Source: a virus
Virus record (IMG/VR): IMGVR_UViG_3300009161_000083
Coordinates: 1 to 44,513 of that record
Length of the DNA: 44,513 nt
Reading direction: 5' to 3' (one strand)
Shown here: positions 1-44,513 of the stretch, in pieces
Position numbering within the stretch: position 1 is the first letter of the stretch
How the letters are laid out: each line of letters opens with the position of its first letter
The notes under the pieces: generated by a model
What the model saw: the letters and a program-made list of their open reading frames with translations, nothing else
Told to the model about the DNA's origin: nothing
Database searches by the model: none
Made by a program: the position numbers and the translations under genes

Positions 1-25
1 CCGTGACGCACAAACTATATCTGCA

Positions 26-54
26 TTGACTGACCTATTTTTAATTGATAGCAT
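26..54 (+). promoter_or_regulatory. Candidate sigma70-like promoter for the small terminase gene
   Basis: TTGACT at 26-31 and TAGCAT at 49-54 are separated by 17 bases, a normal sigma70 spacing. Transcription would start near 61, so translation from an ATG at 45 is unlikely and the ATG at 129 is favoured. Motif match only. Confidence 0.4.
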
Positions 55-93
55 TTCATAGCATTCCAAACAACTCTGATACCATATCATGGT

Positions 94-106
94 TTCTGAG
101 AGTAAT
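94..106 (-). repeat. Dispersed 13-mer motif, the only exact minus-strand copy
   Basis: The reverse complement reads ATTACTCTCAGAA, an exact match to the ATTACYYYCAGAA motif found 12 times on the + strand. This copy lies in the leader between the candidate promoter and the small terminase ATG. Confidence 0.6.
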
Positions 107-128
107 ACATATCACACGAAAGTACATC

Positions 129-623
129 ATGGGGACAAGGAAGCGTAGAACATCGCTGGAGCAGTTTTTCTTTAGAGGAACAGCAGTTATTGGTGAATGC
201 ACTGACTTATGTACAGTGAACACCATGACTGTGCCCAGTCGAATTGAACAAAATGTTATTATGAAGCAGTTGTGGCACTTCATATGCACCGACATGGAGA
301 ACCGTAGGTGCCTCAGTCCAACATACACATTACTAATCTCAGAACTCTGTGAAGTAATATGTTTGATGAATACTTGTAGAGAGAAATTGGACACTGAGGG
401 ATTGGTGATTGATAAGTTTACAGAAGAAGGACAATTTATGTCTTCTCAGCCATCTCCGTATTACAACATTCTACAGCGACAACAGCCCATGCTGGTCAAG
501 CTACTAGAAAAGATAGGGATGTCGCCCAGAGATATCCATTATCTGGTCAACCCTGATGCAACATCCCTACAGCCCATTGAGGCTCACGTCACCGAAATGC
601 AGAAGATTACATACTTCCGGTAA
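129..623 (+). CDS. Terminase small subunit candidate (P27-like)
   Basis: This 164-residue protein would recognise phage DNA and hand it to the large terminase. Its C-terminal half fits the general layout of P27-type small terminases: helical segments around an LSP..Y..L..ELCEVI stretch, a PSPYYNIL..Q segment and a closing 'L..IGMSPRD' of the kind seen at the end of such proteins. The frame is open from an ATG at 45, but the candidate promoter at 26-54 would start transcription after that codon, so the ATG at 129 is chosen; its ribosome site is weak. The gene lies 5.8 kb before terL, separated by a leftward block, which is unusual. The assignment rests on recalled family patterns and an alternative DNA-binding role is possible. 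Confidence 0.5.
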   Translation: MGTRKRRTSLEQFFFRGTAVIGECTDLCTVNTMTVPSRIEQNVIMKQLWHFICTDMENRRCLSPTYTLLISELCEVICLMNTCREKLDTEGLVIDKFTEEGQFMSSQPSPYYNILQRQQPMLVKLLEKIGMSPRDIHYLVNPDATSLQPIEAHVTEMQKITYFR

Positions 624-625
624 CT

Positions 626-820
626 CTACACTTTTTTAGTTTGTCTTTTGCCTACCTTTCCGATTGGTTTAATCAGCAGCTTCCTAGCTTGCTTAGGCAC
701 ATGTGCAGCCAACAATGCCAACTCCTCATCTGTTATGTCATGGTCACCACCAAACCTTTCCAGTCTAGCTGCGAACCGAATAATAATACCCCACATAGCA
801 GACTTACGAGTAGTCTTCAT
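626..820 (-). CDS. Small hypothetical basic protein
   Basis: This 64-residue protein has a Lys/Arg-rich tail (KPIGKVGKRQTKKV) and a helical middle with an acidic DITDEELALLAAH stretch. It has a very strong ribosome site (AGGAGG, 6 bases before the ATG). Its ATG overlaps the stop of the upstream gene as TAATG, so the two are translationally coupled. It is the last gene of a three-gene leftward operon with regulator-like partners. I do not recognise the family; a nucleic-acid-binding accessory role is only a guess from charge. Confidence 0.6.
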   Translation of the reverse strand: MKTTRKSAMWGIIIRFAARLERFGGDHDITDEELALLAAHVPKQARKLLIKPIGKVGKRQTKKV

Positions 821-1152
821 TATTTTCCTCCTGAGACATCAACTAAATCAAGGCTGGGAGTCATCCCACATTCTTTCATCAATCGTACCAATTCAGTAGC
901 AATAACAATTGCTCGATCTTTTCTAGCTGGTGAACCAGCTACACCACCTCTTACACGAACAATCCCCATGGCCTTTTCTATGTTGCCAAGGGTTGACACA
1001 CTCACAGCAACATTCAAATCCGCCTTTAACATTCTCATCACTTGAGCCTGAGTATGATCAGTCATTACGTCTCGATGAGACTCAATCCATTGCATAACTT
1101 TGTACTGATCTGGCATTCCCAACCGTACTGGTTTCTGTCGAACATTTAACAT
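820..1152 (-). CDS. Putative helix-turn-helix DNA-binding protein
   Basis: This 110-residue protein contains a segment around residues 33-65 (TQAQVMRMLKADLN, then VSVSTLGNIEKAMGI) with the spacing of a helix-turn-helix: helix, turn, recognition helix. An upstream in-frame GTG at 1161 exists, but the ATG at 1152 has a good TAGGTGA ribosome site and is preferred. It is the middle gene of the leftward operon and is coupled to the gene at 626-820. A regulator of early transcription is the natural reading. No named family is claimed. Confidence 0.6.
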   Translation of the reverse strand: MLNVRQKPVRLGMPDQYKVMQWIESHRDVMTDHTQAQVMRMLKADLNVAVSVSTLGNIEKAMGIVRVRGGVAGSPARKDRAIVIATELVRLMKECGMTPSLDLVDVSGGK

Positions 1153-1212
1153 CTTAATCACCTAACTGGGGGGTTGTACTTGGTGAGTGAACAAAACACC
1201 CACCTTCGATTG

Positions 1213-1443
1213 TTACTTGTGGGCCTGTTTGACCATTTTCTTCTTTGGTCTGCCTACGCTCTTGGAAGCCACGTTAATCAGCCCCCAATACTCTGCCAGA
1301 GCCTCCACAATCACGCTGGAGCGTCCTTGGCCGGTTTCCTTACACTTTATGGCTACTTGTTCCCAGAAGCCTGTAGAAGCACTAATGCCGTACACCTTGG
1401 TTGCTGGGTCTTTGTTGACGTTTCTTTTTCTGACTTCAGCCAT
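1213..1443 (-). CDS. Small ribbon-helix-helix-like protein
   Basis: This 76-residue protein has a middle section (GISASTGFWEQVAIKC, then GRSSVIVEALAEYWGL) that resembles a ribbon-helix-helix fold: a short strand, helix A, a turn with Ser-Ser, and helix B ending in Ala-Leu-x-x-Tyr-Trp. The N- and C-termini are strongly basic. The ATG at 1443 follows an AAAGGGA ribosome site. It is the first gene of the leftward operon, directly after a control region with paired TGTACACCTA repeats, so it could be an autoregulator. The fold is inferred by eye. Confidence 0.55.
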   Translation of the reverse strand: MAEVRKRNVNKDPATKVYGISASTGFWEQVAIKCKETGQGRSSVIVEALAEYWGLINVASKSVGRPKKKMVKQAHK

Positions 1444-1485
1444 TTGTCCCTTTCTTTTAATTGATTGTGTACCACGCTGAGGAGT

Positions 1486-1514
1486 ATGGTATCAGCATAT
1501 CTACCAACAGTCAA
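1486..1514 (-). promoter_or_regulatory. Candidate promoter of the leftward operon
   Basis: Read on the minus strand, TTGACT (1514-1509) and TACCAT (1491-1486) are 17 bases apart. The site lies about 45 bases upstream of the ATG at 1443. The same -35 hexamer occurs in the candidate promoter at 26-54. Confidence 0.45.
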
Positions 1515-1535
1515 CCATAATTCTATCAGAATCTT

Positions 1536-1557
1536 TGTACACCTACCTGTACACCTA
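1536..1557. promoter_or_regulatory. Paired TGTACACCTA repeats, operator-like
   Basis: Two identical decamers at 1536-1545 and 1548-1557 have a 12-base period. Each contains the palindrome TGTACA. They lie directly upstream (minus-strand sense) of the -35 box of the leftward promoter, where a repressor or activator could bind; the ribbon-helix-helix-like product at 1213-1443 is a possible ligand. Confidence 0.35.
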
Positions 1558-1721
1558 TTTTATAAAATGACTTGACATGTTTGGTGAAAACACACAAACT
1601 GCTCATCGTCATGCAATGGCACTGAAGAACTGCCGAACATGACACGATCTGTCTTTCAGGGGGGGATTCTTGAAGCCTTGGCAATAAAGACACTAATCTA
1701 AGATTTGCCAGAACAATGCAG

Positions 1722-1797
1722 GAGTAAATTCATTACTCTCGCGGACTTCCGATTACTGTCCCTATCATGGACAGGGGGTAGGGGGTCCAGGAGTAAT
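1722..1797. repeat. Nested inverted repeats built from the 13-mer motif core
   Basis: GAGTAA (1722-1727) faces TTACTC (1733-1738). A larger pair, the arm at 1732-1746 (ATTACTCTCGCGGAC) and the arm at 1785-1797 (GTCCAGGAGTAAT), encloses a third hairpin, CTGTCC (1756-1761) with GGACAG (1769-1774), followed by a G-run. The 1558-1834 interval holds no credible gene; this structure is all I see in it. Confidence 0.5.
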
Positions 1798-1834
1798 ATA
1801 ACCCCAGCTACACAGCTTTGTGTACTAGATACCT

Positions 1835-2251
1835 CTACCTGCCAGTGTTATAGATATCCATTGCTTCTTCTATCATGGATATAATTCTATGTGCTGCACC
1901 AAACACTTCAGAGTTACTAAACCTGATTACTGTTACTCCCATCCGGTTCAACCTGCGTGTTCTGAGCGAATCATTCCGCTTCACATCTCTCCTATCGTGG
2001 ACTCTCCCATCAATCTCTATTGCCAGCATGACATGCTCACAGTAAAAGTCTGGGATGTACCCATGCACCACTTGCTGGGGCGCAAATTTGAATTCCCAAC
2101 ATCGTTGCCTGACTTGTAATGCCTTCCAAAAGAACTGTTCAGCACGAGTCATATGACTTCTCAGTCTGTTGGCATATTTTTCAATACTGCCACTTTTGGT
2201 GACCCTTCTACGGGATTTGGCATGGGATGGCTTTCTGACAATACGTTTCAT
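1835..2251 (-). CDS. DUF559/Vsr-like endonuclease-fold protein
   Basis: This 138-residue protein matches the DUF559 group, relatives of the very-short-patch-repair (Vsr) nuclease fold. Visible landmarks are an N-terminal helix with MTRAEQFFWKAL, the HGYIPDFYCE strand carrying the usual Asp, LAIEIDGRVHD with the acidic and His residues, the Arg-rich helix, and the closing strand GVTVIRFSNSEV. The frame extends to 2287, but the ATG at 2251 has an AAAGGA ribosome site about 9 bases upstream and is preferred. The basic N-terminus (RKPSHAKSRRR) suits DNA binding. It stands alone on the minus strand between the leftward operon and the rightward virion genes, where homing or stand-alone nucleases are common. 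Substrate unknown. Confidence 0.75.
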   Translation of the reverse strand: MKRIVRKPSHAKSRRRVTKSGSIEKYANRLRSHMTRAEQFFWKALQVRQRCWEFKFAPQQVVHGYIPDFYCEHVMLAIEIDGRVHDRRDVKRNDSLRTRRLNRMGVTVIRFSNSEVFGAAHRIISMIEEAMDIYNTGR

Positions 2252-2376
2252 AAACAATCCTTTGCTAAACTGATTGCATCGTGACACGTCCCTCCCGAAC
2301 GATAGTTAACGCCAGCCCACAAGACCATACCACATATTTGTTGACAACCAGTTAGTGACTTAATAGCCTACCTGTA

Positions 2377-2406
2377 TTGACATTTATTACTTCCAGAACC
2401 TCATAT
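2377..2406 (+). promoter_or_regulatory. Weak promoter candidate enclosing a 13-mer motif
   Basis: TTGACA (2377-2382) is followed after 18 bases by TCATAT (2401-2406), a poor -10 box. The exact motif copy at 2386-2398 lies in the spacer. A second TTGACA occurs at 2341. This 2252-2417 gap is the start of the rightward virion block, so a promoter is expected here. Confidence 0.25.
2386..2398 (+). repeat. Dispersed 13-mer motif, intergenic
   Basis: Exact copy ATTACTTCCAGAA, 19 bases before the ATG at 2418. Its flanks match those of the copy at 16821: both are preceded by GACATTT and followed by CC. Confidence 0.6.
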
Positions 2407-2417
2407 GGAATGTACGC

Positions 2418-2732
2418 ATGAATAAGACCAATCGCATATCCGTCACTACCGCAAGTTCTGGTGACAATACACTGGTTGCAGCAATTGCCGGGACACAAGT
2501 TCGCGTAGTAAACTTTTCACTGGTAGCCGTTACCGCCAACGCAGTGCAATTCAAGTCCGGCTCCACTGCATTAACGGGTGTAATGTCATTGGGAGCCACG
2601 GGTGTATTGGCACCCGGATACGACCCAACAGGCCACATTATTACAGCAGCAGGAGAAGCACTGATACTTAACTTGGGGAGTGCAACGCAAGTTTCTGGTT
2701 GGCTAACTTACGATCACGGCGGCGGTGACTGA
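2418..2732 (+). CDS. Small virion-type protein (capsid decoration or similar)
   Basis: This 104-residue protein is rich in Ala, Thr, Val and Gly, with alternating beta-strand character and no charge clusters. Patterns such as NTLVAAIAGTQVRVVNFSLV and SGWLTYDHGGGD resemble small beta-sandwich virion proteins often seen near fibre or capsid genes in tailed phages. It is the first gene of the rightward block and is followed by a motif copy and a small membrane protein. A decoration or accessory structural role is inferred; no family is named with certainty. Confidence 0.6.
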   Translation: MNKTNRISVTTASSGDNTLVAAIAGTQVRVVNFSLVAVTANAVQFKSGSTALTGVMSLGATGVLAPGYDPTGHIITAAGEALILNLGSATQVSGWLTYDHGGGD

Positions 2733-2733
2733 T

Positions 2734-2746
2734 ATTACTTCCAGAA
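2734..2746 (+). repeat. Dispersed 13-mer motif, intergenic
   Basis: Exact copy ATTACTTCCAGAA, one base after the TGA of the upstream gene and 7 bases before the GTG start at 2754. Confidence 0.6.
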
Positions 2747-2753
2747 AACAAAT

Positions 2754-3023
2754 GTGACGACAACTACTCAATCCGAAAGAATCAAGAGCATGAATGTGTC
2801 ATCGGAAGTAATCCTAGGGCTGATGACGACGGGCGGTGCGGTGCTGGCAGCAGCGGTCGCCCGGATGTGGATCTGGTTCACGGAGGAACTGAAAGAGTGC
2901 AAGGGCGATCGAAAAGAACTGCACGGAAAGATAGATGTGATGCATGGCAGGATAGCTGAGATATCACAGACGGTCGGCAGATTAAGTGGCAAGATTGATG
3001 AGCAAACGGAGAAGAACGAATGA
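2754..3023 (+). CDS. Small membrane protein with coiled coil
   Basis: This 89-residue protein has one hydrophobic segment (about residues 18-44: VILGLMTTGGAVLAAAVARM then WIWF) followed by a charged heptad-like helix (ELKECKGDRKELHGKIDVMH and onward) to the C-terminus. The layout resembles small phage membrane proteins such as holin- or anchor-type proteins. The GTG at 2754 follows the 13-mer motif; an in-frame ATG at 2790 is an alternative start. Its stop overlaps the next ATG as ATGA. Function not established. Confidence 0.55.
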   Translation: MTTTTQSERIKSMNVSSEVILGLMTTGGAVLAAAVARMWIWFTEELKECKGDRKELHGKIDVMHGRIAEISQTVGRLSGKIDEQTEKNE

Positions 3024-3190
3024 AAGTCGTAGCAACAAAAAACATCAACGGTGCATGGTTCTGGCGACTCGTCGGTGGCAACGGCGAGTGCATGGCGAAC
3101 AGCGAAGCGTATAGCAGCAAGGCCGCATGTACTAAAAGTGCAAAGCTGGTGGCGGTTACTGGTGGGTTTGAGTTCCAGATTGAAGACTGA
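3020..3190 (+). CDS. YegP-like (DUF1508/UPF0339-type) small protein
   Basis: This 56-residue protein begins MKVVATKNINGAWFWRLV and continues with NGECMANSEAYSSKAACTKS. That is the characteristic DUF1508/YegP repeat: a strand with W-x-W-R-L, then NGE, then SE.Y.SKA. One repeat is present, whereas E. coli YegP has two. The ATG overlaps the preceding TGA. The role of the family is poorly known. The C-terminal half keeps the expected beta structure (VAVTGGFEFQIED). Confidence 0.7.
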   Translation: MKVVATKNINGAWFWRLVGGNGECMANSEAYSSKAACTKSAKLVAVTGGFEFQIED

Positions 3191-3202
3191 AGGCGAAAAG
3201 AC

Positions 3203-4903
3203 ATGTCCGTTGAAGCATTGATCGCAACACAAATCATTGATACCACGACAGTCGGTCGCGCATTGATGACGGCTGTCGATGCGTCAGGGGCACGGACGAC
3301 GCTGGGACTCGGTTCACTCGCCACGCAATCAGGCACGTTTAGCGGCACATCAAGCGGCACGAACACTGGTGATCAGACGATAGCCCTGACAGGCGATGTC
3401 ACTGGCACAGGCACAGGATCTTTTGCAGCAACGATTGGCGCGTTGAAAGTCACAAACGCAATGCTGGCGGGATCTATAGCGGCAAGCAAACTGGTCGGCA
3501 CAGACATCGCGACACTTGGCACTGTGACGGTTGGCACACTATCGACTGGGGCTGTGATTGCAGGCGTCACAATTACGGTTGGCAGCGATGCGACTGGCGA
3601 TCTGCATTATCGTAACGCAAGCGGTGTGTTCACGCGGCTGGGCATCGGATCAGCGGCACAGGTGTTGACAGTGACGGGTGGCTTGCCTTCGTGGGCGGCG
3701 GCTAGTGGCGGCGACGCACTTGTCGCAAATCCGCTAAGTCAGTTTGCTGCAACCACGTCTGCACAACTTGCTGGAGTCATAAGCAACGAGACGGGCAGCG
3801 GGGCGTTAGTTTTCGCAACTGCGCCGACTTTCGGTGGACTAATTACGGTCAACGGTGTGGCGGTGATAACTTCACAGGCGATTTCGGATATTCCCGTTGC
3901 GATTGCAGCATTTGCGAGCCAAACAGCTAATTTATTTGAGACACGAAATTCTAGTGCAGCGGTAAAAGCCCGTATAACCGCAGCAGGTTCGTTTTCAAAT
4001 ACCGTCGCCGCTTCCACCTCGGAAGTGTTTGGCGCATTGGCTGGAATGAACATGACTGGCCTCCGCAACACTGCGGTTGGATACGCTGCTTTGCAAACGA
4101 TGGTCGCAGGTTATGACAATGTTGCGATTGGCCAATCCGCCTCGAATGCCAACACGTCGAACAATAATTCAACTACCGCAATTGGAAATTATGCAGCCAC
4201 TACAGCAGTGTGCAGTGCTTACACAGTCGTAGGGAACGCGGCTGGAGCTAACCGAGCCGACATAACAGGTTGTTGCCTATTTGGCGACAACGCAAATACC
4301 AGTGCCACCGGAATCGCGAACACAATTGCAATAGGACGTGCTGCCAGTGCCACTGCCACAGCGCAGTTTATTGCAGGTTCTTCATTGTATCCTGCGTCAG
4401 ACATCTATTTTGGCAAAGGCGTCACAAACGCAACGCCGACAACATGGGTCGCTAATGGCACTGGGGGATCAGGTACGAACATATCTGGTGGCTCAGTCAC
4501 TATTGCCGGTGGGCGTGGAACAGGGACAGGTCTCGGTGGCTCTATCACTTTGCAGGTCGCGGCGGCAGGAGTTTCAGGATCGTCACTGAATACACTTGTG
4601 AGCATTATTACGATTGCATCCACTGGATTGATCTCGTATCCCACCACCGTTACAGCAGGTGGGACAACTGGTGCCCAAACGATCAATAAGATATCTGGTA
4701 CTGTGAATTTTGCAGCAGCAGCGACATCGCTGGTGGTTACCAATTCGTTAGTCTCAACAACGTCACTTGTCTTTGCAGTGGTACGAACAAACGATGCGAC
4801 GGCGACGATTAAGAATGTAGTGCCAGCAGCAGGATCTTTTACCATCACACTTGACGCAGCAGCGACAGCCGAAACATCAGTTGGATTTTATGTGATAAAC
4901 TAA
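3203..4903 (+). CDS. Tail fibre/adhesin-like protein with YadA-head-type repeats
   Basis: This 566-residue Ala/Thr/Gly/Ser-rich protein is typical of phage fibre proteins. Residues about 45-75 carry a GTSSGTNTGDQTIALTGDVT segment common in phage fibres. Residues about 285-400 carry degenerate repeats of the form N.A.G..A (NTAVGYAAL, NVAIGQSAS, TAIGNYAA, NTIAIGRAAS), the pattern of left-handed beta-roll heads of trimeric adhesins such as YadA. The C-terminus (FAVVRTNDATATIKNVVPAA) resembles a beta-rich trimer domain. Receptor binding is the inferred role. Codon use is richer in GCG/ACG/CGA-type codons than in the TerL region. Several opposite-strand frames here are shadows of this gene. Confidence 0.7.
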   Translation: MSVEALIATQIIDTTTVGRALMTAVDASGARTTLGLGSLATQSGTFSGTSSGTNTGDQTIALTGDVTGTGTGSFAATIGALKVTNAMLAGSIAASKLVGTDIATLGTVTVGTLSTGAVIAGVTITVGSDATGDLHYRNASGVFTRLGIGSAAQVLTVTGGLPSWAAASGGDALVANPLSQFAATTSAQLAGVISNETGSGALVFATAPTFGGLITVNGVAVITSQAISDIPVAIAAFASQTANLFETRNSSAAVKARITAAGSFSNTVAASTSEVFGALAGMNMTGLRNTAVGYAALQTMVAGYDNVAIGQSASNANTSNNNSTTAIGNYAATTAVCSAYTVVGNAAGANRADITGCCLFGDNANTSATGIANTIAIGRAASATATAQFIAGSSLYPASDIYFGKGVTNATPTTWVANGTGGSGTNISGGSVTIAGGRGTGTGLGGSITLQVAAAGVSGSSLNTLVSIITIASTGLISYPTTVTAGGTTGAQTINKISGTVNFAAAATSLVVTNSLVSTTSLVFAVVRTNDATATIKNVVPAAGSFTITLDAAATAETSVGFYVIN

Positions 4904-4912
4904 GGGAATCAA

Positions 4913-5137
4913 ATGTTATTAATGACGATCACGACATCCGAACCAGACGCGGCAAGAATGGCAACAGCCTACGGAGAAAAATTACAGCTAGGCAGGAATG
5001 CAACAGATCGCGAAATTAAGGATGCGATAGTGTCGTACATCGTTGAAATTGTGAGAGAGTACGAAAAAAACTTAGCGATTCAATCGGCGGTTATTTTGGC
5101 CTCTGATAGTGTCACAACGATTACGCCAACGTACTAA
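4913..5137 (+). CDS. Small hypothetical protein, virion-module associated
   Basis: This 74-residue protein begins MLLMTITTSEPDAARMATAY and has a predicted helix with DREIKDAIVSYIVEIVREYE. Similar short proteins accompany fibre and hinge genes in other phages as I recall them, but I cannot name a function. A GGGAA ribosome site lies just before the ATG at 4913; an ATG at 4922 is also possible. It sits between two fibre-like genes and shares their codon style. Confidence 0.55.
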   Translation: MLLMTITTSEPDAARMATAYGEKLQLGRNATDREIKDAIVSYIVEIVREYEKNLAIQSAVILASDSVTTITPTY

Positions 5138-5155
5138 ACCAGAAGGTGGATAATA

Positions 5156-6361
5156 ATGGCCACACAAACAATCGAATTCCGAAGCCCACCATCGCAGACA
5201 ATCACGGCGAAACTATTTGCTGTCGGCAGCGATACGCAGGTTGCGTCAGTCAGCACAACGGAGGCAACGAATCGCAAAGGCACATACGCTGGAGCGTACA
5301 CAGACGTTCCTGCTGGCGAGTATGAGTTGATTGCGTTGGTCAGCACAACGCCGGTTGCTCGGTGGTTCGTCACGCTGACATTGACGACGGCGACGTTTCA
5401 AGTTTACGACAAAAGTCAAACGGTGCTGATGGTGGCTGATGTTGTCAACGCCTCGGCGCTGGCAGCGGATGCTGTCACAGAGATCCAGAGCGGTCTGGCT
5501 ATTGCCGCAACAGCCCTATCAACGACACAGTGGACGAACACACTTGCGGCGAATATCGGCACGACAAATACGACGGTTGCCATAGGTATTGATGCGACTA
5601 TTAGCAGCAGATTAGCCTCGGCCAGTTACACAGCCCCATCCAACCTGACAGCGGCACAGATTGCAACGGGTGTTTGGCAGGATGCAACTGCCGGGGACTT
5701 TACAACCGCATCCTCAGTCGGCAAGTCTCTGTACAACGCTTTCACGGCAGGCACATCCGTGTTCACAGTTGCTGCATTGGCCAATGCGCCATCAGGTGGT
5801 GGTGGTGGTGGTGATCCGTGGGCAACAGTGGAACCCGGATCATACATTGCCGGAACATTTGGATATCTGCTGTCCACACAAATAGCAGACAAAACAGATC
5901 TGATAGGCAACGCTTCTGCTATCACATCGTTGTTGGCAGCAGCGGTATTGGAACCGGGGACAATTACTTCCTTCCCCGAAACACTTACCATTGGGGATTC
6001 TTACACTACAGCCAATGGTAGGAGTATTCAAATCCCAATTGTTGACACTGATGGGACACCAATATCAGTCACAGGCACCCTGTACTTTGCTGATGCTATT
6101 GCCACATTTACCATCAAACGTAATGGCGAAACAGACACATCCCGCACGATATCTGGGACTGCCACATTCACAGACCCACCCGGAACTGGTACAGGTGATG
6201 AGGCCCCATACGCCACCATTGAATTATTACCTTCAGAAACCATTAAAGGGTTGATAGGATATAAATACTCAGGTGTACTTACTTTCACATGGACAGGAAC
6301 AGGATCTGATGAAGATGAGGTAATGTCATTTGAGACAGACACCATTCTTTTTGACAACTAA
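5156..6361 (+). CDS. Baseplate/fibre-like protein with a compositional junction
   Basis: This 401-residue protein has an N-terminal domain (about 1-85) with the look of an immunoglobulin-like sandwich, a low-complexity helical middle rich in Ala/Thr, a Gly6 hinge near residue 220, and a C-terminal domain (about 270-401) starting ETLTIGDSYTTANGRSIQIP that resembles phage domains for receptor-binding or upper-baseplate proteins. The ribosome site is AGAAGGTGG before the ATG. Codon style changes near base 5930 from GCG/ACG-rich to the style of the TerL gene downstream, so the C-terminal domain and the N-terminal part may have different origins. Confidence 0.6.
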   Translation: MATQTIEFRSPPSQTITAKLFAVGSDTQVASVSTTEATNRKGTYAGAYTDVPAGEYELIALVSTTPVARWFVTLTLTTATFQVYDKSQTVLMVADVVNASALAADAVTEIQSGLAIAATALSTTQWTNTLAANIGTTNTTVAIGIDATISSRLASASYTAPSNLTAAQIATGVWQDATAGDFTTASSVGKSLYNAFTAGTSVFTVAALANAPSGGGGGGDPWATVEPGSYIAGTFGYLLSTQIADKTDLIGNASAITSLLAAAVLEPGTITSFPETLTIGDSYTTANGRSIQIPIVDTDGTPISVTGTLYFADAIATFTIKRNGETDTSRTISGTATFTDPPGTGTGDEAPYATIELLPSETIKGLIGYKYSGVLTFTWTGTGSDEDEVMSFETDTILFDN

Positions 6362-6381
6362 ACAAAGCAGAACCCCCACTC

Positions 6382-9234
6382 ATGCTTGACCTTGAATTGG
6401 AAATTGACCCAGCTTCTTCTTACATCCATGGACCCAGTAGACTCAAGATACCAGAGACTTTGTATGAGAAAGGAAAATTGGTTGGCTGGCAATGGCAGGA
6501 AGTTGTTACCACCACTTTCCTAAAAGGCATCCCACTCTACGATCCATTCACTTCTGCTAAAGGATATTACTTCGATACAGAGGAGTGGGACAAGATTGTA
6601 GCATTCATCACCAATGAATGTTTTTACCCGGAAGCAGAAAACACAGGACTGCCGTTTATACCTGAGCAATGGCAATCACGAATTTATGCCAACTTGTTCT
6701 GTTGGAAAGAAGAAGGGACCAACTACCGAAGGTTCCGAGAATGCTTCATATATGTGCCGCGAAAAAATGGCAAGTTATTGGATCTAAATTGTCCTATCCC
6801 CACAGTTTCTGGATGGAGAACTATGGGAACACTTCGGGATACAGATGTACTGTTCGACAAAGATGGGAATCAATGTGGCATCAGTTACCTTCACCAACCA
6901 GTGCAGAATCCAAAATCATTTGATGTCAAGTTCTCTAATGGTGAAACAGTAAAAGCATGTGCAGATCATCAATGGTATATTCATTCCAGACTTCAACATC
7001 CAAAACACAATAGTAAAGGATCACCAACACTAAATAGTATTGGTAATGATTTATATGAAGGTGTATGGACTACACAAGAATTATTTGATCGTGGTGTGGA
7101 TAGTGGTTGCGGTAAATCATTTTGTGTGCCAATGCACAACGGGATTATTTGCGAGACTGCTAAACTTCCAATTGATCCTTATTTGCTAGGCTATTGGTTG
7201 GGGGATGGTGCTTCAGCCAGTGGGAGCATAACAATTGGAGATCAGGATATTGATCAGTGTGAAATTGTGTTCTCTCACAAACATATCCCTAGGAATTACT
7301 TAAGATCATCCATCAGTCAAAGACTGTCGCTACTTCAAGGATTGATGGATTCATACGGCACGATAAGTAAACGTGGAACAGATATTTCATTTATAAACAA
7401 AGATGAAAAACTAATTGACAATGTTGCGGAATTGTTGGCATCACTAGGGTTAAAATACTCAAAACGTACTATCCATAAATCATGCCAAACAGGAGTTGTT
7501 GGTACGTACTTCCAACTTCAATTCATGGCGTTCAAAGATACCCATCCAGTATTCCGACTACAAAGGAAATTAGACAGACAGAAACTGACAGCATCAACAG
7601 GACGATCAAGAAACTGCCACATTGTTTCTATCACTCCTTGTAAGTCCGAACCAATGCGGTGTATCACAGTGGATTCCCCATCAGGCACATACCTGTTTGG
7701 GAACACCATGTTGCCTACACATAACACGACAGCCTTCGGAGCAGTCCTATCCCTGATTATGTTTTTTATAGATAGTGAAAAGAGAGCACAAAACTTTTGT
7801 TGTGCTGCGGACATTGAACAGGCATCGCTCAACTTTCGTCATTGTCAGTACATCATTGAAACCAACCCACGATTGTTGTCACGACTACGAGACAAAAAAG
7901 TATTTCGTTCCACACGATCATTTGAACACACTGATGGGTCTGTATTCAAAGTCCTATCTTCAATTGCCGATACCAAGCATGGACTATCTCCCAACTTTGT
8001 GTATGTGGATGAAGTACATGCTCATGCCAACAGCGACCTTATTGATGTTATGGTTACAGGAACTGGTGCCCGCAGACAACCACTTATTGTGTACACCACC
8101 ACTGCTGACTTTGATCGGCCTTCCGTCTGCAACAACCTGTATGAGAAAGCCAAAGCCATTGCCACAGACAAGCAATGGGAACCCACATTTCTTCCAGTAA
8201 TCTATGAAGCCCAACTTTCAGATGATTTTCGATCAGAGCAAGTATGGCGTAAAGCCAATCCCAACTTCGGCGTTTCCATTACTGAAGATTACTTCCAGAG
8301 ACTGGTTCGTAATGCTGAAAATAACCCCAATGAACTGAATAGGTTTCTTCGTCTACATTTGAATGTCCGTACCAAAACTGAAACAGCATGGATACCTCAA
8401 CACATTTGGGCCAATGGTAATGCTGATCCAGAAACTCCATTGCTCTCTATCGTAGCCATTCGAAAGTGGATTGAAGAACACTCCCTATGGCACAACATTG
8501 CTTTGTCGGACAAGTGGCATTCATCAGCATCTTTGGATGTGTACATTGGCAGGTTCCAATTGTACTGGTCATGGTACATCAAACAGATTGAATTTCTGAA
8601 GGATGAAGAATGCTACGCTGGCTATGACAATGCCACAGTTAAAGATATAGCTGCTCTCAATCTTTGGTTCCCACGCTATGGAATTATGTTGCATTGGGGA
8701 TGGGTACCTGCCCAATCCATTTACCAACGAAGTATGGAACAAAACCTCCCTTACAATATATGGTGGGAAGCTGGACTCATTAACAGTACATCCCCACAAG
8801 AAACAGTAGATGAAAACCTTATCTTGTCGGCAATGATAGGCGAAAAAGGAAACAAGCAAAAAGGTATTTTCACCCACTTCAGAGGGCTAAGAGAAGTCTG
8901 TTTTGACCGTTGGGGTGCCCACCACATCTTCACCAGTCTTAAACAGTATGGCCTCCCTGCTCGTGCATACCCTCAAAGTTTTGCGGGTATGAATGAACCA
9001 TGCAGAAGGATGGAAGCACTATCGCTAGATCATCAACTGTTCCATGGTGGCCACCCTGTCTTAGACTGGATGATTGGAAATGTGGTGATTGTCCAATCTC
9101 GTGATGGACAAGTCAGACCCGATAGATCAAAATCAATAAATAAGATAGACGGCATAGTTGCTGGACTTATGGCAATAGGTTCTTACCTATACCCTGAAGT
9201 AGAAACAATCTCTGAAATCAGAGGACTTAAATAA
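6382..9234 (+). CDS. terL: Terminase large subunit precursor with intein
   Basis: This 950-residue frame encodes the ATP-driven DNA packaging motor. The extein parts are residues 1-131 and 449-950 (633 residues once spliced), normal for this type. Joined, they form the Walker A sequence PRKNGKTTAFG. Walker B is FVYVDEVHAH near residue 540, followed by the TTTADFD coupling segment. The nuclease domain follows, with SLDVYIGRF near 716 in place of the usual D..G..D core and YAGYDNATVKDIAAL as the likely RNase H-like Asp strand. Packaging depends on protein splicing because the insertion cuts the P-loop. The stop overlaps the portal ATG by one base (TAATG). No strong ribosome site precedes the ATG at 6382. 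Confidence 0.93.
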   Translation: MLDLELEIDPASSYIHGPSRLKIPETLYEKGKLVGWQWQEVVTTTFLKGIPLYDPFTSAKGYYFDTEEWDKIVAFITNECFYPEAENTGLPFIPEQWQSRIYANLFCWKEEGTNYRRFRECFIYVPRKNGKLLDLNCPIPTVSGWRTMGTLRDTDVLFDKDGNQCGISYLHQPVQNPKSFDVKFSNGETVKACADHQWYIHSRLQHPKHNSKGSPTLNSIGNDLYEGVWTTQELFDRGVDSGCGKSFCVPMHNGIICETAKLPIDPYLLGYWLGDGASASGSITIGDQDIDQCEIVFSHKHIPRNYLRSSISQRLSLLQGLMDSYGTISKRGTDISFINKDEKLIDNVAELLASLGLKYSKRTIHKSCQTGVVGTYFQLQFMAFKDTHPVFRLQRKLDRQKLTASTGRSRNCHIVSITPCKSEPMRCITVDSPSGTYLFGNTMLPTHNTTAFGAVLSLIMFFIDSEKRAQNFCCAADIEQASLNFRHCQYIIETNPRLLSRLRDKKVFRSTRSFEHTDGSVFKVLSSIADTKHGLSPNFVYVDEVHAHANSDLIDVMVTGTGARRQPLIVYTTTADFDRPSVCNNLYEKAKAIATDKQWEPTFLPVIYEAQLSDDFRSEQVWRKANPNFGVSITEDYFQRLVRNAENNPNELNRFLRLHLNVRTKTETAWIPQHIWANGNADPETPLLSIVAIRKWIEEHSLWHNIALSDKWHSSASLDVYIGRFQLYWSWYIKQIEFLKDEECYAGYDNATVKDIAALNLWFPRYGIMLHWGWVPAQSIYQRSMEQNLPYNIWWEAGLINSTSPQETVDENLILSAMIGEKGNKQKGIFTHFRGLREVCFDRWGAHHIFTSLKQYGLPARAYPQSFAGMNEPCRRMEALSLDHQLFHGGHPVLDWMIGNVVIVQSRDGQVRPDRSKSINKIDGIVAGLMAIGSYLYPEVETISEIRGLK
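6775..7725 (+). mobile_element. Intein in the TerL Walker A motif, class 3-like, with decayed LAGLIDADG nuclease
   Basis: Residues 132-448 (317 residues) interrupt TerL between GK and TTAFG. The N-terminus is LLDLNCPIPTVSGWRTMG, so position 1 is Leu, not Cys or Ser. Block B is ACADHQWYI with His and Trp; block F is MRCITVDSPSGTYL with Cys; block G is MLPTHN followed by Thr. That Trp-Cys-Thr set defines class 3 inteins, in which the block F Cys starts splicing. Between them lies YLLGYWLGDGA (first LAGLIDADG helix) and LSLLQGLMDSYGTI (second), where the catalytic Asp of the second helix is Tyr. The region between the helices is short. Splicing looks intact and homing nuclease activity probably lost. 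Confidence 0.88.
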
Positions 9235-11051
9235 TGTTTGGATGGCCACGCAAATCACCTGAAGCCACTATCAAAAAATCAGCGGTAAAGAACCTGTTCG
9301 ACATGGTGATGAACAGTGGTTCTACTTTGACATGGCAGAACTTATTTGGAGTGATCAACCATGAACAGATGTACTCAAGTCAGAGTTCCAATGCTCTTAA
9401 ACTGTCCGCTGTAAAATGTGCTTTGGACATTTACACAGGCATGATTGGGGGTGTCCCACGTCGCATGTACGCTCTTGAACCCGGTTCACAGAGTAAAACC
9501 CGTGTAGTGGCCACCACAGAGCATCCTGCGTCACGTCTGTTTTCTCATTATTTCCACCCAGAACTGTCAGCAGATGAAGCACTTCTACAGATCATTTATG
9601 ATGTGCTGATGGATGGCAACTGCTACTACATCCGTGAGAAGGACCAACAAGGCCGCACAGCACGCCTCTACTACATCCATCCTTCAAGGATTCCACCAGC
9701 CAACATCTACCGTGCAACAGGTCAAGAGAAGTTGGCTACAGGCAGATTGGCCACCAAAGGAGAATTGGTTTACCGAATTGATGCAGGGCTATCTTCTCGT
9801 GATATGAATTCCGAATACGTACTGCTATGCCGTGATGACATTGTTCACTTCAAAGGCAAGGTACTGGACTCTGAGTATCATCGTGGTCAGGGTTTTATTT
9901 CCAACTCAAAGATATCATTGGAATTGTACAAAGCATCTGAAGAATTTGGATGGAGATTTTATTCTCGTGGGATAGCCACGCAGATGTTCCTGACCACTGA
10001 AAACAGATTGGCACCCGAAGTTCTCAGTCGCATTGAAGCCAATTTTAACGAAGACCCCAACGCGCCACTTGAAGACATCTTCAAAACTCGTGTACTTGAA
10101 CAAGGGCTGAAACCAGTCCACATGGGTATCCCATTCCAACATCTCCAATTTATTGAGACCCGTGCATTCTCTGTAGAAGACGTGTCACGGGGCTTTAATG
10201 TCCCACCAGTGCTTCTACACTCATACATGGGAACCCAAGCAGGATCTGCTGATTTAAGCCAAGCTGTGGCATTATTTATTCAGACTGGGATGGGGCCATT
10301 TATAAGCCGCATCTGTAGTCAATTCAGAACGGAGTTACTCCCACTCCCATCACAGATGCTATTCAGCTTTGAATTTGAACTGCTGTATTTGTACCGCAGT
10401 GTCATTGACAAGTTTACCACATCTCTCCGCAACCTATTTGAGATAGGCATGATAGATCGTCAGTACGCTGCCAACTTGCTGGGTATGCACATTGACCCCA
10501 ATGATCCCGCCAACAACCTGCGTTATGTGCCGGTCAACTTGATGACTGTAGACCACAGCCTCAACCTTCAAAAACAAGCAGAACAATCCAACGAACTCCA
10601 ACGCAAAGAGATTGACACATTTGTTGGTGCCGCCGACATGGCACAGATGCAAGCTGACAATGCCGCCAAAGCCATGGATCAGCAAGCAGCCCACACTTCC
10701 GCAGCAGCCCAAGACAAACTTAACCAAGCCCCAGATAAGAACACCATTGACAAACGATTACGACCAGCAGCCAATAAAGCATTCATAAACGTCATCAATG
10801 GGCTGAAGCAATATGAAACACGAGTGTTGGAACAGAAGCAACAATCCCGTCCCGATGATTTTGAAGCGTCCCGTACAGAGTTCTATGCCGCCAATGGTAA
10901 ATTTTACACCATGCTGGGTGATCAACTATCATCTTGGAATGATGTAATCACCATCAACTCAATGACCATGTCCACACTTCGTGAGCAATGGATAACCAAT
11001 GCGTCCTGTCCTGAAGGGATTGAAAATGGAATCACTTGTATTGAATCGTAA
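9234..11051 (+). CDS. Portal protein (HK97 family)
   Basis: This 605-residue protein would form the dodecameric portal at the capsid vertex through which DNA enters. Its placement between TerL and a ClpP-like protease, and features such as LKLSAVKCALDIYTGMIGG and PRRMY near the N-terminus, the DDIVHFKG segment, and GFNVPPVLLHSYMG near 320, are those of HK97-type portals. The C-terminal about 150 residues are helical and rich in Gln/Ala (NAAKAMDQQAAHTSAAAQ), longer than the minimal family length. Translation is coupled to terL by a one-base overlap. Confidence 0.9.
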   Translation: MFGWPRKSPEATIKKSAVKNLFDMVMNSGSTLTWQNLFGVINHEQMYSSQSSNALKLSAVKCALDIYTGMIGGVPRRMYALEPGSQSKTRVVATTEHPASRLFSHYFHPELSADEALLQIIYDVLMDGNCYYIREKDQQGRTARLYYIHPSRIPPANIYRATGQEKLATGRLATKGELVYRIDAGLSSRDMNSEYVLLCRDDIVHFKGKVLDSEYHRGQGFISNSKISLELYKASEEFGWRFYSRGIATQMFLTTENRLAPEVLSRIEANFNEDPNAPLEDIFKTRVLEQGLKPVHMGIPFQHLQFIETRAFSVEDVSRGFNVPPVLLHSYMGTQAGSADLSQAVALFIQTGMGPFISRICSQFRTELLPLPSQMLFSFEFELLYLYRSVIDKFTTSLRNLFEIGMIDRQYAANLLGMHIDPNDPANNLRYVPVNLMTVDHSLNLQKQAEQSNELQRKEIDTFVGAADMAQMQADNAAKAMDQQAAHTSAAAQDKLNQAPDKNTIDKRLRPAANKAFINVINGLKQYETRVLEQKQQSRPDDFEASRTEFYAANGKFYTMLGDQLSSWNDVITINSMTMSTLREQWITNASCPEGIENGITCIES

Positions 11052-11748
11052 AGCACTCCCATCAGGCCAACTGTTAGAGTGCCGCTTGGCCTTCAACCAA
11101 GCCAAAGAACTTGAAATTTATGATGTAATAGCCCCTTACAAGTTCTACGAAGGTGACACCGCTGTAACTGTAGGCGACGTGACTGACTTTCTCTCAGAAG
11201 CCCCCCAGGGGGATCTGACTGTACGAATCAATTCATCGGGTGGTGAAGTTGGTTCTGCACTGGCCATCTACAACAGATTACTGGAACACCCCGGTAAAGT
11301 AACCACTGTTGTAGATGGTTACGCATTCTCGTCTGCTGGCTGGCTGGCATTGGCTGGTACTGATCGGCAGATATGCAATGGTGGATTGTTCATGATGCAC
11401 AACCCCTACATGTACGCACGCATTGATTCTCTCAAGGAGGTAGCCAATGCTCAGGCCCGTTGGGAATCACACAGAGATTCCATAGTTGACATCTTCGCTG
11501 CCCGGACTCCTGTTGCCAGAGAAACCATCATCAACATGATGGAAGCTGAGACCTACCTATCAGCTTCCGAATCTGTGGACAAAGGGTTCTTTCACTCTGT
11601 ACGGAATGCCCGTCCCGACACCGCCATGTTGAACTGTTTATCTATCCCAGAAACAGTCAAAGACAAGTATACTGCGGATAACACTGAAATGGATGCCATG
11701 CGGCTTCAACTCAGAATGCGAAATATCAAGAGTAAGTTCTTGAAATAA
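11026..11748 (+). CDS. Head maturation protease, ClpP-like
   Basis: This 240-residue serine protease of the ClpP/S49 group would cleave the capsid N-terminal scaffold during maturation. Visible features are RINSSGGEVGSALAIYN (residues about 68-83), the nucleophile in GYAFSSAGWLALAG (Ser102), and MMHNPY with His125. An ATG at 10999 is in frame, but the ATG at 11026 has a GAAGGGA ribosome site and is preferred; the gene overlaps the portal 3' end. The order portal, protease, capsid is the classical HK97 order. Confidence 0.9.
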   Translation: MESLVLNRKALPSGQLLECRLAFNQAKELEIYDVIAPYKFYEGDTAVTVGDVTDFLSEAPQGDLTVRINSSGGEVGSALAIYNRLLEHPGKVTTVVDGYAFSSAGWLALAGTDRQICNGGLFMMHNPYMYARIDSLKEVANAQARWESHRDSIVDIFAARTPVARETIINMMEAETYLSASESVDKGFFHSVRNARPDTAMLNCLSIPETVKDKYTADNTEMDAMRLQLRMRNIKSKFLK

Positions 11749-11759
11749 ATAGTAAGTAG

Positions 11760-11788
11760 TTGACAGTACACACCACTTCAATTACTTT
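11760..11788 (+). promoter_or_regulatory. Candidate promoter upstream of the major capsid gene
   Basis: TTGACA (11760-11765) and TACTTT (11783-11788) are 17 bases apart in the 125-base gap before the capsid ATG. The -10 match is weak, but extra transcription of the capsid gene is expected. Confidence 0.35.
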
Positions 11789-11873
11789 CATTTGAATGAT
11801 TCTGCTAACGCAACGCTCATAATCAGAATCAACAACCATTCAACACAAAACCCATTAGTATAGGAACCCAACC

Positions 11874-13325
11874 ATGGCAACCCATGCCCAGTCAATTGAA
11901 CTGTGTTTCAATGACACCCCAGTGAAGAATGCCGATGTCCCAACCATGACGGCTAATCAACTTCAGGATGAACGTACTCGGCTGATTACCATCACTGATG
12001 TGTTTGACACCAAAGGTGACAAGATCACACGAGAAGAATTGACACAATACAAGGACGCTGTAGATCGTCTTGAATCTGTACAGAATGCTGTCAGTTCCAC
12101 TCAAGTAGGGTTGGCTGAACGGCGTGCCGCATTGCTGGCAACCAGTCGTATTGCCAATGCTTCCAACGGGATGCTGGACTTGTCTCGTGGCATCACTTCC
12201 CGCCCATTGTGGGAAGACGACAAAGAAAAGTTTGGGTTTCACAACCAGCAGGAATACTTGGGGGCAGTCATCAATGCCTACAAGAATAAGAGCAACCCTG
12301 ATGTCATTGATGTTCGCTTAAAAGCAAGTGTGATGAACGCCATTGGCTCTGATGAATTTAGTAAGGCCAATTGGGAATCCGCAGGGATGACTGTTCCACG
12401 GGGGTTCATCAACACCATCATGCAGTTGGAACCTGAAGCTGATCTATTGACTGGTGGTGCCACTCGAATCCCAATGTCAGCACCCATCGTAGATATTCCT
12501 GCTCGTGTGGACAAAGACCATCGCACATCGGTGACTGGTGGGTTCCGTATTTACCGTGGCAAAGAAACAACAGCACCAACACTGTCAACTTCAGCCATGG
12601 AAATGATTTCCCTCAAAGCACACGAGTTGAATGGTGCTGCTGCTGCAACCAACCAGTTGATGGCTGACAGTCCAATCTCCATCGCCGCTTTGATTGACAA
12701 TGGGCTTCGACAGGAAGCGCGTTCATACCGTATGGAAGAATTCCTATACGGCAATGGTATCGGTCGTCCTTTGGGATGCCTACACGCCAACAACTTGTCC
12801 CGTCTTCAAGTTCTACGAGAAAATGGCCAGTCCACTTCTCAAATTATAACGGGCCTAAATGTACTCAAAATGCGGCAACGTGTTTGGGGTTACAGCAACG
12901 CTTTATGGGTGGCATCCCTTGACTTGTACCCAAACATTGTGCAGCTATGTTTGGAATCACCAAACAACGCTGGCATTGTTAAACTGTTTCATGCAGCAGA
13001 TGGTGCAGACAATTACGATACCCTTCTGGGTCGTCCCATCATCTGGACAGAGTACATGGATGGTATCGCCAGCGGTGACGGGAATGTCATCAGTGAATGG
13101 AATGACAATTTCTTTGCTTGTGTCAATCCTTCGCAGATCCTCTTTGGTGAACGTGGGACAGGCACTTTAAGCCGATCTATCCATGTCCGATTCCTCGAAC
13201 GTGAAGAAGTGTTCTTGTTCACATCGTTCGATGATGCCCGACCATGGTGGACTTCAGTAATGACACCAAACCGTGGATCTCTGACAATGTCACCATTTGT
13301 AGTGTTGTCAACAACTACTGCATAA
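11874..13325 (+). CDS. Major capsid protein (HK97 fold)
   Basis: This 483-residue protein is the shell subunit. An N-terminal charged helical region of about 100 residues (TANQLQDERTRLITITDVFD and following) matches the delta/scaffold domain removed by the neighbouring protease. The body has the family's EWNDNFFACVNPSQILFGERG-type loop region and RSIHVRFLEREEVFLFTSFD near the C-terminus, typical of HK97-like capsids. The AGGAAC ribosome site precedes the ATG. A strong intrinsic terminator follows at 13367-13402, consistent with a heavily expressed gene ending a transcript. Confidence 0.9.
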   Translation: MATHAQSIELCFNDTPVKNADVPTMTANQLQDERTRLITITDVFDTKGDKITREELTQYKDAVDRLESVQNAVSSTQVGLAERRAALLATSRIANASNGMLDLSRGITSRPLWEDDKEKFGFHNQQEYLGAVINAYKNKSNPDVIDVRLKASVMNAIGSDEFSKANWESAGMTVPRGFINTIMQLEPEADLLTGGATRIPMSAPIVDIPARVDKDHRTSVTGGFRIYRGKETTAPTLSTSAMEMISLKAHELNGAAAATNQLMADSPISIAALIDNGLRQEARSYRMEEFLYGNGIGRPLGCLHANNLSRLQVLRENGQSTSQIITGLNVLKMRQRVWGYSNALWVASLDLYPNIVQLCLESPNNAGIVKLFHAADGADNYDTLLGRPIIWTEYMDGIASGDGNVISEWNDNFFACVNPSQILFGERGTGTLSRSIHVRFLEREEVFLFTSFDDARPWWTSVMTPNRGSLTMSPFVVLSTTTA

Positions 13326-13333
13326 TGAACCCC

Positions 13334-13361
13334 GACTACTCTGTCCGCTTTCAGAGTAGTC
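13334..13361 (+). other. Stable hairpin after the capsid gene
   Basis: GACTACTCTG (13334-13343) pairs perfectly with CAGAGTAGTC (13352-13361) around an 8-base loop. No T-run follows, so alone it is more likely an mRNA 3' stabiliser than a terminator; the real terminator lies a few bases on. Confidence 0.6.
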
Positions 13362-13366
13362 ACCAA

Positions 13367-13402
13367 GGTGGGAGGTTACCTAACGGGCCTCCCACCTTTC
13401 TT
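13367..13402 (+). terminator. Intrinsic terminator after the major capsid gene
   Basis: GGTGGGAGG (13367-13375) pairs perfectly with CCTCCCACC (13388-13396), followed by TTTCTT. A GC-rich 9-bp stem with a U-rich tail is a good rho-independent terminator. Confidence 0.75.
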
Positions 13403-13437
13403 ACGCTTCCAACTACCATTCAATAAAGGTTTTATAA

Positions 13438-13878
13438 ATGGCTACTCAAAAGTTCACCACTCTGTCATCCGAATTGTTTGTAAAGGCACTGGGAACAGTG
13501 ACCCTCACAACAATTGCCAATGCCCATGTAATTTCAGTCCCATTTAGTCGTGCCATGCTGGTGTGTACCAACGCAGACTTGTCTGCTGCCATGACTGTGA
13601 CTGTCACTGGCAATACTTTGGCCAACGGTTCCGGCACTCATACAGTCATAAAGACTGTGGTATTCAGTGCTGCGTTGGCCAACATGGAAATGTCTGTGGA
13701 AGTAGATTCCTCAGAGGTTTCTTATGCCGAAGATGTCGCTGGTGGATTCGGGACATTCCTCAGCGTATGTTTCCGTGTCACAGGTTCAGGAAGCAATCCT
13801 GTGGACTTGGCAGTAGTAGTTGATGGGATGCGACAGTACAAGAATCTGACTCCCACTGGGACAGGTGTGCTGACATAA
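13438..13878 (+). CDS. Capsid accessory/decoration-type protein
   Basis: This 146-residue, Val/Thr/Ala-rich, beta-type protein begins MATQKFTTLSSELFVKALGT and lies between the major capsid gene and the connectors, the usual slot for decoration or head-fibre proteins. It lacks membrane segments and charged clusters. An AAAGG site is upstream of the ATG. It is flanked by two intrinsic terminators, so it may be expressed as a separate short transcript or by read-through. Family not recognised. Confidence 0.6.
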   Translation: MATQKFTTLSSELFVKALGTVTLTTIANAHVISVPFSRAMLVCTNADLSAAMTVTVTGNTLANGSGTHTVIKTVVFSAALANMEMSVEVDSSEVSYAEDVAGGFGTFLSVCFRVTGSGSNPVDLAVVVDGMRQYKNLTPTGTGVLT

Positions 13879-13978
13879 CCAAGGTTTCTTGTTCACCTCT
13901 CCAGCGTCCACCGCTACCAACACTGCGATGTGAAACAACAACCTACATCAACAATGGATGCCTCTTGTGGGCAAGCAG

Positions 13979-14019
13979 CCGCAGTATAGTCTCGGGGGTG
14001 ATTATACTGCGGTTTGTTT
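13979..14019 (+). terminator. Intrinsic terminator before the connector gene
   Basis: CCGCAGTATA (13979-13988) pairs perfectly with TATACTGCGG (14003-14012), followed by TTTGTTT. It lies between the accessory gene and the connector and partly overlaps an upstream open extension of the connector frame, which argues for the ATG at 14046. Confidence 0.75.
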
Positions 14020-14045
14020 ACACATCCCTCACACAGACCAATACT

Positions 14046-14708
14046 ATGCCTGCCATAATCGACTGGTCCAGTGAATCCGATATCACGACCATCGTAACAG
14101 ACACATTTCTATCTGCCATCAAACGCAACATTGGCTTTGATCCTGATACACCCACGGCTTCACTTCCTGTAGACCTTACAGACTTAATGCACGAGTGCAT
14201 CCAAATTTGTGAACGTGAGCAATGGAGGTTCATTCTTACCAAGTCAGTCACATTACTGCTCCCATATGAAGCATTCCTGACTGCCGACCGTTTGATGTTC
14301 CTGCCCTTCGGCAGCGTGTCCGCACTAACCACATTCAACTTCACAGACAACGACGGCAACACACAATCAGTATCATCAGCCGACTACACCCTCTATGAAG
14401 GGGAACCAGCCAAGCTATGGTGCAGTGATTGGACTCAATTATTTGACAACATTGATGATGAGCAACCATACCCAATCACCATTGAGTACACCACTGGCTA
14501 CGCCTCATTTACAGCAGTACCCAAGACCACCATTCGTGCGTTGAAAATACTGGCGTACCACTTGTTTGAATACCGTGATGCCATATCCGATGGCTCAGTA
14601 TCAGAACTCCCACAAGGCTACTGCCATCTGCGTGACCTCCAACTTCTCAATGACAAAAGAGCCATCAGGTACATTGCTGAGGATTGGCTGAAAGTGAGTC
14701 GTGGATGA
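14046..14708 (+). CDS. Head-tail connector (HK97 gp6-like)
   Basis: This 220-residue protein has the pattern of gp6-type connectors: an N-terminal helix with DLTDLMHECIQICEREQWRF, a central beta section with FGSVSALTTFNFTDNDG and DYTLYEGEPAKLW, then IEYTTGYASFTAVPKTTIRALKILAYHLF, the helix that lines the connector ring. The frame is open from 13965, but that extension crosses the terminator hairpin, so the ATG at 14046 is chosen. The TGA overlaps the next ATG (ATGA). Confidence 0.75.
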   Translation: MPAIIDWSSESDITTIVTDTFLSAIKRNIGFDPDTPTASLPVDLTDLMHECIQICEREQWRFILTKSVTLLLPYEAFLTADRLMFLPFGSVSALTTFNFTDNDGNTQSVSSADYTLYEGEPAKLWCSDWTQLFDNIDDEQPYPITIEYTTGYASFTAVPKTTIRALKILAYHLFEYRDAISDGSVSELPQGYCHLRDLQLLNDKRAIRYIAEDWLKVSRG

Positions 14709-15100
14709 ACAAGTACAACCGTAGATCACGCCCCAATCTAAGGCATGTCTGTGAGTTCTGGACACCATCTGATGTAGCCACAGCCAGTGGAGAACTTACA
14801 CAAGAGTTCACCCTGTCTTACAGAGGGCCGTTCTCCATGGAGACACCTCTAAAACCATCAGAGATTGCTGCTGAAGGTAGAGTCCAAACACAACAACAAT
14901 TCATTCTGATTGGGCAATGGTGCAAGCCAGCCAGCCAAATAACTGAAGGAATGTTTTGTGTGATCCCATCCCTCCAAAAAGTATTCTCCATTAAAGGCCC
15001 AGCCACTGACAATTGGGGTGACCGCAAGAAGTTGTGGATCTATATTATGGAGAACGTATCGCAGCCCATTAGCGTACAATTGCTGCCGTCTTTAATCTAA
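14705..15100 (+). CDS. Head-tail adaptor (head closure) protein
   Basis: This 131-residue protein has the beta-barrel pattern of SPP1 gp16/head-closure proteins: CEFWTPSDVATASGELTQEF, then YRGPFSMETPLKPSE, and WCKPASQITEGMFCVIPSLQ with a closing LWIYIMENV. A TTG start at 14684 would extend it, but the ATG at 14705 overlaps the upstream stop as ATGA and is preferred. Its place after the connector supports the call. Confidence 0.65.
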   Translation: MNKYNRRSRPNLRHVCEFWTPSDVATASGELTQEFTLSYRGPFSMETPLKPSEIAAEGRVQTQQQFILIGQWCKPASQITEGMFCVIPSLQKVFSIKGPATDNWGDRKKLWIYIMENVSQPISVQLLPSLI

Positions 15101-15112
15101 TTACTCCCAGAA
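15100..15112 (+). repeat. Dispersed 13-mer motif, stop-overlapping
   Basis: Exact copy ATTACTCCCAGAA. Its first A is the last base of the TAA of the upstream gene; the next ATG follows at 15119, with no other ribosome-site sequence in between. Confidence 0.65.
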
Positions 15113-15118
15113 ACCATT

Positions 15119-15766
15119 ATGCCCATAGTTGGATTTTCAATCTCATTGGATCTACCGGAAGAAGTCAAAGCAGGCTTCCCATCCATTGTAGATAAAATAC
15201 GAAGACACATAGTTAGGCAAGCCATTCGTAGTGCATTGGTGACTCCCAAGAATGTACTTAAAGCCAAGTTGATGAGTCTTCGAGGCACATCCAAGCAATC
15301 GTCTGGTGCCACATTCAGAGCCATTACCACCAAGTATAGAAACTCAAAGAACAACCCCAACAGATTTTACGGAATGGTGGGAGTAGACCGTAGAGCGTTT
15401 GAAACCATACTCAACGAAAAATCTCCCAAATTCAAAACCGCTCCGTACAGACAGATCAATTGGGGGACAGTAGCCAGACATGCCGCCGATGGTAGCCCAG
15501 TATTCTCCAGACGTAACCAACGCCGAGAAGTACGATCCACATACCGACGTAACCTAAATGCACCAAAGAAACGTATCCCAGCATACTACCTTCATCTGTG
15601 GGAACGTGGGTACAATGCCATGGACAAGGGGCCAGTACAACCACACAGATTCCGCAGATTTGCTGGGCACCATTTCATAGAACAAACTTACGCTGAAACC
15701 AAAGACTCAATACGTGCCACCTTTCAAAATCGTGTTGTTGAGTTGATTAGGAAAGCCGCCAAGTAA
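15119..15766 (+). CDS. Neck/tail-joining protein (HK97 gp10-like)
   Basis: This 215-residue, very basic protein has an N-terminal helix (EEVKAGFPSIVDKIRRHIV), many Arg/Lys residues and a C-terminal helix with FIEQTYAETKDSIRATFQNR, as in gp10-type tail-connecting proteins. It is somewhat longer than the minimal family size because of an inserted Arg-rich section (RRNQRREVRSTYRRN). Position between adaptor and tail terminator supports the role. It starts right after a 13-mer motif and without a Shine-Dalgarno-like site. Confidence 0.6.
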   Translation: MPIVGFSISLDLPEEVKAGFPSIVDKIRRHIVRQAIRSALVTPKNVLKAKLMSLRGTSKQSSGATFRAITTKYRNSKNNPNRFYGMVGVDRRAFETILNEKSPKFKTAPYRQINWGTVARHAADGSPVFSRRNQRREVRSTYRRNLNAPKKRIPAYYLHLWERGYNAMDKGPVQPHRFRRFAGHHFIEQTYAETKDSIRATFQNRVVELIRKAAK

Positions 15767-16227
15767 TGAGCAGTCCTTACCCATTAGATGTTGGGATTCA
15801 AACTTTACTGGTTAGTGCCATGGGAGCAATCCCTGTGTATAAGTCCGACTTCGTTCCTTCACTGGATCTAAAGTCCACTCCCAATGGATATGTCTTTTTT
15901 AGTATAGGAGACCTAACACCCAGCCATTGCTCAGAAGGGTTAGCTGGTTCGGCCAACAAAGAAACAGTAGGGTTTGAACTTGACGTGATATGTGTCGCAC
16001 ATGACAATGTACAACGGAAAACATTGGTAACATCCGTTATGGCAGTGTTACAACCGTTGGTGTCAGGACGCAGAACACAACTAACCAGTCACCTCATCAG
16101 CAGTACAGTGTTCATTAACTACTTGAGGTTTGAATCTCAACGAGAAACATCCATGCTCAAAGAAGGACAGTCCACCCCCGACTTAACCATGCTGGCATTA
16201 ACCTTTACTGGTAAGGCCACCTGCTAA
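15766..16227 (+). CDS. Tail terminator/completion protein
   Basis: This 153-residue protein shows the alpha/beta pattern of tail terminator proteins: an N-terminal helix (DVGIQTLLVSAMGAIPVYKS), a strand with NGYVFFSIGDLTP, a conserved-looking VGFELDVICVAHDN strand, then a helix and a C-terminal strand (LTMLALTFTG). It overlaps the upstream stop by one base (TAATG) and precedes the tail tube gene, as expected. Confidence 0.65.
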   Translation: MSSPYPLDVGIQTLLVSAMGAIPVYKSDFVPSLDLKSTPNGYVFFSIGDLTPSHCSEGLAGSANKETVGFELDVICVAHDNVQRKTLVTSVMAVLQPLVSGRRTQLTSHLISSTVFINYLRFESQRETSMLKEGQSTPDLTMLALTFTGKATC

Positions 16228-16260
16228 CCCGTCTCATCAACTACCACCAAAGGAATAGCC

Positions 16261-16770
16261 ATGTCAGATCGTGATTCATCAAGAATTAAAGTTAGGTTCT
16301 TTGCACAAACTACCGTCCCAACTGGCACCAGTCCCATCCCTGATGCAGTGGATGCCACCAGCAACGTCTACGCATGTGTCACCGATGGGCCATCATACTC
16401 AGGATTCACGCGAGGTGATGTTGAGACCACTTGTTCCAATACAACATTGGACGCATGGGGCAACCTGATCCGAAGTTTCCGATCCGGTAAAATCATAGAC
16501 ATGGGCACCATTTCATTCACTGTGGATTGGGACCCCGATGATACTTGGGGTGGTCGTGAATTTGCAGCGTTCATGGATGGACGTACTGGTGACCTTATTG
16601 TTGAATTCCCCGCAACCACAGGGGAAACTGTTGGCCCAACATTGGTGATCACCGGCTACTGCAATAAGTTCACACCCAAAGGTACAGTTTTGTCCGATGG
16701 TAACGACGCACGATCAATGGCTGAATTGGTATATAAGATCAATGCCATTGACGTAACAGCACCAGTCTAA
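16261..16770 (+). CDS. Major tail (tube) protein
   Basis: This 169-residue protein would stack as hexamers to form the tail tube. Features such as RSGKIIDMGTISFTVDWDPDD, the FMDGRTGDLIVEFPATTGET section and the closing AMTELVYKI-like strand (ARSMAELVYKINAID) fit siphovirus tube proteins. AAAGGAA lies upstream of the ATG. Hairpins at 16783-16816 follow and may end or tune the transcript. Confidence 0.8.
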   Translation: MSDRDSSRIKVRFFAQTTVPTGTSPIPDAVDATSNVYACVTDGPSYSGFTRGDVETTCSNTTLDAWGNLIRSFRSGKIIDMGTISFTVDWDPDDTWGGREFAAFMDGRTGDLIVEFPATTGETVGPTLVITGYCNKFTPKGTVLSDGNDARSMAELVYKINAIDVTAPV

Positions 16771-16782
16771 AGTTGGCCCATA

Positions 16783-16816
16783 CTCACTACAGTGAGGAAG
16801 TCGGTGAAATCCCGAC
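16783..16816 (+). terminator. Paired hairpins after the tail tube gene (possible weak terminator)
   Basis: CTCACT (16783-16788) faces AGTGAG (16791-16796), and GTCGG (16800-16804) faces CCGAC (16812-16816), followed by ATTTATT. Stems are short, so partial termination or mRNA protection is as likely as full termination. Confidence 0.4.
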
Positions 16817-16820
16817 ATTT

Positions 16821-16833
16821 ATTACTCTCAGAA
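16821..16833 (+). repeat. Dispersed 13-mer motif, intergenic, extended form
   Basis: Exact copy ATTACTCTCAGAA, continued as CCATTCAAGGAA. The extension supplies the AAGGA ribosome site of the chaperone gene at 16853. Similar extensions follow the copies near 40291 and 42803. Confidence 0.65.
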
Positions 16834-16852
16834 CCATTCAAGGAACCCCCAC

Positions 16853-17269
16853 ATGTTGTTAAAGCCCCTCAAGCGTGTCCCAGTCCCAGACGCTGACACA
16901 TTTGAAATGATTGAACCATCAGCAGGAACTGCCACTGCATTTATTGGCAAGCTAAAAGAGTTCCCACAAATTGATGAAGGACATGTATCTGGTACTTACT
17001 TTTCAGGTCTTCGTATCCTGATTTGTCTGTATGAAAACGGGAAGCCATATCTTTCACAACTTGTCAACAGTTTTCATGCTGCTGATCCAGAGACATGGCC
17101 ACTCAAGGTACAGGAATCAGTAAGTGTCAGACAGACATTGGAAGACTTGGATGTTGTGTACCTAGCCAGAGTGGTTGACGGGTTCCTTGATGCTTTAGCC
17201 GTCAATCAAATGGAAACTCTCAATACTATAATTCGCACAGAGTTGTGGGTGGACACAACAAAAAACTAA
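16853..17269 (+). CDS. Tail assembly chaperone, short (G-type) product
   Basis: This 138-residue protein lies between the tail tube and the tape measure, the position of lambda gpG. It is acidic, with a C-terminal helix (LDALAVNQMETLNTIIRTEL) just before the stop. The last codons form an A-AAA-AAC slippery heptamer that would move a fraction of ribosomes into the -1 frame, making a longer G-T-type product. Such chaperones bind the tape measure and recruit tube subunits. The ribosome site AAGGA comes from the extended 13-mer leader. Confidence 0.75.
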   Translation: MLLKPLKRVPVPDADTFEMIEPSAGTATAFIGKLKEFPQIDEGHVSGTYFSGLRILICLYENGKPYLSQLVNSFHAADPETWPLKVQESVSVRQTLEDLDVVYLARVVDGFLDALAVNQMETLNTIIRTELWVDTTKN

Positions 17270-17616
17270 TTACTCCCGACGATCTACATTGGTTTGTCCT
17301 TTTCTTATGTAGTCGTTGGGGGAAAACAATATCAGAAATAGAATCCATGCCACTATCAGAACTACTTGAACATAAGCAGTTCTGGACAAACTACAAGTGG
17401 GGTATGACAGATGATCTGTTGTCCATGGCAATCTCACACGAGATGAAACGGCACAGCAGTAAAACTTCTGTAGAACCATGGATGGTAAAAGATTGGACAA
17501 CCCAAAGGGATTACACCTACCGTATCACACAACTCATAGTAAAACCCGCTTCTGCACTCAGGAGTGGGTTTTTTGCCATCTATGATGCCATCCGTGCTAT
17601 GAACAAAAAGAAGTAG
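17245..17616 (+). CDS. Tail assembly chaperone extension (T-type), reached by -1 frameshift
   Basis: This open frame overlaps the chaperone gene in the -1 frame. A GTG at 17245 exists but has no ribosome site; entry by frameshifting at 17260-17266 is more likely. Translation would then read L-I-T-P-D-D-L-H-W-F from 17266 and add about 116 residues, giving a fusion of about 254. The segment includes DDLHWFVLFLCSRWGKTISE and MTDDLLSMAISHEM. Size and layout match lambda gpGT. A strong intrinsic terminator lies within its 3' part (17541-17574), just before the tape measure. Confidence 0.75.
   Translation: MGGHNKKLITPDDLHWFVLFLCSRWGKTISEIESMPLSELLEHKQFWTNYKWGMTDDLLSMAISHEMKRHSSKTSVEPWMVKDWTTQRDYTYRITQLIVKPASALRSGFFAIYDAIRAMNKKK
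17260..17266 (+). other. -1 programmed frameshift slippery heptamer
   Basis: A-AAA-AAC is in the X-XXY-YYZ phase of the chaperone frame, two codons before its TAA stop. Re-pairing to AAA-AAA continues into the downstream frame. A 13-mer-like variant (ATTACTCCCGAC, 17269-17280) follows directly. No clear downstream pseudoknot was identified by eye. Confidence 0.8.
17541..17574 (+). terminator. Intrinsic terminator inside the chaperone extension
   Basis: The arm AAAACCCGCTTCTG (17541-17554) pairs with CAGGAGTGGGTTTT (17559-17572) around loop CACT with only wobble interruptions, ending in TTTTTT. It lies inside coding sequence, 52 bases before the tape measure start, and could lower tape measure transcription. 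Confidence 0.7.
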
Positions 17617-17625
17617 GAATACATC

Positions 17626-20181
17626 GTGCCAGAGTCAACCAGCATCGCAGACCTTGTCATCAAATTGGGCATTGATGCTTCAGGTGTACAAAGCGGACTC
17701 CAATCCGCTGCTGCTGCTACACGGGCTTTCAAAGACAAAATAAAGCCAACGATGTATGGTGGGTTTGACCCTTCTGCACTTAAAGCAGAAATGGATGCTG
17801 CTGCTGCAATTTCCCGCATTGTCCAAAAAAAGAATGAGGAAAAAGAAGCCTCAACTTTGCGTTCCTTGGCAGCACAAAAAGCAGCAGAGCAAGAAGCATC
17901 ATATGCTCGCACAAGACTTTTAGTACAAGAGCAATTAACTTTTCAGCGAAATGAAACCGCTAAAGTAGAAGCATCACGTCATGGGTTGGCAGCACAAAAA
18001 GCAGCAGAGCAAGAAGCATCATATGCTCGCACAAGACTTTTAGTACAAGAGCAATTAACTTTTCAGCGAAATGAAACCGCTAAAGTATCAGCATCACGTC
18101 ATGGGTTGGCAGCACAAAAAGCAGCATCGCAAGAAGCATCGTATGCTCGCACAAGACTTTTAGTACAAGAGCAATTAACTTTTGAAAGAGACCAAGCTGC
18201 TAAAGTATCAGCATCACGTCATGGGTTGGCAGCACAAAAAGCAGCATCGCAAGAAGCATCGTATGCTCGCACAAGACTTTTAGTACAAGAGCAATTAACT
18301 TTTGAAAGAGACCAAGCTGCCAAACTGCGGATGATTAAAGAAGTAGCAGATGCACAAAAAGCAGCAGTGCAGGCACAGATTACTGCCAATCAACCAAGCA
18401 TTGCTAACTTTGCATCCCAGTATCAGTCCATTAACGAAGAAAGAAGTGCGCAAGCAGCAGCAGTTGTAGCTGCTCGTAGAGCAAGAGACATTGCAGACGC
18501 TGCAAGAATGAAAGTCGCTGCAACAAAAGCAGAGAGAGACTACGCCAATTCTCTGCGGCAAGCTGAGGCAGCAACTCGCAGTGTAATGACAATTGAAGAA
18601 CGATTTAGAGCAGAGCGAGAAAGGTTGATAAGACTGGCAATTGTAATGAACAATCAAACAGGCCAGTATGTTCTATCCGCCACCAGCCTAAATAGAGCAC
18701 TAACCAATCTTACAATATCAACCATCAGACAACAACAAGCCCAAAGAGCCACTAACATAGTAATGAACCAAGGTGCAGATGCTGCCCGTATAATGACTGG
18801 TGTGATGGGGCAAGCATCATTCGCTGCCGAAGACTTCATCCAAGGTATGGTATTTGGTGATGTACGTTCTGCCTTGCTGGGTGCGTCTAACAATCTGACC
18901 ATGGTTGTCCGTGGGCTTATCCAAGTTAATGCAGCCGGAGGTGCAGCAGCAGCCGGAATTATGGGGACAGTGTATGCTCTTGGTGCAGCGGCAGCAGCAG
19001 CAATAGCTTTTTACGCAATATACAGAACAGCAGTTCCGCGTGCTGCTATGGATGAACGAAGCCTTACAGAAGCTATAAATGCAGGGACTGAAGCACTTAT
19101 CCGCAGACGTGCAGAAATAATGCGTGGTGCCGTACTGGATGCGGAACAAGCTGCATTAGACTTAAAACGCATGAAAGATGCAGAAGCATTGAGGAAAAAA
19201 CTTGAGGATCAAGAGTTAGAATTAAAGAGAAAACAAGAAGAGGCAAGAACAAATCAAGCCAGAGTTTCTGACGAAGGAGATAAAGCAGTAACCAATGCTT
19301 TGGGTGGTTTAAATGCTGAAGCGGAAATGACAACATTATTGACTGATGCAATTGCACAAGGGGGGCAAGAAGCTGTTGTTGCTCAAGCAGCAATGGCTGC
19401 TTATACAGAAGCCCGGCGTGCTGCCATGGCTGGAGAATCAAGAGCCACAATTGATGCTCTAAGGGATCTACATGATTACTTCGCGTATCTCCAATCTATT
19501 CGTGCCGCTGATGACAACTTCTTTAGCCCAATGGAACAATTCGCTGCCAGATACGATGACCCCACAGCACTGGACGCATTGCAAACTATGTTCAACACCA
19601 GTAATTTGGAATCCATGGTTCCAGATTTGCAACGGATTGAGGAACTAGAAAAGATAATGTTGGCCAATGGCAACTCAATGCTGGAAATTGAAGCCGCAAA
19701 GAAAACCCTAATGGATGCAATGGAAGAAGGGAAAAAGAAACTTCTTGAACTTGAAGAAAAAGAGATACAAAATGCACTGCTTATAAAACAAGGCAAAGAA
19801 GCAACATTGGATGCGCAACGTGAAGAAACCACGTTTCTTCTACGGGCAACAGAAGTTCAGAAAGAACTGCTACGCATAAAGAAAGAGCAACAAGAATACA
19901 TGGGGGGTGACGTAGGCCCACCAACACTAGCACAAGCGATGGAACAAGCGGCAGCGGGTATTGAGTTCCTGCAAGCACAAAAAGATGCTCTGGTTAAAGA
20001 GATGCACAAAGCAATACCTGAAGTGAAAGGTGGGCTTGAACAAAATACTTTCAGTGCCCAAGCCAAAGCGTTTGAACAAATGCAAAAGAAGCCAGACGAA
20101 CAGCAGAAGAAAATGGTGGAACTATTAGCCAGTATAAATCAGGCATTAGCCAACGGTGGCCACATACTCTTGGTGCCTTAA
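17626..20181 (+). CDS. Tape measure protein
   Basis: This 851-residue, Ala/Gln/Glu/Lys-rich, mostly helical protein sets tail length and probably helps DNA entry. It starts with GTG after an AGGAAT ribosome site. Residues about 81-240 are four tandem 40-residue repeats. A hydrophobic section near 440-475 (GGAAAAGIMGTVYALGAAAA, then AIAFYAIY) would be the membrane-interacting region. Coiled-coil segments continue to the C-terminus. At about 1.5 angstrom per residue the tail would be near 128 nm, which is an inference from family behaviour. The position after the frameshifted chaperone is diagnostic. Confidence 0.88.
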   Translation: MPESTSIADLVIKLGIDASGVQSGLQSAAAATRAFKDKIKPTMYGGFDPSALKAEMDAAAAISRIVQKKNEEKEASTLRSLAAQKAAEQEASYARTRLLVQEQLTFQRNETAKVEASRHGLAAQKAAEQEASYARTRLLVQEQLTFQRNETAKVSASRHGLAAQKAASQEASYARTRLLVQEQLTFERDQAAKVSASRHGLAAQKAASQEASYARTRLLVQEQLTFERDQAAKLRMIKEVADAQKAAVQAQITANQPSIANFASQYQSINEERSAQAAAVVAARRARDIADAARMKVAATKAERDYANSLRQAEAATRSVMTIEERFRAERERLIRLAIVMNNQTGQYVLSATSLNRALTNLTISTIRQQQAQRATNIVMNQGADAARIMTGVMGQASFAAEDFIQGMVFGDVRSALLGASNNLTMVVRGLIQVNAAGGAAAAGIMGTVYALGAAAAAAIAFYAIYRTAVPRAAMDERSLTEAINAGTEALIRRRAEIMRGAVLDAEQAALDLKRMKDAEALRKKLEDQELELKRKQEEARTNQARVSDEGDKAVTNALGGLNAEAEMTTLLTDAIAQGGQEAVVAQAAMAAYTEARRAAMAGESRATIDALRDLHDYFAYLQSIRAADDNFFSPMEQFAARYDDPTALDALQTMFNTSNLESMVPDLQRIEELEKIMLANGNSMLEIEAAKKTLMDAMEEGKKKLLELEEKEIQNALLIKQGKEATLDAQREETTFLLRATEVQKELLRIKKEQQEYMGGDVGPPTLAQAMEQAAAGIEFLQAQKDALVKEMHKAIPEVKGGLEQNTFSAQAKAFEQMQKKPDEQQKKMVELLASINQALANGGHILLVP
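17866..18345 (+). repeat. Four tandem 120-bp coding repeats in the tape measure gene
   Basis: Copies start at 17866, 17986, 18106 and 18226. Copies 1 and 2 are nearly identical, as are 3 and 4; the pairs differ in GCAGAG versus GCATCG and in the QRNETAKV versus ERDQAAKV section. The last copy diverges at its end. The near-identity at DNA level points to recent duplication. Confidence 0.95.
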
Positions 20182-20183
20182 TC

Positions 20184-20196
20184 ATTACTCCCAGAA
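20184..20196 (+). repeat. Dispersed 13-mer motif, intergenic
   Basis: Exact copy ATTACTCCCAGAA, two bases after the tape measure stop. It is followed by AACATAGAGGGCAC and the ATG at 20212, so an AGAGGG ribosome site lies downstream of it. Confidence 0.65.
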
Positions 20197-20211
20197 AACA
20201 TAGAGGGCACA

Positions 20212-21366
20212 ATGAGCATAACGATTCATGGATTCCTGTTAGAGCCACAATCACTAAGTGCGCAACCCGGAATAGTGCGGATTAAAGAAACGTGCCTAAT
20301 AGAATTGGAGTCCCCCTTAGATGATGCAGTTGACCTACAAAAAGCATTACCGACGTATGGGAATGGGACGTTCACACAAACAGAGCCAACTTTTACACTT
20401 GGACTGTCCTATCATCCTGAGCGACCGGATTTAGTCCTTAAATCCGCAGACAACTGTAGAACGCATGAAGCCGGTAGACCATACTGGCTACTCGATCTTG
20501 TATACGAAACAGCAGTATGGATTGATGAAAATACCTCTAACGGAGGTATGACAACACAAGAATCTGCAAAACCACACAAAGGAAATGTTGGACGGAGAAA
20601 GAAACAAACCAAAGAAAAGAAGCCGATATACCAACCTTGGGATGAACCTGTAATTTGGAGTGGGTCTACAAAGTCTGTGAAGGCCACCGTATTCCAAGAC
20701 TCAACAGGGATTAAGTTACTTCATGGCAACAAACTCCCATTAACCGAAGGCATTGATGTAGATATATCTCTTGAACATCATCAGTTCAATTGGAACATCT
20801 CAGCCACAGTGTTCAAATGGGCAACCACTGTTGCCCCTTATGTCGGGAAAATAAACGACGCTGTAATACCAAAATTTGGTGGTGCCATAAGAAAGAGTGT
20901 GTATTTGGAATCACTCACAGCAACAGAAAATTATCGCACCGTCAACGTACCTTTGCCTCTTGATGAATTTGGAGCAGAGCAAGGCACAGAAGTAGAGACG
21001 TTCCACTTCTACGCAATGACAGCATCATTCCTAGTCGATAGGCGACAGACTGTTGAAGGATACTTCCGGGAAGCCAACCGACGTGTATCCATGCACACAC
21101 AACAGCAAACCATAGGTGCGGCACTGGCTCCCGGATATATTGACATCCCCATAAATGACTTTGGGACAACAGCTAAATCGCCTTGGCCACTGTTGTCGGA
21201 TGCAACATCATTACTTGAGTATGGATGGACAGGTGCTGCCGCAGATTATGCAAAAATGGCACTCTATGCCCCAGAAACAGACTTTTTCATAATTGATCCG
21301 CTGTATCCACTGGAAGGTGATTTAAGTAAATTCTGTAAAGACCACGTACTCGAATTCCCGGATTAG
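20212..21366 (+). CDS. Unknown tail-region protein (distal tail/baseplate slot)
   Basis: This 384-residue protein follows the tape measure, where distal tail and tail-tip proteins are encoded. The N-terminus (GFLLEPQSLSAQPGIVRIKE) and the section EVIWSG-like (DEPVIWSGSTKSVKATVFQD) suggest beta-rich folds. A strongly basic linker (GNVGRRKKQTKEKKPIYQPW) separates two halves near residue 125. I do not recognise a family, and it is not evidently a Dit or Tal homologue. A tail-tip structural role is inferred from position only. Confidence 0.6.
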   Translation: MSITIHGFLLEPQSLSAQPGIVRIKETCLIELESPLDDAVDLQKALPTYGNGTFTQTEPTFTLGLSYHPERPDLVLKSADNCRTHEAGRPYWLLDLVYETAVWIDENTSNGGMTTQESAKPHKGNVGRRKKQTKEKKPIYQPWDEPVIWSGSTKSVKATVFQDSTGIKLLHGNKLPLTEGIDVDISLEHHQFNWNISATVFKWATTVAPYVGKINDAVIPKFGGAIRKSVYLESLTATENYRTVNVPLPLDEFGAEQGTEVETFHFYAMTASFLVDRRQTVEGYFREANRRVSMHTQQQTIGAALAPGYIDIPINDFGTTAKSPWPLLSDATSLLEYGWTGAAADYAKMALYAPETDFFIIDPLYPLEGDLSKFCKDHVLEFPD

Positions 21367-21407
21367 TTATTGCCCCAACTACTTTGCGCACAGATTGAGA
21401 ATTAACA

Positions 21408-22337
21408 ATGGCCGACTTTGGAGGGTTCAGCACTGGTGACGCATATGAAATCCATCGCAGGGTATTGGGGACTCCCACCTTTTCTCAGAAAGCGTTGGAT
21501 GTAAAAAAAGAACTAACCATCTTCAACAAGATGTACTACGTAGTTATGCAGTCCGATTTAGCTGCGGCTACCGACGCATACACAGGGTACACACAAGCAA
21601 ATGGTAAAGTGGTCAGGTATGTTCAACCGAACAACAATACCTTGGATATGGAAGATGCTGTAAACGACGATTCTGTATTCACCGTAACAAACAGGTTTAC
21701 TACTTACTCTGCTGTGACAGGGGATTTAGTTCTTATCATGCGGAATGGTTCTGAATGGACTCCTGTAGTACCGGGAGCAGGATCATCAATCATTCACTGC
21801 CGTGTAACCTGTGACCTCGGCCAAGGATACTACAAGGCAACCATAGGGACACGACCAGCATTTTCATTCCCCAAAGACGATGCACAAACTGGCACAGGAT
21901 GTTTCGATACAGGAACAGGAACTTGCCCTACTGATGGAGATTCATGCGGAACCAGTTTGCCGGGAGAATGTCCACCAGCAGGTTCAGGGGTTGACAGAGA
22001 GTTGCCCTTAATAGGGGAAACTTCAGTCTACATTTATGACCCAAGAAGGGTTAATCTGTCTATCCCCGGACATGCACTAATCGTAGATATGGGCGACACA
22101 ATTGTAGACTTTTACAATCTAGGAATGGACACAGGCACAGGCACAGGCACAGGATGCCCAACAGCAACTTTGTACATGGTGTTGTCAGGCACATATGATA
22201 TAGTTGAAATCCCAGACAAACATTATGAATGCTGCCCAGATGGAAGCATCAAACTAATTAGGTGTGACACGTATATCGTTGAAGGTATGCTGTGTGTAGG
22301 GATAGAAGACCCTTGCACAACAGGAACAGGGACATAA
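21408..22337 (+). CDS. Unknown tail-region protein with Gly-Thr tracts
   Basis: This 309-residue protein has an N-terminal part (about 1-155) with ordinary beta-type sequence, including ITVVM-free strands such as GDLVLIMRNGSEWTPVV, then a Cys/Gly/Thr-rich section (CFDTGTGTCPTDGDSCGTS) and a (Thr-Gly) tract from four ACAGGC hexamers near 22137-22160. It ends CCPDGSIKLIRC followed by GTGT. A second such tract closes the gene. It directly precedes the 28-Cys protein. I know no function; a disulfide- or metal-stabilised surface protein is a guess. Confidence 0.55.
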   Translation: MADFGGFSTGDAYEIHRRVLGTPTFSQKALDVKKELTIFNKMYYVVMQSDLAAATDAYTGYTQANGKVVRYVQPNNNTLDMEDAVNDDSVFTVTNRFTTYSAVTGDLVLIMRNGSEWTPVVPGAGSSIIHCRVTCDLGQGYYKATIGTRPAFSFPKDDAQTGTGCFDTGTGTCPTDGDSCGTSLPGECPPAGSGVDRELPLIGETSVYIYDPRRVNLSIPGHALIVDMGDTIVDFYNLGMDTGTGTGTGCPTATLYMVLSGTYDIVEIPDKHYECCPDGSIKLIRCDTYIVEGMLCVGIEDPCTTGTGT

Positions 22338-22985
22338 ATGCCAAGCAATATGCAACAGGCTGTGTTGGAATGTGATTGCTGTGGTGGTTGTACTGGTGGT
22401 TGCTGTATCCCGGTTGACCACTCCAACCCACTGTATGAACCGAATGGAACACCCAAAAATATCCCATTCTGTATTTCAGCACCAAATTGCGCAGCTATCG
22501 ACGGGTTCTGTGGTGAGATGTTGTGTGGCGGTGCAATGCCAGCAGACCTTGGTGGGTGTGGCCCATGTGCCAGTTGTCTCGGTGGATTCGGACAGGAACT
22601 TCCGGGAAGAATCTATTACAACTTCCCACCACCAGTAGGATGTGTAATTGACACCTGTAGCCTGAAAATCTGCTTGCGTATGGCTTGCCTTCAATCAACG
22701 ACACCTGAACCAAGCCTAGAAGCTTGCTGTAGACGATTCAGATTGATAATTGGATGTAGCATACCAATAGTAGGATGGACCGAAGAATTAGAAGTGCAAG
22801 GTTGTCGGTATTGGAAGTATGTGGCTCCCACCGTGTGCGTCTGTAACCCTGATGCCAATGCCATGCCAGCAATAATTTGGGATCTGGGGCTTACTGTAGA
22901 TTGTGCCACACCTCCATGTGATGGACACTCTACATGCTGTGAGTTATTTGGATGTAGTTTGGCCGATGCACAGGTGATTGTATGA
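22338..22985 (+). CDS. Cysteine-rich protein of unknown function
   Basis: This 215-residue protein has 28 cysteines (13 percent), many in pairs or in C-x2-C spacing: CDCCGGCTGGCC at residues 12-23, CGPCASC near 73, CVCN near 167 and CDGHSTCCELFGC near the end. There is no signal peptide or membrane segment. The spacing suits either metal clusters or, outside the cell, disulfides. The start follows the previous stop directly (TAAATG), and its own stop overlaps the glycosyltransferase start (ATGA), so the three proteins are co-translated. No family recognised. Confidence 0.6.
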   Translation: MPSNMQQAVLECDCCGGCTGGCCIPVDHSNPLYEPNGTPKNIPFCISAPNCAAIDGFCGEMLCGGAMPADLGGCGPCASCLGGFGQELPGRIYYNFPPPVGCVIDTCSLKICLRMACLQSTTPEPSLEACCRRFRLIIGCSIPIVGWTEELEVQGCRYWKYVAPTVCVCNPDANAMPAIIWDLGLTVDCATPPCDGHSTCCELFGCSLADAQVIV

Positions 22986-24370
22986 CAGAAATATGCGAGT
23001 GTACTGCGTCTGGGTACTGCGAACGCCGCAAAGCCTACATGCCGATAATTCATTTCAATAGATGCAAAGCTGGCGAACTAGCAGTCTTGGATAATTTTTA
23101 TTCTCAATCCCCCACACCTTCTCCCGTAAGTGTCAAGGAAGAACAAAAGAAACATGCTAAGACAAGCACAGGCATAGGAACCAAACTTGCAGAGATCATT
23201 AGGCAAAAAACAGGCTACGACATTCCTTGTGGAGAATGTAAGGCAGAAGTTGAGCGACTCAACCAAATGACTTCTGATGAAGTTCTAAAAGACATTGACG
23301 CTCTGGCACAAAGAATAGCCGAAAGGTCACAAGCGAATGCCCAACGATGGTACCACAAACTGGTAACTGTATTACTCCCAGAACTTGTAGAGTATAAAAT
23401 CCGCAAATGGATTACTGAAGCATGTGAACAGTCCAAAAAAAAAACTAGAGCAACCATCTCAGTAAGAAATCTACGCACAGTCTGCGGGACTATCCACGAC
23501 AGTACCACCAACGCATTTTTTGCCCACATCAATCCTATTATTCCCGGTGTCGTCAAGGGCAACAATGACCCTCAATGTCACCGTAGAATTGTGGACACGT
23601 TAGGGCACGTTGAACAACTCAAAGAGGAAGTGTTGCGATGGAATGGTGGGTTTGATGAACCTCAGTTTGAAACCGTACACGTTCCCGCTACATGGTGCTA
23701 CGCAGTCACCACTGTGCCATCTCGCATGTCCACCACTTTGCCTAGAACTCTGAGCAGTTTGGCAGAGTCAGGATTTGACGCACCACTACTCTCAGTCGAT
23801 GGTGAGCAATCATCTGAGTGGGATAAGTTCCAGCTTGAGATGATCTATCGTGGAAAAAATATAAAAACCACAGGTCACTGGCTTATGACATTGATGGAAA
23901 TGTACATCCGCCATCCATGGACAGAACGGTATGCCATATTCCAAGACGACTTTGTTTGTGTCAAAAATCTGAAACAGTATTTGAGTTCCCAACCCATACC
24001 AGAAAAAGGGTACCTGAATCTGTTGACATTCATGGACAATGAAACTATTATTGCTGATACCAAACACGGATGGCATCTATCCCATCAAACAGGTAGAGGT
24101 GCAGTGGCATTGGTGTTTAGTAACGAAGGTGTCCGCACCTTGTTATCCCACCCATATATGATGTCCCGGTTTCTTGATGCCATTCGTGGTATCAGGGTTT
24201 TAGATGGTGGGATTGTGGATGCCATGAAAATATCAGGATGGAGTGAATACATCCACAACCCGTCACTGGTCCAACACATAGGTACCCAATCATCCATGGG
24301 AAATAAACAACATCCAACAGCCAAATCATTTCCCGGATCAACCTTTGATGCCATGAATTTTATTACGTAA
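22982..24370 (+). CDS. Glycosyltransferase-like protein with N-terminal Cys motifs
   Basis: This 462-residue protein has two parts. The N-terminal 190 residues hold a Cys-rich start (CECTASGYCERR, FNRCK) and a CGECKAEVERLNQM motif near residue 80, followed by helices. The C-terminal 230 residues begin with WCYAVTTVPSRMSTTLPRTL and include WTERYAIFQDDFVCVKN, with a DD acidic pair as in GT-A nucleotide-sugar transferases, then GYLNLLTF and DGGIVDAM. The sequence resembles proteins I associate with planctomycete genomes, from memory. It opens the glycan cassette. Confidence 0.6.
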   Translation: MTEICECTASGYCERRKAYMPIIHFNRCKAGELAVLDNFYSQSPTPSPVSVKEEQKKHAKTSTGIGTKLAEIIRQKTGYDIPCGECKAEVERLNQMTSDEVLKDIDALAQRIAERSQANAQRWYHKLVTVLLPELVEYKIRKWITEACEQSKKKTRATISVRNLRTVCGTIHDSTTNAFFAHINPIIPGVVKGNNDPQCHRRIVDTLGHVEQLKEEVLRWNGGFDEPQFETVHVPATWCYAVTTVPSRMSTTLPRTLSSLAESGFDAPLLSVDGEQSSEWDKFQLEMIYRGKNIKTTGHWLMTLMEMYIRHPWTERYAIFQDDFVCVKNLKQYLSSQPIPEKGYLNLLTFMDNETIIADTKHGWHLSHQTGRGAVALVFSNEGVRTLLSHPYMMSRFLDAIRGIRVLDGGIVDAMKISGWSEYIHNPSLVQHIGTQSSMGNKQHPTAKSFPGSTFDAMNFIT

Positions 24371-24371
24371 C

Positions 24372-24384
24372 ATTACTTCCAGAA
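24372..24384 (+). repeat. Dispersed 13-mer motif, intergenic
   Basis: Exact copy ATTACTTCCAGAA, one base after the glycosyltransferase stop and 19 bases before the ATG at 24404. There is no good Shine-Dalgarno site in the remaining leader. Confidence 0.65.
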
Positions 24385-24403
24385 ACTTACACGGACACCC
24401 CCC

Positions 24404-25624
24404 ATGTCTCTAGTGCCTGTCAGATCCACATGCCGCATATGTGGTTCCCCCGATCTTGATCACGTCTTCACTCTTGGTGACCATTATGTGAGTGACTTTG
24501 TATCGCCCGGAAAAGCCTTTGCCGGTATCCGGTGCGCAATTGAATTGGTCAAGTGTAATTACTGCACACTGGTTCAAAACCCGCACACCGCACCACAGGA
24601 ACTCTTGTACACAGGACACTACTGGTACAGGTCTGGTGTGACACAAACAATGAAAGCAGCATTGGCTGACATAGTTGTTGCAGCAAACAAAGCTGTTGAC
24701 CTGAATTGGGGGGATGTCGTTCTGGATATCGGCAGCAACGACGGGACACTGCTACGATGTTACAACCATAGGTTGTTCAAAGTAGGAGTGGAGCCAGCCG
24801 AAAACTTTGCCGAAGTTGGTGCTGTAGGTGTCAACTTATTCATCAATGACTTTTGGAACGCCAATTGTATCGCTCCTGGCGCAGCCAAAGTCATTACTGC
24901 CATCGGGATGTTCTATGACTTGGATGACCCCAATCAATTCATATCCGACATAGCGACCGCACTGCATAAAGATGGGGTGTTCATTGCCCAACTTATGTGT
25001 CTACAGAACATGATTAACTGTTCTGATATCGGCAACTTGGCCCATGAGCATCTGGAGTTCTACACTCTAAAGTCGTTGCAGTACCTGTTGGGGAAGCACG
25101 GACTAGAGTTGTACGACATCGAGACCAACAACACCAATGGGGAAAGTTACCGTCTGTTCATTCAACACAAAGACGGACAACACAAAGTATCATCCTCAGT
25201 GGCAGCATATCAAAGCAGTGAGCAAGACATAATGACTGCCCTTCAAGAGTTTCTAGTCAGAATGAATTTGAACAAAATAGGACTCCAACAATTCATTTTT
25301 CAGCAGATGGCCGAGCGTTCCAATAAACGCATCTGGGTGTATGGTGCATCCACTAAAGGAAACACCATCCTGCAATATCTAGCCCTAGATCATTATGACA
25401 TTCAGGGTGCCTCCGAACGCTCACCAGAAAAATGGGGCATGGTAACTGCTGGAAGCAACATCCCCATCCATTCAGAAGAAACAGCTAGAAAAGCAATGCC
25501 GGATTATTTTTTGGTTTTACCGTATGCCTTCATCGACGAATTTATAAAACGGGAAGCCAATCAACCATGGCGTAAACAAGGTGGGAAATTCATAGTGCCC
25601 CTGCCAGAATGGAGAATCTTATGA
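24404..25624 (+). CDS. SAM-dependent C-methyltransferase (NovU/TylC3-like)
   Basis: This 406-residue protein has the three-part layout of deoxysugar C-methyltransferases. First is an N-terminal zinc module, CRICGSPDLDHV with CNYCTLVQ. Next is a Rossmann methyltransferase core with VVLDIGSNDGTLL (SAM site) and AHEHLEFYTLKSL. Last is a C-terminal domain with RIWVYGASTKGNTILQYL, a second nucleotide-binding-like fold. The full set is present and of normal length. It probably methylates a 4-keto nucleotide sugar; the substrate is unknown. The TGA overlaps the next ATG. Confidence 0.85.
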   Translation: MSLVPVRSTCRICGSPDLDHVFTLGDHYVSDFVSPGKAFAGIRCAIELVKCNYCTLVQNPHTAPQELLYTGHYWYRSGVTQTMKAALADIVVAANKAVDLNWGDVVLDIGSNDGTLLRCYNHRLFKVGVEPAENFAEVGAVGVNLFINDFWNANCIAPGAAKVITAIGMFYDLDDPNQFISDIATALHKDGVFIAQLMCLQNMINCSDIGNLAHEHLEFYTLKSLQYLLGKHGLELYDIETNNTNGESYRLFIQHKDGQHKVSSSVAAYQSSEQDIMTALQEFLVRMNLNKIGLQQFIFQQMAERSNKRIWVYGASTKGNTILQYLALDHYDIQGASERSPEKWGMVTAGSNIPIHSEETARKAMPDYFLVLPYAFIDEFIKREANQPWRKQGGKFIVPLPEWRIL

Positions 25625-26562
25625 AACGCGCATTCATAACGGGCATAGGCGGCCAAGATGGTTCCTACTTGGCCGACATCCTTCTGGAGAAAGGCTATGA
25701 AGTTCATGGGCTTATTCGACACTCATCAACAGGTAACCTGAAGAATCTGGTGCCGTACTTGGACAGTATCACTCTGCACAAGGGTGACATATCCGATGGG
25801 CTTTGCATGGATCGTATTATCCAACGTGTACGACCAAATGAGGTGTACCATGAAGCTGACCAAGACAATGTTGATTGGTCATTCTGCTACCCCGCATTCC
25901 AGATGGATACTACCGCAACAGCAGTAGCCAACTTACTCCATTCAGTTTTGGAACACTGCCGTCATGCCAAAGTATTTATCCCCGTATCAGCCACCATGTT
26001 TGGTGATGCTCCTGCCCCCCAAACAGAAACCACACCATTCAACCCACTCAGTCCTTACGCTTGTGGAAAAGTCGCTGCGTATCATTTGGCACGATACTAC
26101 CGTCAAGTACATGGCATGTTTGTGTCCACTGGGATTCTTTACAACCACGAGTCCGATAGGAGACACGGGGCTGAGTATTTAGTCCAGAAGATATGTAAGG
26201 CAGCAGCATTTTTAGAAAAAGTAACTCTATACAACATGAATGATGTGGTGGACGTTGGGTTTGCCAAAGACTACATGAATCATGTGTACAACATGATGCA
26301 ACTGGATGCCCCCGATGACTACATAATCTGTGCTGACTACCCACGAACCATCAGGCATATTGCCGATGCAGCATTTAAGTGTGTGGGCGAAGATTACCAT
26401 CACTACGTAACTGAGTCATCCGCACAATTACGACCCGGCCCCAAGCACACTCTGACGGGAGTGATGACCAAACTGGAGAGTAAAATGAGTTGCCCTGCTT
26501 CTACCGAATTCATTCCCATGCTTTACAACATCATTGCCAAATATAAACAGAGGACAGTATGA
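25621..26562 (+). CDS. GDP-mannose 4,6-dehydratase-like SDR protein
   Basis: This 313-residue extended short-chain dehydrogenase would act on a nucleotide sugar. G-I-G-G-Q-D-G (residues 8-14) binds NAD(P). SPYACGK holds Tyr146 and Lys150. The TTPFNPLSPYACGK and GILYNHESDRR sections are specific for GDP-mannose 4,6-dehydratases. One catalytic residue is odd: that family has Ser/Thr-x-Glu before the Leu/Met-Tyr/Phe-Gly, whereas this protein reads VSATMFG, with Thr in place of Glu. The ATG at 25609 is in frame, but the ATG at 25621 overlaps the stop and is preferred. Overall size is slightly short for the family. Confidence 0.8.
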   Translation: MKRAFITGIGGQDGSYLADILLEKGYEVHGLIRHSSTGNLKNLVPYLDSITLHKGDISDGLCMDRIIQRVRPNEVYHEADQDNVDWSFCYPAFQMDTTATAVANLLHSVLEHCRHAKVFIPVSATMFGDAPAPQTETTPFNPLSPYACGKVAAYHLARYYRQVHGMFVSTGILYNHESDRRHGAEYLVQKICKAAAFLEKVTLYNMNDVVDVGFAKDYMNHVYNMMQLDAPDDYIICADYPRTIRHIADAAFKCVGEDYHHYVTESSAQLRPGPKHTLTGVMTKLESKMSCPASTEFIPMLYNIIAKYKQRTV

Positions 26563-27587
26563 AAGTTGGGTCAGTTGTGTACGCCACCAATCAAGGATTG
26601 GGGCATCTAGCCAAGTCATTTTACGATGCTGATGTCGTTGACAAGGTGATGATCTACCGCCACCCTCACGGTGAGATAGCCGCACCCACACATAGAGAGT
26701 GGTATCCCAATGACACGCCTGTTTTGATAGCCAGCAACTTTGCGTCAAAAGTAGCAGAGCGGTTCCTTGATGATGTTGATGTCATGCTATTTTTTGAAAC
26801 TCCGTTTGATTGGAGTTTTGCAAACAGATGCCATGAACGTGAAGTAAAGACAGTTCTTATCCCCATGTACGAATGGTTCCCACTGAACCCACCACATGCG
26901 TTTGACTTGTTTATAAACCCATCAGCACTCGATCAACAATACTTCCCACATGGAATCCACATTCCAATTCCAGTGGACAAGGACATAAAACATACCGTGA
27001 GGCACACAGCCACACGGTTTCTACATAATGCTGGGCATATTGGTAGCCGCAACCACAAAGGCACTCTTGAACTTCTCAGGGCCATGGAATTTGTCCAGTC
27101 CCCAATTCAACTCACAGTTAGATGCCAGCACACAAAAGGACTACACAGACTTCTCCATAGTTCCGGCATTAACATGGATGACCCACGACTTGAAATAGTA
27201 GATCACGAAGTACCACGGGGCGAACTATTCCACGCTGACTTTGACGTGTACATTGCCCCTGAAAAGTACAATGGACTGAGTCTTCCACTCCAACAAGCGT
27301 TTGCATCTGGAATGCCTGTGATGACTTCTGACAGGTTCCCTCACAACACTTGGTTGCCCAATGAGATACTAATCTCTGTGAGTGGCATACAGACAGCCCA
27401 AGTGATGGGCGGACACATGTTAATTGAGGAGTCTATTATTACTCCCAGAGACATAGCACAGACCATAGATGACTGGTATGGGAAAGACATTACACACTTA
27501 TCTCAACTGGGACATCAATACGCAATTGATAACAGTTGGGAGCAACTCAAACCACGATACACAGAAGCACTGGAGAACGTAGTATGA
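26559..27587 (+). CDS. Glycosyltransferase, GT-B type (GT4-like)
   Basis: This 342-residue protein has the layout of a GT-B transferase: an N-terminal Rossmann start (VGSVVYATNQGLGHLAKSFY), a middle with FLHNAGHIGSRNHKGTLELL at the domain change, and a C-terminal donor section with APEKYNGLSLPLQQAFASGM, the Glu-rich/EX7E-like region in modified form (E at the PEKYNGLSLPL site). ATGA overlaps link it to both neighbours. The sugar donor may be the nucleotide sugar made by the cassette. Confidence 0.7.
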   Translation: MKVGSVVYATNQGLGHLAKSFYDADVVDKVMIYRHPHGEIAAPTHREWYPNDTPVLIASNFASKVAERFLDDVDVMLFFETPFDWSFANRCHEREVKTVLIPMYEWFPLNPPHAFDLFINPSALDQQYFPHGIHIPIPVDKDIKHTVRHTATRFLHNAGHIGSRNHKGTLELLRAMEFVQSPIQLTVRCQHTKGLHRLLHSSGINMDDPRLEIVDHEVPRGELFHADFDVYIAPEKYNGLSLPLQQAFASGMPVMTSDRFPHNTWLPNEILISVSGIQTAQVMGGHMLIEESIITPRDIAQTIDDWYGKDITHLSQLGHQYAIDNSWEQLKPRYTEALENVV

Positions 27588-28450
27588 AAGTTGCATTGTG
27601 TACATTGGTTCTGAATGAAATGGAATGGCTACCCAAGTTATATGAGCAACATAAAAACTGGCCCGACATGGTTCGTTGGGTGTTCGTTGAATCTGCCGAC
27701 ACCATGTACACTCAAGCCAATCCCGATGTTGTGTCGGCAGATGGGTTATCAACGGATGGGACAACTGAGTTTTTAGAAGAACTGGCCAGCAAAGACCCTC
27801 GCATTACCCACATCAAACATGGGTTCTCTTACAACGACGATCCTGCTCAGGGAAAATGTGAGTCTCGTAACCGATACCTAAGAGCAATTGAACCCGACGC
27901 TCCTGACTTCTTTGTTGTGCTGGATGCAGATGAGTTCTACCTAAAACAAACCCAGACCAACCTCAACCATTTCATCCCTACAAGGACAGAATGGGGGCAC
28001 TGCTTTGCGCATCGTGAAATATGGTACCCACCATACTTAAAAGCAGCAGGAAAAAATCTATTTGATTTAGAAGTTGTTGGTGGGTTCTGGAGTATCCCAT
28101 ACTGTAGAGTTTGGAAATGGTTTGCAAATCTCCAGTACAATAACCACAACACTCCTTCTCACAGTAATGGTCTGCCCCTTGATAAAAGGTTGGCTCAGTA
28201 CACGCAATACCCAACCAGTCCCTATTTTGTTCATATGGGGTTTGCATCAAATCTTGAAAACCGAGCAGCTAAAAATAGATACTATGAAGTAAGAGGGGAA
28301 TCTGTTGATAAAAACCGATCATGGTACTGTGATAGTCGCAAAGCCTTTGAAACTTGGACTCCCAAAACTGTACTCCCCCAGAGTGCCAAAGTAATTAAGT
28401 ACCGAGGTGAAATCCCTGAAGTATTCCTGCTCAACGACAACAGAGTTTAA
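27584..28450 (+). CDS. Glycosyltransferase, GT-A type (GT2-like)
   Basis: This 288-residue protein starts MKVALCTLVLNEMEWLPKLY, the opening of GT2-type transferases, with SADGLSTDGTTEFLEEL and the metal-binding FVVLDADEFYL (D-A-D). The C-terminal half is Trp/Tyr-rich. A longer frame opens at 27536, but the ATG at 27584 overlaps the previous stop (ATGA). The acceptor is unknown. Confidence 0.75.
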   Translation: MKVALCTLVLNEMEWLPKLYEQHKNWPDMVRWVFVESADTMYTQANPDVVSADGLSTDGTTEFLEELASKDPRITHIKHGFSYNDDPAQGKCESRNRYLRAIEPDAPDFFVVLDADEFYLKQTQTNLNHFIPTRTEWGHCFAHREIWYPPYLKAAGKNLFDLEVVGGFWSIPYCRVWKWFANLQYNNHNTPSHSNGLPLDKRLAQYTQYPTSPYFVHMGFASNLENRAAKNRYYEVRGESVDKNRSWYCDSRKAFETWTPKTVLPQSAKVIKYRGEIPEVFLLNDNRV

Positions 28451-28452
28451 CT

Positions 28453-29349
28453 ATGCGACACATGAAAATATGGTTCCCCAATTATTTTACAGAAGCCCAC
28501 CGTAAACCCGGAGAAGGGCAAGCACTGGTAGAGGAACTTCATAAGTTTGGAATTGATTCCCAATGGGCACTTACCAGTGACTGCTCATTTATTTTCTGTG
28601 GATCTACTTGGGAATCGTCTGGAGTGGATCAAACTCGTGTAGCCCACCCAGACGTTCCTGTAGTGCATTACAATTGGGATTTGTACCCATTCCAACTTGT
28701 TGAACGTACAGACTATGTGCGTCCCAACCCGGAGATTTGGGACCCATACATCACATCACTAAAGACATGTAGAGACATCTGGGTTCCTTCCTACTGCACT
28801 ACACTAAGGACTCGTGAATTTACTGGCAGAGAATCAACAATCATAAAAACTGCCATCCATCCTTGGGAGTCCGATGGAGTATCCACAGGTGACTATGCAG
28901 TTGATGTGGTTAGATGCTACCCAGACTTTTGCAGCGGTGAAGTACAACAAGGATGTGTAGCCACCAGCATCCCATTAGTTCAATCTCAAAACACACTACA
29001 GTGGGACGAATTTAGATCCACTATCTCAAACTGCAAGTTCATGGTATCCGGCCAGTTTGAAGCGTCCACAGGGGGGCTAACTTTGCTTGAGGGACTATGG
29101 CACGGCAAGCCTTCACTACTCTCCAACTCACCACGGCATGGAGGCGTAGACTACCTTGGAAATCGTGCCACATATTTCCAGTGGGACAATCAATTGTTGC
29201 TACGGAAATCACTGCTCCAGATGGTAGACAATACTCCTGTTATTGATGTTGATGAGGTACGCACTTGGATTACTAAAGAGTACAGCAACTTCGCCATGGC
29301 TGAAAGAATGGCTAAACGCTTTTGGGAATTGTACGATGAATCAAATTGA
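28453..29349 (+). CDS. Glycosyltransferase, GT-B type
   Basis: This 298-residue protein begins with a Rossmann-like KIWFPNYFTEAHRKPGEGQA and has a donor-domain section with VSGQFEASTGGLTLLEGLWH, where the E-A-S-T-G-G-L-T-L-L-E spacing matches the EX7E motif of GT4-type enzymes. SNSPRHGGVDYLGNRATYF follows. It is shorter than typical two-domain enzymes (about 350), so the N-terminal acceptor domain is reduced. The start may instead be the ATG at 28462. Confidence 0.7.
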   Translation: MRHMKIWFPNYFTEAHRKPGEGQALVEELHKFGIDSQWALTSDCSFIFCGSTWESSGVDQTRVAHPDVPVVHYNWDLYPFQLVERTDYVRPNPEIWDPYITSLKTCRDIWVPSYCTTLRTREFTGRESTIIKTAIHPWESDGVSTGDYAVDVVRCYPDFCSGEVQQGCVATSIPLVQSQNTLQWDEFRSTISNCKFMVSGQFEASTGGLTLLEGLWHGKPSLLSNSPRHGGVDYLGNRATYFQWDNQLLLRKSLLQMVDNTPVIDVDEVRTWITKEYSNFAMAERMAKRFWELYDESN

Positions 29350-29701
29350 TCGTGAAAAGTGCATCAAACCTTTCATTGGGGTTCATTTGATTGAGCATGA
29401 AAATGGCTACATTGTCTGGAGAATGGGCACAGGCTACAACATTGAATTACTGCACCTAAAGACCTATGTGCCCAAACAAGGAACCGGCAAGCAGTTACTA
29501 AAAGCCATGCTAACAAAACTCAAAGAATCCCCGCCGTATCAAACAGTGTTCGGCTTTACGCGATACAATAACTATAACTCTCAGAAATTCTATGAGGCAC
29601 AAGGGTTTGAACTGTCAGAAGTTTCCGGTGTGTATGCTGATGGAGCAGCCGTTATCTTCTCTCAAGAGTACAGAAAGTTACTTGAACTTCACGAACTGTA
29701 G
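29336..29701 (+). CDS. GNAT-family acetyltransferase
   Basis: This 121-residue protein has the GNAT core: HLKTYVPKQGTGKQLLKAML, where the Q-G-T-G-K stretch is the acetyl-CoA pyrophosphate loop, then a strand and FYEAQGFELSEVSG near the C-terminus. The frame opens at 29243, but the ATG at 29336 has a GGGAA ribosome site and overlaps the preceding gene by 14 bases. In a cassette with an aminotransferase it may acetylate an amino sugar; this is inference. Confidence 0.7.
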   Translation: MNQIDREKCIKPFIGVHLIEHENGYIVWRMGTGYNIELLHLKTYVPKQGTGKQLLKAMLTKLKESPPYQTVFGFTRYNNYNSQKFYEAQGFELSEVSGVYADGAAVIFSQEYRKLLELHEL

Positions 29702-29710
29702 GAGCAATCA

Positions 29711-30148
29711 ATGCGAGTAGAGGAAATAAAAATTCCAGATACAGTAGTTGTGCTGGCAACAATTATTTTTTATTCCCCACACGTCTATGATAAAGACCTG
29801 ACTGAATTCATAACCGACCCATCACGTTCCATTCAAGTTGGGGTACTCCATCGACGGGCACAGACTAAGATAGAGTGTCACCAACACCTGCCAAAACAAA
29901 AGACAGTCAATGGGTGTCAAGAAGTCTTAATCATTAAATCAGGAATGCTTCATGTTGATATCTATGATCCAGACAGAAACTACATCTGTACTCGGGTACT
30001 AAGAACCGGCGACATACTGATCCAGTATTGGGGTGGGCACGCTTTTGAGTTCATAACTGATACTGTATTCATCGAACTGAAACAAGGCCCATACACTCCC
30101 GAAGACAAAGTATTCTTCAACCCTCTAGCCCATGAGCAAATGAAATGA
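29711..30148 (+). CDS. Cupin-like protein
   Basis: This 145-residue protein has a cupin-type beta-barrel pattern: IECHQHLPKQKTVNGCQEVL (H-x-H with a later Glu), GMLHVDIYD, then TGDILIQYWGGHAFEFI. The His and Glu positions suit a metal or sugar-binding site. Sugar epimerases and isomerases of this fold accompany aminotransferase genes in deoxysugar pathways. A TAGGAG ribosome site precedes the ATG; the stop overlaps the aminotransferase start as ATGA. Confidence 0.65.
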   Translation: MRVEEIKIPDTVVVLATIIFYSPHVYDKDLTEFITDPSRSIQVGVLHRRAQTKIECHQHLPKQKTVNGCQEVLIIKSGMLHVDIYDPDRNYICTRVLRTGDILIQYWGGHAFEFITDTVFIELKQGPYTPEDKVFFNPLAHEQMK

Positions 30149-31128
30149 CCATGCAACCATTTGAACAACTGGAACGTGATTTTGGTCTTTGGTTGGGTAA
30201 CCCACATTGTGTGGCTGTTAGTTCGGGAACGTCTGCTCTACATCTGGCTCTTGAAACTTTTAACCTCTTGCGTCATCAAAAAGTTATTGTCCCTGACTTC
30301 ACCATGGTGGCTTGCCCCCGTGCTGTTGTTATGGCTGGACTGACTCCCACCTTCATTGACTGCGGTAATGATCTCTTAATCCGCCCCAATCTGGTACACA
30401 AAGCAGTCGGTGACAACTCCAGCATCATTGCCATCATGGCAGTGCATGTTTATGGTCGCATCTGTGACATGGAAGCCTTGCACGATGTGTCAGAAGGAGT
30501 CTTTGTCATTGAAGATATGGCTGAAGCCCACGGTGTGTTCCCACACCAAGATACAGATGCTGCATGTTGGAGTTTCTACAAGAATAAAATTGTCTATGGT
30601 GAAGAAGGCGGGATGATTGCGTTCAAACAAAAACGACATGCCGACGCTGCCAAAGAACTACGGTCATTAGGGTTTGACTCCCAACACAATTTCTCTCATC
30701 GTCCGCGAGGAGTCAACGCTCGCATGTCCAACCTTCACGCCATACCCATTTTGGATAGCTTCCATAACATGGGAACCAACTTGTACAGCCGTGCCAGAAT
30801 AGCCGACATGTACAACACATTATTACCTCCAGAATACTTAATGCCGCCTAGGACTGTGAACTGGGTGCATGACATACGTATCCCCGGAATGAATTACTCC
30901 CAGCAAGCCAACATTGTCACAACCCTTAACAACATAGGTATAGCTGCCCGTCATGCGTTCAAGCCCATGACTTCACAAATGGAGTTCATCCAAGCCACTA
31001 ACAATGTCAATGCCCACCGACTATCACAGGAAATAATCTACCTGCCCATAACCGAACATATGACAGGGAAAACTGTAATGATCAATGTGGGAGCATTACT
31101 GGCCGCTGTAAATAGTGAAAGAAAATAA
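30145..31128 (+). CDS. DegT/DnrJ/EryC1 sugar aminotransferase
   Basis: This 327-residue PLP enzyme has VAVSSGTSALHLALE (phosphate-binding GTSAL), DMAEAHGVFP near residue 132 (PLP ring Asp), CWSFYKNKIVYGEEGGMI with the Schiff-base Lys in NK, and RGVNARMSNLHAI. All are landmarks of the sugar aminotransferase group that includes perosamine synthase. Together with the GDP-mannose-dehydratase-like gene and the GNAT, an amino-deoxysugar such as N-acetylperosamine is a plausible product, not a shown one. It is slightly shorter than the usual 370 residues. A 13-mer copy lies within it at 30832. Confidence 0.85.
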   Translation: MTMQPFEQLERDFGLWLGNPHCVAVSSGTSALHLALETFNLLRHQKVIVPDFTMVACPRAVVMAGLTPTFIDCGNDLLIRPNLVHKAVGDNSSIIAIMAVHVYGRICDMEALHDVSEGVFVIEDMAEAHGVFPHQDTDAACWSFYKNKIVYGEEGGMIAFKQKRHADAAKELRSLGFDSQHNFSHRPRGVNARMSNLHAIPILDSFHNMGTNLYSRARIADMYNTLLPPEYLMPPRTVNWVHDIRIPGMNYSQQANIVTTLNNIGIAARHAFKPMTSQMEFIQATNNVNAHRLSQEIIYLPITEHMTGKTVMINVGALLAAVNSERK

Positions 31129-31139
31129 AAGATTTATTG

Positions 31140-31167
31140 TTGACAGAGTTCCAGCAGTGTGTAGAAT
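31140..31167 (+). promoter_or_regulatory. Candidate sigma70-like promoter opening the replication block
   Basis: TTGACA (31140-31145) and TAGAAT (31162-31167) are 16 bases apart, directly after the aminotransferase gene. This is the best promoter match in the window. A start near 31174 favours the ATG at 31214 for the next gene. Confidence 0.55.
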
Positions 31168-31213
31168 GACCGAACAACGAGTAATTAACCCTCTTTTGAA
31201 AGTGTGTAGTAAG

Positions 31214-32416
31214 ATGAAACTGGTGACCCTTTTTAGCAAGACAGATATTGCGCAATCAGATATCAAAACAAAAGTGATACGGATTGATGCACCTTTTGCG
31301 GCAAGCTGCCTAACGAATTTCAATGACTCCAACCGTCCGTTATCACGAGCAGTAGCCAAACTGTACGCCAACGAAACTCTCCGAGGGAACTGGAAACAAA
31401 ATGGTGAACCACTGATATTCTCAGTGGACCAAGACGGCAATGAACACCTTATTTCTGGCCAACATCGACTCACAGGACTGGTCATGGCACAGCAAGCCAT
31501 CGACAAAGGGGAGGATTGGCCATCGGCAGAAACAACGTGGGATGTAGTTGTGGTGTACGGTGTCCAACATGATACCGCTGACACTGTAGATACTGGTAAA
31601 GCACGGAATCACAGTGATGTACTGTTCCGTGATCCATGGGTGGATACTGTGATACCTGACAAATGGAACGATACTGTCAACGCAAGAAAGACATGGACAA
31701 AAACATTGGCCGGTGCTGCCCGATTAGTGTGGTTGATTGAAGGTGGGGCATTGGTGTCATCCGCCCCCAAATTTGTAATCAGTGAAATGCTATCCTTCAT
31801 TCAGAACCGGCATCCATTGCTGGGTGAGTTTGTGACCACGGTTCTAAATGCTGACGACGCTGATGGTGGCAACCGTGGGCTAAAAATGAGCCTGGCACAC
31901 TTGGCAGCATTGACTTACGTGGCCAGTATATACGAAGACAACAATGGTGAGATTTGTACCAACAAAGACACGGCTGAGTTGTTTCGTAAGTTCTTAGAAG
32001 AAGTTGCATCAGGTACAGGCTTTACTAAAGGTGGTGCTGCCAACGCACTTACAGGGTACTGGAACAAACTGACTGCTGAGAAGGGTAGCAAAGACCGTGA
32101 TCGAGATTGGGTTGGGCCATTTGTAAAAATTGGACTGGCACTAATTGAAGGACGTGAAGGATTGAAACTCACTGACGTATCTCTGACTAAGAAAGAACGA
32201 GACAATTACACTGACTTCCCCATCATGTTCGATGGACACCACACTATATGCTTTGAACGTGCCGCTGCCATCAAAGCTGCTGCCACACAAGCCAAAGAAG
32301 ATGCACATACAGAACTTGATGACAGTGATGACAGTGATGACAACCCTGATCCAAAACCGCCTATCAAGCGTAAGCCGAGCAAACCTTCATCGACTAAAAC
32401 AAAGACAACGGCATAG
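31214..32416 (+). CDS. ParB-nuclease-domain-like protein
   Basis: This 400-residue protein has a ParB/sulfiredoxin-like start: an N-terminal section ending in HLISGQHRLTGLVMA, the variant of the GxHR motif used for nucleotide or substrate binding. The rest is helical. The C-terminus is acidic (ELDDSDDSDDNPD) then basic (KPPIKRKPSKPSSTKTKT). The frame is open from GTG 31115, but the promoter at 31140-31167 argues for the ATG at 31214; an ATG at 31166 is also possible. It resembles phage or plasmid ParB-domain proteins of unclear role. Confidence 0.65.
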   Translation: MKLVTLFSKTDIAQSDIKTKVIRIDAPFAASCLTNFNDSNRPLSRAVAKLYANETLRGNWKQNGEPLIFSVDQDGNEHLISGQHRLTGLVMAQQAIDKGEDWPSAETTWDVVVVYGVQHDTADTVDTGKARNHSDVLFRDPWVDTVIPDKWNDTVNARKTWTKTLAGAARLVWLIEGGALVSSAPKFVISEMLSFIQNRHPLLGEFVTTVLNADDADGGNRGLKMSLAHLAALTYVASIYEDNNGEICTNKDTAELFRKFLEEVASGTGFTKGGAANALTGYWNKLTAEKGSKDRDRDWVGPFVKIGLALIEGREGLKLTDVSLTKKERDNYTDFPIMFDGHHTICFERAAAIKAAATQAKEDAHTELDDSDDSDDNPDPKPPIKRKPSKPSSTKTKTTA

Positions 32417-32604
32417 TGTGCCTGCTGTTTGTGCGTACCAGCTTCAAAGTTAAAAACGCTCACGTCTATCCAACATAACGAAGTTGTTGAGTAGTTGGTG
32501 GATTCACGGGTTCCACATCATTCATTGTGGGTGTGACAACCCCCTCCCAGACCACACACTTATCGACAATGGTTCTACGCCAGTGTGTGATCTATTTTAT
32601 TTAC

Positions 32605-32988
32605 ATGGACACTCTTATGAACAGGGATACTTGGAAGTCGTTTGAACGATTCATCGCCACTATCTTTTCTTCAGTGAGAAATGCACTAAGTGGTGGGAAC
32701 TCAAAAATGACTCGCAGTGATTCATTACACCCAGCATTATTCATTAGTTGTAAGTACACCCGCCACAACAACAAAATGATCAGAGACTTGATGGTGGAAG
32801 AAAGAGAGAAAGCCACCAAAGAAAATAAGCTGGCAGTTATTGTCATTGGTGAGTTCGATGACAGAGCCAACTCATTGGTAGTCATCCACCTCAAAGACCT
32901 CCACCCCTTTTGTCAGGCTGTTAAAAATGGCTCAGTCATCACCAGTATGGTCCCCACAACAAAACGGTCTAAGCCTGTCGGGCCTTGA
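32605..32988 (+). CDS. PD-(D/E)xK-like nuclease/resolvase-fold protein
   Basis: This 127-residue protein begins with helices (SFERFIATIFSSVRNALS) and then reads GGNSKMTRSDSLHPALFISCKY, matching small phage nucleases with SD..HP.LFxExK, where Asp and Glu-x-Lys form the metal site. Here the Glu position is Ser (ISCKY), so catalytic activity is doubtful. The start is unclear: GTG 32527, ATG 32605 and ATG 32617 are in frame. The 3' end overlaps the next gene by 62 bases. The gap 32417-32604 shows no clear signal. Confidence 0.6.
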   Translation: MDTLMNRDTWKSFERFIATIFSSVRNALSGGNSKMTRSDSLHPALFISCKYTRHNNKMIRDLMVEEREKATKENKLAVIVIGEFDDRANSLVVIHLKDLHPFCQAVKNGSVITSMVPTTKRSKPVGP

Positions 32989-33892
32989 ACTGTGGTTGGT
33001 AGACAAAGTTGCATTCGAAGTCTCCTACCTTAAAAACATGGAAGCCGTAGAACGCTGGAACAAAAACATGAGTTATGGTCTGCTGGTTCAAGCAGGCATA
33101 GAAGGATTCATTAAAACCAGAGAAATGCGAGGTGCTGCCAAACTTATCCACAACACGTTTGAGAAACAGTGCCGTGAGTATGATGACTATGAAGAAATTG
33201 CTTGGTGGACTGCACTGGCTCAACACAAAGTAACAACATGGGTGGATATGTACGGTGCTGACTTAGACAAATACGGGGTAACCAAGTCAGAGCAAAACCA
33301 CAAATTAAACCTCACACTGCCATCTGGCAGATCAATCATCCTTAACGGGTACTTGGATGGTGAGGGTGCCGACATAATCATGGAAAACAAATGTCGTGGA
33401 GAATGGAATGAAGAAGAACTGGCTAGAGAAATTGACCTCAACCTACAGATCAATTTTTACACACTTCTGTACTTTGGTACCTACGGCAAACTACCTACCA
33501 AAATTTGGTATCAACACATCCGTAGACCGGGTGGATTTGGATACAGTGGCCCAAGACAAAAATCAAAAGAGACTCGAACTGAGTACCGAAATAGATTGGT
33601 TGAACACATCAACCAAGAACGAGAGTACCACTTTTTTCGATATTGGATTAGGCCAAACACTGAACGACACGAAAGGTTCATGCAGGAATGTCTGTACCCT
33701 ATGCTCGAAGCGTTCTTAGATTGGTATGAGTACATGACTCACTATAACCGCAGAGAAGAAGTCAACAGAGTGCATTGGATTCAACCTTACGGACTTTACA
33801 ACCCATTCACAGAAGGAACACAAGAACGCTTTCGAAACTATCGTCTAACTGGGTCCACACTGGGACTCAGACCTAAAGTGGCTTACCGATAA
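32927..33892 (+). CDS. RecB/Cas4-type PD-(D/E)xK nuclease
   Basis: This 321-residue protein has the ordered motifs of RecB-family nucleases: an N-terminal helical region, GYLDGEGADIIMENKCRG (Asp, then Glu-x-Lys) and DLNLQINFYTLLYFG (Q-x3-Y). The C-terminal section is rich in charged and aromatic residues. It is next to a Sak4-like ATPase and an OB-like protein, a set typical of phage single-strand annealing/recombination modules, where it could supply exonuclease activity. Confidence 0.8.
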   Translation: MAQSSPVWSPQQNGLSLSGLELWLVDKVAFEVSYLKNMEAVERWNKNMSYGLLVQAGIEGFIKTREMRGAAKLIHNTFEKQCREYDDYEEIAWWTALAQHKVTTWVDMYGADLDKYGVTKSEQNHKLNLTLPSGRSIILNGYLDGEGADIIMENKCRGEWNEEELAREIDLNLQINFYTLLYFGTYGKLPTKIWYQHIRRPGGFGYSGPRQKSKETRTEYRNRLVEHINQEREYHFFRYWIRPNTERHERFMQECLYPMLEAFLDWYEYMTHYNRREEVNRVHWIQPYGLYNPFTEGTQERFRNYRLTGSTLGLRPKVAYR

Positions 33893-33894
33893 TA

Positions 33895-33908
33895 ATTACT
33901 CTCAGGAA
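33895..33908 (+). repeat. Near copy of the dispersed 13-mer motif
   Basis: ATTACTCTCAGGAA has one inserted G relative to the motif. It lies two bases after the nuclease stop and 2 bases before the ATG at 33911. The insertion turns CAGAA into the ribosome-site-like CAGGAA. Confidence 0.55.
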
Positions 33909-33910
33909 CC

Positions 33911-34819
33911 ATGATGACAACACCCCCCATTAAACGTCGCCCAACACCACCACAATCAACCACGAAAGCCATGCCCACATTAACAGCGTCCACTGGATCT
34001 TTTGATGATCTAATTGACACCAGAACATCACAAGGAAAATTCTTGATGATTTATGGTGAACCGGGAGAAGGAAAGACTTCACTGTCTGCACAATTCCCCA
34101 ACCCGTTGTTTATCACCACCAGTGGGGAGCAAGGCATCTTTCTCCTGAAACAACGTAAAGTGGTGGACACCACAATCCCCATCATAGTGTTGGATGAATT
34201 ATTCCCGCACGATCAAATCCCGGATGGAACTGGTCACCCCGGATGGATCAAATGTCTGGAGACGCTTACCAGATTCCGTGATAACTCCCACGGACTCAAG
34301 ACACTGGTAGTTGATTCCACCAGTGGGCTACAGGATCTATGTTTCCAACACTGTGCATCAGTGCAGTATAGCGGAGATATGGACGGTGATCAGTTTAACG
34401 GCTTTAGCAGAGGGTACACCAAAGCTGCTGAGTCTTATTGGTCCAGTGAGTTTCTCCCATTGTGTCTGGCCATTGTGGCCAAAGGGTTAAATGTAGTGTT
34501 GGTGGCACACAGCACTTATCGTCAGGTTGAAAATCCCAGTGGGCCAGATTACAACCGTTTCCAACCGGCCTTGGGTAAACAGATTTGGGACTTTACTAAA
34601 AAGGATTTACACGGGCTTTTCTATCTTGGTCGGGAAGTGATGGTATCTGTTGATGCCAAAACTAAAAAGAAGAACACAGTGGGTGATCGTAGATTCATCG
34701 GCGTTTCACCCAGCACGTATTACGTCGCCAAGACATGGTGTACTCCCAACGATGAAATGGAAGTTGGCAACTCTGCTGCTGAAACGTGGAAGAATCTGCG
34801 TGTTGCGTTAGGAATGTAA
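33911..34819 (+). CDS. Sak4-like RecA-fold ATPase
   Basis: This 302-residue protein has Walker A in FLMIYGEPGEGKTSLSAQF and Walker B in LKTLVVDSTSGLQDL. The rest follows phage Sak4/AAA_24-type ATPases: LNVVLVAHSTYRQVENP and a basic C-terminal half. Such proteins stimulate strand annealing together with an SSB-like partner, which here is likely the next gene. The spacing to that gene is 26 bases with a motif-like leader. Confidence 0.8.
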   Translation: MMTTPPIKRRPTPPQSTTKAMPTLTASTGSFDDLIDTRTSQGKFLMIYGEPGEGKTSLSAQFPNPLFITTSGEQGIFLLKQRKVVDTTIPIIVLDELFPHDQIPDGTGHPGWIKCLETLTRFRDNSHGLKTLVVDSTSGLQDLCFQHCASVQYSGDMDGDQFNGFSRGYTKAAESYWSSEFLPLCLAIVAKGLNVVLVAHSTYRQVENPSGPDYNRFQPALGKQIWDFTKKDLHGLFYLGREVMVSVDAKTKKKNTVGDRRFIGVSPSTYYVAKTWCTPNDEMEVGNSAAETWKNLRVALGM

Positions 34820-34845
34820 TTACCCCCTTTTGAAAGAATAATGAT

Positions 34846-35655
34846 ATGGCTGAACCTGTAAATTCAATTGCTGCCTTGATGAAGTCCAATGCACGGTTGA
34901 AAAAGAATACTGAAGTAGCAAAGAAAGTAGTCGCCCGTAAAGACTACTCTGGCCCTGAAGGTGATGTGGTATGTCATTTCACTAACAAAGCTGTAGTGAC
35001 AATTGACAGCGTTCCTGCTGTTATTCTGGAGTTCCGTGTCGATGGTTCTATCAGTGGTCAAGGTGACTACAATGGTGAACGCATCAGCCTATTCCACAAG
35101 TTCCAAGATGATCAATGGAATACTGTAGAATCTGTGCAAGCACGATTGTTTGAAGACCTACAATTGATGGGCATCGACACAGTCAATGTTGATTTGGAAG
35201 GGGTCGATAAACTACTGGAGGCATTACGTAAGAATGGTTCCCAGTTCACCCTACGTGTGGTCAAGAAGAAGGGTAAAGGTGCCAACTCAGGGAAGACGTA
35301 CACCAATTATCGTCTTGCTGGAATCATTAAGTCCACCAACAATGACTACAGTGATGCACAAGGTGACGCAACCAATGATGAGTTGGTTGATCAATTGGAA
35401 GCCGATGAGTCCGACGAATGGGATGACGAACTGGCTGAAGTACCCGACACGCCAGATGACGAGTCCAGTGAGGAATGGAAGCCCAGCGATTGGCTTCAAT
35501 GTGAAGTCCAGTACAAGCCACCGAAATCCCTTAAAGCGTTGGTGTTCACCGTAGTGATTGCCGACGATACAAAGATGTGTGTTGTACTTGAACGCAATGG
35601 GAAAAAGACAGGTCAAATTGCATACGCTGATTTGATTCTGCCTGATCCTGAGTAA
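34846..35655 (+). CDS. SSB-like/DUF669-type accessory protein
   Basis: This 269-residue protein has a beta-rich middle (PAVILEFRVDGSISGQGDYN, KFQDDQWNTVESVQARLFED, TLRVVKKKGKGANSGKTYTN) reminiscent of the OB-type single-strand-binding accessory proteins found next to Sak4-like ATPases. The C-terminal 80 residues begin with an acidic linker (LEADESDEWDDELAEVPDTP), as in SSB tails, but end in an extra basic/beta section (WLQCEVQYKPPKSLK). Role inferred from context. It is followed by a clear terminator. Confidence 0.55.
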   Translation: MAEPVNSIAALMKSNARLKKNTEVAKKVVARKDYSGPEGDVVCHFTNKAVVTIDSVPAVILEFRVDGSISGQGDYNGERISLFHKFQDDQWNTVESVQARLFEDLQLMGIDTVNVDLEGVDKLLEALRKNGSQFTLRVVKKKGKGANSGKTYTNYRLAGIIKSTNNDYSDAQGDATNDELVDQLEADESDEWDDELAEVPDTPDDESSEEWKPSDWLQCEVQYKPPKSLKALVFTVVIADDTKMCVVLERNGKKTGQIAYADLILPDPE

Positions 35656-35673
35656 CCCCCATAACCCCCCAAC

Positions 35674-35720
35674 AAGAACCTGTTGTTTTATCCCCCGGTA
35701 GAGCAGCAGGTTCTTTTTTT
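35674..35720 (+). terminator. Intrinsic terminator before polA
   Basis: AAGAACCTGTTG (35674-35685) pairs with CAGCAGGTTCTT (35704-35715) with one wobble, followed by a run of T to 35720. It ends the recombination transcript; the polymerase ATG follows 12 bases later at 35732. Confidence 0.75.
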
Positions 35721-35731
35721 GGATTACCCCC

Positions 35732-37702
35732 ATGCTGGCAGTAGACACAGAAACAACCGGACTTTACCTACAGAGTGGTTGCACAACTTTCGCGATTGGG
35801 ACGTATGATGGATCAGAGTTCAGTAATTACGTTATGCCCATCCATATTACTTCCAGAACTCGTACACAGCAATTCCACAGTAGCATCCGCGATGTATTGG
35901 ATTCACACGATCTATTGGTAATGCACAACAGCCACTTTGACATGAAGGCATTGTGTGAAGCTGGTCTGTATGATTGGGATGAACCAGCACAACCTGCATT
36001 CTGGGACAAAATTATCAACACAGGTATCTTGGGGCACCTAAATTGCTCCACAGATAGACTGGCATTGGACGAACTCACCAAGAAGTATCTGGATCGTGGA
36101 TACCCAGAAGACGACAACCTCATTGTAACAGTGAACAAGTGCCGTGCATTGGTACGTAAACGCATTGAATGGGTTACCGCAGAATCCAAGCATTGTGACC
36201 ATCCAGCCATCATATCATCCATGGGAACCACCCAATGGAACCGGATGGACTTCTGGTTGCCTGCTGCCGTGCTGGCCCACATCCCACAATCTGAGCGTCC
36301 CGGACTACCCAACAGTGTGTTGGAATCCGTCATGCTGGATTATCTGGAAGCCGACGTAATCAACACGTATGAACTGGCCCAGCACTTCTTTCACGAACTA
36401 CTCCAGCGTCACGGAGACCGCACTACAGAACTGCTCAACATCAATAGACAAATTGAACACGTTGTATGGAAGATGGAGACCAAAGGCATTTGGGTGAACA
36501 CTCCTGAACTGACTGCCGCCATTGATGCCTGTCACACTCAGATAAAATTATTAAAGTGTAAAGTCAAAGAACTATCTGGATTCGAAGTAATCACGAATGC
36601 CGTACTTCGTGAACTATTATTTGAGAAATGGGATTTCACGCCCATCTCTTACACCAAAGCCACTCATGTTGCATCCGCCGATGCTGCCACCATGTTGCAC
36701 TGCCATAACATTGCCGAAGAAGGTTCTGTTGAACGGGAGTTTCTATGCTGTAACTTGTCCTTGAAGAAGTATGAGAAAAAACTGGCATCATTGATGGGCT
36801 ACTGTAGATCAAAAAGTATCACAGGGTATGTGCATCCTTCCATCAATATCGTAGGCACATCCACAGTCCGTGTATCAACTAAAAACCCAGCACTCCAAAC
36901 AGTTACCAAAGCAATCAACCCCTATGAAGATGACGCACCCGACATTACAGCATGGTTGGAAGCGTCACCTTCTATGCGGTCAGTCTTTGGGCCACCTACT
37001 GGTAAGTGGTGGTTGACTGCCGATTACTCCCAGCTTCAACTAAGGATATTTGCCTACGTCACCGATGAGCAAGAAATGATGGAAGCCTTCAAAGCCGGTT
37101 GGGATGCCCACGACTTTGTAGCACGTAAGATATTTAACATTGCCCCCAATGATAAGCCAGATAAAGGGCAAAGACGCATCGCCAAGAATGTCAACTTTGG
37201 ATTCATCTTCGGGGCTTCACCCAAGAAGATCGAACAGACCGCTGGCATACCGGGACTGTGGGGGACTGTCACATCATTGTTCCCCCATGCTCACGCATTT
37301 ATTGAGGAGACCAAACTACTCATAAAGCAACAAGGCTTTGTAACAACATTGGGTGACTATCCATTGGAACTCAGAGACAAACTCAATAAGTGGTCAGGCC
37401 AATATGATAAAGCAGCCCATGCTGGGGTCAACTACATTGTACAGGGTGCTGAAGGTGTCATAGTCAAGCGTGCCATGCGTCTCTGTGATGACTACTTATC
37501 CTCAGAATACCCCGAAGGGAGAGTGGCTCTACAAGTACACGATGAACTTAACTTTGAAGTACCTGCCAAGTGCCCCAAGAAGCATGTACGAGCGTTGAAA
37601 CAGTGTATGGAAGACGCAGCAACTCAGTACGGTATTTACGCACCAGTAGAGATTGGGCTAATCACTCACCGTTGGGATCAAGAAGTAAAGATAAAACTAT
37701 GA
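35732..37702 (+). CDS. polA: DNA polymerase, family A, with 3'-5' exonuclease
   Basis: This 656-residue enzyme has a complete proofreading domain: AVDTETTGL, HNSHFDMKAL and YLEADVINTYEL (Y-x3-D). The polymerase motifs are motif A DYSQLQLRIFAYV near residue 430, motif B RRIAKNVNFGFIFGAS near 480 and motif C LQVHDELNFEVP near 600. There is no 5'-nuclease domain, as in most phage versions. Two residues differ from E. coli Pol I: the motif A Glu (Glu710) is Gln and the motif B Tyr (Tyr766) is Phe. Both residues contribute to sugar selection in Pol I. An internal 13-mer copy lies at 35846-35858. No Shine-Dalgarno site is evident before the ATG. Confidence 0.92.
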   Translation: MLAVDTETTGLYLQSGCTTFAIGTYDGSEFSNYVMPIHITSRTRTQQFHSSIRDVLDSHDLLVMHNSHFDMKALCEAGLYDWDEPAQPAFWDKIINTGILGHLNCSTDRLALDELTKKYLDRGYPEDDNLIVTVNKCRALVRKRIEWVTAESKHCDHPAIISSMGTTQWNRMDFWLPAAVLAHIPQSERPGLPNSVLESVMLDYLEADVINTYELAQHFFHELLQRHGDRTTELLNINRQIEHVVWKMETKGIWVNTPELTAAIDACHTQIKLLKCKVKELSGFEVITNAVLRELLFEKWDFTPISYTKATHVASADAATMLHCHNIAEEGSVEREFLCCNLSLKKYEKKLASLMGYCRSKSITGYVHPSINIVGTSTVRVSTKNPALQTVTKAINPYEDDAPDITAWLEASPSMRSVFGPPTGKWWLTADYSQLQLRIFAYVTDEQEMMEAFKAGWDAHDFVARKIFNIAPNDKPDKGQRRIAKNVNFGFIFGASPKKIEQTAGIPGLWGTVTSLFPHAHAFIEETKLLIKQQGFVTTLGDYPLELRDKLNKWSGQYDKAAHAGVNYIVQGAEGVIVKRAMRLCDDYLSSEYPEGRVALQVHDELNFEVPAKCPKKHVRALKQCMEDAATQYGIYAPVEIGLITHRWDQEVKIKL

Positions 37703-37962
37703 GCAAACAACAAATAAGCAAACACCGACCTCAATTGGTTATAGACCAGTCTGAACCAGAACTCAGATTAGTCCCACCCATGATTGATATGCTGCCTGTA
37801 AACCATGAGACAGTAATCCTTACCAAAGAAGATTGGGTGGAACTTATATCCATCATGGGTGGTGTTGTATGGATCTGCAACAACAATGATCTAACTCGTC
37901 GTATCAATGCTCTCGAAGACAAAGTCCTCAAACAATTTAGGGATACCAATGCGACTCTTTGA
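37699..37962 (+). CDS. Small hypothetical protein
   Basis: This 87-residue protein overlaps the polymerase stop as ATGA and overlaps the primase gene by 14 bases, so it is co-translated with replication proteins. Its sequence (SKQQISKHRPQLVIDQSEPE, then LTKEDWVELISIMGGVVWIC and a helical tail) is not one I recognise. A longer frame from 37570 lies inside polA and is unlikely to be used. Confidence 0.6.
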   Translation: MSKQQISKHRPQLVIDQSEPELRLVPPMIDMLPVNHETVILTKEDWVELISIMGGVVWICNNNDLTRRINALEDKVLKQFRDTNATL

Positions 37963-38716
37963 TTTCTGTTCCATCCCATATAATGAAACAGATACGGATT
38001 ACACCACCACCTGTATGTGGTGTGCCACGCAAGACAAGCTATCTGTCAGCAAAGAAGAAGGTCATGTATTTCAGTGTTGGTACTGCAAGGAGACTGGCAA
38101 CGCCATTAGCCTCATGCGTAAATTTTATGAAACACTACCACCCCTAACCATGCGAGCAGCTAAAGATTTCTGTGTCATTAAGAAGGGTGTACTGCCTCAA
38201 ACTCTTAGATCAGAAGGAGTAAAATATGATGGGTTGGACTACTGGTTCCCGATCCGTAACCCACGTAAAGACATTATTGCATTACACAAATACAACACTA
38301 CCACCAACATCACCTACTCAAGCCCTAAACCATGGAACTGTTCTATCTTGGGACTTGGATCACTCACAGGGAATAAAGAAATTTGGGTGGCAGAAGGCCA
38401 TGCCGACTATCTTGTTCTCAGAGCCGTATTGGATAAAAGTCCTAATCCACCAGACCTTCTAGGAACCGCAGGATCAGCCTTCTCCAGCAACTACTTGTAC
38501 CTGCTGGACAATAAAGAGGTTGTACTGTTATTTGACAACGATGAAGCCGGTGATCATGGTGTGCAATCCATATCAAAGCGAATCAAATCAGGTGGCCACA
38601 GCATCATCAATCTTCACTGTATAGATTGGAGTAAGATTACTGTCCCCAATCATGCCCATCTGCCATCAGGATTTGATATCAGAGACCTTAACAATAGTCT
38701 GTCAGGAACCCCCTAA
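37949..38716 (+). CDS. DNA primase (zinc finger plus Toprim)
   Basis: This 255-residue protein would make replication primers. The N-terminus has a zinc ribbon, CMWCATQDKL with CWYCKE. The Toprim domain follows: EIWVAEGHADYLVLRAVL holds the catalytic Glu and EVVLLFDNDEAGDHG the DxD motif. It lacks the helicase half seen in T7 gp4; the next gene supplies an ATPase. The ATG at 37949 is chosen over 37907 because it fits the usual start of the zinc section. TAATG overlap couples it to the next gene. Confidence 0.8.
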   Translation: MRLFDFCSIPYNETDTDYTTTCMWCATQDKLSVSKEEGHVFQCWYCKETGNAISLMRKFYETLPPLTMRAAKDFCVIKKGVLPQTLRSEGVKYDGLDYWFPIRNPRKDIIALHKYNTTTNITYSSPKPWNCSILGLGSLTGNKEIWVAEGHADYLVLRAVLDKSPNPPDLLGTAGSAFSSNYLYLLDNKEVVLLFDNDEAGDHGVQSISKRIKSGGHSIINLHCIDWSKITVPNHAHLPSGFDIRDLNNSLSGTP

Positions 38717-40119
38717 TGTCATTGGTTGATGTTATTCGTTCATCCCTGCGTCAAATACATATGGATGAAGTTGTTCTCCTCCAACCCCAACACTGTACTT
38801 CCTTCCAGAAACTATGCGATGTTTATACCCAAGGAATGACGGTCACCAAATCCATGTTGGATTGCATGGCCATCGGTATTGCCACTCATATTGCTGTTGC
38901 ACTCGAAGGTGATCCATTGTGGATGTACCTAGTGGGCAGCCCATCTTCAGGAAAGAGCACCCTCTGTGAATTACTCTCAAGCGATGAACTGCATAGCAGG
39001 CCCATTAGCAAATTTACTGGACTCGTTTCTGGTTCAAGACAGGGATCTCATCTTATCCCTATGCTCCAAGGAAGATGTGTCGTGGTCAAGGACGGCACAT
39101 TATTACTCGAATCCAATCCACAACAGTTGGCAAATGTTTACGGAGAACTTCGTGATATCTTCGACGGGTCTCTGGAGGCTCACTATCGAAACGGCGTATC
39201 CGCTTCTTTCTCCAACATATCTTTCGGAATGATTATTGGAATCACAGAGCGGATATATTCCCTAAACATGGCAGCATTGGGTGAACGGTTTTTACATTGT
39301 CGTCTGGAAACAGATCGGGCCATGGAAACCCAACGCAATAGTGCCGCCATTACTTCCATCTTTGAATCATCCTCACGTACATCACTTGAAGGCAATGAAA
39401 ATGGTGACTCCCGAGGTTTCCCCCAACAACGTGCCCACACAGCAGGATTTCTTAGTTACCTTCACGGTAGACTCCGATCCGAAGATATCCTCCGGCCCAA
39501 GTATACACAGTACGATCTCGAACTTATTCAGGCTCTTGGAGACACAATTGCGTGTTCAAGGGCACAGGCTCCACGGACTAAGGATTCAGCCAGTGAACTA
39601 CTCTACGATGCTCGCCCGGAAGCATCCACCAGAGTAGTCAAACAACTGGGAAGACTGGCTCTATGCCTGTGTTACGTCTTTGGTGAAGATCACATCACTG
39701 ACACAATTAGAAAGTTGGTGACCAAAGTGGCACTTGACACCTCATTTAGTCGTCAACATAATATCATTCGCACCATAGCCTTGGCACAAGACGGATTGAA
39801 TAGGCAATCCATAGCCATGTTAACCAGCATTCCATTGGAGACGATGAGCAGGCGTATTGACGACCTTGTCAGTTTGGCCATCTTGGTTCCCAATGACACC
39901 ATCAACCGTCCCAATCGTGGGCGTGCCGTCCCCACTCTCCATTGTGCAAAATGGATACAAACAGCATTCAGATTGGTAGAGGAACAAATCAATGTCCCCC
40001 ACATACCCAACAGTAAAGATTCCGAACCCAGACCGCAGAGTTCCACTCCAAGACAAAGCCCCACTCCACAAAAGAATAGGCCGAACACCAAGAAGATTTC
40101 ACATCCTTCGCAGAGATAA
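38716..40119 (+). CDS. Replication-associated P-loop ATPase (helicase-like)
   Basis: This 467-residue protein has Walker A in MYLVGSPSSGKSTLCELL (residues about 72-90). The following core includes GRCVVVKDGTLLLES, near the Walker B position, and an ALGERFLHCRLETDR arginine-finger-like section. The C-terminal region has a winged-helix-like section (LNRQSIAMLTSIPLETMSRR) and a Pro/Ser-rich tail that overlaps the HNH gene. Placement after the primase suggests a replicative helicase or loader; no exact family is claimed. A ribosome site AGGA precedes the start. Confidence 0.65.
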   Translation: MSLVDVIRSSLRQIHMDEVVLLQPQHCTSFQKLCDVYTQGMTVTKSMLDCMAIGIATHIAVALEGDPLWMYLVGSPSSGKSTLCELLSSDELHSRPISKFTGLVSGSRQGSHLIPMLQGRCVVVKDGTLLLESNPQQLANVYGELRDIFDGSLEAHYRNGVSASFSNISFGMIIGITERIYSLNMAALGERFLHCRLETDRAMETQRNSAAITSIFESSSRTSLEGNENGDSRGFPQQRAHTAGFLSYLHGRLRSEDILRPKYTQYDLELIQALGDTIACSRAQAPRTKDSASELLYDARPEASTRVVKQLGRLALCLCYVFGEDHITDTIRKLVTKVALDTSFSRQHNIIRTIALAQDGLNRQSIAMLTSIPLETMSRRIDDLVSLAILVPNDTINRPNRGRAVPTLHCAKWIQTAFRLVEEQINVPHIPNSKDSEPRPQSSTPRQSPTPQKNRPNTKKISHPSQR

Positions 40120-40291
40120 TTTCACCTGCAACAAATGCGATGAACCTTACCCAGAGAGCCAACTGGAAGTAGACCACATCATCCCATTGGTGGACTTTGG
40201 CACTGACAACGAAAGCAACCTGCAAACTCTCTGCATCGCTTGCCATAAATTAAAAACTGATCTGGAACGTCTGGATCGGCGTGTTAAGTAG
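39992..40291 (+). CDS. HNH endonuclease
   Basis: This 99-residue protein ends in a classic HNH module: CNKCDEPYPES, LEVDHIIPLVDFGTDNESNL and CIACHKLKT, that is two CxxC knuckles around D-H and N. The ATG at 39992 has an AGAGGAAC ribosome site, yet lies 128 bases inside the preceding gene's low-complexity tail. Small HNH proteins like this are packaging partners in some phages or free-standing homing nucleases; here the location in the replication block does not decide. Confidence 0.8.
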   Translation: MSPTYPTVKIPNPDRRVPLQDKAPLHKRIGRTPRRFHILRRDNFTCNKCDEPYPESQLEVDHIIPLVDFGTDNESNLQTLCIACHKLKTDLERLDRRVK

Positions 40292-40303
40292 TTACTCTCA
40301 GAA
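40291..40303 (+). repeat. Near copy of the dispersed 13-mer motif, extended form
   Basis: GTTACTCTCAGAA overlaps the HNH gene's TAG by one base and continues as ACTTCAAGGAAACG, so it carries the AAGGA ribosome site of the holin-like gene at 40321. Confidence 0.6.
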
Positions 40304-40320
40304 ACTTCAAGGAAACGATT

Positions 40321-40488
40321 ATGAGTCAAGATCAAGCCATGGGAATTCTTCGTCACATTTTGACCATTGGATCAGGCGTGGCCATCAGCAAAGGATGGAT
40401 AGACGAAGAAACTTCTCTCCAAGTAATCGGTGGTATAGTTGCCATTGTAGGTATCTGGTGGTCAGTCAAATCCAAGCAATCCAAGTAG
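40321..40488 (+). CDS. Small holin-like membrane protein (Pam3 gp28-like)
   Basis: This 55-residue protein has the sequence pattern of small phage holins of the Pam3-gp28 type: MGILRHILTIGSGVAISKG, WIDEETSLQVIGG and IVAIVGIWWSV, with a basic tail KSKQSK. That gives two hydrophobic stretches. An AAGGAAA ribosome site lies upstream. It opens the lysis-like block, before a membrane protein and a papain-like peptidase. Confidence 0.75.
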   Translation: MSQDQAMGILRHILTIGSGVAISKGWIDEETSLQVIGGIVAIVGIWWSVKSKQSK

Positions 40489-40521
40489 TCCATCTCAACT
40501 CCTTCTACAGAAAGTACCCTC

Positions 40522-40863
40522 ATGCCGGAATTTGAAATAACCAACACCACGAAACTTATAGCCACTGCCATCGCCATCATCACCGCCTACATGTCATCCA
40601 GTGATTGGCTGAAAAACTTTCTCAAACGCCTAAACCCCATTGGACCAGCAATGTCTTCTGATAACACACCAGACATTGATGTAGCCGTCCGTGTATTATT
40701 CAATGACTCAAAATCCCGTAAATGCCGCCGATCTGTCCAACTCCTAAATGAATGGGCAGCACTTCGAAACATGACCGACATGACTCCACCTGTGCCCCCA
40801 CCCATGGTCAACCCCGTAGCCAACTTTGTACGGCAGATAACTCCCGTTGAGGTGCCTCAATGA
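40522..40863 (+). CDS. Small membrane-anchored protein of unknown function
   Basis: This 113-residue protein has one N-terminal hydrophobic segment (KLIATAIAIITAYMS) and a soluble, mostly helical remainder ending in Pro-rich TPPVPPPMVNPV. Location between the holin-like and exported proteins suggests a lysis-associated role, for example as a regulator or spanin-like part. There is no lipobox. The stop overlaps the next ATG (ATGA). Not recognised. Confidence 0.55.
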   Translation: MPEFEITNTTKLIATAIAIITAYMSSSDWLKNFLKRLNPIGPAMSSDNTPDIDVAVRVLFNDSKSRKCRRSVQLLNEWAALRNMTDMTPPVPPPMVNPVANFVRQITPVEVPQ

Positions 40864-41195
40864 AATACGTACTGCTAATTATTGCCGTAGGGATTATGCT
40901 GGTGCCTGTCAGTACAGCACCCAAGCCCACACCAATACTCCCAGAAGTCACCAATGATGCACTGGATACATGCCACAATTCCTACCGCATACTTATGTCA
41001 GATGTATGGGCCGAATATGCCACTCAACGATCCAGCTTCAAAAGTGATGCTCAAGCCCTGACGTGGATCAACACTCACCAAACAGCAGCCTACAGTGCCG
41101 CATATGACCTCTTCATCCAACGTGCCATCAAAGAGTCCGCTCCCACTGGCAACCCTCAATCACTAGCCGACGATCTTAAAAATCACAAACTGTAG
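40860..41195 (+). CDS. Small exported protein of unknown function
   Basis: This 111-residue protein starts MKYVLLIIAVGIMLVPVSTA, a convincing signal peptide with cleavage expected after STA. The mature part is short, helical and contains one Cys. It is coupled by overlap to the gene upstream. It lies between a membrane protein and a peptidase. A 13-mer-like copy (AATACTCCCAGAA) is at 40934. Confidence 0.55.
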   Translation: MKYVLLIIAVGIMLVPVSTAPKPTPILPEVTNDALDTCHNSYRILMSDVWAEYATQRSSFKSDAQALTWINTHQTAAYSAAYDLFIQRAIKESAPTGNPQSLADDLKNHKL

Positions 41196-41203
41196 GAGAA
41201 GTC

Positions 41204-42130
41204 ATGCCTGAGTTTACAGGGTACAACCCAAGAGCAGAAGAACGTGCCAAACTAATCCAGCAATGCTTGGATTTTGATATCATGTCCTTATCTGCTGCAC
41301 CCAATTTACCACCCACCCGTGGCATAAAAGATTTAATGCGACGTGATGACCAAGGACGCATGAGTAGTTGTACTGGCTTTGGAATGACCAACGCCGCCGA
41401 AGTAACAGGGTATCTTCAAACCGGCATATGGAAGCAGTACAACCCACTGTGGTCATATCGACGTGGCCAAGAAGTCAGCAACATCCGTGGAGACAACGGT
41501 GCCACCATTCACGGAGTAGTTGAAGCTGCCAAGAAGAAAGGATTACTCCCAGAAGATACCAATGATGATGGGAAACCTGAATACCCATACGTAGTGCAGT
41601 ACAGGTTCCAGTTCCCCCAAGAATGCTACACCACAGCAGCCAAGTTCAAAATTGGATACTCACTCAACCTAAATGGGTTCGATGCCATCCTGCGATTTCT
41701 ACAGTCCAACCAAGGTGCTGTAGTTGTGGGTGGTGCATGGGGTAACTGGCACCCCAACTCAGCAGGCATCTGTGACAGGTTCATTGGTGGTGGCGGTAAT
41801 CACTGCCGTGCCTACATCGACTGGATCACCATCAACGACAAAGTCTACTTGGTGGAAATCAACAGCCACTACAAGCAGTACGGTGTCAACGGGTACGCCT
41901 ACCACACTAAAACATTCGTAGATGGCCAAGCCAAGCACAAGAACACCGCCACCATTGGTGTATCAGATTTGTCAGGCCCAGCACCACGAGTGATTGATTG
42001 GGCTAAAGAACTGGCATTTGTGTCTACACTATCCATCCCATCATCTGGGTCACCCAAACTATACAATCCCGATGAAGGCCCCACAATCCCCACATCACCT
42101 GACCACTCAACCAGTGAGGGCATAGCATGA
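41204..42130 (+). CDS. Papain-like (C1-type) cysteine peptidase
   Basis: This 308-residue protein carries the papain triad in order: DQGRMSSCTGFGMTNAAEV with the oxyanion Gln and nucleophile Cys, GGGNHCRAYIDW with His, and VYLVEINSHYKQYGVNGYAY with Asn at the usual N-S-W-G position (here N-S-H). There is no signal peptide or pro-domain. A TAGGAGA ribosome site lies before the ATG. Position after a holin-like gene suggests it is a lytic or entry peptidase, but a different role, such as processing, is possible. A 13-mer copy lies inside at 41542. Confidence 0.75.
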   Translation: MPEFTGYNPRAEERAKLIQQCLDFDIMSLSAAPNLPPTRGIKDLMRRDDQGRMSSCTGFGMTNAAEVTGYLQTGIWKQYNPLWSYRRGQEVSNIRGDNGATIHGVVEAAKKKGLLPEDTNDDGKPEYPYVVQYRFQFPQECYTTAAKFKIGYSLNLNGFDAILRFLQSNQGAVVVGGAWGNWHPNSAGICDRFIGGGGNHCRAYIDWITINDKVYLVEINSHYKQYGVNGYAYHTKTFVDGQAKHKNTATIGVSDLSGPAPRVIDWAKELAFVSTLSIPSSGSPKLYNPDEGPTIPTSPDHSTSEGIA

Positions 42131-43161
42131 ACCCCAACATCCCAACGCTACTGTGCCTTTTGGTGCTGTGTACCCCTGTGAGTGCCGTAGATGCTCTCAG
42201 TGAGGCTCGCACGCTTTACTTATCATTATTACTCTCAGAACCTGATGAAGCCGTAGAAGCGATTATAGAGCCGCCTACAACTGTCACTCCAGAAGGGGCC
42301 AACATACAGTTTAGCCGTACTGCGGAGTCTGTGCTATCTGGAGAGACTGAACAACGATGGTTGGTGTCAGAGCCATGGTGTGCCAATTGCCCTGCTGCCA
42401 AAGCTAAATTTCTTGCATCTGGTGGGCAATTGAGTCATATCATCACCATCAAGGAGTCTCGCAGCAGGCACAACAAAATTGTCAACAGCGTGCCTTACGA
42501 ATACTCCCAAAAAACCTACTCGGGGGGCATCAATCCAGCAGTATACCGCAGTGTATCCAAGATGAGCATAGCATTGGATGGGAATACCCAACCATCTCAC
42601 ACCACTATTTTGAGTCATCTGCGAAACGCTGGCCCTCACAAAAGCAAACGCTGGCAATCATGGTACTTGGACAATTGGAAAGTCCAGCAGTTGTATGCAC
42701 TGCATGACGATGACCATCAAGACAACGTCTCTTATGAAGATCCAGCACCCGCTCTAATGGTGGCCGATGTTGCCCAACCACCGTCAACGGCAGTAGTGCT
42801 ATATTCACTCTCAGAACTGTTCAAGGAGTCAACTTCTGATACTGGAACACTGATGAGCAGTTGGTTTGAGTACGATCTGGATGCACCAGACATATTACCA
42901 GCCATCGTATTGGCCATTATGAAAGACAAGGTGTACACCAATGATAAAATTGGCGTTACTCTCACATGGCCCGGACAACAAACATTCAGCATCCGTGATC
43001 AGTCCATAACACTCAGTCCACCCATCCAAATATCTGCCAGTAAGTATGGAGTTAAAGCCAAAGCGTCCATCAGCGAAATAAAGTTCAATGATGACTTCAC
43101 CAGTGTTACAATTATAACACCAGAATCATTGGTCCCCAACATTACTGTCAATTTCAAATAG
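42127..43161 (+). CDS. Exported thioredoxin-like protein
   Basis: This 344-residue protein has a signal peptide (MNPNIPTLLCLLVLCTPVSA) and a thioredoxin-type motif in WLVSEPWCANCPAAKAKFLA (C-x2-C with the preceding W). The section TITIKESRSRHN-like and VPYEYSQKTYSGGI follow. The C-terminal 110 residues (LDAPDILPAIVLAIMKDKVY and onward) form a separate beta-rich domain. It is coupled to the peptidase gene by ATGA. A secreted redox or disulfide-handling role is inferred; no family fit is known. It contains two motif copies (42228, 42803). Confidence 0.6.
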   Translation: MNPNIPTLLCLLVLCTPVSAVDALSEARTLYLSLLLSEPDEAVEAIIEPPTTVTPEGANIQFSRTAESVLSGETEQRWLVSEPWCANCPAAKAKFLASGGQLSHIITIKESRSRHNKIVNSVPYEYSQKTYSGGINPAVYRSVSKMSIALDGNTQPSHTTILSHLRNAGPHKSKRWQSWYLDNWKVQQLYALHDDDHQDNVSYEDPAPALMVADVAQPPSTAVVLYSLSELFKESTSDTGTLMSSWFEYDLDAPDILPAIVLAIMKDKVYTNDKIGVTLTWPGQQTFSIRDQSITLSPPIQISASKYGVKAKASISEIKFNDDFTSVTIITPESLVPNITVNFK

Positions 43162-43168
43162 GCATGAC

Positions 43169-43504
43169 ATGACCCTCACACAAATAATGACATCAGAGCA
43201 GTTGACAGTCCTACAGAATAAGATGCTGGATCACTTCCAACTGCCGCAAATCACGCTATCCAGCACTGGCAAACGGTGTCGCCCTGTCCATAATCGTAAA
43301 GCCATCCAAGCCATAGAAGTTGCTGATCAGTTTGTGCAGCTAAACAGCCTACACCCAACAGATGGTAAACCACAATCACTACAACAGATGACCGATGAAA
43401 TCCGGTACAACATGGGCTTCACCATGGTTGCTTGGTTCTTTGCCCGGATATTCATCAGTTCCATCGTCAAATGGTTATGGGCAAACTATTCTAAACCCAT
43501 TTGA
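43169..43504 (+). CDS. Small membrane protein of unknown function
   Basis: This 111-residue protein is mostly soluble and helical, with a C-terminal hydrophobic segment (MGFTMVAWFFARIFISSIVK, then WLWANY). The first ATG follows the previous gene by 7 bases. It closes the rightward block; its TGA lies inside the tRNA-like element that follows on the other strand. Function unknown. Confidence 0.5.
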   Translation: MTLTQIMTSEQLTVLQNKMLDHFQLPQITLSSTGKRCRPVHNRKAIQAIEVADQFVQLNSLHPTDGKPQSLQQMTDEIRYNMGFTMVAWFFARIFISSIVKWLWANYSKPI

Positions 43505-43568
43505 TCGGGAGGGATTCGAACCCTCCAAGCCCTATCACCACCCCTTACGATGGCTACCACTCCGATCA
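43502..43568 (-). tRNA. Degenerate tRNA-like element
   Basis: On the minus strand, a 7-bp acceptor stem (TGATCGG with CCGATCA) and a perfect T-arm (GAGGG, loop TTCGAAT, CCCTC) are present, and a D-loop-like AGTGGTAGCC follows the acceptor. The 5' strand of the D stem is missing and no standard 7-base anticodon loop can be drawn, so total length is 67. It looks like a decayed tRNA or a tRNA mimic. It overlaps the stop of the gene at 43169. Confidence 0.45.
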
Positions 43569-43617
43569 ACACAAGCGTTTATACACGGCCTGCAAGTGAT
43601 GTCTTAAATCATCCAGA

Positions 43618-43746
43618 TCATTCGTATCTCCTTAGTTTGTCGTCGTCATCATCCAGCAGGCAGTGGTAGCAGTCGTATCGCAGAGCCAGCAACTGGTAGA
43701 CCATGAACAGCACCACCGAAATAAATCCTAAAATCATCCACAGCAT
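43618..43746 (-). CDS. Small membrane protein (42 residues)
   Basis: The frame reads MLWMILGFISVVLFMVYQLL and then ALRYDCYHCLLDDDDDKLRR with YE at the end: one transmembrane segment, then a short acidic tail with two Cys (C-x3-C-like spacing) and DDDDDK. An AAGGAG ribosome site lies 8 bases upstream of the ATG. Its start overlaps the Gly-rich gene's end. Likely real because of the ribosome site and operon overlap. Function unknown; a lysis-related or membrane role is possible. Confidence 0.6.
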   Translation of the reverse strand: MLWMILGFISVVLFMVYQLLALRYDCYHCLLDDDDDKLRRYE

Positions 43747-43952
43747 TTTGCCTGCTCCTTAGTTGTATCACCCCAGCTACTGCCATTGCCACTGCCCCAG
43801 CCACAGCCACTACCACTGCCCCAGTCACTGCCCCAGCCACTGCCATCGACCCAGCCACGGCCACACCCACTGCCCCGGTCACTGCCATAGCCACGGCCAT
43901 CACCCCAGCCACTGCCACTGCCCCAGCCAGTGCCACTGTTCACGCCGTCCAT
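43734..43952 (-). CDS. Gly/Ser/Trp-rich repeat protein
   Basis: This 72-residue protein is built of GSG/GWG units: MDGVNSGTGWGSGSGWGDGR and onward, ending GDTTKEQAKCCG. The ATG overlaps the stop of the DUF6948-type gene by 13 bases, and its stop overlaps the start of the 42-residue gene by 13 bases, so operon logic supports it. At DNA level it is an imperfect hexanucleotide tract. From memory, similar Gly-rich repeat proteins sit beside DUF6948 genes in other phages. Function unknown; a competing frame on the same strand reads as Ala/Val-rich. Confidence 0.55.
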   Translation of the reverse strand: MDGVNSGTGWGSGSGWGDGRGYGSDRGSGCGRGWVDGSGWGSDWGSGSGCGWGSGNGSSWGDTTKEQAKCCG

Positions 43953-44224
43953 ACAGGCACTCCTTCGATGCTGATTTTTGCCGCCTCCGTGCAGTCTAGG
44001 ATCTCGATAGCCTCAAGCAGCAGCACCCGATCCACAGCCACAGGAAATTTGCACTCCGATGGCAATTTCGTGCCACTCATGGCCATCTCGGAGAGACTTG
44101 CAGCACCTGCCCAGTACCACAGCCGCCGAGCGTTCGTCAGTACCACCTCGCGGCCATTTCGGCTTTCAAGATAACCAGCGAAAACACCCGCTGAAAACGT
44201 CCGCACGATCACATAATTGGTCAT
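43940..44224 (-). CDS. DUF6948-type phage protein
   Basis: This 94-residue protein begins MTNYVIVRTFSAGVFAGYLE and continues SRNGREVVLTNARRLWYWAG with AASLSEMAMSGTK, CKFPVAVDRVLLLEAIEILD and a closing SIEGVPVWTA. This is the pattern of a small phage protein I know as DUF6948, of unknown function. The ATG at 44224 follows an AAAGGTG ribosome site. The frame remains open upstream through the Gly-rich tract, but the ATG start is clearly better. Confidence 0.75.
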   Translation of the reverse strand: MTNYVIVRTFSAGVFAGYLESRNGREVVLTNARRLWYWAGAASLSEMAMSGTKLPSECKFPVAVDRVLLLEAIEILDCTEAAKISIEGVPVWTA

Positions 44225-44252
44225 CTTAAAACACCTTTCGAGAAGAAAAAAA

Positions 44253-44513
44253 TTAACCGTTACCACTGCCATTGCCACGGTTCTGCCCCAGCCACTGCCA
44301 TCACCACGGCAACTGCTACTGCCATAGCCGCTGCAACGGCCACTGCCACTGCACCAGCCCCAGCCACTGCCATAGCCACTGCCATCGCCACTGCCATCGC
44401 CACTGCCATCGCCACTGCCATCGCCACTGCCATCGCCACTGCCATCGCCACTGCCATCGCCACTCCCATCGCCACTGCCATCGCCACTCCCACTGCCACT
44501 CCCGATGCTACTC
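44253..44513 (-). pseudogene. Partial Gly/Ser/Asp-rich repeat gene with an apparent frameshift
   Basis: From the window edge the frame reads [12 protein letters not shown], then repeated SGDG units, then [10 protein letters not shown] and onward. This frame runs without a stop into the DUF6948 gene. A frame change of one base near 44284 gives an ending NRGNGSGNG and TAA at 44253-44255, the natural end. The start lies outside the window. A frameshift, either real or from assembly of the repeat, is likely. Confidence 0.5.
44375..44482. repeat. 12-bp tandem repeat tract
   Basis: Seven perfect consecutive copies of GCCACTGCCATC (44375-44458) are followed by a one-base variant and one more copy to 44482. 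The unit length is a multiple of three, so copy-number change keeps frame. The window ends within related sequence, suggesting an assembly break. Confidence 0.9.

Follow-up and report, generated by a model that had tools for sequence, protein, structure and literature searches.

We conclude that the terminase large subunit (TerL) gene of the window, i.e., the whole stretch of viral DNA that was analysed (44,513 nucleotides; IMG/VR record IMGVR_UViG_3300009161_000083), is split in its Walker A motif by a class 3 intein. Judging from sequence comparison and structural models, this intein is with high probability a splicing-only element that no longer homes, and it persists beside intein-free and full-endonuclease alleles in very close phages. 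The host gene (ORF 6382–9234, plus strand, 950 aa) matches the Pfam families TerL_ATPase (5e-22), TerL_nuclease (1e-20), and LAGLIDADG_3 (1.6e-07), and the PHROG terminase large subunit (8e-117). On its 3′ side follow, by PHROG match, a portal (9234–11051), a ClpP-type head protease (10999–11748), and a major head protein (11874–13325); the TerL gene belongs to an HK97-like head module of a tailed phage.

The intein comprises 317 residues, Leu1 to Asn317 (6775–7725, plus strand; residues 132–448 of the TerL ORF), and its 317 codons are inserted in frame between PRKNGK and TTAFG. It separates the Walker A Lys from the Thr (PRKNGK/TT), the Lys/Thr position of the terminase ATPase that characterizes sites of the TerL1-a type. 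The N-extein (6382–6774, plus strand, 131 aa; assigned from the ORF and PHROG TerL matches) ends in the Walker A sequence PRKNGK, and the C-extein (7726–9234, plus strand; assigned from the ORF, Pfam, and PHROG) starts with the Walker A Thr as residue +1, the predicted second branch-point nucleophile. Insertion between the invariant P-loop Lys and Thr of phage TerL has been described as site TerL1-a (Kelley et al. 2016, PMC5050341), and both this site and the lack of an ATP-binding loop before splicing are already known for P-loop inteins. The earlier note had placed an intein that splits the TerL P-loop at 6775–7725, and these ends are exact, because three insert-free TerL genes of the same species (L005, L006, and L007) read straight through the site as PRKNGK/TTAFGAV; they run PRKNGKTTAFGAV.

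Residue 1 is a non-nucleophilic Leu (codon TTA, 6775–6777), and the Trp, Cys, and Thr that had been proposed as the class 3 signature in blocks B, F, and G are all in place. Block B contributes His65 (B:10) and Trp67 (B:12; 6967–6975), block F the predicted initiating nucleophile Cys296 (F:4; 7660–7662), and block G the sequence Thr315-His316-Asn317 (G:5–7; 7717–7725), all on the plus strand and with positions as defined in PMC5222942, PMC5050341, and PMC4031507. Apart from the absence of Cys, Ser, or Thr at residue 1, the accessory residues of the class (His65, His316, Asn317, and Thr at +1) are present. These assignments rest on an alignment of 20 inteins (A1) and on a survey of 171 unique class 3 relatives, in which Cys at F:4 and His at B:10 occur in every member, Trp at B:12 and Thr at G:5 each in 170, and in which 160 inserts are located after a Lys and before a Ser or Thr, i.e., at the P-loop position. 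A tblastn match to the TerL intein of Vibrio phage 489E54-1 (6e-53) shows a kinship with known inteins well above what chance would give, and the intein-family profile matches the solved class 3 DnaB inteins 6bs8, 6rix, and 6riy at 1e-37 to 1e-38 (4.7e-38 for 6bs8). An AlphaFold2 model of the window intein superimposes on solved class 3 inteins with target-normalised TM-scores of 0.83–0.85, with a Foldseek value of 1.6e-06 to 6riy; intein-bearing NCBIfam models matched weakly only. By sequence and model, the insert is a class 3 intein.

A conventional class 1 intein with a misread N-junction would represent the commonest kind of intein, and a Cys1 class 1 alignment had been named beforehand as a result that would overturn the class 3 assignment. 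This reading was rejected and must be considered exceedingly improbable, since the empty alleles set the junction at Lys/Leu, residue 1 is Leu and not Cys, Ser, or Thr, and the alignment places the Trp, Cys, and Thr residues of the signature as above. A class 2 intein of the KlbA type, defined by Ala1, Ser at G:6, and Cys at +1 (PMC4031507), was likewise rejected, as the window intein has Leu1, His316, and Thr at +1.

The search for class 3 inteins with Leu1, suggested together with the remark that this residue is uncommon, gave 12 cases among the 171 relatives. The counts for residue 1 are Ala 96, Gln 37, Leu 12, Met 5, Glu 5, Pro 5, Gly 4, Ser 3, Arg 2, and Asp 2, in a survey that was mostly seeded on LAGLIDADG motifs and therefore misses endonuclease-free mini-inteins. 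Leu is thus uncommon in the sense of a minority state, but it is also the third commonest residue at this position. Three of the 12 cases derive from the lineage of the window; Klebsiella phage K64-1 and Gordonia phage Ali17 are among the others, as are contigs from viral and bacterial collections. With residue 1 left out of the calculation, the Leu/non-Leu distribution needs 10 changes on a FastTree phylogeny, and the closest relatives that share the TerL site of the window intein have Met1 (L010 and L012) or Glu1 (L057). A new chemistry based on Leu1 was therefore rejected; from these sequences Leu1 is a minority state and not a novelty. A variable residue 1 agrees with class 3 chemistry because this residue does not act as nucleophile, and acceptance of at least 10 residue types at position 1, as found in the survey, is useful for intein engineering.

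Several other combinations of residues were noted in the survey. The first LAGLIDADG motif reads WLGNG, with Asn for Asp, in 33 of the 37 Gln1 inteins, with the Asp of the second motif kept, and the same applies to four of the five Glu1 inteins (e.g., L168, L170, L184, and L188 in the survey set); many such inteins are encoded by Clostridia or related bacteria. In three members (L100, L167, and L206), the penultimate His of block G is replaced by Gly or Cys (PTGN, PTCN), and the class 3 signature is otherwise full. The inteins of mycobacteriophages StubbySaigey and Yassified (L043 and L055), in genes annotated as HNH endonuclease, combine the class 3 signature with Ser1, which could in principle serve as a class 1 nucleophile. 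The class 3-like TerL intein of Vibrio phage 12VC501 (L054) has Asn for Trp at B:12, and is the sole Trp-less member of the 171.

From the class of the intein, we infer that Cys296 would attack the Lys-Leu1 peptide bond to form a branched thioester at block F, that the N-extein would then be transferred to Thr+1, and that Asn317 would cyclise, leaving TerL ligated as PRKNGKTT with a restored P-loop. Unspliced TerL is not expected to bind ATP or to package DNA. The proposal that packaging is conditional on splicing follows in this respect from the insertion site, but is the ordinary situation for P-loop inteins.

The endonuclease part had been described as shortened, with the second catalytic Asp replaced by Tyr, and both statements hold for the window record. 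The first LAGLIDADG motif (PYLLGYWLGDG, 7177–7209, plus strand) is intact including the catalytic Asp144, as seen from the alignment and confirmed at the codon. In the second motif (LLQGLMDSYG, 7330–7359, plus strand), the position occupied by Asp in relatives is Tyr194 (codon TAC, 7354–7356). Asp is found at position 194 in at least 90% of the members of A1, where the window is an exception; the named-phage members of A1 were identified by tblastn without LAGLIDADG seeds, and the conservation of Asp194 in the larger survey is inflated by such seeds. The shortening is evident from comparison with L002, which encodes the same intein with 27 extra endonuclease residues and both catalytic Asp residues, the length difference being a single in-frame block of 81 bp. 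The phage carrying L002 (with L004 on the same contig) is 95.9% identical to the window over 7 kb downstream. The sequence ACAAAC occurs twice in L002, flanking the 81-bp block, and once in the window, where it marks the deletion junction (7277–7282, plus strand). Repeats of 6 bp in this arrangement are, as read from the DNA alignment, the mark of slippage or a microhomology deletion. Because the TerL intein of the outgroup L010 also has the block, the shorter form seen in the window arose by deletion and is the derived one.

The order of the two lesions can be deduced from L001, which differs from the window by 10 mismatches in 10,035 bp (99.90% identity). L001 has the same 81-bp deletion, but GAC (Asp194) where the window has TAC; the deletion accordingly preceded the Asp194Tyr change, unless Tyr194 is a sequencing error. 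Tyr194 is private to the window record, which is one metagenomic assembly, and is either very recent or such an error. The deletion, being common to L001, is the more secure lesion on the sequence evidence. By comparison, the endonuclease is thus shorter by 27 residues in its first half, owing to an in-frame deletion between 6-bp repeats, and the second catalytic Asp was substituted afterwards in the window record only.

The AlphaFold2 models agree with such a loss. In the L002 precursor, numbered with 10 extein residues included, the first LAGLIDADG half is predicted to consist of helix 145–154, strands 161–165, 178–182, and 185–189, and helix 193–199, with pLDDT 95–97. In the window model, the strands are absent and replaced by a short helix (166–171), with pLDDT of 58–59 over residues 161–180, whereas the splicing-domain core has pLDDT 93–97 in both models. 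The Foldseek match to PI-SceI is 2.6e-18 for the L002 model compared with 2.9e-15 for the window model, and the match to I-DmoI 1.6e-05 compared with 6.7e-03. An active LAGLIDADG enzyme has an acid in both motifs and two complete halves with DNA-binding strands; the window intein has Asp144 and Tyr194, and the first-half strands present in the L002 model are missing from its own. A LAGLIDADG protein without one catalytic acid can in principle still nick DNA. Such residual nicking is unlikely here, as the first-half DNA-binding strands are also predicted to be lost. That the intein is still mobile and has kept DNA cutting or nicking despite its lesions is an unlikely alternative for the same reasons, i.e., the modelled loss of DNA-binding strands and a helix from the first half in addition to Tyr194, even though Asp144 is retained together with most of the second half and L001 combines both Asp residues with the same deletion. 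From the deletion, Tyr194, and the structural models, loss of homing is very likely for the window intein, in agreement with what had been surmised.

A further alternative is that the whole intein is a splicing-dead pseudogene in a non-functional TerL, comparable to the intein of Arthrobacter Arth_1007. The endonuclease part is indeed decaying, and there is a documented precedent for a class 3 pseudogene (PMC3196547), but all catalytic splicing residues are intact, the reading frame is open, and TerL is strongly conserved, with one non-synonymous against 68 synonymous changes in the C-extein between the window and L002. We consider this alternative very unlikely. In the same comparison, the intein has a dN/dS of 0.085, indicative of purifying selection, and none of the four changes in its C-terminal splicing part is non-synonymous; the dN/dS value does not prove that splicing is maintained at present, because it mostly measures time before the deletion. 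Between the window and L002, the intein shows less synonymous divergence than the extein (0.128 and 0.226; Fisher p 0.018) and more non-synonymous divergence (0.011 and 0.0027; p 0.026), both from one pair and uncorrected. The lower synonymous value hints at recent horizontal movement of the intein, which we do not rely on, as it derives from a single pair.

The phages with empty alleles are 98.8–99.2% identical to the window over the downstream flank, and 99.6–100% in C-extein protein. Upstream of the site, L006 and L007 are identical to the window for more than 500 bases and L005 for about 110, and downstream the first difference from any of the three is at base 41. In the C-extein tree, the window and L001 with the deleted intein group with the empty L006 and L007, then with the empty L005, and then with L004/L002 with the full intein (supports 95/94, 96/94, and 100/100). 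Empty alleles and defective intein are therefore interleaved, and the sequences imply either a separate entry of the intein into the window/L001 lineage, or at least two precise losses. Co-conversion from an L002-like donor was not found, since upstream positions −4 and −7 and downstream offsets +2, +5, and +8 match the empty alleles, and not L002. A DNA-pattern search of viral_contigs gave no intein-bearing alleles of the lineage beyond L001 and L002. In the homing-cycle model, the endonuclease decays once the intein has become fixed. An asynchronous homing cycle has been proposed by Gogarten and Hilario (PMC1654191), and the allele arrangement looks like a better fit to this cycle than to decay after fixation, on the basis of six alleles that come from separate metagenomes and are not a population sample.

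It could also be argued that P-loop splicing times or gates packaging, that the intein is kept against intein-free competitors for this reason, and that endonuclease loss reflects domestication instead of decay. The Walker A position would suit such a role, and conditional splicing is described for other inteins, including mycobacterial DnaB (PMC6195587, PMC7360933). Near-identical phages lack the intein, which is therefore dispensable, and a regulatory role appears quite unlikely. The preferred explanation remains a splicing intein that has lost homing. Empty, full-endonuclease, deleted, and deleted plus point-mutated alleles are found in phages with about 96–99.9% identity across most of the sequence that was compared, an unusually clean natural allele series, ready for direct test, in which the loss of mobility is traceable stepwise.

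Among known systems, mycobacteriophage terminase inteins occupy sites TerL1-a to TerL1-e and include class 3 members with the Trp, Cys, and Thr signature and a LAGLIDADG domain (PMC5050341). They resemble the window intein in host protein, at TerL1-a also in the Lys/Thr site, and in part in class 3 LAGLIDADG type, but the window intein comes from a different, uncultured phage lineage, has Leu1, and has a partly deleted endonuclease. The closest annotated relative, the TerL intein of Vibrio phage 489E54-1 (OX241561), is 37% identical over the intein and has the same site and signature, but features Ala1 and a full-length endonuclease with both Asp residues. As for the window intein, the TerL inteins of K64-1 and Ali17 have Leu1 and the class 3 signature; they differ by their intact endonuclease motifs, at 30–33% identity. 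The DnaB1 class 3 mini-inteins of M. smegmatis and M. chimaera (6bs8 and 6rix) share the splicing-domain fold and signature, but have Ala1, a DnaB host, and no endonuclease at all. In analogy to the window intein, the P. horikoshii VMA intein (PMC8966425) has a decayed endonuclease, with loss of a catalytic Asp and a changed DNA-binding surface, and a preserved splicing fold. Unlike the window intein, it has Cys1 (class 1) and an archaeal host protein, and its decay was inferred between species, and not between near-identical genomes.

Two further regions of the window were noted. The gene directly 5′ of TerL (5156–6361) is the most variable stretch among the near-identical phages, with differences that greatly exceed the few percent of TerL; the variability, in part due to alignment indels, suggests a recombining or receptor-related protein. 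A run of glycan and nucleotide-sugar genes (24404–31128) includes a Methyltransf_13/14 C-methyltransferase (24404–25624), a weak glycosyltransferase match (26559–27587), and a DegT/DnrJ/EryC1/StrS aminotransferase (30145–31128).
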